Shown: one piece after another, positions 1 to 64,000 of the stretch
Numbering within the stretch: position 1 is the stretch's first letter
Layout: every line of letters begins with the position of its first letter
Source: Natrinema caseinilyticum
GTDB lineage: Archaea > Halobacteriota > Halobacteria > Halobacteriales > Natrialbaceae
DNA length: 64,000 nucleotides
NCBI RefSeq assembly: GCF_024227435.1
Contig: NZ_CP100446.1
Location: forward strand, 1-64,000
Reading direction: 5' to 3'
The notes under the pieces: generated by a model
Databases searched by the model: none
Seen by the model: only the letters and a program-made list of their open reading frames with translations
What the model was told of the DNA's origin: nothing
Program-made: the position numbers and the translations under genes

Positions 1-774
1 CCAAGATGGCCAACCAAATAGGCTGATTGGGTAGTCTAATCGGATAGACCAATGAGTTAGTCCAGCGAGAAAGAATATATTGGAGGGGCGAACCGACACG
101 ATACATCGAGACGGACTACTCGAGTACCATCATCGAAAGGCTCCATCGAATTGGATTATCAGTTAGACTAACCGGTTAGGCCGCCTAACTAGTCCTCCAT
201 GTGGCTGGAATCGAGACAGGGGTAACAACTCTGAAGGAACCACCAGTTAGGCTAACCGGATAGGCCGCTTAGTTAGTCCCCATAGTTGGGATCGAGACAG
301 GGGCAACAACTCCGAAGAAAATAGCAGTTAGGCTGATCGGCTCGTCTAATCAGGATTGCGTCTCGGTTAGGCTAGATGTCGAGGCTATCGGGATCGAGAA
401 ACGTGAGAAGTGGTTTCTGACAGTTCGGCCGGATTCCACCCAGCCGAGTATACAGCTCGAATCAATATCTCGAATCGACGGGTAGCATCGAGATCCAGTG
501 GACACCCACGAGATAGAATCACACCGGTCGGGAGGAACGGTCCAAGTTATCCGAGAGGCCTACCCAGTTGGAATGTTCGAGAGACCTAACTATTTGGAAG
601 TGCCAGATAGTATAACCGACTCGCCGACGCGACCGATTACAACTCGAAGCCGACAAGATAGCCGCGGAGCAGCCGTATAGAGCGCGAATGGGGGAATATA
701 TCGGTTAGACTAACTGGTTAGCCTACCCAGATGACGTGGCGAAGTATTATATTCAAGAAGACTAACCGAAGAAC
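1..774. repeat. Iteron-like repeat region upstream of parA (candidate centromere/operator or origin)
   Basis: Non-coding DNA with many copies of the half-site GTTAG/CTAAC. Perfect 11-bp palindromes GTTAGNCTAAC lie at 162-172, 246-256 and 704-714. Degenerate copies lie at 327-337 and 366-376, and a related stretch at about 18-63. The first two strong copies sit inside an imperfect repeat of about 75 bp with an 84-bp period: palindrome, then a second GTTAGG-like half, then a conserved tail (TCGAGACAGGGG..AACAACTC) at about 210-235 and 291-317. The copy at 704-714 and a further CTAAC at 762-766 lie just upstream of the parA start. Known plasmid partition systems place ParB-like binding sites and autoregulatory operators in this position. 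An iteron-type replication origin is the alternative, since no initiator gene is visible in the window. Confidence 0.7.
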
Positions 775-1617
775 ATGCTCACGTACACGACGTACTCCGA
801 AGCCGGTGGCGTTGGAAAAACGACCATCGGAGCGGCGTTACTCGAGTGCCACGCCGGTCACGGATTCGACGTGCTCGCGATCGACATGGACCAGCAAAAC
901 GGATCACTCACGTATCTGCTCGACGTCGACGCACCGCGGGACGATAGTCAGGCAGACAACATCGTCCGGCATCTGATCGATCGTCCAAAGGGTCCCCTCG
1001 ATGATCTCATTCTCGAGACCGAGTTCGGTCTCGACGTACTACCGAGTCACAATATGCTCGAAAATCTCGAAGACCTCTTGAAGCGAGCACAGCAGATGGC
1101 GGAAGACCTCGGCGAGGGCGGCGAGTTCGATCCGTACGATCGACTGCGACAGGTACTCCTCGAGTCGGGCGTCCCACAAAAATACGACGTTATCGTCGTG
1201 GATCCACCCGCGACCGCGGGCCCACATCTCTACAACGCCGTTTCGGCCACTCGAAGCCTGGTCATTCCGGTCGAACCGACCGGAAAGGGTATGCAGAGCG
1301 TACTCGGCCTGGAGGAACTGGTCGACGGACTGGAAGACCGACTCGAAGCGGAAATCGGTGTTTTATCAGCCGTCCCGAACGGAGTGGGCCGAACGGCAGA
1401 TCAAGACCGGTACATGACGGAGATACGAAATCGGGGCTATCCGGCACCGGTCGCGATCCGCGATAGATCGTCGCTTTTCGAGGGGTGCTGGGACAGACAG
1501 TGCACGCCACGATATTACATCGAAAACCACCGAGACCGAAAGCGTGACCACGAAATGGAGACGCTCGAGAAGATCGATCAGTTGGCGACAAAAATCGAAG
1601 AGGTGGGAGGACTATGA
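775..1617 (+). CDS. parA: ParA/Soj-family partition ATPase
   Basis: 280-aa P-loop ATPase of the ParA/MinD family, which separates replicons by ATP-dependent binding to the nucleoid or a partner protein. The Walker A motif GGVGKTT is at residues 11-17, an A'-like DMDQQNGS at about 38-45, and Walker B VVDPPAT at about 142-148. The residue before the first glycine is Ala10, not the signature lysine of canonical deviant Walker motifs (KGGxGK). I recall the same SEAGGVGKTT form in other haloarchaeal ParA proteins, so it is probably a lineage feature. The gene follows the repeat region directly and overlaps the next gene by 4 bp (ATGA), so the two are co-transcribed. The palindrome at 704-714 could be an autoregulatory operator. 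Confidence 0.9.
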   Translation: MLTYTTYSEAGGVGKTTIGAALLECHAGHGFDVLAIDMDQQNGSLTYLLDVDAPRDDSQADNIVRHLIDRPKGPLDDLILETEFGLDVLPSHNMLENLEDLLKRAQQMAEDLGEGGEFDPYDRLRQVLLESGVPQKYDVIVVDPPATAGPHLYNAVSATRSLVIPVEPTGKGMQSVLGLEELVDGLEDRLEAEIGVLSAVPNGVGRTADQDRYMTEIRNRGYPAPVAIRDRSSLFEGCWDRQCTPRYYIENHRDRKRDHEMETLEKIDQLATKIEEVGGL

Positions 1618-2102
1618 AGAAAGGAACGGGAAGCGATCCGTTCGCGGATATTCAGGACGAAGATCGGGAGGAAACGCGAGAGACGGAAGATCCGACGGAC
1701 GAACGAGTCGACGACGAACCCGATTCGGAACCGGAGCAAACGACGGAAACGGAGACACCACCGACCGACGGACCATCGAATGCAGGCGATTCTGGCGCCG
1801 AAAACGGATCGAGTACACGGGACTCGATCATCGGCGAACCGCCACAAAATGGTGCGAACGACGCGGGCGTGCCCTGGGTCTACGTTCGCGATAACGTCAA
1901 GCAAGACCGGGAGATGGTGCAGTTTTATCTTCGCGATTACGTGGTCGACGCGGAGGACGAGTTCGTCGACGCGGTAAGCGAGGAGCTCGGGACTGACGTC
2001 TCGAAAACCGACGTTCGGGAGGCGGCCTACGAAGCGGCCATGTATAACGTCGACGAGGTCGTCGATCGGCTTCGGGCCTGGGGTTTCGAATCAGTGGACT
2101 AA
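1614..2102 (+). CDS. Acidic protein downstream of parA; putative partition partner
   Basis: 162 aa, overlapping the parA stop by 4 bp. The first 75 or so residues are low-complexity and very rich in Glu, Asp, Thr and Pro, so probably disordered. The C-terminal 85 or so residues (from about VPWVYVRDNV) look folded, with predicted helices and an alternation of charged and hydrophobic residues. There is no ParB HTH or CopG motif that I recognise. From its position, the natural inference is a ParB-functional analogue or adaptor that binds ParA and possibly the GTTAGNCTAAC repeats. Family and function are not established from sequence alone. Confidence 0.75.
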   Translation: MKKGTGSDPFADIQDEDREETRETEDPTDERVDDEPDSEPEQTTETETPPTDGPSNAGDSGAENGSSTRDSIIGEPPQNGANDAGVPWVYVRDNVKQDREMVQFYLRDYVVDAEDEFVDAVSEELGTDVSKTDVREAAYEAAMYNVDEVVDRLRAWGFESVD

Positions 2103-3206
2103 TCGACTCGTCGAACCGACCAATCCATATAGCAGCATAGGGTTTATGATGCAGGCCGTGGAGAAGGCGAGTAACTCCAAAATCGCCCGGAGGTGGGCCC
2201 GAGCGTGCCCAGAAACCGTACGAGTAGATTTCCTTCCGGTAGGCGATTTTCCAACGGTACGTAGATAACTATGGACTGCCGTCTCCACGCTGCGCGTAGC
2301 GCAATCGATGCCGATCCGCCCCCGGAACGAATCAGAAACCCCGACTCGAGGCGGGGAACCGGACGGAAAAACTACGTGACTGAAATTGTCGTCGTCTCCG
2401 ACGAGCCACTCGTCAATTCCTCGATCCTCGACGTCGAGGCCGCCGTAGAGGGTCGGTCCACGAGTCGAGGTGAAGTGGGAGAGTTACGGAACGTTGGAGT
2501 CGACCAGAGATATTCGAACACGCCGAACGAGGCGAACACCGGCCCGGATACGTCACGAGGTGCGTCATTTTCGGCAAGAGACCCCTATTGACAATATTGA
2601 AATACTTTGGTGTTTTTCGTTGTCGCCAGTGGACAACCAAGTTACACCGAATGTATCGAATCGGAGTCCTTCGACGCATGAACTCCATTTCGCTATACGG
2701 AATTGTGAGCGACACGGATCGCTCGTCCGGAGCGAAACCAGGACACTGAACCTGTTCGTCCCCTGCTAGAATCGGTGCAGAGGCCGTCGCGCTTTCCGAC
2801 CCGGCGCTATTTTCGAGCGACCGATGAAGAGACCGGTCGCCGGAATGACCCCCGATCGGCTCGAGTGCGCCGCGGAACGAGGACGGTTCAGAGCATCCCC
2901 GTCGGGGTCTTCGGTCCCTCCGGCGATGCCACACCTAAAAGGCGGACGGCGTTTCGGTCGAGTCGACCGCGACTGCCCTCGTGCGATCAGGAGCCGCGGT
3001 CGAAACGGGTCCATTGCAGAGTGGCTCGGTTCGCGAGAGAGGCCTACACCGGTCGGGACGTATCGCGTCACGATCGGTGTCACCATCTCGAGGTGACAGC
3101 ACGCCGTACGGATCGATTCCGGGTGTCCTGCCAGGTGCAGATTTCACGGACTGCCCTCTCAATCTCGCTCGGAATGACGTGAGAGGACCGAAAGCTCCGG
3201 CGAGAG
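2103..3206. other. About 1.1 kb without a convincing gene
   Basis: Reading frames of up to about 170 codons exist on both strands, but none gives a recognisable family, a haloarchaeal-like acidic composition or a clear start context; they are Arg/Ser/Pro-rich, as expected of out-of-frame GC-rich DNA. A short AT-rich patch lies near 2585-2630. This may be decayed sequence or spacer between the partition locus and the catabolic genes. Confidence 0.5.
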
Positions 3207-4085
3207 CTATAACGACCGGCGGCCGGACGCATCGGCGAGCGCCGCATAGAGCGGAAGGGTCGGAATGGCGCTCCGTGCGGGGGATTCGAAGTCGTCGAAG
3301 AAATCGATGAATCCGTCGACGGTGCCGCCGTCGATGCCAGCCCGTTCGAGATCGTCCGGTGAGAGTCGAACGCGATACGGGGTGGAGTCGACGAACGCTT
3401 CAGTGACGGCCTCGCTCTCGGCTCGAACGGCCCCGTAAGCGTCCGTCGAGAGTATCGGTCCGATATCGTTCCAGGCTCGCCGCATAAACGATGGCCACTG
3501 GGCGATTACTCTGTGAATGGTTCCCAGTCCCTCGGAAAACGGATGCGCATCCTTGATCTCCGAAATCACGTCCTGCAGTTCGGCCGGAACGTCATCGTGA
3601 CCGATCATCGTGAGGCTCCGGCCCCGATCGCGGTCCAGCCACTGGGGATACGGCCCCGTGGCAGCTCGGCGCTCATCTGCCGAGTGACCGATGGGGCGTT
3701 CGGAGAGCGCTCGGTCGAGGAGTTCGAAGAGCACCGCGAGGCGAGGAGCGACGATATCCTTCGTTTCGAGTTGGCCCCGCAGTTCTCGGTACTCGCTCGG
3801 TCCCACGTCGAGTTCCTCGATCCGATAGGGACGGAGATCGAACTCGTCCGTAACGCCGGTCAGAAGGGTGTCGCGATATGCGACCGAGTACTCGGCGAAG
3901 GCCCGCGTTTCGAAGACCGGCTTTACCTGACCCCACGCGTATCGGAGAAGGTCCGGCGCGTTCGCGGAGGTGACCCGGAAGATCCAGTTGACGACGGGCG
4001 CTCGAAACGTCTCCTTGATATCGTCGTAGAGACCGGCCTGCCATCCGGTGGCCTCCTGCTCGTACAGTTGATCGCTCAGATCCAT
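3207..4085 (-). CDS. DehI-family (group I) 2-haloacid dehalogenase-like protein
   Basis: 292 aa, resembling the DehI family (named 'halocarboxylic acid dehydrogenase DehI' in domain databases), whose members hydrolyse 2-haloalkanoic acids to hydroxy acids by direct water attack. The two halves are visibly homologous: IKETFRAPVVNWIFRV..APDLLRYAWGQVKPVFET at about 23-60 repeats as EIKDAHPF..IHRVIAQWPSFMRRAWNDIGPILST at about 176-214. This matches the tandem pseudo-dimer of DehI. Asp179 in the second half is a candidate for the catalytic Asp (Asp189 in Pseudomonas DehI), but I cannot confirm the alignment. A TATA-like stretch lies about 25-30 bp upstream. An MFS gene ends 124 bp away on the same strand, upstream of this gene. 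The substrate is inferred; haloarchaeal members may act on other acids. Confidence 0.78.
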   Translation of the reverse strand: MDLSDQLYEQEATGWQAGLYDDIKETFRAPVVNWIFRVTSANAPDLLRYAWGQVKPVFETRAFAEYSVAYRDTLLTGVTDEFDLRPYRIEELDVGPSEYRELRGQLETKDIVAPRLAVLFELLDRALSERPIGHSADERRAATGPYPQWLDRDRGRSLTMIGHDDVPAELQDVISEIKDAHPFSEGLGTIHRVIAQWPSFMRRAWNDIGPILSTDAYGAVRAESEAVTEAFVDSTPYRVRLSPDDLERAGIDGGTVDGFIDFFDDFESPARSAIPTLPLYAALADASGRRSL

Positions 4086-4209
4086 ACGATTCGGTACCGT
4101 TCGGCACTCAAAGTAGTACCGGGAATTTGTTCACCGTGCGACACGTACATCGGTGCTCGCCGCGATCGGTACCTCGAAAGCCGCGTTCTCGAGTGCGATC
4201 CGTCGGCGT

Positions 4210-5382
4210 TCAATACCCGAGATCGAACGCCCAGTTGACCGCGAGCGCGACGGCGATGAGCGAAAGAAGGGCCATCAACACGCCGAAGGAGACGACCCAG
4301 CCGAACGCCTCGGCGAAAAAGCCGACCGAGACAGAACCGAGCGATCCGGCCGTCAGGTAGGTCGTCCGAACGAGTCCGAACCCGGCACCGCGTTCGGATT
4401 CGGTCATGTTGTCCATGAAGCGAGGCTCGACTGCGACCGCCCAACTCAGGCCGTTTGCGATCAACACGACGCCGACAGCAACGCCGACGATCCCCGGAAC
4501 GGTGACGAGAAGGGACAACCCCGCGACGCTGGTTACCATGCACCCGAAGGTGGTCACGTCTCGCCCGAAGCGATCCGACATCGCACCAATGCCGGGTTTG
4601 ACGACCGACTGGACGACGAAGTACACGGAGAACACGAGACCGGCGGTAGTCGCCGATTGCCCCCGATGCTCGACGAAAAACGTCGGCAGGAACGAGGCAG
4701 TTCCCTGCCAAGCGAACGCGCCGACCGACGCGATCACGACGGTAAATGCGATTTTGGGTTTGCCGAGGATCCTCGTGAATTCCTCGAGTTGTACTCGCTC
4801 TCGAAGTGGTTGTGATGGGCGATGGGGATCGGTCGGACGGACGCGGAAGACGAACAGGAGGAATATCGGGGCCGCGATGGCCACAGTGGCCGCCACAGCG
4901 GGGCGCCATCCGTATCGAACGCTGATCCACGCCACCACGACCGGTGTGACGAGCCCTGCCGCGGACGACCCGATCGTATGGACACCGATAGCGAATCCGA
5001 GGTTCTCGAACGTCCGGTCGAGAAGCGTCGTCGCTGCGCTGTAGTGGAGTCCGGCGACGGCTCCGAGCGCGATCATCGCGAGGACGAACAGGACGTAGAA
5101 CGGCGACACTGCGAGCAGGAGAGTCACGACGGTCGTCCCGCCGACCGAGACGAGAACGATCGACCGTTCTCCGAACCGGTCGGCGAGGATACCGCTCGGA
5201 AATTGCATGAGTGCGTACGTCATCCACATACCTGTCATCGCGATTCCGATGATGGTTGTCCCGATCCCGAAATCGTCGGTGATGGCGGGGACGAGGGGGC
5301 TGATCGCGAGGCGTGCGACCATCGTCGCGAAAAACGCGAACGTACAGAGCGTAAGCACCGTGTGTTTGTAATGCCAGTTCAT
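4210..5382 (-). CDS. MFS transporter
   Basis: 390 aa from the ATG at 5382 (an upstream in-frame start at 5469 would add a non-hydrophobic, Arg-rich leader and is less likely). About 12 hydrophobic segments are visible. The MFS loop 2-3 signature is present as GILADRFGERS at about 65-75, with a weaker repeat GAMSDRFGRD after the sixth segment. Major-facilitator carriers exchange small organic solutes, here probably an organic acid given the neighbours. It is divergent from a related MFS gene starting at 5833 and lies upstream of the DehI-like gene on the same strand. A degraded C-terminal copy of a very similar protein is at 39540-39830. Confidence 0.88.
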   Translation of the reverse strand: MNWHYKHTVLTLCTFAFFATMVARLAISPLVPAITDDFGIGTTIIGIAMTGMWMTYALMQFPSGILADRFGERSIVLVSVGGTTVVTLLLAVSPFYVLFVLAMIALGAVAGLHYSAATTLLDRTFENLGFAIGVHTIGSSAAGLVTPVVVAWISVRYGWRPAVAATVAIAAPIFLLFVFRVRPTDPHRPSQPLRERVQLEEFTRILGKPKIAFTVVIASVGAFAWQGTASFLPTFFVEHRGQSATTAGLVFSVYFVVQSVVKPGIGAMSDRFGRDVTTFGCMVTSVAGLSLLVTVPGIVGVAVGVVLIANGLSWAVAVEPRFMDNMTESERGAGFGLVRTTYLTAGSLGSVSVGFFAEAFGWVVSFGVLMALLSLIAVALAVNWAFDLGY

Positions 5383-5590
5383 TCTGTTTCGCACGTCACC
5401 CGAACCATCGTCTGGTCCACTCCGGTGTCGCCAACGAGTATGAATATTCCGATACCGTACACTGAGCAACCAACCGACGGGACGACGATCGTCCGAACAG
5501 AGGACGGTCGGCGGAAGGCGGTTCGATCACACAGCGTCGTGCCCCTGGGACGGGACGTCGAAGCGAGAGAGACCGTTACTCGAGTCGAGA

Positions 5591-5640
5591 GCGACTGCAC
5601 GACGTCTCAGGGAAGGCGACTGCACGACGTCTCGGGGAAT
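5591..5640. repeat. 25-bp direct repeat, two copies
   Basis: An 18-bp core GCGACTGCACGACGTCTC occurs at 5591-5608 and 5616-5633, giving a 25-bp period with 23 of 25 positions matching. It lies between divergent MFS genes and could bind a regulator. Confidence 0.6.
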
Positions 5641-5800
5641 CGCGATCAGCGGCGGTACGCTCGCGGTGTATCGGTAAGAGCGTCCGTGATCGGCCGTCGT
5701 CGTACGAACCGATCTGCGAGTGAACCGAATCAGTGCCAGCCACATACAGTATCTGACACACCACGAATCCGATGCCCGGTGTCGTTTCTTCGGAACAGAA

Positions 5801-5810
5801 TACTTATCAT
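5801..5810 (+). promoter_or_regulatory. TATA-like box for the MFS gene at 5833
   Basis: TACTTATCAT is centred 27 bp upstream of the GTG at 5833, the spacing expected of a haloarchaeal leaderless transcript. It supports the GTG as the start. Confidence 0.5.
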
Positions 5811-5832
5811 TGTCACCCAGCAACGTTCGATC

Positions 5833-7053
5833 GTGGGAGACAACGCATTCGGAGGCCTCACTGCTTTCAGAAGCGGTGCGCTCGAACTCTGGAGTGACGG
5901 ACGTGGGAAGGTACTCACGGCAGTCGCCGGCGGCTGGTTTCTCTCGGTCGGCGTCCGGATGATTTACCCGGTAATGCTCCCGTATCTGCGGTCCGCCTAC
6001 GGACTCGACCTGACCACCGCTGGACTCCTGCTGACAGTGCTGTTTCTCGCCTACGCAGTGGGCCAGTTTCCGGGCGGCGTTCTCGCGGACCGATTCGGAG
6101 AACGGTCCACGCTCACCGCGAGTGCGATCATCTCCGCGGTAATGTTGACGCTCGTCGTCACCGCAGGATCCACGATCGTTCTCTTCGCCGCGACCGCGCT
6201 GTTCGGGTTCGGAACAGCGCTGTACGCGGTCGGCAGGTACACCGTCCTGTCGCGGCTCTACTCGGAGCGACTCGGCGCTGCAAACGGTGTGACGGCCGCC
6301 TCACAGGATGCCGGACAGTCGGTCCTTCCCCCCGTCGCCAGCGTCATCGCGGCGACGTTCCTCTGGACGGTGGGATTCGGGTTCGTGATCCCGCTGTTTC
6401 TTCTCTCGGCGGTCGCACTCTGGCTCGTGGTTCCGGTCCGTTCCGAGGCCGCCTCGAGCGACGGGTCGGGGCTCACCAGGAAGGATCTCCGATCGCTCGG
6501 TGCGGTGTTACGACAACCGTCGATCGTCTATGCCACGATTGCGTTGATACTCGGCCTCGTCGTCTGGCAGGCGTTTACGAGCTTCTATCCGACGTACCTG
6601 ATCGAAGAAAAGGGATTCTCGACGACCGTCGCCAGTCTCCTGTTCGGGACGTTCTTCGCGCTCGGTATCGTCATCAAACCGCTCGCCGGAGCAGCGTACG
6701 ATCGATTCGGCATTCAGCGATCGCTGACGATCGTCGGGAGCGGACCGACGATCGCCCTCGTCGTTCTCCCGTTCGTCGACGGGTTCTGGACGATCGCCGT
6801 GAGTACGGCGCTCGTGAGTACCCTGCTCGGCTTCGCGACCGTCCTCGAGCCATCGTTGCTCAACACGCTTCCGGAGGACCTTCGTGGAACGGGGTTCGGA
6901 ATCCTTCGATCCATCGGCTTCACGATCGGGGCGACGAGCCCCGTCCTGTTCGGCGCGGCAGCCGACCGCGGGTTCTTCGACGAGACGTTCGTGGTGCTGG
7001 CCGCCTTCGCGGCCGGTATGATCGTCCTCGCATTTCGAATCCCCGAACGCTGA
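5833..7053 (+). CDS. MFS transporter
   Basis: 406 aa from GTG at 5833. The same open frame extends more than 1 kb further upstream, but that part is antisense to the leftward MFS gene and Arg/Asp-rich, so it is not coding. Twelve hydrophobic stretches are apparent, with the MFS motif GGVLADRFGERS after segment 2 and a second half opening at about residue 215. It shares the DRFGERS motif and general layout with the divergent neighbour at 4210-5382, suggesting they are paralogues. A VOC gene, a small membrane protein and an alcohol dehydrogenase follow on the same strand. Confidence 0.87.
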   Translation: MGDNAFGGLTAFRSGALELWSDGRGKVLTAVAGGWFLSVGVRMIYPVMLPYLRSAYGLDLTTAGLLLTVLFLAYAVGQFPGGVLADRFGERSTLTASAIISAVMLTLVVTAGSTIVLFAATALFGFGTALYAVGRYTVLSRLYSERLGAANGVTAASQDAGQSVLPPVASVIAATFLWTVGFGFVIPLFLLSAVALWLVVPVRSEAASSDGSGLTRKDLRSLGAVLRQPSIVYATIALILGLVVWQAFTSFYPTYLIEEKGFSTTVASLLFGTFFALGIVIKPLAGAAYDRFGIQRSLTIVGSGPTIALVVLPFVDGFWTIAVSTALVSTLLGFATVLEPSLLNTLPEDLRGTGFGILRSIGFTIGATSPVLFGAAADRGFFDETFVVLAAFAAGMIVLAFRIPER

Positions 7054-7183
7054 CCCCGACACCGTGAGCTGGCCGGTGGGGCTCCCTGCGCAGGCCGTGG
7101 GGTTCCGACGGCGGTCTCGCACGCGTCCTGGAATCGCGGGCCGACGACGGTACGTTTTTGTACAACGCATTGGAGGTACCACC

Positions 7184-7558
7184 ATGGACGTTCTCCACGC
7201 GGCCGTCTGGGTCGACGACGTCGAGTCGCAACTGGACTTCTATCGAAACGTACTGGGACTCGAACAGACGCGCGAGTTCGACTTAGACGGCGTGACGAAC
7301 ACGTACGTCGCCGGAGAAAGCGACGCAGAGATTCAGTTCAAACACGACGACACGGAACGGAATCCGGAGCCCGAAGGAATCGACCATCTCGCCGTGGCCG
7401 TCGACGACATCGAGGGCACCGTCGCAGAAGCCGTCGAGAACTACGGCAGCGACGTGGTCGAGGAACCCCGGACCGTCGAGGAGAAGGGGATCGCGATCGC
7501 GTTCGTGACGGATCCCGAGGGATACGTCGTCGAACTCATCGAAACCATCGAGGCCTAA
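7184..7558 (+). CDS. VOC (glyoxalase/bleomycin resistance) family protein
   Basis: 124 aa. The ATG at 7184 is preceded by GGAGGT at 7172-7177, a good Shine-Dalgarno match that decides the start within a longer open frame. It has the vicinal-oxygen-chelate layout of two beta-alpha-beta-beta-beta units: MDVLHAAVWVDDVESQLDFYRNVLG at the N-terminus and GIDHLAVAVDDIEGT at about 65-79, ending in VTDPEGYVVELIE. Metal-ligand candidates are His5, His68 and Glu near the C-terminus. Lactoylglutathione lyase, methylmalonyl-CoA epimerase and dioxygenase members share this fold, so the reaction is not assigned. Confidence 0.85.
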   Translation: MDVLHAAVWVDDVESQLDFYRNVLGLEQTREFDLDGVTNTYVAGESDAEIQFKHDDTERNPEPEGIDHLAVAVDDIEGTVAEAVENYGSDVVEEPRTVEEKGIAIAFVTDPEGYVVELIETIEA

Positions 7559-7573
7559 CCGAGCGCGAGTATC

Positions 7574-7735
7574 ATGGGCACGGATCGAACGGGGCCTCTC
7601 GGGCAACTCCTCGAGGCCGAAAGTCAATTCCACGAACTCATGCCGGGCAGGGATATCTACAGCAAGCTGTTCTTCCGATCGCTCCTGTGGTTTGCGCTCT
7701 TCAGTCTCGTCTACCTGGCTATCACGAGCCTCTAA
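7574..7735 (+). CDS. Small single-pass membrane protein, 53 aa
   Basis: A short open frame 15 bp after the VOC gene: ATG at 7574, TAA at 7733-7735. The N-terminal 30 residues are polar, with MPGRDIYSK just before a hydrophobic segment LFFRSLLWFALFSLVYLAI (about 32-50) that could span the membrane. I do not recognise the family. Its tight position between VOC and alcohol dehydrogenase genes on the same strand supports it being real, but function is unknown. Confidence 0.5.
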   Translation: MGTDRTGPLGQLLEAESQFHELMPGRDIYSKLFFRSLLWFALFSLVYLAITSL

Positions 7736-7860
7736 TCGACCTGGGTATCACGAGTCCGAAAACGGCCTCCGGACTGGGACGCTGATACCGCCCCCACGAC
7801 GTGACCTATTTGTCAGTCGCGCGCATCTCCGCACACGTGACATCGAACGCGACGGAGCGG

Positions 7861-8883
7861 ATGACTGCGCTCCTGAAGACCCGACCCGAACCCGGGATGA
7901 GCCTCGAGACCGTCCCGGTCCCCGTACCGGGACACGGCGAGGTCCGAATACGGGTCGAATCGGTCGGCATCGACGGCGGCGCGGAGGCGCTCATATACGA
8001 CTGGCACGAGAGCAAACGACACTACGCCGACCAGTTACCGCAACTGTTCGGCCACGAGTTCGCGGGTACGGTGGAGACGACCGGCCCCGGCGTCGAGGAG
8101 ATTACCGCGGGCGAACGCGTTGCCGTGGAACCGGTCATCGGCTGCGGTCACTGTCGGTGCTGTCGATCCGGGTCGTTCTCGATCTGTCCGGATCGACGCA
8201 TCCTCGGCCTCGATACGGACATCGACGGGGCCCTCGCGGAGTACGCGGTCGTCCCCCGAGAGGCGCTGTACCCGATCGGGTCGCTTTCGGCCGACGAGGG
8301 GGTCTTTCTCGAGTTGCTCGGACTGGCCGTCCACGGGATCGAGCAATCGGGGTTCGAACCTGGCGACAGGGTAGCAATCAGCGGACCGGGACCGGTCGGG
8401 ATCGGTGCCCTCGTCGCGGCGGATGCCGGCGGCGCGGGTTCGATCACCGTCGTCGGGACGGAAGCGGACCGCGGCGATCGACTCCCGCTCGCGCGAGACC
8501 TCGGCGCGACGCGTGCAGTCACGGCGGCGGCGGTGACCGACGGGCTCGAGGAGGAAGTCGACGTCTTCGTGGAAGCCTCGGGTCACCCCGACGCGCTTTC
8601 GCTCGCGTCGTCGGCGACCCGGCGGGACGGCGAGATCGTTCAGATCGGCATCTTCCATGGCACGGAGACGGTCCCGGTCGAACTCACTCGCCTCGTTCGA
8701 CGGGGCGTTTCGATCACGTCGGTGTACGGCCGGCGAGACACGAGTTGGCGGCGAGCGATCGCGATCGCCGAGAAAACGGACCTCTCGCCCGCGCTCGGTC
8801 CCGCGTTCCCCCTCGCCGACTACGAGGACGCCTTCGACGCGACGCGAGCGCGCGAAGGGATCAAGGTCACGCTGCACCCGTGA
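7861..8883 (+). CDS. Zinc-dependent medium-chain dehydrogenase (alcohol/threonine/polyol type)
   Basis: 340 aa from ATG at 7861 (a GTG at 7801 would add 20 residues with no homology). The N-terminal GroES-like domain has GHE at 64-66 and the structural-zinc cysteines C95, C98, C101 and C109. The Rossmann domain opens with GPGPVGIGALVAADAGG. At the usual catalytic-zinc cysteine (GICGTD in most relatives) this protein reads GIDGGAE, with Asp38 in place of Cys. It is probably an NAD(P)-dependent dehydrogenase of a sugar or hydroxy acid; the altered ligand makes the exact reaction uncertain. It converges with the CoA-transferase operon on the other strand. Confidence 0.85.
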   Translation: MTALLKTRPEPGMSLETVPVPVPGHGEVRIRVESVGIDGGAEALIYDWHESKRHYADQLPQLFGHEFAGTVETTGPGVEEITAGERVAVEPVIGCGHCRCCRSGSFSICPDRRILGLDTDIDGALAEYAVVPREALYPIGSLSADEGVFLELLGLAVHGIEQSGFEPGDRVAISGPGPVGIGALVAADAGGAGSITVVGTEADRGDRLPLARDLGATRAVTAAAVTDGLEEEVDVFVEASGHPDALSLASSATRRDGEIVQIGIFHGTETVPVELTRLVRRGVSITSVYGRRDTSWRRAIAIAEKTDLSPALGPAFPLADYEDAFDATRAREGIKVTLHP

Positions 8884-8965
8884 ACAATCGATTCTCGAGA
8901 CGAGTCGATGGTGATCCTCGAAAAGGCTAGAATTGTTCGGTTCGCGCGCGAGTAACGCGCCCGTC

Positions 8966-9730
8966 CTATTTCTCCTGATCGGTGTAGAGTTCGTCCGGGT
9001 CGAGATCCTCGCGGATGAGCCGTAATTCCTCTTCGCGCGGGTCGGGAGTGGTCCCGAGGTCGTCTGCGAACTCGATCTCCCACCCGGTTCGGTCGAGAAC
9101 CGCTTCGCGCGTCGCGTTCGGGTGGAGCGCATCGACGTACATCTCACCGCGTTCGTCGAAGCGACAGACGGCGAGGTCCGTGATGACCGCTTCCGGTCCG
9201 CCCGAGAGCCCGAGTTCCTCCCGTCCCTCACGGCCGCCGACGAAGCCGGGACTCGTGATGAAATCGACCTCTTCGGGGAATCGCCGTTCGGAGTGGGGCG
9301 TGATAATCAGCGTTCGGTCGACGTGGCCCGCGATTTCGCACGCACCGCCGCTCCCCGGCAGACGAACGGTAGGGTCGTCGTAGTCGCCGATGACCGTCGA
9401 GTTGATGTTGCCGTACTTGTCGATCTGTGCGCCGCCGAGGAAGCCCACGTCGAGGCGGCCAGCCTGCAACTGGTAGTTGAAGTTGTTCCGCATCGGTTCG
9501 ATCGAGATCGCACCCGAGGCCAGCACCGGGTCGCCGATCGAAAGCGGCGGCTTCGACGGATCGGAGCCGATCGTTCCCGACTCGTAGACCATTCGCAACT
9601 CCGGCGCGTGCGTGCGCTTGGCGACGTTACACGCCAGGTTCGGCTTGCCGATCCCGACGAGTACCGAGTCGTCGTTCTCGAGTTCCCTGGCCGCCGCTAC
9701 CACCATCAACTCGCTGTTCGTGTAGTTCAT
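8966..9730 (-). CDS. CoA-transferase subunit B (glutaconate/IpdB type)
   Basis: 254 aa, beta subunit of a family-I heterodimeric CoA-transferase. It matches the glutaconate CoA-transferase B line: LVGIGKPNLACNVAKRTHAP near residue 24, VYESGTIGSD with Glu50 at the catalytic-Glu site, GFLGGAQIDKYGNINST at about 95, and PGSGGACEIAGHV. These enzymes move CoA between acetyl- or succinyl-CoA and a carboxylic acid; the related mycobacterial IpdAB instead hydrolyses a steroid-derived ring. The subunit A gene lies 76 bp upstream. The substrate is not visible from sequence. Confidence 0.85.
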   Translation of the reverse strand: MNYTNSELMVVAAARELENDDSVLVGIGKPNLACNVAKRTHAPELRMVYESGTIGSDPSKPPLSIGDPVLASGAISIEPMRNNFNYQLQAGRLDVGFLGGAQIDKYGNINSTVIGDYDDPTVRLPGSGGACEIAGHVDRTLIITPHSERRFPEEVDFITSPGFVGGREGREELGLSGGPEAVITDLAVCRFDERGEMYVDALHPNATREAVLDRTGWEIEFADDLGTTPDPREEELRLIREDLDPDELYTDQEK

Positions 9731-9806
9731 CGGTGTGCCTCCGTGCAGTCGATCGGTCGGTCGGTCGCGCCCGTGCCTCGAGCGCTCGAGCAGGTGTCGG
9801 TCGCGT

Positions 9807-10721
9807 TCATTTGTACGCCCCCATGTTGACGGGTTCGGCGTACGCGTTGTCCGGATCGAGATCGAGCAGTCGGTCGACGCCGAGTTTCTCGACGTACTCC
9901 CGGCGGTCCTCGACGCCGTAGACCCACTCGTCGAGCCAGGCTTCGACCCGGTCGACGTCGCTCGCGATGTCGGCCCACTCGATGTACGCTTCGTTGTCCC
10001 GGCCGTAGTACCCCTGGGCGTACGACGGATGGGAGCCGTAGGGATCGTGGACGACGTAGTCGACGTCGTCGCTCGTGATGAGCGTCCGGTTCGGATCGCT
10101 CCGAATGGTCTCTTCGGGGCAGAGTTCCTCGACCGTGAGGATCACCGTATCGGCGGCCAGTGCGGCGACTTTCACCTCACCCTGGATTCCCCAGAGGTGA
10201 GCGTTGCCGTTCTCGTCGGCCCGCTGGGCGCGGACGACCGCCACGTCCGGCTCGATCGGAGCGACGGCGTACACGTAGTCGTCGTCGAACGGGCTCTCGA
10301 TCCGCGCGATGTTGTCGTTGTGGTCCGGAAGATCGGAGCCGATAAAGCCGCGCAACGGCGCGAACGGAAGGTTCGACGCACCGGCGTCGAGGGCGGCGAC
10401 GAGTCCGAAGTGCGTGTACTCCTCGAGTTCGAGTTCGGTCGGGATCCCCTCCTCGGCCGCCCGGCGGAACGCGGGCAGACTTCCGACGCCGGGGTTGCCG
10501 GCCCACGAGAAGGTCGCTTTTCGGGCACAGCCGGCGGCGATCATCTGGTCGTAGATCAGATCCGGCGTGGCTCTGACGAGTTCGAGGTCGCGTTTCTCCT
10601 GTCTGATTATCTCGTGACCCGCTGCGAACGGGATGAGGTGCGTGAAACCCGCGAGATAGACGCTATCACCGTCTGAGACGCCGTCACTGATGGCGTCTTG
10701 CATGGACGTGATGGTACTCAT
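9807..10721 (-). CDS. CoA-transferase subunit A (glutaconate/IpdA type)
   Basis: 304 aa, alpha subunit partner of the gene at 8966-9730. Features are the N-terminal IsDGDSVYLAGFTHLIPF-like loop, CARKATFSWAGNPGVGSL at about 65-82 and PIEPDVAVVRAQRADENGNAHLWG at about 156-179, all typical of GctA/IpdA proteins. The gene is the first of a two-gene operon on the minus strand. An enolase-superfamily dehydratase ends about 150 bp upstream on the same strand, so a longer unit is possible. Confidence 0.85.
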   Translation of the reverse strand: MSTITSMQDAISDGVSDGDSVYLAGFTHLIPFAAGHEIIRQEKRDLELVRATPDLIYDQMIAAGCARKATFSWAGNPGVGSLPAFRRAAEEGIPTELELEEYTHFGLVAALDAGASNLPFAPLRGFIGSDLPDHNDNIARIESPFDDDYVYAVAPIEPDVAVVRAQRADENGNAHLWGIQGEVKVAALAADTVILTVEELCPEETIRSDPNRTLITSDDVDYVVHDPYGSHPSYAQGYYGRDNEAYIEWADIASDVDRVEAWLDEWVYGVEDRREYVEKLGVDRLLDLDPDNAYAEPVNMGAYK

Positions 10722-10875
10722 AGCTGCTCTGAACTACGAGAAGGATGGCGGAACGGCCATATAAGAATTCCTGTTACGAGACGGGAGCGGGGCCGAAACG
10801 GGCGCGTGAGCCGTTTGGTGGTGGGTCTCGTTCACAGGGTGCGCGGGGCGACGGACGCGACGGTGGCGGTATCGA

Positions 10876-12042
10876 TCAGTCGTAGGTTCGCCGTCCGATC
10901 TCGCGGGCTTCGATCTCCTCCCAATCGTATTCGACCCCGAGGCCGGGCCCGTCCGGTACCTGGACGTGGCCGTCCGCGTCGACGGTGTCCAGCATGTCGG
11001 AATAGTCGTCCGCGTACACGGGCGGCTGGGTGTTCGGGCAGATGGGATGGACGAGCGCCACCTCGTAGTAGTTGCTATTGCGGGTCGCGGCGAGACAGTG
11101 GCGCTGGGCCGGCCCGGGGGCGTGATACTCCACGTCGAGACCGAACCCTTCCGCCATGTGCGCGATTTTCATCGCGCCCGTGATCCCGCCGTCGTACTCG
11201 GGATCCGCCCGAACGAAGTCTGTCGATTCCGTCGCGACGAAGTCCGTATGGGGCTCGAGTCCGCGGACGTGCTCGGTCTGGAGAATCGGCGTCTCGAGCG
11301 ACTCCCGGAGCTTCCGGTGTGCGTGCTGGGAGACGCCGCCGTCGCGGTAGGGATCTTCGTACCAGAGGAACTCCGCTTCGTCGCACGCCTTCCCGATCTT
11401 CAGCGCGTCGGCGAACGTCACCGGGTTACAGGCCGGATCGAGCATCAAATCCATCTCGTCGCCGACGCGTCGACCGACCTCGCGAACGGTCTCTGCCGTC
11501 TCCTCGGCGTCAGTCCAGTCGCCGCCCCAGTCGTGAATTTTGAAGCCCTGATAGCCCATTTCGAGGCACTCTTCGGCGAAGTCGGCGAACGCCGCGGGCG
11601 AATCGAGACCGCCGTTCCTGTCGCCCTGATACGTCGAGGCGTACGCGGGGAAGGACTCGCGATACGTGCCGAGTAGTTCGTGGATCGGCGCGTCGCGGTA
11701 CTTGCCGGCGAAATCCCACAGCGCGATGTCGATCGGTCCCATTCCCATCCAGTCGTACTTTCGGAGGGCGCGCTTCAACGCGCTCCAGTGGCGTTCGCGC
11801 TCGAGCGGGTTCTTCCCGACGAGGTAGTCCGCGACCATGTTGAGCTGTGCGGCCGCCGGCGAATTACCGCCGACGTACTCGCCGGTGATTCCCTCGTCGG
11901 TGTGGACCCGCAATGCGAAGAGTTTTCGCTCGGTCGTCGTCCCCGGTTCGTAGACGATGCTGAACCCGTTCGGTGCGTATCCGACGTCGGGAAGCTCGTA
12001 GCCGAATTCCACCGACTCGATGCGTGTGATCGTTGGTGCCAT
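10876..12042 (-). CDS. Mandelate racemase/muconate lactonizing (enolase superfamily) enzyme
   Basis: 388 aa from ATG at 12042; an in-frame start at 12156 would run into the divergent promoter and adds a Cys-rich, non-homologous leader. It has a capping domain, then a barrel with GFKIHDW (Lys base, KxH), metal-ligand positions DLMLDPACN, WYEDPYRD and QTEHV, and a late His in VEYHAPGPAQRH. These enzymes abstract a proton alpha to a carboxylate; dehydration of a sugar or hydroxy acid is most likely, but the specific acid is not determined. Divergent from an LLM oxidoreductase across a 102-bp spacer rich in inverted repeats. Confidence 0.85.
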   Translation of the reverse strand: MAPTITRIESVEFGYELPDVGYAPNGFSIVYEPGTTTERKLFALRVHTDEGITGEYVGGNSPAAAQLNMVADYLVGKNPLERERHWSALKRALRKYDWMGMGPIDIALWDFAGKYRDAPIHELLGTYRESFPAYASTYQGDRNGGLDSPAAFADFAEECLEMGYQGFKIHDWGGDWTDAEETAETVREVGRRVGDEMDLMLDPACNPVTFADALKIGKACDEAEFLWYEDPYRDGGVSQHAHRKLRESLETPILQTEHVRGLEPHTDFVATESTDFVRADPEYDGGITGAMKIAHMAEGFGLDVEYHAPGPAQRHCLAATRNSNYYEVALVHPICPNTQPPVYADDYSDMLDTVDADGHVQVPDGPGLGVEYDWEEIEAREIGRRTYD

Positions 12043-12068
12043 CGATACGCTGTCACAGGCGTACGCGT

Positions 12069-12101
12069 TGCAAATGGCTTTGCATTGCGGTGATGCGCAA
12101 T
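12069..12101. promoter_or_regulatory. Two adjacent inverted repeats in a divergent promoter
   Basis: TGCAAA-TGGC-TTTGCA at 12069-12084 overlaps by one base ATTGCG-GTGATG-CGCAAT at 12084-12101. Both are perfect 6-bp arm palindromes in the spacer between the enolase-superfamily gene (start 12042, minus) and the LLM gene (start 12145, plus). They are candidate operators for a dimeric regulator controlling both genes. Confidence 0.5.
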
Positions 12102-12144
12102 CCGAGCGCAAAGGGTTAGGACGCTCCGTCGAAACGGAAATAGC

Positions 12145-13119
12145 ATGGTATCTCACGGATTCGTATTACCGACCCGCGGCGTCGTACTGTCAGCCGACGA
12201 CTCGCTCGAGCAAGCCGCTCGCGTAGACTCCGAGGTGATCGGTCTCGCGCGGCGGGCCGAAGCGCTCGGATTCGACGGCGTCTGGGCGGGTGACAGCGTG
12301 CTCGCGAAACCGCGGCTAGAACCGCTTTCGACCCTCGCCGCGGTGGCTGGCGCGACGGAGTCCGTGACCCTCGGCTCGGCGGTCTACCTGCCCCAGCTTC
12401 GGAACCCGGTCCACGTCGCCCATCAGACGGCGACGGTCGACCAGGTGAGCGGCGGTCGCCTCGCACTCGGCGTCGGCGTGGGCGTCGGGTCGGGCGTGGC
12501 CACCGAACACGACCAGCTCGACGTCCCCTACGACCGCCGGGGCGCAGTCCTCGACGAGGGACTCGAGATCATCGAGGGGCTCTGGGGCGACGAGCCGGTC
12601 TCGGTGGACGGCGAGTTCTTCGAACTCGAAGACGCCGACATCGGAATTCGCCCGTGTGGCAGTCCGCCACCGGTCTACATCGCTTCGGCAACGTTCGACC
12701 CCAGAGACGGGTTTCCGCGTCAGATTCGAGACCGCATGGCAGCCAGGGGTGACGGGTGGCTCCCGATCGGCATGTCGGCGGAGATGTACGAAGCCGGAAT
12801 CGAACGGGCGCGCGAAATCGTCGCCGACGCTGGCCGCGACGCCTCGAGTTTCGACGGTGCCTACTACCAGGACGTCGTGATCGCCGAAACCGAAGCGGCC
12901 GCGATCGAGCAGGCACGGACCTTCCTCGAGCGCTACTACCCGTCCTGGGGGGAGCTGAGCGACGACGACGTTCGCAAACGCGGCGCGTTCGGCCCGCCGT
13001 CCGTCGTCGCCGACCATCTCGAGCGCTACGCCGACGCCGGCGTGGAGAATTTCGTCACCCGATTTACGGCGTCAGACCAGCGCGAGCAGTTGCAGCGGTT
13101 CGCGGACGTCGTGGCCTGA
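12145..13119 (+). CDS. LLM-class (F420/flavin-dependent) oxidoreductase
   Basis: 324 aa luciferase-like TIM-barrel oxidoreductase. Typical segments are GLARRAEALGFDGVWAGDS at about 31, VTLGSAVYLPQLRNPVHVAHQTATVDQVSGGRLALGVGVG at about 75-114, and PPPVYIAS. Haloarchaeal members usually use reduced F420 rather than FMN. It is divergent from the enolase-superfamily gene and convergent with the GNAT gene. Substrate unknown. Confidence 0.85.
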   Translation: MVSHGFVLPTRGVVLSADDSLEQAARVDSEVIGLARRAEALGFDGVWAGDSVLAKPRLEPLSTLAAVAGATESVTLGSAVYLPQLRNPVHVAHQTATVDQVSGGRLALGVGVGVGSGVATEHDQLDVPYDRRGAVLDEGLEIIEGLWGDEPVSVDGEFFELEDADIGIRPCGSPPPVYIASATFDPRDGFPRQIRDRMAARGDGWLPIGMSAEMYEAGIERAREIVADAGRDASSFDGAYYQDVVIAETEAAAIEQARTFLERYYPSWGELSDDDVRKRGAFGPPSVVADHLERYADAGVENFVTRFTASDQREQLQRFADVVA

Positions 13120-13262
13120 GGCGTGACGCGCCGAGGCGGTCCCGCGGGGCGTCACCGACCGCAGCGAGCGGCGATCGGCGGTCCGGGATGGCCCGCGATC
13201 CGGATCGACGCCAGCCCGGTGAGACCCGACAGCGTCGACCGCGCAGCGAGGCGGGAGCCGGA

Positions 13263-13697
13263 TCAGGAGAGGTCGTACACGAACGAGTGACAGTATTTTT
13301 CGTACCCCATCCGATTCGTGTAAAACCGGTGGGCGTCGTCGCGCCACAGTCCGGACTCGAGTTCGACCGCTTCGCAGTCGTTCTCGGCGGCCCACTCGTG
13401 GACGAACGCGAGGAGGCGTGCCCCGTGGCCCTTCGAGCGTTCTTCGGCGTCCGTCACGAGGTCGTAGACGTACGCGTGCCGACCGAGATAGAAGTTCGTG
13501 GAAATCGTCACGCCGGCGACGGCGACCGGTTCGTCGTCGACGAAGAGCGCGAACAGTCGATACCCCTCCGCGCTCATTTCCTCGAGCAAGTCGAGATAGG
13601 ACTCCTCATCGAGGTGGTCTCGGAGTTGGACGATGATCGGAAACACGTCGCGTCGGTCGGCGTCGGTGGTCACTTCGCGAATGTCTGCCTCGGACAT
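13263..13697 (-). CDS. GNAT-family N-acetyltransferase
   Basis: 144 aa with the GNAT core. The acetyl-CoA-binding motif A is seen as DAEERSKGHGARLLAFV (R/Q-x-x-G-x-G/A pattern) at about 86-102, followed by WRDDAHRFYTNRMGY at about 120-134, a common motif-B ending. Acetyl acceptor unknown. It lies 181 bp downstream of the ornithine-cyclodeaminase-like gene on the same strand. Confidence 0.85.
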   Translation of the reverse strand: MSEADIREVTTDADRRDVFPIIVQLRDHLDEESYLDLLEEMSAEGYRLFALFVDDEPVAVAGVTISTNFYLGRHAYVYDLVTDAEERSKGHGARLLAFVHEWAAENDCEAVELESGLWRDDAHRFYTNRMGYEKYCHSFVYDLS

Positions 13698-13878
13698 GGG
13701 TCAACCTCACGGGGCCGAAGGGTAACTGCATCGGATGCGGCGCGACGGCCGTTTCGACGGATCTCCGGTGTGGCCCGCTCGCACGTGCGGAAACGGCCAC
13801 GGCCGAGGTCCGAAACGGCACTCGAAGCGGATAAAAACGGTACTCGAGCCGATGCGAGGACGGTATTCGGGACGCGTG

Positions 13879-14883
13879 TTACGGGAGGCGACCGGTCAGC
13901 GCCTCGCTGGCGGGTTCGACCTCGAGTGCCGTTCCGAGCCCCGCCTCTCGCGCCTTCTCGTACAGCATATAGGCGGCCGCGGCCGTCTCGATTCCGGTCC
14001 CGCCGCTGTCGAAGACCGTAATATCGTCGTCGCTCGTTCGGCCGGGGTCGACCCCGGCGACGACCTCGCCGAGTTCGGCGTGGACGTGGTCCTCGTCGAC
14101 GACGCCCGCGTCGAGCGCGGCGAGGAACGATCCCGCATCCTGTGTCGCGCGGGCGCGAAGGTCGGGAACGTAGATCGATCGCTCGATGGTCGTCGCGTCG
14201 AGTTCGTTCCGACCGGGGGTGTACTGGCCCATCGCGGTCACGTGCGCGCCGGGGTCTAAGTCGTCGCCGTCGAAGACCGGATCCGCCGCCTTCGTCGCGG
14301 TGATTACGACGTCCGCACCCGAGACCGCCGCCGTGCTCGAGTCGACTGCCTCGACGGTGGCGTCGAGGTGGTCGTCGAACTCGGCGGCGAACGACGCCCG
14401 GTTCTCCGGCGTCGGCGAGAAGACGCGGACCGACTCGAAGTCCCGAACGGTCGCCGTCGTGTGGAGTTGACCGCGGGCCTGCGCGCCGCTGCCGATGACC
14501 GCGATGGTGTCCGCGTCGTCTCGAGCGAGGGCGTCGACGGCGACCGCGCCGGCAGCCCCGGTCTTGAACGGGTTCATGCTCGCGCCGTCGATGATCGCGA
14601 GGGGCTCGCCTGTCTCGGCGTCGTACAGCGGGGTCAGAAACCAGGCGTTCGGTTGGCTGAACCCGGACGCGTACATGTATCCGCCCATCGCACCGGTATC
14701 GGGAAGGATAGCGGCGTAGCTGGTGAGTTTGCCGTCGGGGTTCTCCCGGCGGAACGTCTGGCGTGGCAGGGCCGGGGCCCCGTCGCCGCGCTGGCGATAC
14801 CCCTCCCGAACGGCATCGACGTATTCGGCCGGGGTCGCGAGGCCGTCGACTTCACTACTGGTGAGAAACAGCGCGTCTGTCAT
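13879..14883 (-). CDS. Ornithine cyclodeaminase/mu-crystallin family protein
   Basis: 334 aa, the usual family length. The N-terminal half carries the substrate-binding LPRQTFRRENPDGKLTSYAA, and the Rossmann motif is IAVIGSGAQARGQLHTTA at about 128-145, followed by GADVVITAT. The family covers ornithine cyclodeaminase, alanine dehydrogenase and ketimine reductases; here it sits next to an Lrp regulator and two class-III aminotransferases, fitting amino-acid metabolism. Confidence 0.87.
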   Translation of the reverse strand: MTDALFLTSSEVDGLATPAEYVDAVREGYRQRGDGAPALPRQTFRRENPDGKLTSYAAILPDTGAMGGYMYASGFSQPNAWFLTPLYDAETGEPLAIIDGASMNPFKTGAAGAVAVDALARDDADTIAVIGSGAQARGQLHTTATVRDFESVRVFSPTPENRASFAAEFDDHLDATVEAVDSSTAAVSGADVVITATKAADPVFDGDDLDPGAHVTAMGQYTPGRNELDATTIERSIYVPDLRARATQDAGSFLAALDAGVVDEDHVHAELGEVVAGVDPGRTSDDDITVFDSGGTGIETAAAAYMLYEKAREAGLGTALEVEPASEALTGRLP

Positions 14884-15002
14884 ATATCGCGTAACACACG
14901 CAACGTAGAAAAAGATACACGGTCTGGACGCGACCCGAAATCACTTACTGAATCGGCCCAATGGCCCGATTCCCGTTCAATCGATTCCCGTCGGCGTCGC
15001 CG

Positions 15003-15518
15003 TCACTCGGTCTCCAGCACTCGGTCGAGCATCTCCTCGGACATCGTGTCGATGAGGTGATTTCCGTCTTTGAGCTCGCGCATAACGAATCGGGAGGAGG
15101 TTTCGTTGACGCCGTCGATCGCGACGACTTTGTCGATGAGATCGTTCAACTGGTCGTGGTTCTGCACGCGCGAGATCACCACGAAATCGACGTCGCCCAT
15201 GGTGTAGTACACGTGCTGGACACCGTCGACGTCGCTCAACTTGTCCCCGATTTCGTCCGCGTAGCCGCTCTCGTGGGAGACGTAGACCTCGGTGATGATG
15301 ACCATCGCCATCCCGAGCGCGCGCGGATCGATGTTCGCCGAGATGTCGGTTATCACGTCGCTCTCTTTGAGCCGATTCAGACGGTAGTGGATCGTCGACT
15401 TCGAGAGATCGAGGTCCTCCGCGAGTTCTTCCAGGTTTTTCTCGTCGTTTCGCTCGAGTTGCCTGAGGATCTCGAGATCCGTTTCGTCGAGATCGGGTGT
15501 CGCGTTAGTGTGTTCCAT
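15003..15518 (-). CDS. Lrp/AsnC-family transcriptional regulator
   Basis: 171 aa. N-terminal winged HTH LDETDLEILRQLERNDEK..LAEDLDLSKSTIHYRLNRL (about 11-52), then an AsnC/RAM ligand-binding domain with PRALGMAMVIITEVYVSH and VQHVYYTMGDVDFVVISRV. It probably senses an amino acid and regulates the adjacent aminotransferase, OCD and mmsA-like genes. A TATA-like TTTATTA (reverse strand, 15541-15547) is about 26 bp upstream of the start, so it has its own promoter although the aminotransferase ends only 55 bp away. Confidence 0.9.
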   Translation of the reverse strand: MEHTNATPDLDETDLEILRQLERNDEKNLEELAEDLDLSKSTIHYRLNRLKESDVITDISANIDPRALGMAMVIITEVYVSHESGYADEIGDKLSDVDGVQHVYYTMGDVDFVVISRVQNHDQLNDLIDKVVAIDGVNETSSRFVMRELKDGNHLIDTMSEEMLDRVLETE

Positions 15519-15540
15519 GCAGGGATTTTTGACTTCGTGT

Positions 15541-15547
15541 TAATAAA
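15541..15547 (-). promoter_or_regulatory. TATA-like box for the Lrp-family gene
   Basis: TTTATTA on the minus strand, centred about 26 bp upstream of the ATG at 15518, consistent with a leaderless transcript. Confidence 0.5.
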
Positions 15548-15573
15548 CGGCCCTGTTCCAGGAACCGTCCCGT

Positions 15574-16899
15574 TTAGAAGACGGCATCGATCGCTGCGTC
15601 GAGTGACTGGACGGCCGTGTCGATTTCGCCGGTAGTCGCACAGAGTGGCGGAGAGAGTATAAGTTGCGTTGCCGGACGACCGGCCCCGACGAGAACACCG
15701 CTGTCGCTCGCCGCGTCGATCACGTCCACGACCGGATTGGGTCCATCGTCGACCCGTGGATCGTGAAACGGCTCCCCGGTTTCCGGATCGGCGAATTCGA
15801 CGGCGCGGAGGAATCCGCGTCCGCGGACGTCGGCGACCGCGTCGTGGTCTCGCTCGAGGGTCGAGAGGTGATCGGCGAACGCGTCCTCGGAGGCTCGGAC
15901 GTTCTCGATCAGTCCGTCGTCGTACTCGCCGATCGCGGCGACGCCGGCCGCACAACCGACGGGGTGACCGCCGAACGTCTGACCGAGATCGAACCCGTCC
16001 GACCGCACGTGTGCCGCGATATCCGGTCGCATCATGACACCCGCGAGCGGTGCGTACGCGCTCGTTACGCCCTTCGCGAAGGTCAGCAAGTCGGGCTGGA
16101 CGCCCTCCGTCTGGATACCGAACCAGTCACCGCAGCGTCCGAAGCCGGTAATCACCTCGTCCGCGATCAGAAGGATATCGTACCGATCACAGAGTTCCCG
16201 GACGCGCTCGAAGTATCCCGGCGGCGCCGTGTAAGCGCCGCTCGAGCCGGCGATCGGTTCGGTCAGGATGCCGGCGATCGTCTCGGGACCCTCGTTTCGG
16301 ATGACGAACTCGAGGTGGTCGGCCGCGGCCTCCGCGAGTTCCTCGGGCGTGTCCGCGTTGAACGGCGATCCGTAACTCATCGGCGGCAGGAACTTCACCG
16401 ACCCCGTCGCAGACGCGTGGGACTCGAGGGAACTGCGCGTCTCCGGGTCGCCCGTGACGCTTCCCGCGCCGTAGGTCGAGCCGTGGTAGGATCGCCATCG
16501 GGACAGGATCTTCGGCGCGTCCGCGTACTTGCGCGCGACCGTCATCGCGAGTTCGTTCGCCTCGCTCCCCGACACCGAGAACATGACGTCCGACAGCGAG
16601 TCGGGGCCGACCGCGGCGAGATCGTCGCTCAACGCCGTTCGGGCCGGCGTTCGCTTCGCCGAGGAGACGTACTGAACTCGCTCGAGTTGCTCTTTCATCG
16701 CGTCCACGATCGCCCGGTTCCCGTGGCCGGCGTTGACGCAGTACAGCTGCGAGACGAAGTCGAGATACTCCGCTCCCTCGTCGTCGACGACGCGCGACCC
16801 CTCGCCGTCGGTTATCGTCAGCCCCGTCGAGGAGGGGTCGTACCAGTGTGGAATGTGTGAAGGTGTCTCGGTATCGGTTTCCGCGGGATCATCTAGCAT
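15574..16899 (-). CDS. Class-III pyridoxal-phosphate aminotransferase
   Basis: 441 aa, fold-type I omega-transaminase family. GNRAIVDAMKEQLERVQYVSS and GSEANELAMTVARKYA are in the cofactor domain, LLIADEVITGFGRCG carries the PLP Asp, and PDLLTFAKGVTSAYAPLAG carries the Schiff-base Lys. It lies downstream of a second class-III aminotransferase with an 84-bp gap and upstream of the Lrp gene. The family uses beta-alanine, GABA, taurine, diamines or similar omega-amino donors; the donor is not assigned. Confidence 0.9.
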   Translation of the reverse strand: MLDDPAETDTETPSHIPHWYDPSSTGLTITDGEGSRVVDDEGAEYLDFVSQLYCVNAGHGNRAIVDAMKEQLERVQYVSSAKRTPARTALSDDLAAVGPDSLSDVMFSVSGSEANELAMTVARKYADAPKILSRWRSYHGSTYGAGSVTGDPETRSSLESHASATGSVKFLPPMSYGSPFNADTPEELAEAAADHLEFVIRNEGPETIAGILTEPIAGSSGAYTAPPGYFERVRELCDRYDILLIADEVITGFGRCGDWFGIQTEGVQPDLLTFAKGVTSAYAPLAGVMMRPDIAAHVRSDGFDLGQTFGGHPVGCAAGVAAIGEYDDGLIENVRASEDAFADHLSTLERDHDAVADVRGRGFLRAVEFADPETGEPFHDPRVDDGPNPVVDVIDAASDSGVLVGAGRPATQLILSPPLCATTGEIDTAVQSLDAAIDAVF

Positions 16900-16983
16900 G
16901 GTTCGTTTGTCGTAACGTTGGAGTAAGTAATTGCTGTTGTTCGGCCGATCCGACCGACGGCCCGATCGGTGACGATCGAGTCC

Positions 16984-18321
16984 TCAGCGGTTCATCGCCG
17001 CGTCGGAGACCTCGAGAGCCGTATCGAGGGCCGCGACGGCCTCGTCGACGTCGGCCTCGGTGATCGACAGCGGCGGCGCGATGATGAGCGTGTTGATCAT
17101 GTTGGCGAGGTACACCCCCTCGTCTGCGGCGGCTGCCGAGACGTCGTCGACGACCGTCGAGCCCGTCGATATCTTGTCCTCGCGCGTCCCGAAAGGCACG
17201 CGCTCGTCGGGGTCCGCCGTCAGTTCGACCCCGCGGAAGAGCCCGACGCCTCGGGTATCGCCGACGCTCGGGTGGGCCTCGTCGAGTTCCTCGAGGCGGT
17301 CGCCGAGGTAGTCACCGACCTCGCTCGCGTGCTCGACGAGATTTTCTTCTTCGTAGGTCTCGACGGCTGCGAGCCCGGCCGCACAGGCGACGGGGTGACC
17401 CGCGTAGGTGTGGCCGTGACAGAACATCTCGTCCTCGAAGTGGGCGGCGATTTCGTCGGTAACGATCGTCGCTCCGAGGGGCGCGTAGGCTCCCGTAAGC
17501 CCCTTCGCCATCGTCATGATGTCGGGGGTGACGTCGAAGACGTCACAGCCGAACCACTCACCGGTGCGGCCGAAGCCCGCCATCACTTCGTCGCAGATCA
17601 AGAGGGCCCCGTGGTCGTGGGCGATCTCCTTCAGTCGCGGCAGGTACTCCTCCGGCGGGACCAGGATTCCGTTCGATCCGACGATCGGCTCGACCAGAAT
17701 CGCCGCGACCGTATCGCCCTCGAGCATCAGCATCTCATCGATGTACTCGAGGCTCTCCATCGGGTCGAGCGTCGATCCGTAGGCGTACGGGTCCGGCGCC
17801 TTGATCGCGCCCGGAACGCCGGGTTCGGCCATCAGTCGGCGCGGATCGCCGGTGACGCTGATCGAGCCGTGGGTGGCGCCGTGATAGGACCGGTACCGCG
17901 AGATGATCTTCTGCTTGCCCGTGTACATGCGCGCGATCTTGATCGCGCCCTCGACGGCCTCGGTGCCGCTGGTCGAGAAGAACGTTTTCGACAGGTTCCC
18001 GGGCGTGATCTCGGCGAGTTTCTCGCCGAGGCGCGCTCGCGCCTCCGTTGCGAATCCGGGAGCGAAGTACGCGCCATCGCGGGCTTGCTCGGCGATCGCA
18101 TCCGCGACCGCGTCGGCCGAGTGCCCGAGGTTCGAACACATGAGCTGGCTCGAGAAGTCGATGAACTCGTTGCCCGCGCCGTCCGTGAATCGGACGCCGT
18201 CTCCGCCGACGGCTTCGGTCGGGTCGACCTCGCTCTGATACGACCACGTTCCGAAGACGTACTCTTTATCGAGGCGCTCGACCTCAGTTCGGTCGTCAAC
18301 CACTGATGTCTCGTCTGCCAT
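16984..18321 (-). CDS. Class-III pyridoxal-phosphate aminotransferase
   Basis: 445 aa from ATG at 18321; an in-frame start at 18345 is possible, but the AT-rich box near 18350-18358 lies about 30 bp from 18321. PLP-domain motifs are GTEAVEGAIKIARMYTGK, LLICDEVMAGFGRTGEWFG and the Lys in PDIMTMAKGLTGAYAPLGA. It is clearly related to the next gene. Divergent from a CoA-acylating methylmalonate-semialdehyde dehydrogenase, which supports a route from beta-alanine or 3-aminoisobutyrate through a semialdehyde to acyl-CoA. Confidence 0.9.
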   Translation of the reverse strand: MADETSVVDDRTEVERLDKEYVFGTWSYQSEVDPTEAVGGDGVRFTDGAGNEFIDFSSQLMCSNLGHSADAVADAIAEQARDGAYFAPGFATEARARLGEKLAEITPGNLSKTFFSTSGTEAVEGAIKIARMYTGKQKIISRYRSYHGATHGSISVTGDPRRLMAEPGVPGAIKAPDPYAYGSTLDPMESLEYIDEMLMLEGDTVAAILVEPIVGSNGILVPPEEYLPRLKEIAHDHGALLICDEVMAGFGRTGEWFGCDVFDVTPDIMTMAKGLTGAYAPLGATIVTDEIAAHFEDEMFCHGHTYAGHPVACAAGLAAVETYEEENLVEHASEVGDYLGDRLEELDEAHPSVGDTRGVGLFRGVELTADPDERVPFGTREDKISTGSTVVDDVSAAAADEGVYLANMINTLIIAPPLSITEADVDEAVAALDTALEVSDAAMNR

Positions 18322-18468
18322 CCTTTTCGAGGTCGTACAGAACACAGTCGCATTAATCTTTCTGATGTGAGATTATTTTCCGACTTATTTACTGCATTTA
18401 TGCCCCAAATTAGGATTCGTATGGAAGGTTTGTTCTGCTTATCGAATAATATCCACCAGCACCGAAGA

Positions 18469-18475
18469 TTTTATC
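18469..18475 (+). promoter_or_regulatory. TATA-like box for the semialdehyde dehydrogenase gene
   Basis: TTTTATC, centred 27 bp before the ATG at 18499. It argues against the longer frame beginning at 18367, which would place the promoter inside the gene. Confidence 0.55.
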
Positions 18476-18498
18476 TCAGTGGTCACAAAAGCGGTTCC

Positions 18499-19980
18499 AT
18501 GGTCGAGCTAGAGTCGATCGGTCAGAGCGGTACAACACGAAATTACGTCGGCGGAGACTGGCGCGACGCCACGGGCGACGACGAGTTGGTAAGTGTGAAT
18601 CCGGCGACCGGAGAGGAACTGGCGACGGTTCCGTTCAGTTCAGCCGCGGACATCGACGACGCGGTTCGAAGCGGAAACGAAGCCTTCGAGACGTGGTCGG
18701 AACAGCCCGTCGAAGCGAGAATACAGCCGCTGTTCCGCCTGAAGATGCTCCTCGAGGACCACCAGGAGGAACTCGCGGAACTGCTCGTTCGAGATCACGG
18801 CAAGACGATAGCCGAGGCCCGCGGGGAACTCCGTCGCGGCATCGAGAACGTGGAAGTTGCCTGCGGCATCCCGTCGATGATGCAGAGTGGCTCCCTGTTG
18901 AATGCGGCACCCGAGATCGACGAGAGTGCAGTTCGAAAACCGCTCGGTGTCTTCGCCGCCATCACGCCGTTTAACTTCCCCGGCATGATCCCGCTGTGGT
19001 TCCTCCCGTACGCCGTCGCGACGGGTAACAGCTTCGTCCTCAAACCGAGCGAACAGAATCCGCTCGTCGCTCAGCGGTTGTTCGAACTCGTCGACGAAGC
19101 CGGCTTCCCCGATGGCGTCCTCCAGCTCGTAAACGGTGGCCCGGACACGGTCAACGCGCTCCTCGATCACGAGGGCGTCGAGGGCGTGTCCTTCGTCGGG
19201 AGCACCCCGATCGCGAAGCTCGTCTACGAACGCGCGGCCAAAAACGGCAAGCGCGTCCAGGCACAGGGCGGTGCCAAGAACCACATCATCGTGACGGAGA
19301 CCGCAGACCTCGAGTTCGCCGCCGAAAAGACCGTCTCGTCGGCCTGTGCCTGTGGCGGCGAGCGGTGTCTCGCGAACGACGTCGTCCTCGTCGAGGAGTC
19401 GGTGTACGACGAGTTCTCCGAGCTCGTCGTGGAGGAAGCAGCCTCGCAGGTCGTCGGCGACGGACTCGACGAAGCGACGGACATCGGGGCGCTCATCAGC
19501 CCCGAACACGAGCAGACGGTCCGCAACTACATTCAGACAGGTATCGAGGAAGGCGCGGAGGTCCTTCTCGACGGCCGAGACGTCACCGTCGACGGATACG
19601 AGGACGGCAACTTTCTCGCCCCGACCGTCTTCGGCGACGTCACCGAAGACATGGTGATTTCCCAGGAGGAGATTTTCGGCCCGGTACTCGGTCTTGCCCC
19701 CGTCGCCGACGTCGACGCGGCGATCGAACGGATGAACGAGAGCGACTTCGGAAACGCCGCCAGCCTCTTTACGGGCAGCGGCGCCGACGCGCGAAAGTTC
19801 CGCCACGAGGGCGAGATCGGCAACCTGGGCGTCAACGTCGGCACCTCGGCCCCGATGGCGTTCTTCCACTTCGGCGGCTGGAAGGACTCGTTCTTCGGTG
19901 ATCTCCACGCCCAGGGCGAGGACATGATTCACTTCTACACCGACAAGGCCGTCTACATCGAGCGCTGGCCGGACGTCTGA
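18499..19980 (+). CDS. mmsA: CoA-acylating methylmalonate-semialdehyde dehydrogenase
   Basis: 493 aa aldehyde dehydrogenase of the MMSDH branch, which turns malonate or methylmalonate semialdehyde plus CoA and NAD into acetyl- or propionyl-CoA plus CO2. Diagnostic segments are PFNFPGMIPLWFLPYAVATG at about 154-173, LKPSEQNP, QAQGGAKNHIIV around residue 255 and the nucleophile Cys in GGERCLA at about 289-295; EEIFGPVL follows. Start chosen by the promoter spacing. Divergent from two aminotransferases and an Lrp regulator. Confidence 0.88.
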   Translation: MVELESIGQSGTTRNYVGGDWRDATGDDELVSVNPATGEELATVPFSSAADIDDAVRSGNEAFETWSEQPVEARIQPLFRLKMLLEDHQEELAELLVRDHGKTIAEARGELRRGIENVEVACGIPSMMQSGSLLNAAPEIDESAVRKPLGVFAAITPFNFPGMIPLWFLPYAVATGNSFVLKPSEQNPLVAQRLFELVDEAGFPDGVLQLVNGGPDTVNALLDHEGVEGVSFVGSTPIAKLVYERAAKNGKRVQAQGGAKNHIIVTETADLEFAAEKTVSSACACGGERCLANDVVLVEESVYDEFSELVVEEAASQVVGDGLDEATDIGALISPEHEQTVRNYIQTGIEEGAEVLLDGRDVTVDGYEDGNFLAPTVFGDVTEDMVISQEEIFGPVLGLAPVADVDAAIERMNESDFGNAASLFTGSGADARKFRHEGEIGNLGVNVGTSAPMAFFHFGGWKDSFFGDLHAQGEDMIHFYTDKAVYIERWPDV

Positions 19981-20343
19981 GCCGACTCGTTCCCATCGAC
20001 CGAACCGTTCCACTGTTCTACCGTTCCACGTTTTCGCGGAGGCGAATCGGTGTCCCACCGGTTCCGTGACGAACGAGAGCGCACTCGAGCGGGGAGCCAT
20101 CCCCGTCGATCGGTTCACGCCGACGGAGCCAGCAGTGCGACCCACCCGCGGGGCGAAGAATTCGCTCGGAGGTTGCCGAGACGGCAGGCGAGTTCGCGGG
20201 ACCGACCATTTCGCTCGGTGAGCGTACCGCACGGGTCGGTCGACGGGTGCTCCCACACGGGTGGAATACGTCCGGTACCGAGACGCGATGCGTCCGGTAC
20301 CGAGCGGCCGGACGGGTCTCGAGTTACGTGCTCCCGAGAGGTA
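19981..20343. other. Intergenic region, no gene seen
   Basis: 363 bp between convergent genes. A 14-bp direct repeat CGTCCGGTACCGAG is at 20269-20282 and 20291-20304. No recognisable coding or structural-RNA signal. Confidence 0.5.
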
Positions 20344-21576
20344 TCACTCCTTGCGGTGTTCTTCGACGACGTCCCAGTCGAGTTCGATGCCGAGACCCGG
20401 CTCGTCGGGGACGGCGATCGTTCCGTCCCGGATCAGCGCCTCGTCGGACGCGACCAGGTCGTCCCACCAGGGCACGTCGCGGGCGTGGAACTCGAGCGCG
20501 AGGAAGTTCGGGACCGTCGCGCCCACGTGGACGCCGGCCATCGTCGCCACCGGACTGCCGATGTTGTGCGGACACATCGTCAGGTAGTAGGTGTCCGCGA
20601 GTTCGGCGATCTTCTTCGTCTCGGCGATGCCGCCGGTCTTGGGCACGTCGGGCGCGACGAACGAGACGGCCTCCGTCTCGACCAGGTCGCGGAAGCCGTG
20701 GCGGCCGTAGCGGTTCTCACCCGTGAGTAGCGGCTGGGCGACGCTCCGGTTTAACGTCGCCAGCGCGTCCGCGTTCTCCGGCGGGAGCGGGTCCTCGATC
20801 CACGCGAGGTCGTACGGCTCGAGTGCCGCACACAGTTTTTCCGTCGCTTCGACGCTGAAATTCCAGTGCAGGTCGACGGCGACCTCCGCCTCGTCACCGA
20901 CCTCCTCGGTGACGGCCTCGACGAGTCCCCGCTTGTGTTCGATCTCCGGACCGTCGAAGTGGCGCGCGAGGGTGTCGATGTCTCGGCCCGACGGCACGTC
21001 GAGGTCGAACTTTATCATCTCGAACCCGTCGTCGACGGCCGCTCTCGCGGCGCGGGCGTACGCCTCCGCTTCGTAGGTCTCGTTCGGCTGTTCGTTGAGC
21101 GCCGCCTCGACCATCCCCTCGCCGGCGTGACAGTCCGCGTACATGCGAACCTCGTCGCGCATCTTGCCGCCCAGAAGCTGGTACACCGGCTGCTCGAGGA
21201 TCTTCCCGGCGGCGTCCCAGAGCGCCAATTCGATGCCGCTGATCGCGATCGTGCCGATTCCCTCCTGGGAGCCCCGACCCGAGAGGCTCTCACGCATGAG
21301 GTGATAGAGCCGCTCGACGTCGAGCGGATTTTCACCGACCAGGACCGGTTCGAAGTAGTCGGTAATTACCTCGTGAACCCCCGGGGAGGGATACGACTCG
21401 CCGATTCCCGTGACGCCGGCGTCCGTCTCGAGGCGGACGATCGTCCACGGGAAGTTGCCGTCGACGACGACCGTCGACAGACCGGTGATCTCCGGCGTTT
21501 CGGTCGATCGTGAGGGGGTTCGTCCGAAATCGGGCCAGATGCTCGACGCTAACCGCGCCGCGAAGTCCGAATACAT
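20344..21576 (-). CDS. Enolase-superfamily dehydratase, galactonate-dehydratase-like
   Basis: 410 aa. Capping-domain residues ETDAGVTGIGESYPSPG are followed by a barrel with MIKFDLDVPSG (KxD), DLHWNF, IEDPLPPEN and TGEN (metal ligands Asp, Glu, Glu), and CPHNIGSP (catalytic His). This pattern is that of D-galactonate dehydratase and related mandelate-racemase-family acid-sugar dehydratases, which form 2-keto-3-deoxy acids. Exact sugar acid unknown. A FAD-linked oxidase is encoded upstream on the same strand. Confidence 0.85.
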   Translation of the reverse strand: MYSDFAARLASSIWPDFGRTPSRSTETPEITGLSTVVVDGNFPWTIVRLETDAGVTGIGESYPSPGVHEVITDYFEPVLVGENPLDVERLYHLMRESLSGRGSQEGIGTIAISGIELALWDAAGKILEQPVYQLLGGKMRDEVRMYADCHAGEGMVEAALNEQPNETYEAEAYARAARAAVDDGFEMIKFDLDVPSGRDIDTLARHFDGPEIEHKRGLVEAVTEEVGDEAEVAVDLHWNFSVEATEKLCAALEPYDLAWIEDPLPPENADALATLNRSVAQPLLTGENRYGRHGFRDLVETEAVSFVAPDVPKTGGIAETKKIAELADTYYLTMCPHNIGSPVATMAGVHVGATVPNFLALEFHARDVPWWDDLVASDEALIRDGTIAVPDEPGLGIELDWDVVEEHRKE

Positions 21577-21719
21577 GCTATCGCGAACCTCTTTTTCGGG
21601 TCGTCATATGAATGTACTGGGGACGGTCGCATCGACGCGATCCGGTTTCGAATTCGTCTCGGAGAATCGAAACGGGACGTCCCGAGACGGATTGCAGGGG
21701 AAGACTCGTGCGGACCGTG

Positions 21720-23114
21720 TTACTCGTCGGGAAGCACCTTGCCGGGATTCAAGATTCCGTTCGGATCGAACGTCTCCTTGATCGACCGCATGAGGTCTAT
21801 CGCACCGCCGTGTTCGTCGTCCATGAACTTTCGTTTCCCGAGGCCGACGCCGTGTTCGCCGGTCGCGCTGCCGCCGAGTGCGATGGCCGTCCGGACGACG
21901 CGCTCGTTCAACTCGTGGGCCCGTTCGACCATCTCCTCGTCGTCGGGGTCGACGAGCGGCGTGAAGTGGAGGTTGCCGTCCCCGGCGTGGCCGACGCAGG
22001 CCGTCAACAGGTCGAGGTCCTCGCTGGCCTCCGCGACCTCCGCGACGATGTCGGGGTAGTTCGAAATCGGCACGACGACGTCGCCGACCAGCGCGATGTC
22101 CCAGTCGTCCCGATACGCTTTCGTCGCGTGGTACTTGTCGCGACGCGCCTGCCAGATATCGTCTATGTTCTCCTCGGTTGCCGCCTCCCAGGAACACATT
22201 CCGTGATCCTCACAGATCGCCTTCGCGAACGCGAGATCCTCCTCGATCCCGCTGTTGTTCGCGTGCAACTCGATGATCAGCGTCGGCCGCTCCTCGAACG
22301 TGATGTCGTCGTGATATGCGTTCAACATTTTCATCGACGTCGTGTCGATGAACTCGATCGCACCGGGAACTAACGCCGAGCCGATCGCGTCCGCGACGGC
22401 GCTCGACGCGTCCGTCCGCGACGGGAACGTCACCAGCGCCGCCCGGCGGTGTTCCGGAATGCCGACCAATCCGAGGGTCACCTCGGTGACGACGCCGAGG
22501 GTTCCCTCCCCCCCGATGAAGAGGTCCTTCAGACTGTACCCCGCCGACGTCTTGACCACGTCCCGGCCGCACTCGAGGACGCGCCCGTCGGCGGTGACCA
22601 CCTCGAGCCGGCGGACGTGATCACGCGTCTCGCCGTATCGGACCGCGTTGAACCCGCTCGCGTTCGTCGAGACCATGCCGCCGATCGTCGCGACGTCGCT
22701 GCTCGAGATTCCGGGCGCAAAGCGCAGTCCGTACGGCGCCAACTGCTCGTTTAGGTCGTCGTAGACGACGCCCGCACCGACCGTCACCTGAAGGTCCGCC
22801 GGCGACACGTCGACGTGTTCGATCTCGGCCGTGCTGAGAACGACCCCCCCCTCGGTCGGAATGGCGCTGCCCTCGAGTCCGGAGCCACCCGATCGCGGCG
22901 TGACCGGGACGCCGCGTTCGTTGGCCGCCTCGAGAACGGCCGCGACTTCGCCGCTCGAGGCCGGCCAGACGACGGCATCGGGCGTTCGGCCGGTGTGTGG
23001 ACTCTCGTCGGACGCGTACTGCTCGCGCACGCTGGTTCCGTGAGCGACCCGGCCCTCGGTGATCAAATCGTCCAGAAATCCGCAGTCGACGCTCGTATCG
23101 GGACCCCGTTCCAT
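21720..23114 (-). CDS. FAD-linked D-2-hydroxyacid (glycolate/D-lactate) dehydrogenase, GlcD-like
   Basis: 464 aa, FAD_binding_4 (PCMH/VAO) family. PRSGGSGLEGSAIPTEGG (about 76-93) binds the FAD diphosphate, with NASGFNAVRYGETRDHV and GGEGTLGVVTEVTLGL next. The C-terminal catalytic domain has HAGDGNLHFTPL and GGSATGEHGVGLGKRKFM. These oxidise D-lactate, glycolate or longer D-2-hydroxy acids to keto acids. 2-Hydroxy acids are also the products of the haloacid dehalogenases encoded nearby, a possible functional link. Confidence 0.88.
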   Translation of the reverse strand: MERGPDTSVDCGFLDDLITEGRVAHGTSVREQYASDESPHTGRTPDAVVWPASSGEVAAVLEAANERGVPVTPRSGGSGLEGSAIPTEGGVVLSTAEIEHVDVSPADLQVTVGAGVVYDDLNEQLAPYGLRFAPGISSSDVATIGGMVSTNASGFNAVRYGETRDHVRRLEVVTADGRVLECGRDVVKTSAGYSLKDLFIGGEGTLGVVTEVTLGLVGIPEHRRAALVTFPSRTDASSAVADAIGSALVPGAIEFIDTTSMKMLNAYHDDITFEERPTLIIELHANNSGIEEDLAFAKAICEDHGMCSWEAATEENIDDIWQARRDKYHATKAYRDDWDIALVGDVVVPISNYPDIVAEVAEASEDLDLLTACVGHAGDGNLHFTPLVDPDDEEMVERAHELNERVVRTAIALGGSATGEHGVGLGKRKFMDDEHGGAIDLMRSIKETFDPNGILNPGKVLPDE

Positions 23115-23216
23115 GATGTGGCATGGTTCGGACCGGCATAAATCCTCTCCGATCCCCGTGCCGGTTCGGCCCAGCCCACCAGTAGGTATTCGTAGGCGGG
23201 CCGTCTCAGGGGAACC

Positions 23217-23399
23217 ATGACGTGCCCGTACTTATCGTACCGACAGTCAGACGGCGACCACGCGTTCGATACCGAACGCGCCTACTGCGAGGTCGTCGAA
23301 GAGTTCGTCTCGCCGATGCGAGCGGACGTGTGCAACGACCGTCACGAATTCCACCACGAGAGCGACTGCGAATTTTACGCCGAGGCCGAATCCGACTGA
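23217..23399 (+). CDS. Small conserved haloarchaeal Cys/His-containing protein
   Basis: 60 aa, very acidic, with four cysteines (MTCPYL, AYCEV, DVCNDRHEFHH, DCEFY) and several His, suggesting metal binding. I recall similar short proteins beginning MTCPYLxYR in other haloarchaea, but no function is known to me. Divergent from the GlcD-like gene. Confidence 0.7.
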   Translation: MTCPYLSYRQSDGDHAFDTERAYCEVVEEFVSPMRADVCNDRHEFHHESDCEFYAEAESD

Positions 23400-23538
23400 T
23401 CGGTCACGAACCCCGGCCGGTGGCGGTCGCCGCGGCCGCCACGTCCCGTTTTCCGTCGATCGATCATTACTGAGGTGGCCGAGTCCCGTACGAGGCCGCG
23501 TCCAGTCTAGCACGGATCGACGAGACCGTGCCCCGTGC

Positions 23539-24384
23539 TCACCGAGACGGAAGCCCGAGGATTTCGCGCGCCTCGGCGGGCGTCGCGAGGTCGCGGTCGA
23601 GGTCGTCGGCGATGGAGACCGTGCGTTCGACGAGTTGCGCGTTGCTCTCGGCCTGCTCGCCGCGACGGTAATAGAGGTTGTCCTCCATGCCGACGCGGAC
23701 GTGGCCGCCCATCACGATCCCCATGGTCGTCAACGGTAACTGGTGTGGCCCGATCGCCAGGACGTTGAAGATCGAATTCTCCGGTAGGTTGTTCACCATA
23801 TTGACCATGTTCTCCGGCGTCGGCGGCGTCAGCGTCCCCGGCCCGAAGATGAGATTGATGTAGTACGGCTCGTCGAGTAATCCCTCGTCGATGAGGCGAT
23901 ACACTTCGTTCAAGTGACCGTTGTTGAACACTTCCATCTCCGGTTTGATGCCCTTCTCCTGCATCTCCGCGGCCAGCGTATCGATCATGTGCCGAGTGTT
24001 CTCGGAGGTGATGTGCTGGTACCGGTTCATCGGCCCCATATCGAGCGACGCCATGTCGGGTAGCGGATCAGTCCGGATTCCCTTCACCCGCTGCTCGAGC
24101 GGGACGCCCGTCCCGCCGGTCGTGTTCTGGATGATGATGTCGTCACACCGATCCCGAACGGCATCGTTGACCGCCTGCAACCGACCGGCGTCGCGCTCGC
24201 CGCGTTCGTCCCGCCCGTGAAGGTGAACGATGGCCGCGCCCAGTTTCTCACACTCACGGGCCGCCTCGGCGATCTCGTCGGGTTGTTCCGGGAGGTTCGG
24301 GTTCACTTCTTTTCCCTGTACGCCGCCCGTCGTCGGGACGGTCAGGATCAGCTTTCCGCCCTCGAGGTAATTCTGATACGCCAT
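23539..24384 (-). CDS. BKACE family (3-keto-5-aminohexanoate cleavage-like) enzyme
   Basis: 281 aa, DUF849 fold. LILTVPTTGG at the N-terminus, the zinc ligands in AAIVHLHGRD (about 50-59), IIIQNTTGGTG, MASLDMGPMNR and PLTTMGIVMGGHVRVGMEDNLYYRRGE are all family hallmarks. BKACE enzymes condense a beta-keto acid with acetyl-CoA to give acetoacetate and a new CoA ester. The keto acid substrate is unknown. Confidence 0.88.
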   Translation of the reverse strand: MAYQNYLEGGKLILTVPTTGGVQGKEVNPNLPEQPDEIAEAARECEKLGAAIVHLHGRDERGERDAGRLQAVNDAVRDRCDDIIIQNTTGGTGVPLEQRVKGIRTDPLPDMASLDMGPMNRYQHITSENTRHMIDTLAAEMQEKGIKPEMEVFNNGHLNEVYRLIDEGLLDEPYYINLIFGPGTLTPPTPENMVNMVNNLPENSIFNVLAIGPHQLPLTTMGIVMGGHVRVGMEDNLYYRRGEQAESNAQLVERTVSIADDLDRDLATPAEAREILGLPSR

Positions 24385-24613
24385 CTATCGAGTCCCAGAC
24401 GGCCCACCACGAAAGCATTACTGGACGAGACCACGACCATCGTCCCGTGACCGCCCCCATCGGGGCGCTGTCGCTCCGATGGAATCGACCCGCTCCACCG
24501 TACCCGAGACCGACCCGCTCCACTGCACCAGGGCGCTCGAGTCGACCGCCGGCCGCCGTTGGGCGCCTGCGAGTACGGTTATATGGCTGGAGTCCGAAAT
24601 CCTAGAAGAGCCC

Positions 24614-25051
24614 ATGTATCATATCGTCGTTCCGGTAGACGAAGACGAGAGACGAGCGGCAGCCGCGGGAGAGTTTGTGACGAATCTCGGCGCCGAATCA
24701 GGTCTCAACGCGGATCTCGACGACGTCTCCGTGACAGTCGTGAACGTGTTCAAAGAGTTCAAAGCGATCGACGACGGCGGAAACGTCCGCTCCGAGGACC
24801 TCTACGACGAAGACACGTTTCCCGACTCCGTGACGACCGTGCGGGATCGACTCGAAGCGGCCGACGTCGAGGTCGAACTCGTGCGCCGTCACGGGGATCC
24901 GGCGGAGGAAATCATCGAGTACGCCGATTCGAACGACGCGGACGCCATCGTCGTTCCCGGTCGGAAACGCTCGCGGGTCGGCAAGGCGGTGTTCGGCAGC
25001 GTCACGCAAGACGTCATCCTCAACTCGGATCGGCCGGTCACGATCGTTTAG
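24614..25051 (+). CDS. Universal stress protein (UspA family)
   Basis: 145 aa from ATG at 24614 (the open frame extends upstream to 24479 but without homology). MYHIVVPVDEDERR at the start; the C-terminal ATP-binding loop reads DAIVVPGRKRSRVGKAVFGSVTQDVI..SDRPVTIV, close to the G-2x-G-9x-G(S/T) pattern. TTATAT at 24579-24584 is a probable TATA box. Confidence 0.88.
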   Translation: MYHIVVPVDEDERRAAAAGEFVTNLGAESGLNADLDDVSVTVVNVFKEFKAIDDGGNVRSEDLYDEDTFPDSVTTVRDRLEAADVEVELVRRHGDPAEEIIEYADSNDADAIVVPGRKRSRVGKAVFGSVTQDVILNSDRPVTIV

Positions 25052-25186
25052 CCGAGCCGTCGACACAGCTCGCTTGCCGTTCTCACTCGAGTGCCGATCC
25101 GTTCGGTCTCGATCGATGCACAAACAGCTGAGTCCCTCGTATCCCCCGTCCGGGTGTTCCGTCCCGGCAACCGGATCTCCCCCGGT

Positions 25187-26812
25187 TCAGTATCCGGTCG
25201 CCGTCCCGTCCTTTCGCGGATCGGTCCCGCCGGAGAGAACGCCGTCGGCGTTGCGGGCGATCTGGCCGCCGCCGAAGTGCGGCGGCGGCATGACGCGAAC
25301 GTCGTGACCGCGGCGGGCGAGCTTCGACAGGACCGCACCGTCGAATCGGCCCTCGACGGCCAGTTGGCCGTCGACCTGGTACCGAAAGCGGGGAAAGTCG
25401 AGTGCCTCCTGAATCGACATCCCGTCGTCTACGATGTTCATCAGCACCTGCAGGTGCCCCTGTGGTTGCATGAATCCGCCCATGACGCCGAAGGCGGCCC
25501 AGTCGTTCTCGCCGAGCCGTGCGATGCCGGGGATCAGCGTGTGGAACGGTCGCTTGCCCGGTTCGAATCGGTTGGGATGGTCCGGATCGAGCGAGAACGA
25601 ACTGCCCCGGTTCTGGAGGGCGATTCCCGTATCGCCGGCGACGACGCCGCTGCCGAAGTCCATGAATCGGGAATTGATGTACGAGACGACGTTCCCCGCC
25701 TCGTCGGCGACCGTCAACAGCACGGTGTCGGCGTTTTCCGCGCGGTCCGTCGGGAATCCAACGTCGACGGACGACGTCGCGTCCGAGCCGATCTCCGCGG
25801 CCCGATCCGACGCGTACGACTTCGAGCCGAGCGACGGAACGTCCTCGTACTCCGGATCGGTGACGTGGTGAAGGCCGTCGGTCAACGCGCGCTTGGCCGC
25901 CTCGGCGGCGAGGTGTATCCGTTCTGGCGAGTGAGCCGGGTGGTCCCCCGCGTTCAGCGCCTCGGCGATGTTCAACGCCTCGAGCGCGACGAGTCCCTGA
26001 TTGTTCGGCGGCAGTTCGTAGATCTCCGCCCCGCCGTAGGTCGTGCTGACGGGATCGACGAACTCCGGCTCGAACGACGCCAGGTCCTCGTGCGAGAGGA
26101 ACCCGCCCCGCGACTGGACCTCGGAAACGATCTGGTCCGCAATTTCGCCCTCGTAGACGACGTCGGCGCCTTCGTCCGCGATCAGTTGCATCGACTCCCC
26201 GAGTTGCGGGAGCGTGACGTGCTCGCCGACGGACGGCGCCCGACCGCCGGGGAGATACGCGTCTCGAGCGTTGGCACCGCGAAGGTCGTCCGCCGCCTCG
26301 GCCCACTGAGCGGCGATGATTTCGGAAACGGGGAAGCCGTCTTTCGCGTACCTGATCGCCGGCTCGAGCGCGCGCTCGAGACTCAGCTCCCCGAGATCGT
26401 CCACAGTGCGTTCCCACCCGCGAGCCGTGCCGGGAACGGTCACCGTGAGGGGACCGCGTTCGGGCATCTCGGCGGCTTCGGGATCGACGTCCTCCTCCTC
26501 GACGACCCGGGCTCGAACGTCCTCGAGCGACGCCGACGAGGGTGCACCGCCGCAGCTACGGAACGCGCCGACCTCACCGTCTGCAGTTCTATAGAGCGCG
26601 AATACGTCGCCGCCGAGACCGGTCGAAGTGGGTTCGACGACGTTCAACGCTGCAGCGGTCGCCACGGCCGCATCGAACGCGTTGCCCCCGTCGCGAAGCA
26701 CCTCGAGTCCGGCTTCCGAGGCGAGGGGCTGGCTCGTCGCCACCACGCCGCGCGTCCCGTATACCGTCGAGCGACGCGACGTAAACTGGTCTAGATCTGG
26801 CGTATCGTCCAT
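25187..26812 (-). CDS. ggt: Gamma-glutamyltransferase family protein
   Basis: 541 aa Ntn-hydrolase precursor. GGNAFDAAVATAAALNVVEPTSTGLGGD opens the large subunit and LPPNNQGLVALEALN is the family motif. The autocleavage site reads ADTVLLTVADEAGN; Thr363 aligns with the nucleophile (Thr391 of E. coli), but the following TH of the usual TTHxSVVD is replaced by VL. There is no obvious signal peptide, so it may be cytoplasmic. It may process gamma-glutamyl compounds or be a cephalosporin-acylase-like amidohydrolase. Divergent from an SDR gene. Confidence 0.87.
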   Translation of the reverse strand: MDDTPDLDQFTSRRSTVYGTRGVVATSQPLASEAGLEVLRDGGNAFDAAVATAAALNVVEPTSTGLGGDVFALYRTADGEVGAFRSCGGAPSSASLEDVRARVVEEEDVDPEAAEMPERGPLTVTVPGTARGWERTVDDLGELSLERALEPAIRYAKDGFPVSEIIAAQWAEAADDLRGANARDAYLPGGRAPSVGEHVTLPQLGESMQLIADEGADVVYEGEIADQIVSEVQSRGGFLSHEDLASFEPEFVDPVSTTYGGAEIYELPPNNQGLVALEALNIAEALNAGDHPAHSPERIHLAAEAAKRALTDGLHHVTDPEYEDVPSLGSKSYASDRAAEIGSDATSSVDVGFPTDRAENADTVLLTVADEAGNVVSYINSRFMDFGSGVVAGDTGIALQNRGSSFSLDPDHPNRFEPGKRPFHTLIPGIARLGENDWAAFGVMGGFMQPQGHLQVLMNIVDDGMSIQEALDFPRFRYQVDGQLAVEGRFDGAVLSKLARRGHDVRVMPPPHFGGGQIARNADGVLSGGTDPRKDGTATGY

Positions 26813-26890
26813 GGGAGGGCATTCGGGGGTTTCGACTAAAGCATTGGTGTATCCGCTCGCAGTGCCGGATCAGCGGCGTATCGCAGCAGA

Positions 26891-26896
26891 TATAAT
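26891..26896 (+). promoter_or_regulatory. TATA box for the SDR gene at 26921
   Basis: TATAAT centred about 27 bp upstream of the ATG, leaderless spacing. Confidence 0.55.
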
Positions 26897-26920
26897 CGTG
26901 GGTTTTGATATCACGTATCG

Positions 26921-27712
26921 ATGGACCTGCAACTCGACGGTGATTCGGCCCTCGTAACGGCATCGAGTAGCGGACTCGGAAAAGCATCGGCGACGGCGCT
27001 CGCCCGTGAGGGAGCGAACGTAGTCATCAACGGCCGCGACGAGGCCCAACTCGAAGCCGCCCGCGATGATATCGCGGCCGTCGGCGACGGCCGCGTCGTG
27101 GCACAGGCGGGTGACCTGACCGATCCGGACGATATCTCCGAACTCGTCTCCGTCACGGTCGACGAATTCGGCGGGATAGACCACCTCGTGACCTCGGCGG
27201 GCGGGCCGCCGAGTGGCCCCTTCCTCGAGACGACCGAAGAGGACTGGTACGAAGCCTACGACCTGCTCGTGATGAGCGTGGTCCGATTAGTCCAGGAGGC
27301 GGCCGACGAATTGCGCGCGGGCGACGGTGGAAACGTCGTTCACATCACGTCCCGAAGCGTCAAGGAAGCGATCGAATCGCTCGTCCTCTCGAACGCCGTC
27401 CGAATGGGCGTCATCGGCCTCGAGAAGACGCTCTCGCGCGAGCTCGCACCGGACGTGCGTTTCAACAGCGTCCTCCCCGGTCCGATCGAAACCGACCGAA
27501 TCAGCTCGCTGATCGAGCAGTCCGTCGAGCGAGGGGAGTTCGACTCGTACGAGGAGGGACTGGCTGCGAAGGGGAGTTCGAACCCGATGGGACGGATCGG
27601 CCGGCCGATGGAACTCGGCAACACGGTCGCGTTCCTCTGCTCGCCGGAGGCGGCGTACATCAACGGTATCACCGTCCCCATCGACGGCGGTCTCGGCCGG
27701 TCGAATATCTAG
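26921..27712 (+). CDS. SDR-family NAD(P)-dependent oxidoreductase
   Basis: 263 aa classical short-chain dehydrogenase. The cofactor motif is ASSSGLGKAS at about 16-25. The usual NNAG is replaced by TSAGGPPSGP near residue 90. The Ser is in HITSRSVKEA, and the YxxxK site is replaced: after SVKEAIESLVLSNAVRMG there is no YxxxK, so the catalytic Tyr/Lys pair appears missing. This resembles divergent 3-oxoacyl-reductase-like SDRs. Convergent with the M20 peptidase, 17 bp apart. Confidence 0.85.
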   Translation: MDLQLDGDSALVTASSSGLGKASATALAREGANVVINGRDEAQLEAARDDIAAVGDGRVVAQAGDLTDPDDISELVSVTVDEFGGIDHLVTSAGGPPSGPFLETTEEDWYEAYDLLVMSVVRLVQEAADELRAGDGGNVVHITSRSVKEAIESLVLSNAVRMGVIGLEKTLSRELAPDVRFNSVLPGPIETDRISSLIEQSVERGEFDSYEEGLAAKGSSNPMGRIGRPMELGNTVAFLCSPEAAYINGITVPIDGGLGRSNI

Positions 27713-27729
27713 AGGCCCGACCGAAGACG

Positions 27730-29124
27730 TTACCCGAGGTCAGTTTTTGAGAGTTCCTCGAGCAACGAGACGGTGGTTCTCGCGCCCGCGCGAAAGCACG
27801 ACAGTTCGATGTTCTCGTCGGGCGCGTGGTTATTTTCGTCCGCGTTCGCGTACGGGACGACCAGACAGGGAATCTCGAGATTGTCCGCGAAGACGTACGT
27901 CGGCACGGACCCGCCGAGCGAGGGCTTGAGGATCGGGTCCTCGCGCCACCCCTCCCGGACGGCACGCATCACCGGCTCGACGACCGGACTCTCCACCGGC
28001 GTCCGCTGGGGGGCCATCGCCGCAACGCGGTCGAGAGTCACGTCGATACCGGCGGGCGCTCTCGCCTCGACGTGACGCGAGAGCGACTCGAAGACGTCGT
28101 CCGGGTCCTGATCGGCCACGAGCCGGAAGTCGATCTTCGCCCGCGCACGCGAAGGTAAGACGGTCTTCATGCCGTCACCGTCGTAGCCGGCGTCCAGTCC
28201 GGCGACGTTCAGGTTCGGACGGGTGAGGAGCCGCTCGATATATCCTTCACCCGGATCCGTGGCGAGAGCGGAGAGATCGAGATCGGCTTTCGCCGCGTCC
28301 TCGTCGAGCGGAATCGACTCGAGGACGTCGCAATCGCGGTCCGTCAGCGGACGGACGTCGTCGTGAAAGCCCTCGAGCGCGATTCGCCCGTCCTCGTCCC
28401 GAAGCGACGCGATCAGTTCGGCGATCGCAGTTGCCGGATTGGGAACCGGGCCGCCGAAGTTCCCCGAGTGGAGGTCCCGGTTCGCGCCCCTGGCTTCGAC
28501 GTCGACGTAGAGCAACCCGCGCGACCCCAGCAACACGTGCGGGCGGCCCGAGGCGTCGATCGGACCGTCGGCCACGAACGCGACGCTCGCGTTCAGTTCG
28601 TCGCGGCGTTCTCGGACGAGCCACTCGAGGTGTTCGCTCCCGCTTTCCTCTTCGCCTTCGACGATCAGCGTTACGTCGGTCGGTACCCCACTCGTCTCCC
28701 GCAACGCCCGAATCGCACAGAGGTGCGCGAACCACTGCCCCTTGTTGTCCCCAGCACCGCGCGCGTACAGGCGCGTTCGTCCATCCGGCCCGTCACGCAC
28801 GGTCGGTTCGAACGGTGGCGAGGTCCACTCCGATGCCGTCGCCGGCTGGACGTCGTAGTGGCCGTACAGGAGCACCGTCGGCCCACCGGTCCGTGTTTCG
28901 TCGTCTGGAGACGCGTGGGCCACGACGGCCGGCCGACCGGGCGTCTCGACGACGGTCGCCTCGTCGAACCCGTACTCGAGACACGATTCACGAACCAGCG
29001 CGACGCAATCGTCGATTCCCTCGCCGGTCGCGCTGATCGACGGTTGTGCGAGCAGCGACCGAAGGTCGTCCAGGAACGTCTCGTCGTTGCGCTCGAGGGA
29101 CGCAAACGGTTCTCTCGTGGCCAT
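27730..29124 (-). CDS. M20-family metallopeptidase (dipeptidase/carboxypeptidase)
   Basis: 464 aa from ATG at 29124 (an upstream start at 29214 is less likely because the extension is basic and unrelated). Zinc and catalytic residues are visible: LLYGHYDVQPA, ARGAGDNKGQWFAHL, and EGEEESGSEHLEW; the dimerization domain follows from about residue 200. The C-terminal metal His is in NNHAPDENIELSCFRAGA. Hydrolyses dipeptides or N-acyl amino acids in the cytoplasm. Confidence 0.9.
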   Translation of the reverse strand: MATREPFASLERNDETFLDDLRSLLAQPSISATGEGIDDCVALVRESCLEYGFDEATVVETPGRPAVVAHASPDDETRTGGPTVLLYGHYDVQPATASEWTSPPFEPTVRDGPDGRTRLYARGAGDNKGQWFAHLCAIRALRETSGVPTDVTLIVEGEEESGSEHLEWLVRERRDELNASVAFVADGPIDASGRPHVLLGSRGLLYVDVEARGANRDLHSGNFGGPVPNPATAIAELIASLRDEDGRIALEGFHDDVRPLTDRDCDVLESIPLDEDAAKADLDLSALATDPGEGYIERLLTRPNLNVAGLDAGYDGDGMKTVLPSRARAKIDFRLVADQDPDDVFESLSRHVEARAPAGIDVTLDRVAAMAPQRTPVESPVVEPVMRAVREGWREDPILKPSLGGSVPTYVFADNLEIPCLVVPYANADENNHAPDENIELSCFRAGARTTVSLLEELSKTDLG

Positions 29125-29439
29125 TAGGCGGTCACGCTTCGAACGATCGGTGATTCCACGGTCGTATTCGGACACCAGTGCATAGTCAGGGGGACGTAGC
29201 GCTGTAATGCACAAAGTATTAATGCTTCTCCTCGCATTCTCACCCTAACGTGTCGCCGTCGGCGAAATGACGATCGGCGGGTGCCGGTACGATATTCGCC
29301 ACCGGCAAATAAACTTTCAATTATGTTCAAAATACTGCACCAGCGATAGTCATTTATCTAAGGTTCGTATAAAGGGTGCCGAATGCTCTCGGGGTAACGG
29401 AGAAAGGTTTAAATAATACAAGCTATATCATGCATAACG
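29125..29439. other. AT-rich promoter region of the TRAP operon
   Basis: 315 bp between divergent genes, clearly more AT-rich than its surroundings from about 29290, with the TATA element at 29408. No gene seen. Confidence 0.6.
29408..29415 (+). promoter_or_regulatory. TATA box for the TAXI-TRAP operon
   Basis: TTTAAATA centred about 28 bp before the ATG at 29440; one of the clearest haloarchaeal promoter elements in the window. Confidence 0.65.
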
Positions 29440-30498
29440 ATGTTTGATAGTGATAGACAGAGGCGCAGGGATGTGCTACGGGGAACGGCTGGAATTGGGG
29501 CGCTTTCGCTAGCAGGGTGCCTTGGCGGTGGGAACGGCAGCGGGAAGGACCCGGTCCAACTGACGGTTGGGTCGTCGTCCTCCGGTTCGTCGACGTACGG
29601 CAACTCGCAGGCGATTCAGCGGGTCGTGAGCCAGCAATCGGATTATCTGAGCTTCATCACCCAGGACGCGGGTGGTGACCCACAGTCGATTCGACTGTAC
29701 GCCGACGGCGAGATCAACTCCTACTCGGCGGGTAACTACATCATGAACCAGGCCCTCCAGCAGACGGGCCCGTTCGGGGAAGACCCCGTCGAGACCTTCC
29801 CGCAACTCGGGTTCGGCCACCTCTCGCTGAACCTCTACTGGGTCGCACTGGAGGACAGCGACATCCAGACCACGGCAGATCTCGCCGGCCGTAACGTGTA
29901 CTGTCTTCCCGCATCGTGGGGGCTTCGCGCGATGACCGAGGAGATGTACGGCAATGCGGGTCTCTGGGAAGGGCTCTCCGAGAACGTCGTCAACGTCGAG
30001 ACGAGCCAGGCCGCGAGCGCCCTCGCCGAGGGTCGTGCCGAGGCTGCCATCATCTACACCTCGAACTTCAACCAGCTCCCGTCGTGGGCACAGGAGATCG
30101 ACTCGCGCGTCTCGGTTCGAGCGATCGAGATGACCGACGAGTACGTCCAGGCGGCGAAGGACTTCGGCGGTGCGGGCTACCAGGAACTCGACGAGATCGG
30201 CGGCTGGGAGCAGGACATGCAGGGTGGGGACTTCCCGAAGCACACGTGGACGGAAACGTACCCGTACTACTTCAGCCCGGACGTCGACGCACAGGCAATC
30301 TACGACCTGATGGAGATCTGCCACAACAACTACGAGTCGATGCAGGAGGCGAACCCGACGATCCTCGACTGGTCCAAACCCGAGAACTTCACGTTCGCGC
30401 TGGCTCACACGGACGAGATCCCGATTCACCCCGGCGCTGCGGACTGGTACGAAGAGAACGACGTCTGGGACGACAGCTGGACTCGCGGCGACGAATAG
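29440..30498 (+). CDS. TAXI-family TRAP transporter solute-binding lipoprotein
   Basis: 352 aa. A Tat signal with RRRDVLR (8-14) is followed by a hydrophobic stretch and a lipobox LAGC at 24-27, so Cys27 is probably lipidated and the protein membrane-anchored outside the cell. The mature part begins with a Gly/Ser linker and matches TAXI proteins (TVGSSSSGSSTYGNSQAIQRVVS, YSAGNYIMNQALQQ, LAGRNVYCLPASWGLRAM). TAXI-TRAP systems import carboxylates such as glutamate or dicarboxylates by ion gradients. The permease gene follows after 27 bp. Confidence 0.9.
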   Translation: MFDSDRQRRRDVLRGTAGIGALSLAGCLGGGNGSGKDPVQLTVGSSSSGSSTYGNSQAIQRVVSQQSDYLSFITQDAGGDPQSIRLYADGEINSYSAGNYIMNQALQQTGPFGEDPVETFPQLGFGHLSLNLYWVALEDSDIQTTADLAGRNVYCLPASWGLRAMTEEMYGNAGLWEGLSENVVNVETSQAASALAEGRAEAAIIYTSNFNQLPSWAQEIDSRVSVRAIEMTDEYVQAAKDFGGAGYQELDEIGGWEQDMQGGDFPKHTWTETYPYYFSPDVDAQAIYDLMEICHNNYESMQEANPTILDWSKPENFTFALAHTDEIPIHPGAADWYEENDVWDDSWTRGDE

Positions 30499-30525
30499 TA
30501 ACCCGCGGTCCGCGCTTACAGAACT

Positions 30526-32532
30526 ATGGTTTATTCCACATCCGACAAAAGCCGATTAGAGCTTGCCAACGACGTAGTAACGGGACTCGCGATCCTGACG
30601 TGGGCATTCATCCTGTACTTCGCGTTCACGCAGGGAATGCAGCGCATCAAGTTTACGATCATATTCCTCGGGTCAGTCACCCTGGTCTATCTCGGAAACG
30701 AACTCATCGAGGCGTACGAAGACGGAGACAAGTTGGGGTTAGTCGGTCTGACTCTTTCCACGATCATCACCGCCGGAACGACGACGTACCTGATCATGAA
30801 CTACAGGGAGTTGTTGCGTATTCGCGTCGGGACGGCCTACGGCTACGAGTACGCGATCGCTATCGCGTTCTTCCTCGTGATCCTGTACCTCTCGTACCGA
30901 GCCTACGGACTCACGTTCTTGGCAGTGATCGTCGGCGTGATACTCTACGGACTCTACGGGAACCTCGCGCCGGGCATCCTGCGCCACGCCGGGTTCAGCG
31001 TCGAGCGAATGATGAGCATCATGGTGCTCGACTTCCAGGGGGTGTACGGGTCAATATCGAGGATTATCGCCACCTGGGTCGCCCTCTTCCTCCTGTATGC
31101 AGGGCTGATGCGGGGGTTCGGAGCGTTCGACCTCATCATGCGGATCGGCCTCCGGTCGGCCAACTACGTCCGCTCTGGCGTCGCCCTTTCCGCGGTGACC
31201 TCGAGCATCATTATCGGTTCGATCACCGGTAGTCAGGCCGCGAACACGGCGATAACCGGTTCGTTCACGATCCCGTTGATGAAGGAAACGGGGATGAAAG
31301 GCGAGACGGCAGGGGGGATCGAATCCGTCGCCTCGACGGGCGGCCAGATCATGCCGCCGATCATGGGCGCAGCGGCGTTCGTGATGGCTTCGCTGCTCGG
31401 TATCACCTATCTGGACGTTATTCTCGCGGGTATCATCCCCGCGATGATCTTCTATGGCTCCGTCACCATCGCCGTCCACTACAAGGGTATCGGACAGCTC
31501 CAGGGGAAGAAGACGAAGATCGACGTCGAGAGCCAATTCGACGAGCGGATGTCCCAACGGGATTTCATCATCCAGTGTTTCCGCTTCGGAATCCCCTTCG
31601 CTATCCTGATCTACATTCTCGGCTATCTCCAGTACACGGTGCTGACGGCCGCGTTGTACACCATCGTCTCGATGATGATCACCGGCTTCGGGTTCCCACT
31701 GGCCCAGACGGCATTCGAAGGTGGCAGCCTGGGGTCCGAATTCGTGAGCCTCCTCGGCGATGCGGCAAACGGTTTCCGAGAGGGGGCGATGATTCTCGCA
31801 CCGATCGCGATCATCATCGCCGCGATCAACGGCGTCGTCGACGTCTTCACCGCGTCGGGCATCCCGGGAATCCTCTCGCTGGCCCTGCTCGACCTCTCCG
31901 GTGGCGTGATGCTCAACGCAGTCCTTCTCGCGATGGCCATCTCGATCATCCTGGGAATGGGCATGCCGACGGTCGCAGCGTACGTCATCGTGGCGGCGTT
32001 GATCGCGCCCGCGTTGATCCAACAGTTCTTCGTTCCCGATCTCGCGGCACACTTCTTCGTCCTGTACGCGGCAATTCTATCCGGTCTGACACCGCCGATC
32101 GCGATCGCGGTGGTCGTCGCGACGGGGATCGCCGATAGCAACTTCTGGCGAACGGCCCACGAGGCCCTGAAAATCTCCGCGCCGATCTACGTCCTGCCGT
32201 TCGCGTTCATCTACAATCCCGAACTCGTCGTCGGCGGATTCGGAGTCGAGACGTTCTTCTCCGGTCTCATCGCGCTGCTCGGTGCACTGGGCATCTCTCA
32301 CGGACTCAACTACTACGGGAAGTTCTTCCACGAGAGTCCCTTCGTCAAGTGGCCTGCCAAGACCGCCTTCTTCGTTCTCGGTGTTCTGGCGATGGTCTAT
32401 CCGGACACGACGATCCGTCTCGGTTGCGTTGCAGTCATCGTGGGACTGATGGCGGTTCAGCTCCAGAAGCCGATCCGGCAGCGAGTGACCCAACGGGTCG
32501 CGGCGGACTCCGTCCGAGCCACCGAGGACTAG
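30526..32532 (+). CDS. TRAP transporter permease, fused small and large subunits
   Basis: 668 aa, highly hydrophobic. The N-terminal 160 or so residues form about four membrane segments (DctQ-like), then the DctM-like domain with about 12 segments begins. The latter has characteristic ITGSQAANTAITGSFTIPLM, GGIESVASTGGQIMPPIMG and ILGMGMPTVAAYVIVAALIAPAL. The fused form is the usual partner of TAXI binding proteins, encoded directly upstream. Confidence 0.92.
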   Translation: MVYSTSDKSRLELANDVVTGLAILTWAFILYFAFTQGMQRIKFTIIFLGSVTLVYLGNELIEAYEDGDKLGLVGLTLSTIITAGTTTYLIMNYRELLRIRVGTAYGYEYAIAIAFFLVILYLSYRAYGLTFLAVIVGVILYGLYGNLAPGILRHAGFSVERMMSIMVLDFQGVYGSISRIIATWVALFLLYAGLMRGFGAFDLIMRIGLRSANYVRSGVALSAVTSSIIIGSITGSQAANTAITGSFTIPLMKETGMKGETAGGIESVASTGGQIMPPIMGAAAFVMASLLGITYLDVILAGIIPAMIFYGSVTIAVHYKGIGQLQGKKTKIDVESQFDERMSQRDFIIQCFRFGIPFAILIYILGYLQYTVLTAALYTIVSMMITGFGFPLAQTAFEGGSLGSEFVSLLGDAANGFREGAMILAPIAIIIAAINGVVDVFTASGIPGILSLALLDLSGGVMLNAVLLAMAISIILGMGMPTVAAYVIVAALIAPALIQQFFVPDLAAHFFVLYAAILSGLTPPIAIAVVVATGIADSNFWRTAHEALKISAPIYVLPFAFIYNPELVVGGFGVETFFSGLIALLGALGISHGLNYYGKFFHESPFVKWPAKTAFFVLGVLAMVYPDTTIRLGCVAVIVGLMAVQLQKPIRQRVTQRVAADSVRATED

Positions 32533-32848
32533 GCCGGATCTCGTTTCGGTTCCGTTCTTCTTTCGATCCGCGATCGAACGAACAGCCTCGGCGACGGGTT
32601 CGACGTCGGTCTCGAGACACCGCCTGACCCGTCGAACGGTCGATCGAATCCGATATCGGTCGAACCCGGCCGACTGCCACGGAGAGTACAGTACGATCCG
32701 CCGGACGCCTCGGGAGCCGGAAAATATTCTACCGTCTCCATCGGTAGCCGGATATTATACTATTTCGAATCCGATTGGCTGTCGGCAGTTTCACAACCAA
32801 TAAGTGACCCGGGGTACTCCGGGTTCACAAGAACGGTACGAAACTGTC
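32533..32848. other. Intergenic region with a palindrome upstream of an MFS gene
   Basis: 316 bp with no gene. AT-rich around 32715-32765. A perfect 6-bp arm inverted repeat ACCCGG-GGTACT-CCGGGT at 32807-32824 lies 25-42 bp before the MFS start and may be an operator. Confidence 0.5.
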
Positions 32849-34123
32849 ATGGGACTTAACAAAAACGATCGGGCGATCGCCGGCTTTACGATGGCTGGCC
32901 ACTCGCTCGTCCACTGGTTCGAGACGTCGATCCCGATATTTCTCGTGGTCTGGCTCGCAGAGTTCGACGTCTCGGTCGCGCTGGCCGGCGTCATCGTCGC
33001 CCTGGGATACGCCCCGTTCGGGTTAGGATCGCTCCCGGGTGGCGTCCTCGTCGACCGGTTCGGCCCGAAGCGACTCATCGTGCTCTGTCTCGTCGGTATG
33101 AGCGCGTCGTTTCTCGTCCTCGCGCTCTCGACGTCGATTTACTTCGTGGCGGTCGGTCTCGTCTGCTGGGGAATCGCCGCGAGCGTCTACCACCCTGCGG
33201 GACTCGCCTTGATCAGTACCGGCGTCGACGAGCGTGGAACCGTCCTGGGCTGGCACGGCATCGCCGGGAACGCCGGCATCGCCCTCGGGCCGTTCGCCGC
33301 GGCCACGCTGTTGTTCCTCACCGATCAGTGGCACCTCGTCGCCGGACTCCTCGCGATTCCAGGGTTCGTCGCGGCCGCGTACGGGCTTCGAGCCGACTTC
33401 GACGCGTCCGCCGCCGACAGCGACGGCGACGGAGATCCGAACGAAACCATGTCGCTCGCCGAGTTCCTGTCGACGTCGCGGGTGTTGTTCACGAGCGCGT
33501 TCGCGGTCGTCTTCGCCATCATCGCCTTCGAAGGGCTGTTCTATCGGGGGATACTCACCTACCTCCCCGAGATCCTCCACGGTCTTCCCGCGATGGAAGA
33601 CGTTACACTCTCGGCGGGCCTCGAGGGGATCTCGCCCGGCGATTACATCTACGTCGGCCTGCTCGTCGTCGGCATGGCCGGCCAGTACGCAGGCGGGAAA
33701 CTCACGGACCGCATTCAGTCGGAGCGGGGACTGATCGTCATCTTCGCCGTTCTCTGCGTCCTCGCGCTCGCGTTCGTGCCGGTCCTGTCGATGGGGCTCG
33801 TTCCCGTCGTCGTCCTCTGTGTCGTGCTCGGGTTCTTCCTCTTTGCCACCCAACCGCTCTATCAGGACGCGGTGGCGGTCCACACGCCCTCGAGCGCGCG
33901 GGGGCTATCGTACGGATACACCTACGTCGGGAAGTTCGGTATCGGTCCGGTGAGCATCGCGATCGGTGGCTTCGTCCTCGGCGGGTTCTCGACGGCAGCG
34001 TTCTTCGGCGTTCTCGCCGCGTTCGCGTTGGTCGGGATGGCGCTGACGGCGGGCCTGCTGTTCGCGCTCAACCGTGCCGGCTGGTGGCAAACGACCCCGG
34101 CAGCCCCGAACTCCGGCGATTGA
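32849..34123 (+). CDS. MFS transporter
   Basis: 424 aa from ATG at 32849 (MGLNKNDRAIAGFTMAGHSL). About 12 hydrophobic segments with GGVLVDRFGPKR after the second and GGKLTDRIQSERG in the second half. Follows the TRAP genes but has its own 316-bp upstream region. Differs from the two MFS proteins at 4-7 kb; probably a separate organic-acid or drug carrier. Confidence 0.88.
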   Translation: MGLNKNDRAIAGFTMAGHSLVHWFETSIPIFLVVWLAEFDVSVALAGVIVALGYAPFGLGSLPGGVLVDRFGPKRLIVLCLVGMSASFLVLALSTSIYFVAVGLVCWGIAASVYHPAGLALISTGVDERGTVLGWHGIAGNAGIALGPFAAATLLFLTDQWHLVAGLLAIPGFVAAAYGLRADFDASAADSDGDGDPNETMSLAEFLSTSRVLFTSAFAVVFAIIAFEGLFYRGILTYLPEILHGLPAMEDVTLSAGLEGISPGDYIYVGLLVVGMAGQYAGGKLTDRIQSERGLIVIFAVLCVLALAFVPVLSMGLVPVVVLCVVLGFFLFATQPLYQDAVAVHTPSSARGLSYGYTYVGKFGIGPVSIAIGGFVLGGFSTAAFFGVLAAFALVGMALTAGLLFALNRAGWWQTTPAAPNSGD

Positions 34124-34219
34124 CCGCGGACAACTCGTTCGGTCGGACCCGACTGGCGGACGCTCGCTCGAGCACGGTCACGTCGGGATCACAGACCTGT
34201 CTACCGATCACGGACAACG

Positions 34220-34228
34220 TTTATATAA
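34220..34228 (+). promoter_or_regulatory. TATA box for the SDR gene at 34243/34249
   Basis: TTTATATAA. Its spacing fits initiation at the second ATG (34249) better than the first (34243). Confidence 0.55.
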
Positions 34229-34242
34229 CGGACTGAACATCG

Positions 34243-35004
34243 ATGACTATGACCAGAGAATTGTCACTGTCGGGAAAGGCGGCGCTCGTAACCGGCGCCA
34301 GCGCCGGAATCGGGGAAGCAGCGGCGGAAAGCCTCGCAGCACAGGGAGCCGACGTCGCGATCGTCGCCCGCCGCGAATCGAAGCTCCGGACCGTCGCGGA
34401 CCGGATCGAATCCGTAACCGACGGAACCGTCCTCGTCCTGCCCACGGACGTCAGCGACGAAGACGCCGTCGACGCTGCCGTCGAGCGGACCGTCGACGAG
34501 TTCGGCGGGTTAGACGTGCTGGTGAACAACGCCGGGATGGCAACCGGAAGCGACGTCACCGTCGAAACGATGCCGACCGAGCAGTATCGAACCGTCATGG
34601 GCGTGAACGTCGACGGAATGTTCTTCGTCACGCGGGCGGCCCTCCCCTACCTTCGGGAGACGTCCGGCATCGCTATTTTCGTCGGTAGCTTCGCCGGACA
34701 GTACCCGCGTCCGGGCGCGCCGATTTACGCGGCGACGAAGTGGTGGACGCGGGGCTTCGCTCACAGCCTGGCGGGAGCGGTCGGTCCGGACGACGTCGGT
34801 GTCACGGTAATAAACCCGGCCGAAGTTAGAACGGAGTTTGGGAAGGAGTATCGCGATTCGATGTCACAGGACCGTCACGACCCGGACGACGTGTCCGAAC
34901 CCGAAGCAATCGCGGACGCGATCGCGTTCGCGGCCCAGCAGGAACCCCCGAACGTCGTCGCCGAGCTGGATCTCTATCGACGAGACAAGCTTTCCAACTT
35001 GTAA
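34243..35004 (+). CDS. SDR-family oxidoreductase
   Basis: 253 aa (251 if started at 34249). Complete classical SDR signature: TGASAGIGEA (about 18-27), NNAGMATGSD near 92, Ser in FVGSFAGQYP and YAATK with catalytic Tyr and Lys near 160. C-terminal VTVINPAEVRTEFGKEY. Reduces or oxidises a keto/hydroxy group; substrate unknown. Free-standing gene with a clear promoter. Confidence 0.9.
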   Translation: MTMTRELSLSGKAALVTGASAGIGEAAAESLAAQGADVAIVARRESKLRTVADRIESVTDGTVLVLPTDVSDEDAVDAAVERTVDEFGGLDVLVNNAGMATGSDVTVETMPTEQYRTVMGVNVDGMFFVTRAALPYLRETSGIAIFVGSFAGQYPRPGAPIYAATKWWTRGFAHSLAGAVGPDDVGVTVINPAEVRTEFGKEYRDSMSQDRHDPDDVSEPEAIADAIAFAAQQEPPNVVAELDLYRRDKLSNL

Positions 35005-35255
35005 ATAGTTTATTCGGGGCGGATTTATTGGGCGTCCGATCCGGTTTCGCGACCGACGACCGAGACGCGACTTCGGTGACCGACGCAGCGTCGATGTCCG
35101 GTTCGAGGGATCGACCGACGGCCGACGTGCGACCCGGACCGTCAGATCGGTACCCCGCTCGAGCCGTCGATACTGCGCTCCGTCTCGAGACGATTCGCGA
35201 CACCCGGCGCGTGATCGCCGCCAGGATTCGTGACGGTGGCGCGATTCGACCTCAC
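35005..35255. other. Intergenic region downstream of the SDR gene
   Basis: No gene seen; leads into the monooxygenase remnant at 35256. Confidence 0.4.
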
Positions 35256-35510
35256 TCAGCGAGACACCCTCGAGATACCGAGTTCCGAAGCCACCAGTTC
35301 TTCGCTCCGGTCCACGTCCCACTCGTGAAAGAGGGTCGTCAGCAACGCCTCCGGCGATCCGCCACCGTGTAGCGATGAGAGCTCCTGCCAACCGGCGAAG
35401 TCACTCGCCGTCACGTCCCGGATGTAGTTGACGAGTTTGAGTCGATCCTCCCCGCCACTCGCGGCCTGACAGAATTTTCGAACGTCCTCGGCCGTGGTCG
35501 GATTCTCGAC
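35256..35510 (-). pseudogene. C-terminal remnant of an HpaB/HpaH-type flavin monooxygenase
   Basis: About 80 residues in one minus-strand frame, containing RDVTASDFAGWQELSSLHGGG and then SPEALLTTLFHEWDVDRS..LASELGIS-like sequence. This resembles the last helices of 4-hydroxyphenylacetate 3-hydroxylase-family enzymes (..RLIxDLTAS..G..SxHGxGS..A.......YD...A..LAGI). Nothing upstream in any frame continues the protein, so most of the gene is gone. Identification rests on this short C-terminal match and is tentative. Confidence 0.5.
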
Positions 35511-35653
35511 ACGAGGGCAGAGAGACGGCCCGGAACGAACGGCGGACCTATTGGCGGCGAGAGGGAAAGCGCATCGAATCCACATGCAGCGGGTGTCGGG
35601 CGGCGACTCGGGGAAACGTATATCATTTCTACGCGGCAACACCAATCCGGTTC

Positions 35654-36370
35654 ATGAAACCAGGTACTGTAGCAGCGGAGACTGTCTGCGAGGAAACGAA
35701 GGTACTCGCGTTCGACCTCTGGGACACGCTCCTCGATCGGGAAGCGAAACTCGTGCCGGCCCTCGAGGACCTCCTCCGGGCCCACGACAGCGAGTACGAT
35801 CCGGACGTGCTCCTCCGGCGATACCTCGCGATGCACTTCCGCGATTCGATGATCGACTCGTTGATCCCCGGCCCGCACACGCCGTTCAAAGAAATCAGCC
35901 GCAGAGCGCTCGCGTACCGGCTCGAGCAACTCGGCCTCGACGTCCCCGACGCGGAGGTCCGGGCCGTTATCCGGCAGTGGAAAGAACTGGAACCGTATCC
36001 GGACGTGGACGCCGCACTATCGACCCTCGGCGACGACTACGAACTGGTCGGCCTGTCGAACGGCGATCCGGATATGCTGGCGGCCGTCCGGCCGAACTTC
36101 GATACGGATCTAGACGGAATCGTCTCCGTGGCGGACGCCGGTGCGTACAAACCCCATCGCGCGTCGTACGACCGCTGTTGCGACCGGTTCGACGTCGCGC
36201 CCCACGAGGTGCTGTTCGTCACGGCCCACACGTTCGACCTGGTCGGTGCGAAAGCGGTGGGCATGCGCGGTGCGTTCCTGAACCGTCACGACAATCCCTA
36301 CGGCGGGTGGCAATACCAACCCGATATCGTCGTCGACGACACCGAGGAACTCGCATCCGTTCTCTGCTGA
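35654..36370 (+). CDS. Haloacid dehalogenase, type II (HAD superfamily)
   Basis: 238 aa. Motif I is FDLWDTL with nucleophile Asp21 and an aromatic Trp23 at the +2 position, where phosphatases have Asp. Motif II is LSNG (Ser135-Asn136), motif III Lys166 in YKPHRASY, and motif IV HTFDLVGAKAVGM with Asp195 followed by LNR. This pattern is that of (S)-2-haloacid dehalogenase, which hydrolyses L-2-haloacids to D-2-hydroxyacids through an Asp ester. It is unrelated in fold to the DehI-like protein at 3207-4085. No experimental substrate. Confidence 0.85.
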   Translation: MKPGTVAAETVCEETKVLAFDLWDTLLDREAKLVPALEDLLRAHDSEYDPDVLLRRYLAMHFRDSMIDSLIPGPHTPFKEISRRALAYRLEQLGLDVPDAEVRAVIRQWKELEPYPDVDAALSTLGDDYELVGLSNGDPDMLAAVRPNFDTDLDGIVSVADAGAYKPHRASYDRCCDRFDVAPHEVLFVTAHTFDLVGAKAVGMRGAFLNRHDNPYGGWQYQPDIVVDDTEELASVLC

Positions 36371-36583
36371 GCACACGAACGAACGGAACGACGGCGGACT
36401 CGACCCGGTTTTTCCGCATTCGTCCGAAAAGCATCCGCTCGATCCGTCTGTGGATCGACTCGACGGGGTTCGCGTGTCGCTGGCCAGCGCCTTCCCGTTC
36501 GCATCGACGGGTCGGTGTGGGACGTGACGTCGACACTTTGCCTGCAGACGAACTCCTTTGTGGGCGTCCGAGAATGGGGACCC

Positions 36584-37780
36584 ATGGTTGTCGAGATCGA
36601 CGATATCGAACGCGTCGCAGTGGTCGGTGCGGGACAGATGGGACGTGGAATCGGAGCCGTCGCCGCGTTAGCGGGGTACGAGACGACCATCACCGACGTC
36701 GACGAATCGCAGTTGGCGGACGCGACCGAGCGGATCGAGTGGTCCTACCGGAAACGGGTCGAGAGCGGTAACGCGACCGAGGCGGAAACGGCCGCCGCAC
36801 TCGAGCGCCTCACCCTCACGTCGGACTTCGAAGCGGCGGTCGGTGATGCGGACTTCGTCACCGAGGCGGCGGTCGAGCAGCAGCCGGTCAAAAAAGAAAT
36901 CTTCGCGGATCTCGACGCGGCAACGCCCGACGATGCGATCCTCGCGACGAACACGTCCGGGCTGAGCGTCACCGAACTCGCCGAGTCGACCGACCGTCCC
37001 GAACAGGTCATCGGAACGCACTGGTTCAACCCGCCGATGCTGATGGAGCTCGTGGAGGTAATCATGACCGACCACACGCCAGCATCGGTCGCCGATACCG
37101 CGGAGGAGCTCGTCGAGTCGTTCGGGAAAACGTCGATCCGGGTTCGAACCGACATCGCGAAGTTCATCGTCAACCGACTGATGCGGGCGTTCAGCGAGGG
37201 GCCCGCCTGGATGGTCTCTCGCGGCGAACACACGGTCGAAGAGATCGACTCGGCGATGAAGTTCAAAGAGGGGTTCCCGATGGGTCCGTTCGAACTGGCG
37301 GACTACACGGGCTCCATCCAGATCCGGATCGAGGCCGAGGAGGATCTCCTGACGGACGACCGACCGCTGGCCTTCGAGTCGGAGATCAGCCCGATCGTCC
37401 ACCAGCTCTACGAGAAAGGGCGGTTCGGTCGGAAGTCCGGTGCGGGGTATTACGACTATTCGGACCAGGACGAACCGACGATCCCCGTCGACGCGGGACA
37501 GGGGTTCGACACACTGCTCGTCTGGGCACCGATGGTCAACGAAGCGGCGAAGCTCGTCCAGAACGACGTCGCGAGCGTCGAGGACGTCGACACCGGCGCT
37601 CGACTCGGCGGCAACTGGCCGATGGGGCCGCTCGAGAAAGCAGACGAGGTCGGCGCCGACGTCGTTCTCCGGAAGCTCACGGCCGTCGCCAGCCGTCACG
37701 AGGACACGGACATGCTCGCCGAGACGCTCCCGTGTGAGCTACTGGTTCGGAAGGCGAAGCAGGGAGCAACGTTCTATTGA
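36584..37780 (+). CDS. 3-hydroxyacyl-CoA dehydrogenase
   Basis: 398 aa from ATG at 36584 (the frame extends to 36515 without homology). NAD-binding VVGAGQMGRGIGAVAALAGY at about 11-30; NTSGLSVTELA and IGTHWFNPPMLMELVEVI carry the catalytic Ser/Asn/His; the C-terminal dimer domain follows, duplicated as in two-domain forms (GFPMGPFELADYTG and GGNWPMGPLEKADEVG). Oxidises 3-hydroxyacyl-CoA in beta-oxidation. Confidence 0.92.
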   Translation: MVVEIDDIERVAVVGAGQMGRGIGAVAALAGYETTITDVDESQLADATERIEWSYRKRVESGNATEAETAAALERLTLTSDFEAAVGDADFVTEAAVEQQPVKKEIFADLDAATPDDAILATNTSGLSVTELAESTDRPEQVIGTHWFNPPMLMELVEVIMTDHTPASVADTAEELVESFGKTSIRVRTDIAKFIVNRLMRAFSEGPAWMVSRGEHTVEEIDSAMKFKEGFPMGPFELADYTGSIQIRIEAEEDLLTDDRPLAFESEISPIVHQLYEKGRFGRKSGAGYYDYSDQDEPTIPVDAGQGFDTLLVWAPMVNEAAKLVQNDVASVEDVDTGARLGGNWPMGPLEKADEVGADVVLRKLTAVASRHEDTDMLAETLPCELLVRKAKQGATFY

Positions 37781-37891
37781 CCGTCTGTCGACGAATCGGT
37801 TCTGCGGGGCGATGCTACTCGATCGGGGCCGGCGTCTTTGCAGGTCCGTCTCGATCCGGGCATCAGTCCGACGGTTCGGCGACGCGCACCG

Positions 37892-38308
37892 TTAGTCCCC
37901 CACGCGAAGCGTGAACCGTGGCAGTGCACGGCCGCTGCCGGTGTCGTCGAAGACGACCTCGACCCTGCTATCGACCTCCACCCGTTCGATGTCGCAATCG
38001 ACGATGTTCGTGAGCATTCGCGGTCCTTCTTTGAGTTCGACGTAGGCGAGCACGTAGGGAGTCGCATCGGCGTACTCCTCGCTCGCTCGACGCGTCACCG
38101 TGTAACTGTAGACCGTTCCTCTCCCGGACGCTTCCGTCCAGTCGGTGTTCGTACTCGCGCACTCGGGGCACTGTCGGCGTGGGTAGTGATAGACGCGCTT
38201 GCAGTCGGCACACGATCGGAGGAGGAGCCGGCCGTCCGCGGTCGCATCCCAGAACGGTTCCGTTTCGGGGTTCGTCGGCGGAACGGGTACCGGGCGCTCG
38301 CCAGTCAT
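37892..38308 (-). CDS. DUF35 Zn-ribbon/OB-fold protein, partner of thiolase-like protein
   Basis: 138 aa starting at 38308 by a 4-bp overlap (ATGA) with the thiolase-like stop. Rubredoxin-like zinc ribbon CADCKRVYHYPRRQCPECAS at about 33-52, then an OB fold (GTVYSYTVTRRA, PYVLAYVELKEGPRMLTNI). DUF35 proteins form complexes with thiolase-like aldolases (Ltp2, ChsH2) or with HMG-CoA synthase/thiolase, channelling CoA esters. Paralogue at 42710-43120. Confidence 0.9.
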   Translation of the reverse strand: MTGERPVPVPPTNPETEPFWDATADGRLLLRSCADCKRVYHYPRRQCPECASTNTDWTEASGRGTVYSYTVTRRASEEYADATPYVLAYVELKEGPRMLTNIVDCDIERVEVDSRVEVVFDDTGSGRALPRFTLRVGD

Positions 38309-39471
38309 CGGTCGGCCCCCAGGATCAGCGTCGCGGCACCCGTTCGGGTCCCGATACTGTTTCCCGTTCCGTGGGCGAGTGCAATCTCGCAATCGGGAAC
38401 CTGTACCTCGGCGTTCGCCTCGCCGCGGAGCTGTCGGACGGCCTCGATCACCTTGGTTACCCCACCGCGATTCCCCGGGTGATTCGAACAGAGGCCGCCG
38501 CCGTCGGTGTTGAACGGGAGGTCCCCGTCGGGCGCCTGTAGCGTGCCGCCCTCGACGAACTCGCCGCCCTCGCCCTTCTCGCAGAACCCGAGATCCTCGA
38601 TCGCCTCGAGGACGGTGATCGTAAAGGAGTCGTAGATCGACGCGTAGTCGATGTCGTCCGTGGTTACGCCGGCGTCGTCGAACGCCTTCGGCCCGGATTC
38701 CACCGCGCCCGTGTCCGTGAGGTCGAGGGCGCCACCGCCGTGATGTTTGATCGCGTCACCCGATCCGAGGACGGCGGGACACGGACGCGACAGATCGGAC
38801 GCGACGTCGGAACTCGCGACGACGATCGCGCCGCCGCCGTCGCTGACGACGCAGCAATCGAGCAGGTGGAGCGGGTCGCTGACGAGCGGCGAGTCGACGA
38901 CGTCCGCGACGGTGACCGGGTCCTGGAACATGGCGTGCTCGTTGTGCTGGGCGTGTTGCGAGGCCGCGACGCGGATCTCGGCGAGCTGTTCGCTCGTCGT
39001 ACCGTACTCGTGCATGTGCCGCCGTGCGGCGAGGGCGTACAGTCCGACGAACGAGAGGCCGTACGGATCCTCGAATCCCGCCTCCGGCGCGTCTGCGGGG
39101 TGGTTGCGGCGAGGGTGGCCGGGATCGTAGTCGATCGATCGCGGCCGCCCAGCGTGGGTGATGAGGACGACGTCACACCGGCCAGCGGCGATCGCCGCCG
39201 CGGCGTGTCCGACGTGAGCGACGTACGACGCACCGCCGATGTCGGTGCTGTCGACGTACGAGAGTCCCTCGAGACCGAGATAGTCGGCCAACGAAAGCAC
39301 GCCGGGTGATTCGGCCGTCACGTATCCGTCCACGTCGTCGAACGTGAGTCCGGCGTCACGAAGCGCCCCTGCGGCGACGTCGGCGTGAAGCTGTGGAGTC
39401 GACGTATCGGGTGCCTCGCGGACGGGGTGTTCGTATATCCCGGCAACTCGAGCACTAGCCTGTGTAGACAT
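38305..39471 (-). CDS. Thiolase-superfamily protein, Ltp2-like (candidate acyl-CoA retro-aldolase)
   Basis: 388 aa. Thiolase fold, but at the nucleophile loop it reads DIGGASYVAHVGHA with no cysteine, and the C-terminal CxGGG is replaced by HGTGNSIG. The segment YDSFTITVLEAIEDLGF followed by KGEGGEFVEGG and GGGLCSNHPGNRGG closely follows the Ltp2-type steroid side-chain aldolases as I recall them. True thiolysis is therefore unlikely. Coupled by 4-bp overlap to a DUF35 gene. Near-identical nucleotide blocks are shared with the inverted paralogue at 41538-42713. Confidence 0.85.
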   Translation of the reverse strand: MSTQASARVAGIYEHPVREAPDTSTPQLHADVAAGALRDAGLTFDDVDGYVTAESPGVLSLADYLGLEGLSYVDSTDIGGASYVAHVGHAAAAIAAGRCDVVLITHAGRPRSIDYDPGHPRRNHPADAPEAGFEDPYGLSFVGLYALAARRHMHEYGTTSEQLAEIRVAASQHAQHNEHAMFQDPVTVADVVDSPLVSDPLHLLDCCVVSDGGGAIVVASSDVASDLSRPCPAVLGSGDAIKHHGGGALDLTDTGAVESGPKAFDDAGVTTDDIDYASIYDSFTITVLEAIEDLGFCEKGEGGEFVEGGTLQAPDGDLPFNTDGGGLCSNHPGNRGGVTKVIEAVRQLRGEANAEVQVPDCEIALAHGTGNSIGTRTGAATLILGADR

Positions 39472-39539
39472 GAGGGGTAATCATCTCCGCTGACTCGTTC
39501 GTGGTGCCACCATCTGAATCTATCCCCTCGAGCAGGCGC

Positions 39540-39830
39540 TTAGTAACCGAAGTCGAGAGCCTGGTTGGCGACGACGGCTCCGAACCGAGCGCACAGAGAA
39601 CGGACAGGACGCCGAACGGATGGGCCATCCGTACAGGTCCGTGAGAAGCCCGACACCGATCGACCCCGTAGAACCGAGGACCACGTACAGCGTTCGAACG
39701 AGTCCGAACCCGGCACCGCGCTCGGCATGGGAGAGCGCGTCGATAAAGCGAGGTTCCAGCGAGGCGAAGTGACTCGAACCGATGCCGAACAGGACGACGG
39801 CTCGGCCGTCGGTCCGGCAGTATCGGACGA
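39540..39830 (-). pseudogene. C-terminal remnant of an MFS transporter, frameshifted
   Basis: The minus strand encodes VVLFGIG..LEPRFIDALSHAERGAGFGLVRTLY followed by GLLTDLYGW, matching the end of the MFS protein at 4210-5382 (VEPRFMDNM..ERGAGFGLVRTTY, FAEAFGW). After YGW the match jumps to other frames (HPFGVLSVLCALG, then ANQALDFGY against VNWAFDLGY), so at least two frameshifts are present. About 90 residues survive; the 5' part is absent and the ketopantoate reductase gene begins there. Confidence 0.72.
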
Positions 39831-39844
39831 GCGAAAGGCGCGTC

Positions 39845-40756
39845 TCACTCGAGATAGCTGCGCTCGAGACCGCGGACGAGTTCCGTAACGAGGGCGTTGG
39901 CGGGGACGTCGACGTTTTCTGCGCGTGCGATGTCGACGAGGGCGCCGTTTATCTCGTCGATTTCCGTTTTGCGCTCGTCGAGGACGTCCTGAAGCATGCT
40001 GGATCGATGGGTCGGCCCGGATCGGCAGATATCGACGACCCGTTCCATCGGGTCCGCGTCCGGGAGGTCGATACCGACAGTCGCCGCGACCAGTTCCGCT
40101 TCGCGGACGATGCGCTCCATCACCGATCGCGGACCGTCCGTCGTGACGAGCTGACCGTTTGGCAGCCGAGTGAGGGCTGCGACGGGTTTGACGGGAAGAC
40201 TGACGAGTTGTTTCGCCCAGATCGCCCGCGTCGGATCGTCGACGCGGTCCGCAGGGAGTCCCGCAGCCGCCAGTATCCGAACGACATCCCGAGCGGTCTG
40301 GGGATCGCCACCGCCGAGTACCGACCGTCCGGCAGCCGTCTGCGTGATCTGTCCGGGACGGTCGATGCGCGCTCCCTGGTAGCTGACCCCGGCGAGCGCG
40401 CGATCGGCCCCGACGACGTCCGCGAGCTGGTCGTAGTGGCGAAGGCCGTTCTGCAACGACAGAAGGGTCGTCTCGGGTCCGATACACCCGTCGTGTTGCT
40501 CGAGCGCGTCGATCGTCTGATGGGCTTTGACGAAGACGAGGACGAGATCGGCGTCCCCCACTTCGGCCGCGTCGGTGGTTGCAGGAACGGACACGGACGT
40601 GACGCCGTCGTCGCTCTCGATTCGAATTCCGGTCCGATTCAACGAGTCGACGGTCGACTGGCGGTGGTGGATCAACCAGACGTCGTGACCGGCAGTCGCC
40701 AGGAACCCACCGTAGAGACACCCGAGCGCTCCGGCACCGATGACTGCGATCTTCAC
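39845..40756 (-). CDS. panE: 2-dehydropantoate 2-reductase (ketopantoate reductase) family
   Basis: 303 aa from GTG at 40756, where the Rossmann fold starts immediately: VKIAVIGAGALGCLYGGFLATAG. A purine-rich GGGGGAAC precedes it. An ATG-like start 67 codons upstream would add an Arg-rich leader. LLSLQNGL and the catalytic Lys in AIWAKQLVSLPVKPVAALT are present. The role could be coenzyme A biosynthesis or another 2-keto acid reduction, since PanE paralogues are common in catabolic loci. Sits between the two inverted thiolase/DUF35 modules. Confidence 0.85.
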   Translation of the reverse strand: MKIAVIGAGALGCLYGGFLATAGHDVWLIHHRQSTVDSLNRTGIRIESDDGVTSVSVPATTDAAEVGDADLVLVFVKAHQTIDALEQHDGCIGPETTLLSLQNGLRHYDQLADVVGADRALAGVSYQGARIDRPGQITQTAAGRSVLGGGDPQTARDVVRILAAAGLPADRVDDPTRAIWAKQLVSLPVKPVAALTRLPNGQLVTTDGPRSVMERIVREAELVAATVGIDLPDADPMERVVDICRSGPTHRSSMLQDVLDERKTEIDEINGALVDIARAENVDVPANALVTELVRGLERSYLE

Positions 40757-41537
40757 GGCCGTTCCCCCGCGAGACCCCGAATTGGACGCATCACGTTTCG
40801 CACTCGTCGCGGAACGGTAAATACGTTGGTCAACGCGAGCGGACGTGGAACGCGGGTGCGTCACGGCCCGTTCCCGGTTCGACGGTACCGTGAGATGGCC
40901 GCACAGGCCCGAGGATCGGGAGTCGACCGTTCGATTCTGATGAACGGTCATCAACAACCGTTCCGTATCGAGGAATTACACCGTACTACATATTTTCAGG
41001 CGTGTCTGCACGAGACGAGTCGATGAGGCGTGATAGTACGAACCACAGTGACGTGGTGTCTCGGAGTCGAACCACCCCCCGACCGAACTTACCAACCGTA
41101 TGTATGGTAAATTGGGAACGAGACTCGGGTGAGGATTTGTGATACCCGGGCACGTAGATTCCCTATGAAGGAACGGGAGACGTTACGCGGGTTTCGGCTG
41201 AAAACGATGATTACGTCCGTCTCAGAGAAGAATACGGTCTTGGGGAGATGGGGGAGATCGTTCCGCCATACGGAACCCAGATCCACGGGCGAAAATACCG
41301 CATCCACCAATCAACGACGCTCGAGACGGCCTAACGGGCGGGTCTTCGAGTTACCGCGTGACGTGAACCCGCCGGCCCGAACGGGAGATCGCGAAACGAA
41401 TGTACGGTAATGCCGGACGACGTTGGCTTCGCAGAGCGACGGGGCGCTCGAGACGACTGATATGTCGCGAGGGTCCGCTTCGTCGAAAGAGACGTGGAAG
41501 CAAAGGTTTACGATAACCGAAACACTCTGAGCGTGTG
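40757..41537. other. Large divergent intergenic region
   Basis: 781 bp without a convincing gene. An inverted repeat TTACCA-N10-TGGTAA is at 41089-41110. The promoter of the rightward thiolase-like gene is at its right end. Short frames of 70-110 codons exist on both strands but have no recognisable features. Confidence 0.5.
41507..41516 (+). promoter_or_regulatory. TATA-like box for the thiolase-like/DUF35 operon
   Basis: TTTACGATAA, centred about 27 bp before the ATG at 41538. Confidence 0.45.
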
Positions 41538-42713
41538 ATGGCAGGACGCGAACCAGCATACATAGCTGGGGCCTTCGAACATCCGACACGTGAAGCACCG
41601 AACAAATCGACGATGCAGTTACATGCGGAAGTCGCAAAAGGCGCACTCGCCGACGCGGGACTGACGAAAGACGACGTCAACGGTCTCTTTACGGCCGGCG
41701 TTCCCGAATATCGATCCGGTCTGTCTCCGCTCGTTATCGCCGACTATCTCGGGATGGACGCGTCGTACGTGGATACGACCGACTACGGCGGTTCGTCGTA
41801 CGTCGCCCACGTCGGTCACGCGGTCAGCGCAATCCGGAACGGGAAGTGCGACGTCGCACTCGTCACGCTCGCCGGCCGGCCGCGCTCTCGCGGCCAGGCG
41901 ACGGGGTCCGGGGCACGAGAGGTCCGAACCGTCCAGGACAGCTTCGAACGCATTTACGGTGCGACGAATATCACGATGTACGGCATGGCCGCACGACGGC
42001 ACATGCACGAGTACGGCACGACGAGCGAACAGCTCGCCGAGATTCGCGTCGCGGCCTCGCAACACGCCCAGCACAACGAGCACGCGATGTTCCAGGACCC
42101 GGTCACCGTCGCGGACGTCGTCGAATCGCGGGTCGTGGCGGATCCGCTCCACCTGCTCGACTGCTGCGTGATCTCGGACGGCGGCGGGGCGTTGGTGCTC
42201 GTCTCCGAGGACGTTCGCGAAGACATAGACCGGGAAGCCGTCGAAGTACTCGGTCACGGCGAAGCACCCTCACACCACGACGCCGGACGGATCGACGTCA
42301 CGCGTACCGGTGCCGAGTCGTCCGGTGAACGCGCCTTCGCGGAAGCCGGTCTCGGTCCCGAGGACATCGACTACGCGTCGATCTACGACTCCTTTACGAT
42401 CACCGTCCTCGAGGCGATCGAGGATCTCGGGTTCTGCGAGAAGGGCGAGGGCGGCGAGTTCGTCGAGGGCGGCACGCTACAGGCGCCCGACGGGGACCTC
42501 CCGTTCAACACCGACGGCGGTGGCCTCTGCTCGAATCATCCCGCAAACAGGGGCGGGATGACCAAAGTGATCGAGGCGGTCCGGCAGCTCCGCGGCGAGG
42601 CGAATCCCGAAGTGCAAGTCGACGCCGACGTCGCACTCGCCCACGGAACCGGCGGAAGTATCGCGACCCGTCACGGTGCTGCGACCGTCGTTCTCGGGAG
42701 GGAAGGCCGATGA
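41538..42713 (+). CDS. Thiolase-superfamily protein, Ltp2-like (candidate acyl-CoA retro-aldolase), second copy
   Basis: 391 aa from ATG at 41538 (GTG immediately before is an alternative). The nucleophile loop is DYGGSSYVAHVGHA, again without Cys; the C-terminal motif is HGTGGSIATRHG. The conserved YDSFTITVLEAIEDLGF and KGEGGEFVEGG segments match the copy at 38305-39471, in places almost base for base. The DUF35 gene overlaps its stop by 4 bp. Predicted to act with that protein on a beta-hydroxyacyl- or beta-ketoacyl-CoA; substrate unknown. Confidence 0.85.
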   Translation: MAGREPAYIAGAFEHPTREAPNKSTMQLHAEVAKGALADAGLTKDDVNGLFTAGVPEYRSGLSPLVIADYLGMDASYVDTTDYGGSSYVAHVGHAVSAIRNGKCDVALVTLAGRPRSRGQATGSGAREVRTVQDSFERIYGATNITMYGMAARRHMHEYGTTSEQLAEIRVAASQHAQHNEHAMFQDPVTVADVVESRVVADPLHLLDCCVISDGGGALVLVSEDVREDIDREAVEVLGHGEAPSHHDAGRIDVTRTGAESSGERAFAEAGLGPEDIDYASIYDSFTITVLEAIEDLGFCEKGEGGEFVEGGTLQAPDGDLPFNTDGGGLCSNHPANRGGMTKVIEAVRQLRGEANPEVQVDADVALAHGTGGSIATRHGAATVVLGREGR

Positions 42714-43120
42714 CCTGGGAACCGCGTCCCGTTCCCGAAGTCAACCCGGAAACCGAGCGCTACTGGCAGGCCGCCGCGAGTGGCGACCTTCTCGTCCGGG
42801 AGTGTCCCGATTGCGGGCTGGTGTATCACTACCCGCGATCGCTCTGTCCCGACTGTTTCAGCGAGAACGTCGAGTGGCGCGAGACGACGGGTCGCGGAGA
42901 GGTGTACTCGTACTCGACCGCGCGAACGATGAGCGGCTGGCCGGAGGACGACCTCCCGCTCGTCGTCGCCTACGTGGAACTCGACGAGGGGCCGCGACTC
43001 ATGACGAACGTCGATGCCGATCCCGAGGACGTCGCCGTCGGAACGCGCGTCGAAGTCCAGTTCGTCGACACCGAAGACGAGGACGTCTCGATACCCGTCT
43101 TCGCCCCAGTGGAGGACTGA
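42710..43120 (+). CDS. DUF35 Zn-ribbon/OB-fold protein, second copy
   Basis: 136 aa, ATGA overlap with the thiolase-like gene. Zinc ribbon CPDCGLVYHYPRSLCPDCFS at about 28-47, then an OB fold (GEVYSYSTARTM, LVVAYVELDEGPRLMTNV). Paralogue of 37892-38308, with the same gene order and overlap. Confidence 0.9.
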   Translation: MTWEPRPVPEVNPETERYWQAAASGDLLVRECPDCGLVYHYPRSLCPDCFSENVEWRETTGRGEVYSYSTARTMSGWPEDDLPLVVAYVELDEGPRLMTNVDADPEDVAVGTRVEVQFVDTEDEDVSIPVFAPVED

Positions 43121-43283
43121 GCCGCTCGCGTTCGAGGCGAGTATCGCATCGGGGCGATTCTCGAGCGGACCGCGTCGAACGGGTATACCACCGGGAGCCA
43201 CGGCCGACAACCGCCCGACCGGCCGCCTCGATCGCCGGAACGTTTAATCGACCCGCGAGAGAGCGATAGACGAGGGACGAAAG

Positions 43284-44021
43284 ATGCGAGATGCCACTCC
43301 CCCGGTGCTACGAGAGTTCGAAACGTGGTTGAGTCTGTTTACCGACGGTGAATTCCCGGACCGGCACAGATGGAAAGCGTGGTTCTGCGTCGCGGAGTAC
43401 GAACTCGAGGACTTCGAGCGCGTCTCGGCGTTGCTCCGGGAGAACGACGCGACGGGAAGCTTCGCGTTTCTCGGCCGCGACGCCGAGGAGCAAGCTGATA
43501 TCATCGAGACGCTCGACGACGACGGCCACGAGATTACGTTCCACTCCCACCGACACCACGCGTACGGGGACCTGTCGTACGAGTCCGCACACGATGCGAT
43601 TACCACCGGAGTAGGGGCCATCGAGGACGCGACGGGAATCACGCCGAACGGGTTTTTCGTCCCGTTCCGCCGACTCAGCGAGGGCGCCGTTCGGGCCGTC
43701 GAGGACGCGGGATTCGAGTGGGTACTCGGACGGACGGAGCACGACGTGGAATCCGTCGAACTCGTGGAACCGGTCGGTCCGTTCGACACGAGGCTCCTGG
43801 AGGACCACTCGCCCGAAGAGGCGACGAACCGACTGCGGGAAAAAGCCGACGCTGGCGAGGCCCCATTTCTCTTCCATCCGCCGGTCCTCGAGTATCACGA
43901 CGGGTGGTCGGCGTTCGAAGAGTGGATAGCCGCGGTCGAACCGGTCTCCGTCGGCGACCAACTCGACCGTGGCGGCACGGGAATCGTTCTCGATTGCGTC
44001 CGACCCGTGCGCGTCGAGTAA
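43284..44021 (+). CDS. Polysaccharide deacetylase (NodB)-like protein
   Basis: 245 aa. The region EITFHSHRHHAYGDLSYESAHDAI (about 78-101) resembles motif 2 of NodB deacetylases (H..H metal site), with GITPNGFFVPFRRLS as motif 3 and FLFHPPVLEYHDGW as a late His motif. The usual motif 1 (FDDG) is not evident; the corresponding strand reads FCVAEYELED. It may hydrolyse an N-acyl or amide bond in a non-polysaccharide substrate. Function not established. Confidence 0.8.
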   Translation: MRDATPPVLREFETWLSLFTDGEFPDRHRWKAWFCVAEYELEDFERVSALLRENDATGSFAFLGRDAEEQADIIETLDDDGHEITFHSHRHHAYGDLSYESAHDAITTGVGAIEDATGITPNGFFVPFRRLSEGAVRAVEDAGFEWVLGRTEHDVESVELVEPVGPFDTRLLEDHSPEEATNRLREKADAGEAPFLFHPPVLEYHDGWSAFEEWIAAVEPVSVGDQLDRGGTGIVLDCVRPVRVE

Positions 44022-44186
44022 CCGCCGCCGACCTCCAGTCACGGATCCGATATATACGTGACGCTGATAATATGTTTCGTCCGCCGACAGCGGTCGAGGA
44101 CTCGCGATCCGTGACCGAACCTCGAGTGCGACTGCATCGACCGGCTATACCCGGTTTTGGGCGGAGCATTGACTCGATTCCTAACG

Positions 44187-44194
44187 TTTTTCTA
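44187..44194 (+). promoter_or_regulatory. TATA-like box for the MaoC-lyase operon
   Basis: TTTTTCTA centred about 28 bp upstream of the ATG at 44219. Confidence 0.45.
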
Positions 44195-44218
44195 CGTAGA
44201 AGCAGTCCTCTCCGTGAG

Positions 44219-44689
44219 ATGCCGACACAAACACGCGGGAAGTACTACGAGGAGTTAGACGTCGGAGACGTCTACGAACACCGGCCCGGTCGGACCGTTA
44301 CCGAATTCGACAACACCCTGTGGTCGTTGCTGTCAGTAAACCTGCAGCCCCTCCACCTCGACGCCCACTTCTCGGAGGGAAGCGAATTCGGGCAACGACT
44401 GGTCAACAGCATGTTCACGCTCTCGACGGTCGTCGGGTTGCAGGTACACGACCTCACGCTCGGAACGACGGTCGGGAATCTCGGATTCGAGGAGATATCG
44501 TTCCCGCACCCCGTATTCATCGGGGATACGCTCTACGCGGAGACGGAGATCGTCGACAAGCGACTGAGCGAGTCGCGAGAGGACGACGGTATCGTGACCT
44601 TCGAGCACCGAGGCTACAATCAGGACGGTGAACTCGTCTGTGAGTGTACGCGGATCGGCCTCATGCACACCGAACCGGAGGACGAGTAA
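44219..44689 (+). CDS. MaoC-like hotdog hydratase
   Basis: 156 aa single-hotdog protein: KYYEELDVGDVYEHRPGRTVTEFDN, then NLQPLHLDAHFSEGSEFGQRLVNSM (about 38-62), which keeps the catalytic-region His and Asp. These resemble mesaconyl-/itaconyl-CoA-type hydratases more than R-enoyl-CoA hydratases. The lyase gene starts 2 bp after its stop, so the pair acts together. A MaoC plus CitE-like pair occurs in mycobacterial and pseudomonad itaconate degradation, giving one hypothesis for the pathway. Confidence 0.82.
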   Translation: MPTQTRGKYYEELDVGDVYEHRPGRTVTEFDNTLWSLLSVNLQPLHLDAHFSEGSEFGQRLVNSMFTLSTVVGLQVHDLTLGTTVGNLGFEEISFPHPVFIGDTLYAETEIVDKRLSESREDDGIVTFEHRGYNQDGELVCECTRIGLMHTEPEDE

Positions 44690-44691
44690 CG

Positions 44692-45579
44692 ATGCGTCCG
44701 ATCCGTTCGATTCTTTACATTCCGGCGAACAACGAAGACTGGGTACACGAAGCGCCCGAGAAGTACGACGCGGACGCGTTCATCTTCGATCTCGAGGATT
44801 CCGTTCCGCCGAGCGAAAAAGAGGAGGCACGCGAAATCGTCGCCAATGCGTACGATCGGTGGGACACGGACAAAGCGATCACCGTTCGTATCAACGGCCC
44901 GGAAACGGGGCTGTTCGAAGCGGACCTCGACGCGGTCGTCCACGACCGACTGGACGCCGTGGTCGTCCCGAAACTCCCGCGAACGGAGGACGTAACGCGC
45001 ACGGATCACGTCCTCTCGTATCTCGAGTCGCGGCGTGGAATCGAGAACCGGACCGAGATTATCGCGCTCCCCGAAACGCCCCAGGGATTCTACAACGCCC
45101 ACGAACTGTGTAAAGCGAGCGATCGCGTCGCTGCGATCGTGGGCGGGACCAGCCGCGGTGCCGACGTCGAACGGGCGCTCGGCTGGGAGTGGACCCGAGA
45201 AGGAACCGAGAAGCTACACATGCTGTCGAAGGTCCTTCTCGACGGCAAGGCGGCGGGCGTCGAGCAATTTTTCGGCGGCGCGTGGACGAACGTCGAGGAC
45301 GTCGAGGGGCTCAGAGAGGAAGCCACGCGGCTCCGATCGCTCGGATACACCGGATACCAGGTAATCCATCCGAGCCACGTCGAGCCCGTCAACGACATTT
45401 TCACGCCCGACGAGGACGACGTGGAGTTCTGGCAGCGGGTGATGGAAGAGATGGAAACGGCTGAAGTCGAGGAGTCCCGGGGTGCAGTCCGGTTCGAGGG
45501 AGAAATGATCGATATCGCCCACATAAAACGCGGTGAGGATATTCTGGAGCGGGCCCGCGCGTTCGATATGGTCGACTGA
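44692..45579 (+). CDS. CitE-like HpcH/HpaI lyase (malyl-/citramalyl-CoA lyase type)
   Basis: 295 aa. RSILYIPANNEDW, FIFDLEDSVPPSEKEEAR (Mg-binding acidic residues), VVVPKLPRTED, ALPETPQG and GYTGYQVIHPSHVEPVNDIF are all CitE-superfamily motifs. The family cleaves beta-hydroxyacyl-CoA such as malyl-, beta-methylmalyl- or citramalyl-CoA into acetyl- or propionyl-CoA and a 2-oxo acid. Directly downstream of a MaoC hydratase. Confidence 0.87.
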   Translation: MRPIRSILYIPANNEDWVHEAPEKYDADAFIFDLEDSVPPSEKEEAREIVANAYDRWDTDKAITVRINGPETGLFEADLDAVVHDRLDAVVVPKLPRTEDVTRTDHVLSYLESRRGIENRTEIIALPETPQGFYNAHELCKASDRVAAIVGGTSRGADVERALGWEWTREGTEKLHMLSKVLLDGKAAGVEQFFGGAWTNVEDVEGLREEATRLRSLGYTGYQVIHPSHVEPVNDIFTPDEDDVEFWQRVMEEMETAEVEESRGAVRFEGEMIDIAHIKRGEDILERARAFDMVD

Positions 45580-45729
45580 CGCCGCGTCACCGGTGGCGGG
45601 CAGCAGCCGGTTTCAGTCCTCGCAACTGATTCGATCTCGCGAATCGATGATTCGCCGCGAGTCCCTCTTGATGGAACCAAAAACTGGCCAGTACAAATAT
45701 ATTACACGGTACCGTGTGTCGTGCCAACC

Positions 45730-46050
45730 ATGCACCCCCCCGAAAACGTGCCCGAGTTCCTGTGTGAAGAAATCGAACAGATGGACGACGAGATCCGACT
45801 GGCCGTGGCCGCGTTTGCGGACCGCGGCGGCGCGGCCCCGGAACAGGTCCCCGACACGATCAGGTGGGCGTTCGCGGTTCAGGACGACGACGTCGTCGAA
45901 CGAACGGGCGCATATGCGCAGCGACTCGCGGAAATGGACGACTCCGAAGAGACCGAGACGACCGAGGCCGACGAGACGGATTCGACGCCCGACGAGAGCG
46001 AGAACGGATCGGACGAGGCCGGGTCCGGCCTCTTCAGTGGTGGATTCTGA
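45730..46050 (+). CDS. Small acidic protein of unknown function
   Basis: 106 aa from ATG at 45730 (GTG at 45721 is an alternative). The N-terminal 60 residues look helical (CEEIEQMDDEIRLAVAAFADRGG, EQVPDTIRWAF); the C-terminal 40 are Glu/Asp/Thr/Ser-rich and end in GLFSGGF. An AT-rich box at about 45692-45704 supports transcription. I do not recognise the family. Confidence 0.65.
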   Translation: MHPPENVPEFLCEEIEQMDDEIRLAVAAFADRGGAAPEQVPDTIRWAFAVQDDDVVERTGAYAQRLAEMDDSEETETTEADETDSTPDESENGSDEAGSGLFSGGF

Positions 46051-46377
46051 TGGCCGCCTAGACCCGCACGGCGGCCTCGCGAATTCCGACGTGCGAACCG
46101 ACCACGAGAACCGACAGACGACGATCACACTGCCGCCCGGTCGAGTCGACCCGGGCGGTGCCGGGGGAGGTCGACGGTTCGAGACGCTGCCTGTCGTCGA
46201 TTTTCGAGCGCCGACTCGATACCCGTACCAGCCGACCGATGGTTTCAGGCTGGCAGTCAGTTTCAGACGGTCACCGGCCACACGCACCTCAACTCGGTCA
46301 CCGGCCACACGCGTCGGTTTCGGACCGCGACGGCGACCGAGGAAGACGAGGAGGGAACCGGCCGCGCAGTCGGTCGC
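46051..46377. other. Intergenic region with a direct repeat
   Basis: 327 bp between convergent genes, no gene seen. CGGTCACCGGCCACACGC occurs at 46268-46285 and 46295-46312 (27-bp period). Confidence 0.5.
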
Positions 46378-47094
46378 TCACCAGTCCGGTTTTCGGCCCT
46401 CGATGTACGCGCGGAGGCCTTCCTGTGCGTCGTCCGTCTCGACGATGTTGCAAATCGTCTCGACGACGTTTTCGATGTTGCGTCGATAATCGAGGTCCTG
46501 CGAGCGCATATAGGAGTCTCGAGCGAGTTCCATGACGAGCGGAGATTTCTCGTTGAACGACGCCGCCAGTTCGCGTGCGGTCTCGACGACCTCGTCCTGC
46601 GGGACGACGTGATTGATGATACCCCTGTCGGCCGCCTCCTGAGCGTCCATGGGATCACCCGTGAACAGTAATTCGAACGCTTTGTGTCGGCCGATCTGTC
46701 GCGGCAGGTGGACGAAATGCATCGCCGGAATGAGTCCGACGTCGATCTCGGGGTACCCGATCGACGCCGAGGCGCTGCCGACGATCACGTCGCACGAGAC
46801 CGCCAACGTCACCCCCGCTGCCCGCGCCGGTCCGGTGAGTGCGGCGATCGTCGGCTTCCCCATCCGGTATTGCAGATCGTGCATATCGAAGTACAGCGTC
46901 TCGAGGAATCGTCGCAGTTCGAGGCCGGAGCCGCCTTCCATCATGTCGAGGTCCATCCCACCGCTGAACGCCCGATCGAACGCGCTCGTCAAGATAATCG
47001 ACCGGACGGAATCGTCGTCGGCCGCCAGCCGATACGCGTCGTTGATCTCCTCGATGAGGTCGTAGTTGATCGCGTTGACCGGTTCGCGATGCAT
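46378..47094 (-). CDS. Enoyl-CoA hydratase/isomerase family, N-terminal frameshift
   Basis: 238 aa from the internal ATG at 47094 (MHREPVNAINYDLI). The natural N-terminus appears in another frame: ATG at 47147 gives MSFDLIDYDVTDRTAD and then TAA at 47097-47099. Joining the frames across about 47097-47105 restores the usual crotonase opening. The first catalytic-Glu site reads AAGVTLAVSCD (Glu replaced by Thr), the second YPEIDVGLIP keeps Glu. It may be a pseudogene, a sequencing error or a functional internal start. Divergent from an LLM oxidoreductase. Confidence 0.78.
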   Translation of the reverse strand: MHREPVNAINYDLIEEINDAYRLAADDDSVRSIILTSAFDRAFSGGMDLDMMEGGSGLELRRFLETLYFDMHDLQYRMGKPTIAALTGPARAAGVTLAVSCDVIVGSASASIGYPEIDVGLIPAMHFVHLPRQIGRHKAFELLFTGDPMDAQEAADRGIINHVVPQDEVVETARELAASFNEKSPLVMELARDSYMRSQDLDYRRNIENVVETICNIVETDDAQEGLRAYIEGRKPDW

Positions 47095-47307
47095 CGTTAG
47101 TCGGCCGTCCGGTCCGTCACGTCGTAGTCGATGAGGTCGAAGGACATCACTCGAGGTACAGCGAATCGGTCCGTAAGTGTTTTGTTGTGCGGTAGCAAGT
47201 GGCATCGTCGAAGTTACCGACCGCTAATCGGATCACCGGTCGTGGTCCCGTGGGAGCAGTTGGCAGGTAACACAAGCGTGATATAGGTACGTAGGATAGC
47301 CCCCGTC

Positions 47308-48285
47308 ATGGCAGTGGGCTTGATGCTACCGACGTACCTCGACCGTGAGGAGCGACTGACACTCGCCGAGTCGGCGGACGACCTCGGTGTCGACGCGGTT
47401 TTCACGGGCGAGTCAGCGAGTTCGAACCTGTTCATCGACCTGACCTGGATCGCGTCCCGGACGTCGACCGTCACGATCGGGGCGGGAATAGCCAACGTGT
47501 TCTCGCGCTCGCCGAGCCTCATCGCACTCAGTGCAGCGGAACTCGACGGGATTTCCGACGGCCGCGTGATCCTCGGGCTCGGCTCGAGTACGCCGCCGCT
47601 GATCGAAGGCCTCCACGGCGTGCCGTTCGAACGACCGGTGTCCCGGACGGCCGAGTACATCGACATCATCCGAGCGGGATGGACGGGCGATCGCCTCGAG
47701 TACGATGGCGACTTCTATTCGCCGTCCGGCGGTAAATTGCTCGAGACGCCGATCCAGGACGACATTCCGATCGCGGTCGCCGCGCTCGGGCCGGCGAACC
47801 GTCGATTGACCGGCGCGAAAGGCGACGTCTGGCTGCCACACCTGGTTCCGAAGAGCGTCCTCGGTGAGCTGGCTGCAGACGTCTACGACGCCGCTCGAGA
47901 TCGCGGGCGGGCGGCAGACGGGATCGACGTGGACGCGTACGTTCCGACGGCCATCGACGAGGACGCGGACGCGGCCTACGATCGCGTGCGGAGACACGTC
48001 GCTACCTACGCTGGGTCGGCGGAACCGTACCGCGACGCGATCGCCGACGCTGGCTACGGGAGCATCATGGACGTCCATCGGGCGTGGCAAGACGGCGATC
48101 GGGATGGCGCGGCGGAGTTGGTCACCGACGAACTGGTCGAAGACATCGGCCTCGTTGGGACGCCCAGCGATGCGCCGGCTGCACTCTCGCGCTGGCGGGA
48201 CGCCGGCGCGGACATGGTCGTGATGAACTTCGCGCCGGGGACGAGCGTCGACGATATCCGCACCGCACTGGCCGCCGTCTCGTAG
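47308..48285 (+). CDS. LLM-class (F420/flavin-dependent) oxidoreductase
   Basis: 325 aa luciferase-like protein: MAVGLMLPTYLDREERLTLAESADDLGVDAVFTGE, VTIGAGIANVFSRSPSLIALSAAELDGISDGRVILGLGSS, and C-terminal GAHMVV-like GADMVVMNFAPG. ATATAGG-type box about 26 bp upstream. Second of three such proteins in the window; substrate unknown. Confidence 0.85.
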   Translation: MAVGLMLPTYLDREERLTLAESADDLGVDAVFTGESASSNLFIDLTWIASRTSTVTIGAGIANVFSRSPSLIALSAAELDGISDGRVILGLGSSTPPLIEGLHGVPFERPVSRTAEYIDIIRAGWTGDRLEYDGDFYSPSGGKLLETPIQDDIPIAVAALGPANRRLTGAKGDVWLPHLVPKSVLGELAADVYDAARDRGRAADGIDVDAYVPTAIDEDADAAYDRVRRHVATYAGSAEPYRDAIADAGYGSIMDVHRAWQDGDRDGAAELVTDELVEDIGLVGTPSDAPAALSRWRDAGADMVVMNFAPGTSVDDIRTALAAVS

Positions 48286-48415
48286 ACGGCGCGTCTCCGG
48301 GCTCGAGTCAGTCGGCCGAGGTCCGACGAACACGCCGTGTGCTCGGCCGACGAATACCGAACGCACCCAGGTACGACCGAACCGGAACGAGCTCCGGTCC
48401 GATTCGACGGTGCGT

Positions 48416-49642
48416 TCAGTGATCGCCCGTTTCGGCGACCGCACCCGCCTCGAGGAGCGTCTCGATCTCGGCGTCGGAATAGCCGAGTTCGTCGAGCAGT
48501 TCCGCCGTGTTCGCGCCGAGGTACGGCGCGGGCGTCTTCTCGTCGGGGCTGAACCGCTCGAAGTCGAGCGGGAGGTTGATCTGCCGAACGGACTCACCCG
48601 AACGTCGATCGCCGTCCCCGCCGACGTCGATCTCGTCGAACAGGCCTCGCGCTTCGAGGTGTGGATCAGCGAAGAGGTCCTCGTAGTCGTTGACGGGCCC
48701 CGCCGGGACGTCGTACTCCTCGAACCGCTCGAGCCACGCCGCCCGCGGCCGCTCGGCCAATCGGTCGGCGAACGCGTCGACGATCTCCGTCCGGAGGGAG
48801 TCGGGAAGCTCACCGTTCGGGCCGATGTGGTCGTCCGCGTATTCGGGGAGTTCCAGCGCCTCGCAGAGGTTTTCCCAGAAGTGCTCCTCGAGCGCGCCGA
48901 GCGTGATCGCCTTCCCGTCGCCGGTCTCGTAAACCCGGTAGCCGGGGTGGGATCCGGTCAGGGTCGTCCGGCCGCGACGCGGGATTTCGCCGCGTCCCTC
49001 GTACCGGTCCAGATAGACCATCGAGAACGACGCGACGGCGTCGGTCATGCTGACGTCGATGTGGTCGCCACCGGAGCCGCCGCGAACGCCGGCGAGGGCG
49101 GTCGCAATGGCGAAGGCGGCGTACATGCCCCCGGCAAAGTCCGCGATCGGGTATCCCGGAATGGTCGGCGGTCCGTCTCGGTCGCCCGTAAGCCCCAGCA
49201 ATCCGGCGACTCCGATGTAGTTGAGGTCGTGGCCGGATCGAGCGACGTACGGTCCGTCCTGGCCGTAGCCGGATATCGAACAGTAGATCACGTCTTCGTT
49301 CACGTCGCGAACGTCGTCGTATCCGACGCCGAGTCTATCGACGACGCCCGGACGAAAGGACTCGACGACGACGTCGGCGGTCCGTGCGAGATCGAGAAAG
49401 GCGTCCCGTCCGCCCTCGTGCTTGAGATTTATCGCGATGCTCTTTTTGTTTCGATGGCGGGTCAACAGCGTGAAACTGCGGCCGTCGATCGACGGTTCGC
49501 GGGGTCGTACCGGATCGCCGGTACCCGGCCGTTCGACTTTGATAACCTCGGCGCCGAGGTCGGCGAGCATCGTGGTCGCGTAGGGTCCCGGAAGCAGTTG
49601 CGTGAGATCGAGGATGCGCACGCCGTCGAGAAACGGTTGCAT
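48416..49642 (-). CDS. Family-III CoA-transferase fold, alpha-methylacyl-CoA racemase-like
   Basis: 408 aa from ATG at 49642. VRILDLTQLLPGPYATTMLADLGAEVIKVE is the family N-terminus. SGHDLNY gives His138 and PIADFAGG gives Asp168, the same residue pair and the same 30-residue spacing as the catalytic His126/Asp156 of mycobacterial MCR racemase. This favours racemisation of 2-methyl-branched acyl-CoA over CoA transfer. Divergent from a second family member that lacks the His. Confidence 0.82.
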   Translation of the reverse strand: MQPFLDGVRILDLTQLLPGPYATTMLADLGAEVIKVERPGTGDPVRPREPSIDGRSFTLLTRHRNKKSIAINLKHEGGRDAFLDLARTADVVVESFRPGVVDRLGVGYDDVRDVNEDVIYCSISGYGQDGPYVARSGHDLNYIGVAGLLGLTGDRDGPPTIPGYPIADFAGGMYAAFAIATALAGVRGGSGGDHIDVSMTDAVASFSMVYLDRYEGRGEIPRRGRTTLTGSHPGYRVYETGDGKAITLGALEEHFWENLCEALELPEYADDHIGPNGELPDSLRTEIVDAFADRLAERPRAAWLERFEEYDVPAGPVNDYEDLFADPHLEARGLFDEIDVGGDGDRRSGESVRQINLPLDFERFSPDEKTPAPYLGANTAELLDELGYSDAEIETLLEAGAVAETGDH

Positions 49643-49746
49643 GCTACCACGATGCGCACCCACCGTGAAATCTATTCGGTTCGCGCGGGCGGCGGACGAA
49701 GATCGAAGCCCGAAAACGTCATTGGGGCCCGGGTTATCGTCGGTGT

Positions 49747-50934
49747 ATGGGCTTTCTGAACGGAATCGACGTGGTCGACCTGACCCAGATGGTGTCGGGG
49801 CCGGTCGCGACGATGCATCTCGGTGACATGGGTGCAGACGTGGTAAAGATCGAACGACCGGAGACCGGGGACATTTCGCGAGGCCTCCCGCCGTTCGTCG
49901 ACGGAACGAGTTCCCAGTTCGTGGCGCTCAATCGAAACAAGCGCTCCGTCGAAGTCGACCTCCGATCGGATCGGGGACAGGACCTCGTGCTCGAACTCCT
50001 CGAGGAGGCGGACGTGTTCGTCGAGAACTACAAGGCGGGAACCGTCGACGAATTCGGCCTCGACTACGACACCGTGGCGGCGAGGAATCCGGATCTCGTG
50101 TACTGTTCGATCAAGGGGTTCGCGTCCGACTCGATATACGAGGACAATCCCGCGTACGATATGGTCGCCCAGGCGATGAGCGGCACGATGAGTATCAACG
50201 GTCAACCGGACGGCCCGCCGACGTACACGTCCACTCCGATATCGGATATCGCGGCCTCCATGTACGCCGTCCAGGCGATCACCGGCGCGCTGTACGATCG
50301 AGACGTGAACGACGCTTCGGGGGAGTACATCGAAGTGTCGATGCTCAACTGCATCATGTCCTGGCTCGGGATCCGTGCGACGGCCAGCGGGGTGAAAGAC
50401 GAACCGTACCCTCGCGTCGGGAACAGACACTCGGCCGTGGCGCCGTACAAAGTGTACGAGACGGCCGACTCGTACGTCGTCGTCGCCGTCGCGAGCCAGG
50501 GGCTCTGGCCCAAGTTCTGTCGCGCGATCGATCGAGAGGACCTGATCGCCGACCCGCGATTCGAGACGAGCGCCGATCGGTCGGCGAACATGGACGCACT
50601 GTACGACATCACGGACGACATCATGCGCCAGAAAACGACGGCGGAGTGGTTCGACATCTTACAGGAACACGGCGTGCCGTCGGGCCCCGTCCGGAACACC
50701 ATCGAGGCACTCGAGGACGAGTACACCGGACAGCAGGGCCTCGTTCAGGAGCTCTCGACCGACGACTGCGACGACACGGTTCCGGTGATCCGCTATCCGG
50801 TCGACTTCGGAACGTTCGAGGCGCCGGTCACCGATCCGCGTCCGCTCGGTGCCGACACGTATCGCTCGCTGCGCGAACTCGGCTACGACGATGCCGAAAT
50901 CGAGTCGTTACGCGAGCTGGGAGTCGTCGGATAA
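49747..50934 (+). CDS. Family-III (CaiB/BaiF) CoA-transferase
   Basis: 395 aa. IDVVDLTQMVSGPVATMHLGDMGADVVKIERPETGD starts the Rossmann-like domain. At the racemase His position it has AYD (Tyr137), while Asp167 in PISDIAAS is kept, the aspartate that carries the CoA in formyl-CoA transferase-type enzymes. It probably moves CoA from succinyl- or acetyl-CoA to an organic acid such as mesaconate or itaconate. Divergent from the racemase-like gene; a MaoC-like gene follows. Confidence 0.87.
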   Translation: MGFLNGIDVVDLTQMVSGPVATMHLGDMGADVVKIERPETGDISRGLPPFVDGTSSQFVALNRNKRSVEVDLRSDRGQDLVLELLEEADVFVENYKAGTVDEFGLDYDTVAARNPDLVYCSIKGFASDSIYEDNPAYDMVAQAMSGTMSINGQPDGPPTYTSTPISDIAASMYAVQAITGALYDRDVNDASGEYIEVSMLNCIMSWLGIRATASGVKDEPYPRVGNRHSAVAPYKVYETADSYVVVAVASQGLWPKFCRAIDREDLIADPRFETSADRSANMDALYDITDDIMRQKTTAEWFDILQEHGVPSGPVRNTIEALEDEYTGQQGLVQELSTDDCDDTVPVIRYPVDFGTFEAPVTDPRPLGADTYRSLRELGYDDAEIESLRELGVVG

Positions 50935-51072
50935 TCGGAGACCCGGACGTCGAAACAGGGGAAACCGTCCCGCTGCAGCACGAGTCGACGAACGTCCCGT
51001 GGTCGGTCATCGGATTCGTGGACGGGGCCGGTTCCATCGATCCGGTCGCGGTGGTTCGCGATGCTGCTCAAA

Positions 51073-51080
51073 TTTTTATA
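51073..51080 (+). promoter_or_regulatory. TATA box for the MaoC-like gene at 51102
   Basis: TTTTTATA, centred about 25 bp before the ATG. Confidence 0.55.
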
Positions 51081-51101
51081 GTAACTGGTCCAAGACGTCG
51101 T

Positions 51102-51551
51102 ATGGACGGAAAGTACTACGAGGACTTCACAGTCGGAGAGACGTACACGTCGTCGTGGCGATACATCTCCGAGTCGGATCTCAGGCAATTTCTGGCACTC
51201 ACCGGGCTGCAGGAACCGCTCTTCGAGAGTCGCCAGTTTCTCGAGTCCGAAACGGATCACGAAACGTGGATCGTCCCCGGCTATCTGACGCTCTCGTACT
51301 CGCTCGGGCTGTTCTCCCGGTCGGGATGGATCGAAGGAACGGGTCTCGCGATGCTCGGCGCGGACTCGCTCGAGTTCACGAACCCGGTTTCGGTCGGCGA
51401 CGAAATTCGAACGCACGTCGAGGTCGCGGACACCTCCCCCACGAGTAGCGACCGCGGCGGCGTCGTCGTTCTCGATTGGATCGTTCTCACCCACGACGAC
51501 GACGTCGTCATCGAGATGACCTCGTCACACTTTATCAAGAAACGCGAGTGA
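51102..51551 (+). CDS. MaoC-like hotdog protein with altered active site
   Basis: 149 aa: MDGKYYEDFTVGETYTSSWRYISESDLRQFLALTG, then LQEPLFESRQFLES where active hydratases have a D..NP.H.D motif; here the Asp and His are replaced. PGYLTLSYSLGLF is the central helix. It could be a thioesterase-like or regulatory hotdog protein, or a subunit of a heterodimeric hydratase. Own promoter; an LLM gene follows 263 bp downstream. Confidence 0.78.
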   Translation: MDGKYYEDFTVGETYTSSWRYISESDLRQFLALTGLQEPLFESRQFLESETDHETWIVPGYLTLSYSLGLFSRSGWIEGTGLAMLGADSLEFTNPVSVGDEIRTHVEVADTSPTSSDRGGVVVLDWIVLTHDDDVVIEMTSSHFIKKRE

Positions 51552-51814
51552 TCCGTCGAGACTGACTGATACCTCGAATCCGGTCCGATGACCGTTCGAG
51601 CGCCTCGGTATCGGCGCTGGCTCGAGTCCGCTGGGACAGCGACGGGCCGTGGACCGAACCCGGTTCCGCCGACGGGGGAGTCGGCACGGAGACGAGCGAC
51701 CGGACGCGATACGCTCGTTTTACGAACGCCGTTGCATCCGACCACACGCGTTCGTTTCGGCACTCGGACACGTCTCTCGGAAGGTTTATTCGCATCTTCG
51801 ATGATCGTATTGAC

Positions 51815-52810
51815 GTGAAATTTGACGCAAACGTTGCCTCCCCGTCCGTCACGGAGGCAGACGAACTCGCGACGGCGGCAGAGGAAGTCGGATTCGACGG
51901 TGCGTGGGTCACCGAAACGACGCACTCGCCGGTTACGTTGACGACGCAACTGGCGAACGGAAGCGATCGAATGGATCTCGGAACGGCCATCACGGTCGCG
52001 TTCCCCCGCAGCCCGATGGTGACCGCCTACACGGCGTGGGACCTGCAAACGCTTTCCGACGGCCGATTCCTGCTGGGGCTCGGAACGCAGGTCAAGGGCC
52101 ACATCGAACGTCGGTTCAGCGTCGACTGGGATTCGCCGGGTCCGCGACTCCGGGAGTACGTCGAGGTGCTTCGCGAAATCTGGGCGTCGTGGGAAGCGGA
52201 CCGTCACCCCCAGTACGACGGCGATTTCTACTCGATCTCGCTCTGCCCGGCGGACTGGCGCCCGGAGCCGATCGACCAGCCCCGCGTTCCGGTCTACATC
52301 GCCGGCGTCAATTCGTACAACGTCAGGCTCGCCGGGGAGCTCTGCGATGGATTACACGTCCATCCGCTCAATTCACCGGCGTACATCGAACAGGAGGTCG
52401 TCCCCGATATCGAAGTCGGCGCGGCGCGGGGCGATCGCGATCCGGACGACGTAACGCTCGTGACGAACGTGTTCGCGATCACCGGCGAGACCGACGCGGA
52501 ACGCGAGGAGGCGCGCGAGGAGATCCGGCGGCAGATCGCGTTTTACGGATCGACGCGAACCTACAAACGAATCTTCGCGGTCCACGGCTGGGAGGACGTC
52601 TGTGACGACCTCCACGAACTGTCGGTCGAGGACCGCTGGAACGAGATGCCGGATCTCGTCACCGACGAAATGGTCGCGGCGTTCTCCGTCGAAGGGGCGT
52701 ACGACGAGCTCCGGGACGAGATCGAAGAGCGGTACACGCACATCGATCGGATCTCGCTGTACGCACCGTACCGTGGCGAGGACCACTGGCACCGCGTCCT
52801 GTCACAGTAG
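51815..52810 (+). CDS. LLM-class F420-dependent oxidoreductase
   Basis: 331 aa from GTG at 51815. MKFDANVASPSVTEADELATAAEEVGFDGAWVTET, MDLGTAITVAFPRSPMVTAYTAWDLQTLSDGRFLLGLGTQ and VKGHIERRFSVDW are typical of the F420 branch of luciferase-like enzymes that includes mycobacterial lipid-associated members. Third LLM protein in the window. Confidence 0.87.
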   Translation: MKFDANVASPSVTEADELATAAEEVGFDGAWVTETTHSPVTLTTQLANGSDRMDLGTAITVAFPRSPMVTAYTAWDLQTLSDGRFLLGLGTQVKGHIERRFSVDWDSPGPRLREYVEVLREIWASWEADRHPQYDGDFYSISLCPADWRPEPIDQPRVPVYIAGVNSYNVRLAGELCDGLHVHPLNSPAYIEQEVVPDIEVGAARGDRDPDDVTLVTNVFAITGETDAEREEAREEIRRQIAFYGSTRTYKRIFAVHGWEDVCDDLHELSVEDRWNEMPDLVTDEMVAAFSVEGAYDELRDEIEERYTHIDRISLYAPYRGEDHWHRVLSQ

Positions 52811-53024
52811 CGCCAGGCGCGGGTGCCGGACGGGTCGAATCGAATTCTGGTTCTCGAATCCGGCGCGTGCAAAATGCCGTATCCGACGTTCGAGGCACCG
52901 ACGTGTACGGGAGACCGCATCCGGCGCTCGAAGCGGGCCGTTCGCCGTCCTCGAGTGCCCCGCTCGGGCGGCGGTATCGGGCCAACGAAACAATATTACA
53001 ATACGTTCGCGTACGTGTACGACG

Positions 53025-54578
53025 ATGATGCGAATCGAGCAACTCCTCGAGTCGCGGGTAGAAAAGACGCCGGCGAAGCCGTTCGTGACGTTTCCGGACG
53101 AGGACGGTGCGACCGACGGAACGTTCGAGACGGTGGCCGAGAGATCGAAGCAGTACGCGAACGCGCTTTCGACGCTCGGTATCGAATCCGGTGACCGCGT
53201 CGGGGTGTTCCTCCCGAACCGCCCCGAATTCGTGTTCCTCCTGTTCGCAAGCGCCTATCTCGACAGCGTGACGGCCCCGGCGAACCCGGAGTACACGGCC
53301 TCCGAACTCGGACACTCGGTGGAACTCTCGCGACCGTCCGTTCTCGTGACGACGGCCGACTTACTCGAGGTCGCGGTCGAAGCGACGGCGGAGACGTCTG
53401 TGGAGCGAGTCGTGACCGTGGACCCCGTCGAGGGGTACGAGTCGTTACCCGCGGTGGCGGACGAGCAACCGGCGACGCGTCCGACGCACGACGGCGACGT
53501 CGAATCGATCGGCCTCCACATGTACACGTCGGGAACGACGGGCCCGCCGAAGGCCGTCGAGTGTCAGCACGAAAACTGGACGGTGAGCGCGGTCGATTTC
53601 CAGAAACGAATGGGCTTTACCGTCGCGGACACGCTGTTGACGGCGCTCCCGCTGTTTCACGCGAACGCACAGGTCTACTCGCTGCTCGGTGGCGCGGCGG
53701 CCGGTGCGGAGGTCGTAATCTACGAGCGGTTCTCCTCCTCGCGGTGGTGGGAGTGGTGTCGGGCCCACGACGTCACCGAGTTCAACGCGATGGGGAGCAT
53801 GCTGAAGATGCTGGACAACCGACCCGAGTCCGACGACGACGCGGACAATCCCGTCGAACGGGTCTTTTCGGCGGGCACGCCGCCGGAACTCATCGAACCG
53901 TTCGAGGAGCGATTCGACCTCCAGGTCGTCGAAGGCTATTCCCTCACCGAAGATCCGTTGTTGATTCTGAATCCCGTAGACGAGGACAAGCGCCGTATCG
54001 GCAGTATCGGGCTCCCGCCCGCCGAGAAGCGAGTTCGGGTGGTCGACGACGATGGAGCCGAGGTGGCACGCGGCGAGCGCGGCGAAATCGTCCAGCAGTG
54101 TCCGGCGTTGATGGCCGGCTATCATCGCCAACCGGAGAAAACCGACGAGGCGATCGACGACGGCTGGTTCTACACGGGCGACTACGGGAAAATCGACGAG
54201 GACGGATTCGTGTACTTCCTGGATCGGAAGAAAGACATCGTCCGACGAGGGGGAGAGAACATCTCCTCGTACGAGGTCGAGGGCGTGATCAAGTCCCTCG
54301 ACGCGGTCGACGAAGTCGCCGTCATTCCGAGCCCCGACGAGTTTTACACCGAGGTCGTCAAGGCGCTCGTCAGCGTCAAAGACGGTCGGAAGCTCACGGA
54401 AGCCGAAATAATCGATCGGTGCCGTGACGACCTCGCATCGTTCAAACTGCCGCGATACATCGAGTTCGTCGACGAGTTCCCCTACACGCCGACGGGCAAG
54501 ATCCAGAAAGAAAAGCTCCGAACTCGCGAGACAGAGGAACGACCGGACCACTGGGCCCGCGACGCGGACGAGACCTGA
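53025..54578 (+). CDS. Acyl-CoA synthetase (AMP-forming)
   Basis: 517 aa from ATG at 53025 (MMRIEQLLESRVEKTPAKP). AMP-binding P-loop MYTSGTTGPPKAVE at about 166-179, VEGYSLTED, YTGDYGKIDEDGFVYFLDRKKDIVRRGGENIS (adenylate Asp and hinge), and C-terminal PTGKIQKEKLR with the catalytic Lys. Activates a carboxylic acid to acyl-CoA; looks like the CaiC/long-chain branch. AATATTACA at 52992-53000 is a probable TATA element. Confidence 0.9.
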   Translation: MMRIEQLLESRVEKTPAKPFVTFPDEDGATDGTFETVAERSKQYANALSTLGIESGDRVGVFLPNRPEFVFLLFASAYLDSVTAPANPEYTASELGHSVELSRPSVLVTTADLLEVAVEATAETSVERVVTVDPVEGYESLPAVADEQPATRPTHDGDVESIGLHMYTSGTTGPPKAVECQHENWTVSAVDFQKRMGFTVADTLLTALPLFHANAQVYSLLGGAAAGAEVVIYERFSSSRWWEWCRAHDVTEFNAMGSMLKMLDNRPESDDDADNPVERVFSAGTPPELIEPFEERFDLQVVEGYSLTEDPLLILNPVDEDKRRIGSIGLPPAEKRVRVVDDDGAEVARGERGEIVQQCPALMAGYHRQPEKTDEAIDDGWFYTGDYGKIDEDGFVYFLDRKKDIVRRGGENISSYEVEGVIKSLDAVDEVAVIPSPDEFYTEVVKALVSVKDGRKLTEAEIIDRCRDDLASFKLPRYIEFVDEFPYTPTGKIQKEKLRTRETEERPDHWARDADET

Positions 54579-54793
54579 AAGCCGGACGAGCCCCCCGAAT
54601 CTCGCCGGCGAATGGCCGGGCGAGCGCGTTCGAATCGGCCGCGAGCCGAGTTCGCACCATCCGCGCCGGCGAGACCGGTGCGTCCAGCCCTCGCCGGGCG
54701 ACAGCGTACTCACCGGCGCCCGTCTGCCGGGCCGTCACCGACGCTGACGGTCTCAACAGAGAACTTTTGTTCGACGGTGCGAATAGACACGCT

Positions 54794-56425
54794 ATGCTCG
54801 AGTGGGACGATGCCACCGTCTATCAGGGAATAGCAGCGATCGCAGACCGACGGCCGGACCAAACGGCGCTCGTCTTCGAGGGGGATCGGACGAGCTACGC
54901 GGAGCTGATCGCGGAGAGCGACGCGCTCGCACACGCGCTGGCGGACGCCGGTGTGAGCGCCGGCGATCGGATCGCAGTCTGGTTGAGCAATCGCCCGGAG
55001 TGGATAACGACGCAACTGGCCGCGTCGTCTCTCGGGGCGGCGGTCGTCGCGGTCAACACGCGCTATCGCACGCACGAACTGGCGTACATGTTGGACGACT
55101 CCGGTTGCAAGCTGTTGCTCACCGAGGAGACGTTCCTCGGAGCCGATCACCTGAACATGCTTTCGGAGGTCGTTCCCGAAATCAGCGAGAGCGATCCGGA
55201 GTCGTTCTCGACCGAGCGCGACGGCGCGCTAAACCACGTGGTCGCCCTCGAGTCCCACCCGGACTATCCGGCGGTCCGGAGCTACGAGGCGTTCGTGGAC
55301 GGCGGTCGAAGGGGCGAGGTGGGGCCGCCGGCCGACGATCCGACTGCGCCCGCAGCGGTGTTTTACACGAGCGGGACGACGAGCGATCCGAAGGGGTGTC
55401 TCCAGTCCAACCGCTCGCTCCTGAATCACTCGTACAACGTGGGGGAGTTCTTCGACATCTCGGCGGACGACGTCGCGCTCGGCGTCCTCCCGTTCTGTGG
55501 CATCTGGGGGTACAACATGTTTCTGAGCGCGCTGGCTCACGGCATCCCGCTGGTTCCACAGACTCACTTCGACCCCGAGCGGACCATCGAACTCGTCGAG
55601 ACCCACGAGGTGACGTACATGTCGACGCTGGCGACGATGCTCCTGCGGATGATGCGCCACGACAGCTTCGATCCGGAGCGGGTCGCGTCGATGGAGTGCG
55701 GGGCGACCGGGTTCGTGACCATGGGATACGACGAAACCGTCTTCGAGGAGCTAGAGGAAGCGTTCGGCTTCCCGCTGGTCCAGCCCTACGGTCTCTCGGA
55801 AGGGAACAGTCAGATTTTCGTCGGGGACCCGTCGGCCCCCGCGGCGCAGCGAAAACGGGTCGGCGGGCCGCCGATCCATCCGGACATCGAGGTCCGTATC
55901 GCCGACCCCGAAACCAACGAGACGCTGCCACCCGGGGAAGACGGCGAAATCTGTCTCCGGGGATACAACCTGATGAACGAGTACCACGACAAACCCGAAA
56001 AAACGGCCGAGTGCATAGACGAGGGCGGCTGGTTTCACACCGGCGACCTGGGCGTTCGGGACGGCCACGGAAACTTCGTGTATCAATCTCGGCTCGACGA
56101 CGCCCTCCGCGTTCGCGGATTCCTCGTCACGCCCAGGGACATCGAAACGGTCGTCGACGACCACCCCGCCGTCGAACTGTCGCAGGTCGTCGGCGCGCCC
56201 CACCCCAGACACGGGCAGGTGCCGGTCGCGTTCGTCAAGCGCAGCGAGCCCGATCTCGAGGTGGATGACCTCCGGACGTTCCTCGAGAATCGGGTCGCGG
56301 ACTACAAAGTGCCGGAAGACGTCGAATTCGTGGACGAGTTCCCGAGATCGGAGGGGCCACACGGGGAGAAGATTCAGAAGATCGAACTCCGCGACCGCGT
56401 CGCGGATCGGTACCGAACCGAGTAG
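54794..56425 (+). CDS. Acyl-CoA synthetase (AMP-forming), FadD3-like
   Basis: 543 aa from ATG at 54794. VFYTSGTTSDPKGCLQSNRSL (P-loop), YGLSEGN, GWFHTGDLGVRDGHGNFVYQSRLDDALRVRGFLVTPRDIE and C-terminal GPHGEKIQKIELR. Differs from the preceding ligase. In the A8 motif SRLDDALRVRGFLV replaces the usual DRKKDMIxxGGxNV. Followed by an SCP2-like gene and an alpha/beta hydrolase on the same strand, so perhaps a three-gene unit. Confidence 0.87.
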   Translation: MLEWDDATVYQGIAAIADRRPDQTALVFEGDRTSYAELIAESDALAHALADAGVSAGDRIAVWLSNRPEWITTQLAASSLGAAVVAVNTRYRTHELAYMLDDSGCKLLLTEETFLGADHLNMLSEVVPEISESDPESFSTERDGALNHVVALESHPDYPAVRSYEAFVDGGRRGEVGPPADDPTAPAAVFYTSGTTSDPKGCLQSNRSLLNHSYNVGEFFDISADDVALGVLPFCGIWGYNMFLSALAHGIPLVPQTHFDPERTIELVETHEVTYMSTLATMLLRMMRHDSFDPERVASMECGATGFVTMGYDETVFEELEEAFGFPLVQPYGLSEGNSQIFVGDPSAPAAQRKRVGGPPIHPDIEVRIADPETNETLPPGEDGEICLRGYNLMNEYHDKPEKTAECIDEGGWFHTGDLGVRDGHGNFVYQSRLDDALRVRGFLVTPRDIETVVDDHPAVELSQVVGAPHPRHGQVPVAFVKRSEPDLEVDDLRTFLENRVADYKVPEDVEFVDEFPRSEGPHGEKIQKIELRDRVADRYRTE

Positions 56426-56558
56426 CGACGGGGGCCGGCCCGCGCGCCCGAACGAGCGAGGACCGACCGTCACGGTCCCGCGATGGCCGTCTCGAAACAC
56501 CGTTCGGGGCGGTCGGCCGTCAGCAGCTTTACGTGGTTGCTCGCACCAGTTCTCGCTG

Positions 56559-56948
56559 ATGTTCGAGAACGAAACCTGGATCGCGGAGACCGTCTCCGCC
56601 GCGAACGACGACGACGCGTTCGAACGAGCGGCGGAACACTTCGACGGGTCCATCGCAATGGAGATCGGCGACGAGACGGTCTGGCTGAAAGTGTACCGCG
56701 GGGAGATAATCGACACGGAACGGTACGTTCCGCAGTTCGGCGCGACATTTCGACTGGTCGGGAGCGAGGGGGCCTGGCACCGACTGGCCACGGGGGACCT
56801 GTCGTTCTCGCAGGCGCTGTACGAGACGGCGATCCGAACGCAGGGGAACAAACTCGAGGCGAATCGACTCCGCGACGCGATCGAGCTGTTCGTCCGACAC
56901 CTCCAGGCGACGGCCGGCGAGCGCGGTCGGACGGAGGCGGACCGATGA
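56559..56948 (+). CDS. SCP2/sterol-carrier-like protein
   Basis: 129 aa from ATG at 56559. The layout (FENETWIAETVSAANDD, EHFDGSIAMEIGDETVWLKVYRGEIIDT, GATFRLVGSEGAWHRLATGDLSFSQALYE, LEANRLRDAIELFVRHL) resembles SCP-2 domains that bind lipids or acyl-CoA in a hydrophobic tunnel. It overlaps the hydrolase gene by 4 bp. The assignment is by pattern and context, not certain. Confidence 0.72.
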   Translation: MFENETWIAETVSAANDDDAFERAAEHFDGSIAMEIGDETVWLKVYRGEIIDTERYVPQFGATFRLVGSEGAWHRLATGDLSFSQALYETAIRTQGNKLEANRLRDAIELFVRHLQATAGERGRTEADR

Positions 56949-57739
56949 CCGAGCTGACCGGTCAGTACGCCGACGTGGACGGAACGCGCGTCTATTACGA
57001 GACGGCGGGCGATTCGGACGAACGGTCGGTCGTCCTGGTCCACACGGCGGGCGCCGACGGCCGGCAGTGGCGATACGTCGCGCCCGCGCTGGCCGACCGC
57101 GGGTATCACGTGATCGTCCCGGACCTCCCGGGCCACGGGAAGTCGTATCCGAGCGAGTGGGAGCCCCACACGAGCATCGGTCAACACGCCGATTCGGTCT
57201 GGGCGCTCACGGAGGAACTGGGGCTCGATCAGCCGGTCGTCGGCGGCTGTTCCATCGGCGGTGACGTGACGCTCGCCATCGCGGTCGATCACGCCGCCGA
57301 TCTCACGGGGGCCGTCGCCATGGAAGGTGCGGGGAAAACGCGGGGCGCACAGTTGGGCCGCCTCTCTCACCCGCACGCGATTCCGGGGTGGCAGGACGTC
57401 CTCGAGTACTCGGTCGTCGATTCCACCGGCCCGGACTGCCCGCCGGCGTCTCGAACAGAACTCGCGTGGCAACACCGCGGCGCACAGGAAGTCGCCACGA
57501 ACGACCTCCAGGGGTGGGCGGATTTCGACGTTCTCGACGAGCTTCATCGGGCGGACTGTCCCGTCATGCTGGTCCGCGGCGAGGCCGACTACTTCATCCA
57601 GGACGACGTCTTTTCCGAGACGGTCGAGGCGCTCCCCGACTGCGAACCGGTCGTCCTCGAGGGTGTCGGCCACTATCCGATGATGGAGCGACCCGACGAG
57701 GTGACGGAGCTGATGGACGAATTCATCGGCGACAGGTAG
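56945..57739 (+). CDS. Alpha/beta hydrolase
   Basis: 264 aa, starting by ATGA overlap. LVHTAGADGRQW holds the oxyanion-hole region, GGCSIGGDVT the nucleophile Ser (GxSxG), LVRGEADYFI the acid and GVGHYPMMERPDEV the His. Probably an ester, thioester or C-C bond hydrolase working with the ligase and SCP2-like protein encoded upstream. Confidence 0.88.
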   Translation: MTELTGQYADVDGTRVYYETAGDSDERSVVLVHTAGADGRQWRYVAPALADRGYHVIVPDLPGHGKSYPSEWEPHTSIGQHADSVWALTEELGLDQPVVGGCSIGGDVTLAIAVDHAADLTGAVAMEGAGKTRGAQLGRLSHPHAIPGWQDVLEYSVVDSTGPDCPPASRTELAWQHRGAQEVATNDLQGWADFDVLDELHRADCPVMLVRGEADYFIQDDVFSETVEALPDCEPVVLEGVGHYPMMERPDEVTELMDEFIGDR

Positions 57740-57874
57740 TCGCCCCCGCCTCCTTGCGGCGGTCGCGAAAGAGATCGTGCGGGGACCGCGTCCCAGCGCC
57801 ACGTCGAGGAACCCGGTTCCTCGAGGCGCCAGAGACGTCGATCCGAGAAGCGCTCAGAACCGGGAACGCGCGCG

Positions 57875-58648
57875 TCAGCGGCCCTCGAAATTCGGGTCGC
57901 GCTTCTCGAGAAACGCTTCGGCTCCCTCCTGTTTGTCCGCCGTCCCGAACAGGAACGAACAGGCGATCCGCTCGAAGTCGAGTCCGGCCTCGGCGTCCAG
58001 ACCGCGATTGATCGACTTCTTCGCCAGCCGGAGTGCCATCGGGGCGTTCGCCGCGATGGTTTCGGCCAACTCGCGGACGGATTCGTCGAACTCCTCGGCG
58101 TCGTACACCCGGTTGACGATGCCGAGATCGGCGGCTTCCTCGGCGTCGACCGCGCGGCCGGTGAAGATGAGGTCCTTCGCTACGCCGGCGCCGGCGACGT
58201 GCGCGAGTCGCTGGGTGCCGCCGCCGCCCGGGATGATCCCGAGTCCGACCTCCGTGAGGCCGATCGTCGCGTCCGGCGTCGCGACGCGGAGGTCGCAGGC
58301 GAGCGATATCTCGAGGCCGCCGCCGAAGGCGTAGCCGTCGATCGCCGCGATCGTCGGTTTGGTGAGCTCCGCGACGTCGTTGTAGAGTCCCTGGCCGTAG
58401 TTCGTGAGATACTCGAGTGCGTCGACCTGATCGTAGTCGGCGAACGCCTCGATGTCGCCGCCCGTGATGTACGAGTCACCCTCTCCCCGGAGGACGACGA
58501 CCCTGATCTCGTCGTTCGCGTCCACCTCGTCGACGCGGTCGCGGAGCGCGCTTCGAGTCTCCTGATCCATCGCGTTCCGCTTGTCCGGGTTGTTGATCGT
58601 CAGCGTGGCTATTCCATCCGAAACGTCGAGCAAGACCTTCTCGGACAT
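57875..58648 (-). CDS. Enoyl-CoA hydratase
   Basis: 257 aa from ATG at 58648. Complete crotonase signature: NNPDKRNAMDQETR, the oxyanion hole in YITGGDIEAFA, AFGGGLEISLACD and LTEVGLGIIPGGGGTQRL, with both catalytic glutamates present. Ends in the common EKRDPNFEGR tail. Hydrates trans-2-enoyl-CoA. Divergent from acyl-CoA dehydrogenase. Confidence 0.9.
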   Translation of the reverse strand: MSEKVLLDVSDGIATLTINNPDKRNAMDQETRSALRDRVDEVDANDEIRVVVLRGEGDSYITGGDIEAFADYDQVDALEYLTNYGQGLYNDVAELTKPTIAAIDGYAFGGGLEISLACDLRVATPDATIGLTEVGLGIIPGGGGTQRLAHVAGAGVAKDLIFTGRAVDAEEAADLGIVNRVYDAEEFDESVRELAETIAANAPMALRLAKKSINRGLDAEAGLDFERIACSFLFGTADKQEGAEAFLEKRDPNFEGR

Positions 58649-58763
58649 CGGCGACACTACGAAGGGTCGAAAGTTAGTCGTTAGCATTGCCCCCGCCGGA
58701 GGGATCCGTCGCGGGTACGGGTTGCTGGGATGTCGACTCGCACGCGTGGGCTGGACCACCGAT

Positions 58764-58772
58764 GCCTATAAG
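58764..58772 (+). promoter_or_regulatory. TATA-like box for the acyl-CoA dehydrogenase gene
   Basis: GCCTATAAG centred about 29 bp upstream of the ATG at 58797. Confidence 0.5.
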
Positions 58773-58796
58773 TCGTCTACCCGAAAGGCACTCAGT

Positions 58797-59966
58797 ATGG
58801 ACTTCGAGCTCAGCGACGAGCAGAAACTAATCAGAAGCGAGATTCGGGATCTCTGTGCGCAGTTCGGCGACGAGTACTGGCGCGAAAAGGACGTACAACA
58901 CGAGTTCGGGTGGGAGTTCTACGAGGAGTTCGCCGACGGCGGCTGGTGTGGGGTCACGATCCCCGAAGAGTACGGCGGACAGGGGTACGGCGTCCAGGAG
59001 GCGAGCATCATCCAGCAGGAAATCGCCCGCTCCGGTGCGGCGATGGCCGGCACGTCGATCACGTCACACCACGTGTTCAGCGCCGCGCCGCTGGTCGAAT
59101 ACGGCTCCGACGAGCACAAAGAACGATACCTTCCGAGCATCGCAAACGGTGACGTCATGGTCTGTACCGGTGTCACGGAGCCAAATGCGGGGACGGATAC
59201 GTCACAGATCGAAACGTTCGCCGAGCGCGACGGCGACGAGTACGTCGTCAACGGCCAGAAGATATGGACCTCGAAGGCACAGGAGGCGGACGTCATCATG
59301 TTGCTCACGCGGACGCAACCGCGAGCGGAGAGCGACCGATTCGGCGGCCTCACGCTGTTTTTCACCGAGTTCAACGAGGACATGGACAGCGTGGACGTGA
59401 GCGAAATTCCGAAGGCCGGCCGCGGTGCCGCGGATTCGAACGAGGTCTGGTTCGAAGACTTCCGCGTGCCCGCCGAGGATCGGATCGGCGAGGAGGGAGC
59501 GGGATTCAAATACCTCCTCGCGTTTACGAACTCCGAGCGGATCAGCATCGCCGCGAACGCGGTCGGCATCGGCCAGGCCGCACTCGAGAAGGCCGCCGAC
59601 TACGCCCGCGAGCGCGAAGTCTTCGATAGCACGATCGGGTCCTATCAGGCGATCCAGCATCCGCTCGCGGACTCGTGGAGTAAACTGGCCCAGAACGAAC
59701 TGATGATCCGGAAAGCGGCGTGGCTGTACGACAACGGACAGAATTCGGGGCCCGAGGCGAACGCCGTCAAGCTCCGGGCGAGCGAAGACGCGATCGAGGC
59801 CTGCGAGCGCGCCGTTCGCGTCCACGGCGGGATGGGATACGCAAAGGAGTACGACGTCGAGCGCTACTGGCGCGAGGTCATGATCAACGTGATCGCCCCG
59901 ATCTCGAACGAGATGGTCAAAAACTACATCTCACAGCACGTTCTCGATCTCCCCCGCTCGTACTGA
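58797..59966 (+). CDS. Acyl-CoA dehydrogenase
   Basis: 389 aa flavoprotein: MDFELSDEQKLIRSEIRDL, VTEPNAGTDTSQIET, INGxKxWTS-like VNGQKIWTSKAQ and RVHGGMGYAKEYDVERYWRE. The usual C-terminal catalytic Glu (YEGTS) is replaced by IAPISN. Glu247 in TNSERISIAANAVGIGQ occupies the alternative position used by isovaleryl-CoA dehydrogenase, suggesting a branched-chain or alicyclic substrate. Introduces the alpha-beta double bond. Confidence 0.9.
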   Translation: MDFELSDEQKLIRSEIRDLCAQFGDEYWREKDVQHEFGWEFYEEFADGGWCGVTIPEEYGGQGYGVQEASIIQQEIARSGAAMAGTSITSHHVFSAAPLVEYGSDEHKERYLPSIANGDVMVCTGVTEPNAGTDTSQIETFAERDGDEYVVNGQKIWTSKAQEADVIMLLTRTQPRAESDRFGGLTLFFTEFNEDMDSVDVSEIPKAGRGAADSNEVWFEDFRVPAEDRIGEEGAGFKYLLAFTNSERISIAANAVGIGQAALEKAADYAREREVFDSTIGSYQAIQHPLADSWSKLAQNELMIRKAAWLYDNGQNSGPEANAVKLRASEDAIEACERAVRVHGGMGYAKEYDVERYWREVMINVIAPISNEMVKNYISQHVLDLPRSY

Positions 59967-60095
59967 ATCGATCGCGGACGCCGTTCGCTCGGCGCGGAAC
60001 GTGGCGGCGATCCCGGACCCGCGAGCGACCTCGTGAGGCGGCAGGTCTCTGCGGTGGCACGTCTCGAGTGCGCCAGGATTCGAAACTGCGGCCGG

Positions 60096-60554
60096 TCAGG
60101 CTTCGCCGTCCGATTCCCGCCGCCGAACGATGTTGTGCGAGATGGCCGACATCACTTCCTCGCCGTCGTCGTTGTACACCCGTCGCTTCAGGTCGACGTA
60201 GCCGCGGTCGGAGCGGCTTTCGCTCGGCGTTTTCTCGAGTACCTCCACGCGGACGGAGAGCGTATCGCCGGGACGGACCGGCGTGTACCACCTGAGTTCG
60301 TCCATGCCGCTGCCGCCCATGTTCGCGATTTCGCTCAGACACCCGTCGATGGTCAGCCGGGTGGCGAGGCTGAGCGTGTGGAGTCCGCTCGCGACCAGCC
60401 CGCCGAACATCGAGTCCTGGGCCGCCTCCTCGTCGACGTGAAACGGTTGCGGATCGAACTGTTCAGCAAACGAGATAATCTCCGCTTTCGTCACCGTGTG
60501 GGAACCGCTTTCGAACATCTCACCCTCGCTCAGATCGTCGAAGAACATCGTCAT
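60096..60554 (-). CDS. MaoC-type (R)-specific enoyl-CoA hydratase
   Basis: 152 aa from ATG at 60554 (the ATG at 60548 is equally plausible). FFDDLSEGEMFESGSHTVTKAEIISFAEQFDPQPFHVDEEAA keeps the catalytic Asp and His, and MFGGLVASGLHTLSLATRL follows. Ends in SHNIVRRRES. Hydrates trans-enoyl-CoA to the R-hydroxy product. Confidence 0.87.
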   Translation of the reverse strand: MTMFFDDLSEGEMFESGSHTVTKAEIISFAEQFDPQPFHVDEEAAQDSMFGGLVASGLHTLSLATRLTIDGCLSEIANMGGSGMDELRWYTPVRPGDTLSVRVEVLEKTPSESRSDRGYVDLKRRVYNDDGEEVMSAISHNIVRRRESDGEA

Positions 60555-60714
60555 GTGCGGCCAGAGGAAAGCGATTCGTAAATAGGTGGCGTCACGCACG
60601 CGACTCGCAGGGGGTCGCGGTCGAGCGGATTACCGTCGGACCGTCGGGTGCCCGGCCGCCGAGCGTCGGGCATCCGAGTCCTCGACGGCCCGTATTCGAA
60701 TCCCCCGAGAGGGG

Positions 60715-61494
60715 TTACCGACCCCGAAATTCCGGCTCCCGTTTCTCGAGGAACGCGGTCATCGCCTCGTGTTGGTCGTGGGTGTCGAAACAGGCCGCGA
60801 TCGTCTCGAGGCTGTGATCGATCCCGGCTTCGATGCCGTTCGATCTGAGCGCCCGGAAGACCTGTGACTGCCACTGGACGATACGCGGGCTCTTGGCGGC
60901 GAGCGTCTCGACGAGGTCGTCGACGGTCGCGTCGAACTCGTCCGCCGGGACAGCCTCGTTGACCAGCCCGAGTTCATCGGCTTCCAGGCCGGAGACGGGC
61001 TCACCGGTGTAGACGATTTCCTTCGCGGCCTGGAGACCGACCAGCCGAACGAGGAGACCGCCCTGAATCCCGGTGACGAGGCCGGCGTTTATCTCCGGGA
61101 GGCCGAGTGCGGCGTCCTCGGTCGCGACGCGAAAGTCACAGGACATCGCCAGTTCCAGCCCGCCTCCGAGGGCGTACTCGCCACATCGGCACACGGTGAC
61201 CGCGTCGAGGTCCCGGACACCCTGCATGAGTTCGTACAGGTTCGTCAGCATCTCCCGCGCTTCCGAGACCGAATAGTCCTTCACCGCGTCGAGTTTCAAC
61301 CCGGCTGTCAGTCCCCCGACGCCGTCAGCCGATTCGGGACCGATGGTGAGGACCGAAACGTCGTCGGGGACGGACAGCACCTGCTCTCGAAAACTGACGA
61401 TCGCATCGGGTGAAAACAGATTCAGGTCACCGAAGTCGAGTCTGAGGTGCGCTACGGTATCCAGTTCAGTGTCGCGGTCGACGGTTACGGACAT
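60715..61494 (-). CDS. Enoyl-CoA hydratase/isomerase family protein
   Basis: 259 aa from ATG at 61494. ALGGGLELAMSCDFRVA and LPEINAGLVTGIQGGLLVRLVG keep both glutamate positions. The oxyanion-hole region reads DGVGGLTAGLKLDA, unusual for the family. C-terminal EKREPEFRGR. Reaction may be hydration or isomerisation. Confidence 0.87.
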   Translation of the reverse strand: MSVTVDRDTELDTVAHLRLDFGDLNLFSPDAIVSFREQVLSVPDDVSVLTIGPESADGVGGLTAGLKLDAVKDYSVSEAREMLTNLYELMQGVRDLDAVTVCRCGEYALGGGLELAMSCDFRVATEDAALGLPEINAGLVTGIQGGLLVRLVGLQAAKEIVYTGEPVSGLEADELGLVNEAVPADEFDATVDDLVETLAAKSPRIVQWQSQVFRALRSNGIEAGIDHSLETIAACFDTHDQHEAMTAFLEKREPEFRGR

Positions 61495-61720
61495 GATCGG
61501 GAGGTTACGGGAGACGGACGTTAATCTTTGTGTTGCGATCACACGACTCACGGACGGTCGTCGCGGGAACGAGAAGACGCGATCTCCCGGACGAAAACCA
61601 GCGGAGTTCGATTTCTCGAGGGAACGACCGGCTCACGGATCCGAGAGCGTGGACGACCGCCTCGAGAGTCGGTTCGGTCGCTCGGCCGCCTTCGACGCTC
61701 GTCGGCCGATCGGGTCAAAG

Positions 61721-61728
61721 AAATTATT
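61721..61728 (+). promoter_or_regulatory. TATA-like box for the crotonase-family gene at 61754
   Basis: AAATTATT centred about 29 bp before the ATG. It favours the short start over the long upstream frame. Confidence 0.5.
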
Positions 61729-61753
61729 GCCTGCGGGGGTGTGGTACCACTGG

Positions 61754-62572
61754 ATGTCATCCTTCGACAGGATCTCGGTGACGACGGACGAGTCGAACGA
61801 GCGGATCGCCCACGTTCTGCTCGACAACGAAGCAGAGCACAACACCCTCGATCTGCGGACGATCCAGGAGCTAGACGACGCCTTCACGGCGGCCGATCGC
61901 GACGCGGACATCGACGCGATCGTGCTCGGAACGACCGGCGACGTCTTCTGTTCGGGGGCCGACCTCGGCGATCTGACGGAGATGGCCTTCGAGGAGGGAA
62001 CGCGCTGGATGAGCCAGTACTTCGAGGCGATCGACGTGCTCAGGGACACGGGAAAACCGACGATCGCCGCGATCGAGGGGGTCTGTGCCGCGGGCGGGAA
62101 CGAACTGGCGATGGGGTGTGACCTCATCGTCGCGGGCGAGTCGGCCAGGTTCGGCCAGCCGGAAGTCGGCGTCGGCTCCACCGCCGCCGGCGGTGGCGTC
62201 CAGTTGCTCCCGCTGCTCGTCGGGGAGAAACGGGCGCGGGAGATGCTGCTGCTCGGAGAGATGTATCCCGCCACCCAGATGCAGGAGTGGGGGCTCGTCA
62301 ACCGAATCGTCGACGACGGCGCCGCTCGAGACGCGGCCGCCTCGCTCGCGGACGACGTCGTTTCGAACAAGAGTCCGCAGGCCTACCGCGCGATCAAGAC
62401 GATCATGAAGACCTGGACGAACGTCGGCATGCTCAACCAGGAGATGGCTCGAGACATGACGGCCGCCGTCTGGGACTCCGACGAGTTCCGCGACCGAGCC
62501 GAGGCGTTCGTCGACAGAGAGGATCAGACCCCGCGGTCGTTTACCGGGTCGCAGCCGGTCGACCACGAGTAA
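61754..62572 (+). CDS. Enoyl-CoA hydratase/crotonase family protein
   Basis: 272 aa from ATG at 61754. VFCSGADLGDLTEM is the oxyanion-hole region; AAGGNELAMGCDLIVA and FGQPEVGVGSTAAGGGVQLLPLLVGEKRAREM carry both Glu. The FGQ..GS....G..LLP..VGEKRARE pattern is somewhat like ring-opening BadI/MenB-type crotonases. It directly precedes a BadH-like SDR on the same strand, so a ketocyclohexane-type substrate is possible but unproven. Confidence 0.87.
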   Translation: MSSFDRISVTTDESNERIAHVLLDNEAEHNTLDLRTIQELDDAFTAADRDADIDAIVLGTTGDVFCSGADLGDLTEMAFEEGTRWMSQYFEAIDVLRDTGKPTIAAIEGVCAAGGNELAMGCDLIVAGESARFGQPEVGVGSTAAGGGVQLLPLLVGEKRAREMLLLGEMYPATQMQEWGLVNRIVDDGAARDAAASLADDVVSNKSPQAYRAIKTIMKTWTNVGMLNQEMARDMTAAVWDSDEFRDRAEAFVDREDQTPRSFTGSQPVDHE

Positions 62573-62689
62573 CGGTTTGAGTCTCTGACGGCACGAGTCA
62601 CGGTTTGATGGGGCCGATCGGCGGATTTCCGGCGGTGAGTTCCCGTTCGATCGCAATCGTTATGCGACGTGTTATCATTAGGGTAGATT

Positions 62690-63460
62690 ATGCGTGGACT
62701 CAGCGGCAAGCGCGTCATCGTAACCGGCAGCGGCCGCGGTATCGGTCGCGGTATCGCACGCCGTCTCGCGGCGGAAGGAGCGGTCGTCGTCGTAAACGAC
62801 GTCGACGAGTCGAACGCCGAGGAGACGGTCTCGCTGATCGAATCTGAGGGCGGCGAAGCCATCACGGGAATCGCCGACGTGGCGGACTTCGACGCGGTCG
62901 AGACGATGGTTTCGGAAACGGTCGACGAACTCGGCGGCGTCGACGTGCTCGTCAACAACGCCGGCTGGGATCGTATCGAGTGGTTCACGGATCAGGATCC
63001 GTCGGTCTGGGATCGCTTGATCGATATCAATCTCAGGGGCCAGATCAACTGTTCGCGAGCAGTCGCCGACTATTTCGTCGACTCGGAGACCGAGGGCACC
63101 ATCGTGAACATCTCGTCGGATGCGGGGCGCGTGGGGAGTTCCGGCGAAGCGGTGTACGCCGGGTGCAAAGGCGGCGTCATCGCCTTCACGAAGACCCTCG
63201 CACGGGAGCTGGCACGGAACAACGTAAACTGCAACGTCATCGCTCCCGGGCCGGCCGACACGCCGCTCGTGGCGGAGATGCGAGAGGACTCGGAGCTCGG
63301 GGACAAAATTCTCGGCAGCATGGAGAACCAGGTTCCGCTCGGCCGCATGGCCGAACCGGCGGACATCGCGGGTGCCGTCGCGTTCATGGCGTCGGAGGAC
63401 GCGGCGTTCGTGACGGGACAGGTGCTGAGCGTCTCCGGCGGGCTGACGATGGTCGACTAG
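62690..63460 (+). CDS. SDR-family dehydrogenase, BadH-like (2-hydroxycyclohexanecarboxyl-CoA dehydrogenase)
   Basis: 256 aa. TGSGRGIGRGIA cofactor motif; VNNAGWDRIEWF, VWDRLIDINLRGQ, NISSDAGRVGSSGEAVYAGCKGG (catalytic Ser, Tyr, Lys) and the tail VTGQVLSVSGGLTM. These segments match BadH of Rhodopseudomonas as I recall it (NNAGWD, RVGSSGEAVYA, TGQVLSVSGGLTM), more closely than generic FabG. BadH oxidises 2-hydroxycyclohexane-1-carboxyl-CoA in cyclohexanecarboxylate degradation. The function needs confirmation by phylogeny. Confidence 0.82.
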   Translation: MRGLSGKRVIVTGSGRGIGRGIARRLAAEGAVVVVNDVDESNAEETVSLIESEGGEAITGIADVADFDAVETMVSETVDELGGVDVLVNNAGWDRIEWFTDQDPSVWDRLIDINLRGQINCSRAVADYFVDSETEGTIVNISSDAGRVGSSGEAVYAGCKGGVIAFTKTLARELARNNVNCNVIAPGPADTPLVAEMREDSELGDKILGSMENQVPLGRMAEPADIAGAVAFMASEDAAFVTGQVLSVSGGLTMVD

Positions 63461-63566
63461 GGAGGAGCCGTCCGTCGAACACACCTCGAGAGAGGGGGCA
63501 ACTCGCGTTCTCACTCATTCGCCGGTTCTCCCCCGCGAGTCGCCGGTTCGCCTCGGCGATCCGCGA

Positions 63567-64000
63567 CTATTCGCCCGTGAATTCCGGATCGCGCTTCTCT
63601 TCGAACGCGGCGACGGCTTCGGCGTGATCGTCCGTTTCGCGACACTCGCCGAGCGCCTCGATCGCGTGTTCGAGTCCGGTTTCCAGGTTGACGTCGTGAG
63701 CCTCGTTGATGAGCTGCTTTGCGTTTCCGAGTGCGACCGAGGGCCCGTTGGCCAGTTCTCGGGCGCGCTCGTGAGCGACTTCGCGAGTGCGGTCTGCGTC
63801 GCCGTCGACGACCGTCGAGGCGATGCCGAGTTCGCCGGCCTCCGTGCCGGAGATGCGGCGCCCGGAGAAGATGAGATCCTTCGCGACCTCTTCGCCGACG
63901 AGACGGGGCAGCATGTACGCGCCGCCGTCGCCCGGCGAGAGACCCACGTCCACGTACGACTGGCTCATCACGGCATCGGCCTTGACGACTTTGATGTCGG
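63567..64000 (-). CDS. Enoyl-CoA hydratase/isomerase family protein, partial (5' end outside window)
   Basis: The C-terminal 140 or so residues of a crotonase-family protein whose start lies beyond the window. QSYVDVGLSPGDGGAYMLPRLVGEEVAKDLIFSGRRISG is the active-site region; the usual Glu of the PExxLG motif appears replaced, hinting at an isomerase or other activity. Ends in EEKRDPEFTGE. Convergent with the BadH-like gene. Confidence 0.85.
   Translation of the reverse strand, partial: DIKVVKADAVMSQSYVDVGLSPGDGGAYMLPRLVGEEVAKDLIFSGRRISGTEAGELGIASTVVDGDADRTREVAHERARELANGPSVALGNAKQLINEAHDVNLETGLEHAIEALGECRETDDHAEAVAAFEEKRDPEFTGE

Follow-up and report, generated by a model that had tools for sequence, protein, structure and literature searches.

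Two gene pairs of Natrinema caseinilyticum each probably encode a thiolase-fold acyl-CoA retro-aldolase together with a stand-alone zinc-ribbon/OB-fold partner, and are predicted to function in the catabolism of non-steroid carboxylic acids. The pairs lie in a window of 64,000 nucleotides (positions 1–64,000 of the forward strand of NZ_CP100446.1, assembly GCF_024227435.1), the whole stretch of DNA that was analysed. In phylogenetic trees the proteins group with three known acyl-CoA retro-aldolases and apart from thiolases, also when the active-site columns are left out, which makes retro-aldol cleavage the best reading.

Pair A, on the reverse strand, consists of thiolase-like protein A (388 amino acids; 38305–39471) and DUF35 A (138 amino acids; 37892–38308). 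Pair B, on the forward strand, consists of thiolase-like protein B (391 amino acids; 41538–42713) and DUF35 B (136 amino acids; 42710–43120), and a 2-dehydropantoate-reductase-like gene (39845–40756, reverse strand) lies between the two pairs. In both, the thiolase-like gene and the DUF35 gene join at an ATGA overlap, as described in a first-pass annotation of two thiolase-like genes without Cys, each overlapped by a DUF35 gene. The thiolase-like proteins are 70% identical to each other and the DUF35 proteins 58%. Both DUF35 proteins (Pfam PF12172 and PF01796) are composed only of a C4 zinc ribbon (CADC-x10-CPEC in A, CPDC-x10-CPDC in B) and an OB fold, stand alone and have no MaoC fusion; the PDB chains nearest to DUF35 B are 6ok1_B (DUF35 of ChsH2) and 9myr_B (DUF35 of Shy).

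Proteins A and B belong to PRK08142 (NCBIfam NF006010), with scores of 585 and 581 bits, respectively, against a curated cut-off of 462. This is a thiolase domain-containing subfamily without an assigned function that is common in bacteria but scattered among haloarchaea, where 11 of 194 genomes have it. A DUF35 gene occurs directly downstream of the thiolase-like gene in all 80 of the 80 relatives fetched. We found no paper on the function of PRK08142 or of its structural relative PDB 4u4e, and literature searches combining DUF35, aldolases and haloarchaea returned no haloarchaeal retro-aldolase.

The nucleophilic Cys is missing, as the first-pass annotation had reported: its column is an invariant Gly (G80 of G79-G80 in A, G85 in B), with Cys in none of the 82 family members aligned. 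The thiolase His is replaced by Tyr in a YDx(F/Y) motif (Y280 in A, Y283 in B) in 82/82. Also invariant across these 82, in A numbering, are D281, S282, F283, T284, N330, H331, P332 and N177; in L123, a haloarchaeal member that diverges further, residue 331 is Gln. The published numbering of the CtSal and TcLtp2 active-site residues (PMC12329534) was recovered exactly by our alignment (G89 = G80, Y302/Y294 = Y280, C304/H296 = S282 and Q352/Y344 = H331). His331 (His334 in B) aligns with the His of the thiolase GHP motif, kept here as NHP, and sits where Ltp2 and IpfD carry Tyr, whereas Ser282 (Ser285 in B) of YDSF sits where Sal needs Cys304. Neither protein has the Tyr acid (Y344) and YDHF of Ltp2 proper or the Cys304 acid in YDCY of Sal proper, and Gly and Tyr stand in place of the Cys89-type nucleophile and HDxF His of SCP2- or archaeal-type thiolases. 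Three details of the first-pass annotation need correction, the last of them in the next paragraph. It placed the second Cys at HGTG, but in the nearest SCP2- and archaeal-type thiolases this Cys is in HDCF, which corresponds to Ser282/Ser285 of YDSF. It also likened YDSFTIT and KGEGGEFVEGG to Ltp2, which has YDHF and RGEAKDF; PDB 4u4e matches YDSF and KGEGGEF much better.

By gene conversion, A acquired its catalytic motif (codons 277–331) from B. The approximate tract in A (38479–38643, reverse strand; residues about 277–331, from YDSF to NHP) contains a run of 158 nucleotides identical to B, and its 52 consecutive identical codons were reached in 0 of 20,000 shuffles. Shared codons are identical at 52/55 positions inside the tract, versus 107/188 outside. 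The motif is present in both proteins, as had been read initially, but because the tract was homogenized the two copies do not count as independent observations.

In the trees, which were built without TbSLP and PhlC, a 100/100 branch separates PRK08142, TcLtp2, CtSal and IpfD from all thiolases; with the active-site columns removed, the same split between aldolases and thiolases is recovered with 100% SH-aLRT. The two sequence findings that the first-pass annotation held to count against its proposal, grouping with proven thiolases and a Cys at the aligned site, were both absent, and the phylogeny it had suggested agrees with its assignment to retro-aldolases. An AlphaFold2 model of B (pLDDT 86.9, pTM 0.90) has low confidence in the His331 loop (residues 331–335, pLDDT < 50). 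Foldseek ranked 4u4e and 9myr highest for B in the PDB and placed 6ok1 within the top six. We rejected fold comparison as sole evidence for aldolase versus thiolase because the TM-scores are all alike and do not separate the two.

What the sequences show directly is the loss of Cys, the Tyr and His residues, the family placement, the residue invariance, the universal linkage to DUF35 and the operon neighbours; the reaction, an acid role for the His and the order of steps are inferred. An acid would be converted to its CoA thioester by a CaiB transferase or a ligase, an acyl-CoA dehydrogenase would form the enoyl-CoA, and a MaoC or crotonase hydratase would add water to it. The thiolase-like protein and DUF35 would then split the Cα–Cβ bond of the resulting β-hydroxyacyl-CoA. 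Tyr280/283 may take the proton from the β-hydroxyl, so that the bond breaks, leaving an acyl-CoA enolate and a carbonyl product (aldehyde or ketone), and His331/334, which occupies the position of Tyr344 in Ltp2, may protonate the enolate to yield acetyl- or propionyl-CoA. We expect DUF35 to associate with the thiolase-like dimer and to shape the substrate cleft.

Genes for acyl-CoA dehydrogenases, hydratases, CaiB and CitE cluster near the pairs. A MaoC-type hydratase gene (RipB/Ich-like; 44219–44689, forward strand; NF038241 at 145 bits, below the cut-off of 340) is a candidate supplier of β-hydroxyacyl-CoA to pair B, and has homologues of 50–56% identity in the same operon in alphaproteobacteria. 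It is followed by a CitE/RipC-type acyl-CoA lyase gene (44692–45579, forward strand), the same order as after the pair in alphaproteobacteria. Homologues of an acyl-CoA dehydrogenase gene (58797–59966, forward strand) adjoin bacterial pairs, on the same strand at 20:1 within 5 kb. Two CaiB/BaiF CoA-transferase genes (48416–49663, reverse strand; 49747–50934, forward strand) could serve in substrate activation, and CaiB is enriched near the bacterial homologues. On the same replicon, 7 kb to the right of the window, is a run of acyl-CoA dehydrogenase, two MaoC, thiolase-like (YDCF), DUF35 and CaiB genes. The NCBIfam names of the neighbours gave no usable guide to the substrate, as the scores concerned do not reach the equivalog thresholds. 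A 3-hydroxyacyl-CoA dehydrogenase (HCDH) gene is also present (36584–37780, forward strand); its homologues directly precede the thiolase-like and DUF35 genes in three other haloarchaea (L116, L118 and L119) and occur within 10 kb of the pair in several more. A dehydrogenase of this type beside haloarchaeal pairs does not fit the proposed aldolase cycle readily.

The nature of the acid residue counts against retro-aldol cleavage, as it would be neither the Tyr of Ltp2 and IpfD nor the Cys of Sal, and so does the low confidence with which the loop of its candidate, His331, is modelled. The Cys304Ser variant of CtSal is dead (PMC12329534), and the position is Ser in both A and B. The pathway step of IpfD is a retro-aldol cleavage in a non-steroid route (PMC9195938); this protein has YDAF, with Tyr aligned to 331, so the acid need not come from the YDx position. 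The HCDH gene directly before the pair in other haloarchaea would suit a β-keto rather than a β-hydroxy substrate, and with it a Cys-independent carbon–carbon enzyme acting on β-ketoacyl-CoA, for example by hydrolytic or decarboxylative retro-Claisen cleavage. The kept GHP His, which is catalytic in thiolases, and the slow decarboxylation of malonyl-CoA by the Cys-less TbSLP point the same way. We nevertheless consider this activity unlikely: the characterized proteins on the PRK08142 side of the tree are all retro-aldolases, the Tyr base is invariant and no HCDH homologues occur near 72 bacterial pairs.

Still less probable are non-catalytic or regulatory subunits like PhlA in PhlABC. Inactive thiolase-superfamily subunits beside DUF35 proteins exist (PMC2954200), but no partner thiolase is encoded nearby, the flanks of the bacterial homologues contain no second thiolase-family gene, all 82 aligned proteins keep the active-site residues and the tract of A is kept identical to that of B by gene conversion. 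Genuine thiolases with a nucleophile elsewhere, such as C328 of GGGLC or C206/C207, are barely credible. All 82 aligned members keep C206 and C207, and 80 of them have C328, but Ltp2 too has LDCC, a true SCP2 thiolase has a similar QCC, C328 is Ser in 4u4e and Sal, and both the Tyr at the thiolase HDx His and the tree position disagree. About as improbable is a steroid side-chain retro-aldolase that does just what Ltp2 or Sal does, serving haloarchaeal breakdown of sterols or bile acids, despite the common fold and clade, the DUF35 partner and nearest PDB matches that include Ltp2 and Sal. PRK08142 is a 100/100 clade separate from both, DUF35 lacks the MaoC fusion of ChsH2 and Shy, the neighbours are MaoC, CitE, CaiB and TRAP-type genes, and the single steroid-ring marker searched for in the genome, HsaD, reached at best 108 bits against a cut-off of 400. 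Of the initial proposal of a steroid-type retro-aldolase rather than a thiolase, the retro-aldolase part is thus retained, given the missing Cys, the Tyr for the HDxF His and the tree; the steroid arrangement is not, given a DUF35 protein that stands alone as IpfE does, the low HsaD score and a general CoA-acid island.

On a wider scale, the chances seem even that PRK08142 and its 4u4e-like sister represent a third catalytic solution for thiolase-fold retro-aldolases (Tyr base and His acid), a widespread non-steroid class spread among bacteria and handed on to haloarchaea, in which hundreds of annotated thiolases and acetyl-CoA acetyltransferases would be aldolases in a recurring dehydrogenase–hydratase–aldolase cassette. 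If so, a large family labelled 'thiolase' does another reaction, and pathway predictions for many Alphaproteobacteria, Actinobacteria and haloarchaea would change. The retro-aldol cleavage of acyl-CoAs, familiar from the breakdown of steroids and ibuprofen, would reach archaea and ordinary organic acids, and aldolase engineering would profit from a third type of general acid on the same scaffold.

Among known proteins, PDB 4u4e (a structural-genomics putative thiolase of Sphaerobacter thermophilus without an assigned function) is similar in its 47–51% identity, GGSS at the Cys site, YDSF, HP at the 331 place and HGTGG, but belongs to the sister clade rather than PRK08142 and lacks the CSNHPxNRGG loop. 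The steroid aldolase TcLtp2–ChsH2(DUF35) (6ok1; 34–35% identity) shares Gly at the Cys site, the Tyr base, a catalytic residue at the 331 place and a DUF35 partner; it differs in its acid (Tyr344, not His), YDHF, steroid substrate and fusion of DUF35 to the hydratase subunit. The bile-acid aldolase CtSal–CtShy(DUF35) (9myr; 34–35% identity) likewise has Gly89 at the Cys site, the Tyr302 base and a DUF35 partner, but its acid is Cys304 (Ser here), Gln352 replaces the His, and CtShy has a C3H1 zinc finger, instead of C4, and a DUF35 fused to MaoC. Archaeal acetoacetyl-CoA thiolase/DUF35/HMG-CoA synthase (6esq; 28% identity) combines a thiolase fold with a DUF35 partner but has both catalytic Cys and HDCF, and falls on the opposite side of the 100/100 branch. 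For the ibuprofenyl-CoA-diol retro-aldolase IpfD–IpfE of Rhizorhabdus wittichii, IpfD was taken from pIBU218; a plasmid thiolase of strain DC-6 was rejected as IpfD, being a Cys-containing thiolase. IpfD–IpfE (33–34% identity) differs in Tyr at the 331 place, zinc cysteines largely lost from IpfE and action after a ring dioxygenase, but resembles the Natrinema pairs in its non-steroid use, Gly at the Cys site, Tyr base, non-Cys YDx residue (Ala) and adjoining stand-alone OB-fold/DUF35-like gene.

The region 37892–43120 holds two gene pairs on opposite strands, in each of which a thiolase-like gene and a DUF35 gene meet at an ATGA overlap: pair A on the minus strand (thiolase-like A, 388 amino acids, 38305–39471; DUF35 A, 37892–38308) and pair B on the plus strand (thiolase-like B, 391 amino acids, 41538–42713; DUF35 B, 42710–43120), with a 2-dehydropantoate-2-reductase-like gene between them. 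The 64-kb window is the start of a 715-kb contig (C2) in a haloarchaeal genome of 4.77 Mb. Proteins A and B share 70% identity and their DUF35 partners, each a C-x2-C-x10-C-x2-C zinc ribbon and OB fold with no further domain, 58%. The reading frames, overlaps and Gly at the Cys column bear out the first-pass annotation of two Cys-less thiolase-like genes, each overlapped by a DUF35 gene. Both proteins score far above the NCBIfam cut-off for PRK08142 (NF006010), whose label, ‘thiolase domain-containing protein’, gives no function beyond the name.

Proteins A and B were placed in an alignment with relatives of solved structure, for which the residue numbering in PMC12329534 served as a check; every residue looked up there for the acyl-CoA retro-aldolases CtSal and TcLtp2 fell on the correct letter. 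CtSal Gly89, which occupies the thiolase Cys-nucleophile position, aligns with G80 (A) and G85 (B), and the Tyr base (Y302 in CtSal, Y294 in TcLtp2; PMC12329534) with Y280 and Y283. The general acid is Cys304 in CtSal and Tyr344 in TcLtp2 (PMC12329534); the former column holds Ser282 (A) or Ser285 (B), and the latter, where thiolases carry the histidine of GHP, His331 or His334. Across 82 family members, Gly, Tyr, Asp, Ser, Phe, Thr, Asn-His-Pro and Asn177 are invariant, and Cys occurs at the nucleophile column in 0 of the 82 aligned; L123, a more divergent haloarchaeal member outside this set, has Gln at 331, like CtSal. Ser282 would be an awkward acid in view of the inactive CtSal Cys304Ser variant (PMC12329534). 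The residue after YD is Cys in Sal, His in Ltp2 and Ala in IpfD, the retro-aldolase of ibuprofen degradation (PMC9195938), which has YDAF and Tyr at the 331 place. Because this residue varies and, by comparison, the acid of a retro-aldolase can occupy the 331 place, Ser282 becomes a weaker objection and His331 the natural candidate for a putative general acid.

The catalytic segments of A and B are not independent. DNA identity between the genes is 37–77% over most of their length, 97% in a tract around codons 161–200, and complete over a 158-nt run within codons ~277–331, a segment extending from just upstream of YDSF through NHP (38479–38643 in A, about 42366–42539 in the inverted paralogue B). 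This includes 52 consecutive identical codons among shared residues, against a maximum of 31 in 20,000 shuffles. Inside the tract, A resembles the Natrinema gelatinilyticum orthologue of B as closely as B does, and outside it A is distant from that orthologue, so copying ran from B to A. In the tree, A branches outside haloarchaeal and bacterial members alike. Because gene conversion homogenized the tract, the motif recorded earlier in two proteins is present in both but counts as one observation, not two.

In a 50-protein tree, a 100/100 branch splits Cys-less YDxF proteins (PRK08142, 4u4e, two paralogues from this genome, CtSal and TcLtp2) from thiolases, and the split keeps an SH-aLRT of 100 without active-site columns and converted tracts. 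A second tree, adding IpfD (sequence from pIBU218 via the accession in PMC9195938), places IpfD inside the Cys-less group and PRK08142 as a separate 100/100 clade. Phylogeny, the check first proposed, thus sets A and B with TcLtp2, CtSal and IpfD rather than with thiolases, and the claim of a retro-aldolase rather than a thiolase is well supported at family level. AlphaFold2 gave a confident fold (pLDDT 86.9), residues ~331–335 excepted; Foldseek ranks 4u4e first, Sal second and Ltp2 within the first six, but thiolases score nearly equally, so the fold by itself decides nothing. The ibuprofen region of pIBU218 has a second Ltp2-like and OB-fold pair (L128:939–2503), beside CaiB (CoA-transferase) and enoyl-CoA hydratase genes; its Ltp2-like protein groups with TcLtp2.

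Homologues within the genome serve as an internal control: four (A, B and those at C1:2739 kb and C2:71 kb) pair GGxS/T with YDxF, and four others have both the nucleophile Cys and HDxx. One more protein with HDx, the fifth (C1:73829–74935), lacks the Cys yet falls on the thiolase side; its Cys site reads TSSSG, HDMF keeps the His, and it groups with Sulfolobus PDB 4yzo, possibly as another non-thiolase type.

PRK08142 is common in bacteria: of 594 stretches of genome contigs that matched the search pattern, 570 encode relatives. In haloarchaea it is scattered, with members in 11 of 194 genomes and 6 of 65 genera, and only Natrinema caseinilyticum has two copies; this distribution suggests transfer from bacteria. 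We kept 80 relatives, most from Alphaproteobacteria. All 80 have a same-strand DUF35 gene directly downstream; its start was assignable in 78, and 43 of these show an ATGA or GTGA overlap. Around 72 bacterial members, homologues of acyl-CoA dehydrogenase (ACAD), crotonase, the hydratase MaoC, CaiB and the acyl-CoA lyase CitE are concentrated within 5 kb and sparser farther out, ACAD lies on the same strand as the thiolase-like gene by 20 to 1, and these flanks contain no further thiolase-family match. Sneathiella and related alphaproteobacteria have the order ACAD–thiolase-like–DUF35–(CaiB)–MaoC–CitE–CaiB–ECH; pair B, followed by MaoC and CitE, repeats the thiolase-like–DUF35–MaoC–CitE part of it with one inserted gene, and the MaoC proteins are 50–56% identical. 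On the same replicon, 7 kb right of the window, ACAD–MaoC–MaoC–thiolase-like (YDCF)–DUF35–CaiB follows a dehydrogenase–hydratase–aldolase order. This operon-like run (C2:69.4–75 kb; L098:4599–11071), which continues into a CMD-like gene, encodes a Cys-less protein with the Sal-like residue pair and is closer to the igr-type order than the window pairs are.

Window 26654–63141 is syntenic with an island of N. gelatinilyticum (NZ_CP100757.1; 85–91% DNA identity) from which seven blocks are missing, several of them with breakpoints close to the ends of genes. Among the losses are 815 bp of the PanE-like gene, of which the 3′ 138 bp remain, and 426 bp covering the MaoC gene at 44219; this looks like serial deletion.

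We infer a route in which an acid would be activated to its CoA ester, dehydrogenated, hydrated and finally cleaved in a retro-aldol step by the thiolase-like–DUF35 pair, in which Tyr280/283 would be the base and His331/334 the acid. The presence of MaoC, CitE and CaiB nearby may point to a substrate that is a branched or a dicarboxylic acid, only a guess because these neighbours score below equivalog cut-offs. A 3-hydroxyacyl-CoA dehydrogenase (HCDH) would be superfluous in a purely retro-aldol route, and genes 72–78% identical to the HCDH at window 36584–37780 lie directly before or near the pair in several other haloarchaea. The haloarchaeal HCDH may serve another cycle, or the pair may convert a β-keto substrate in a Cys-free reaction. 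HCDH–thiolase-like–DUF35 runs occur in the haloarchaea L116, L118 and L119, in the first two embedded among aminotransferase, ornithine-cyclodeaminase-like and enolase-superfamily genes, whose orthologues at window 8.9–23 kb stand without thiolase-like genes.

The steroid side-chain arrangement proposed in the first-pass annotation is not supported, and a role in steroid breakdown is unlikely: PRK08142 forms a clade apart from Ltp2 and Sal, and the genome's best match to the model of the steroid-ring hydrolase HsaD, the one steroid marker searched, scores 108 bits, where the cut-off is 400. In ChsH2 and Shy, DUF35 is fused to a hydratase, whereas the DUF35 genes here are unfused. Judged from sequence, A and B are a probable Tyr/His variant of the known kind of retro-aldolase which, as far as the literature searched shows, is first noted here in haloarchaea.
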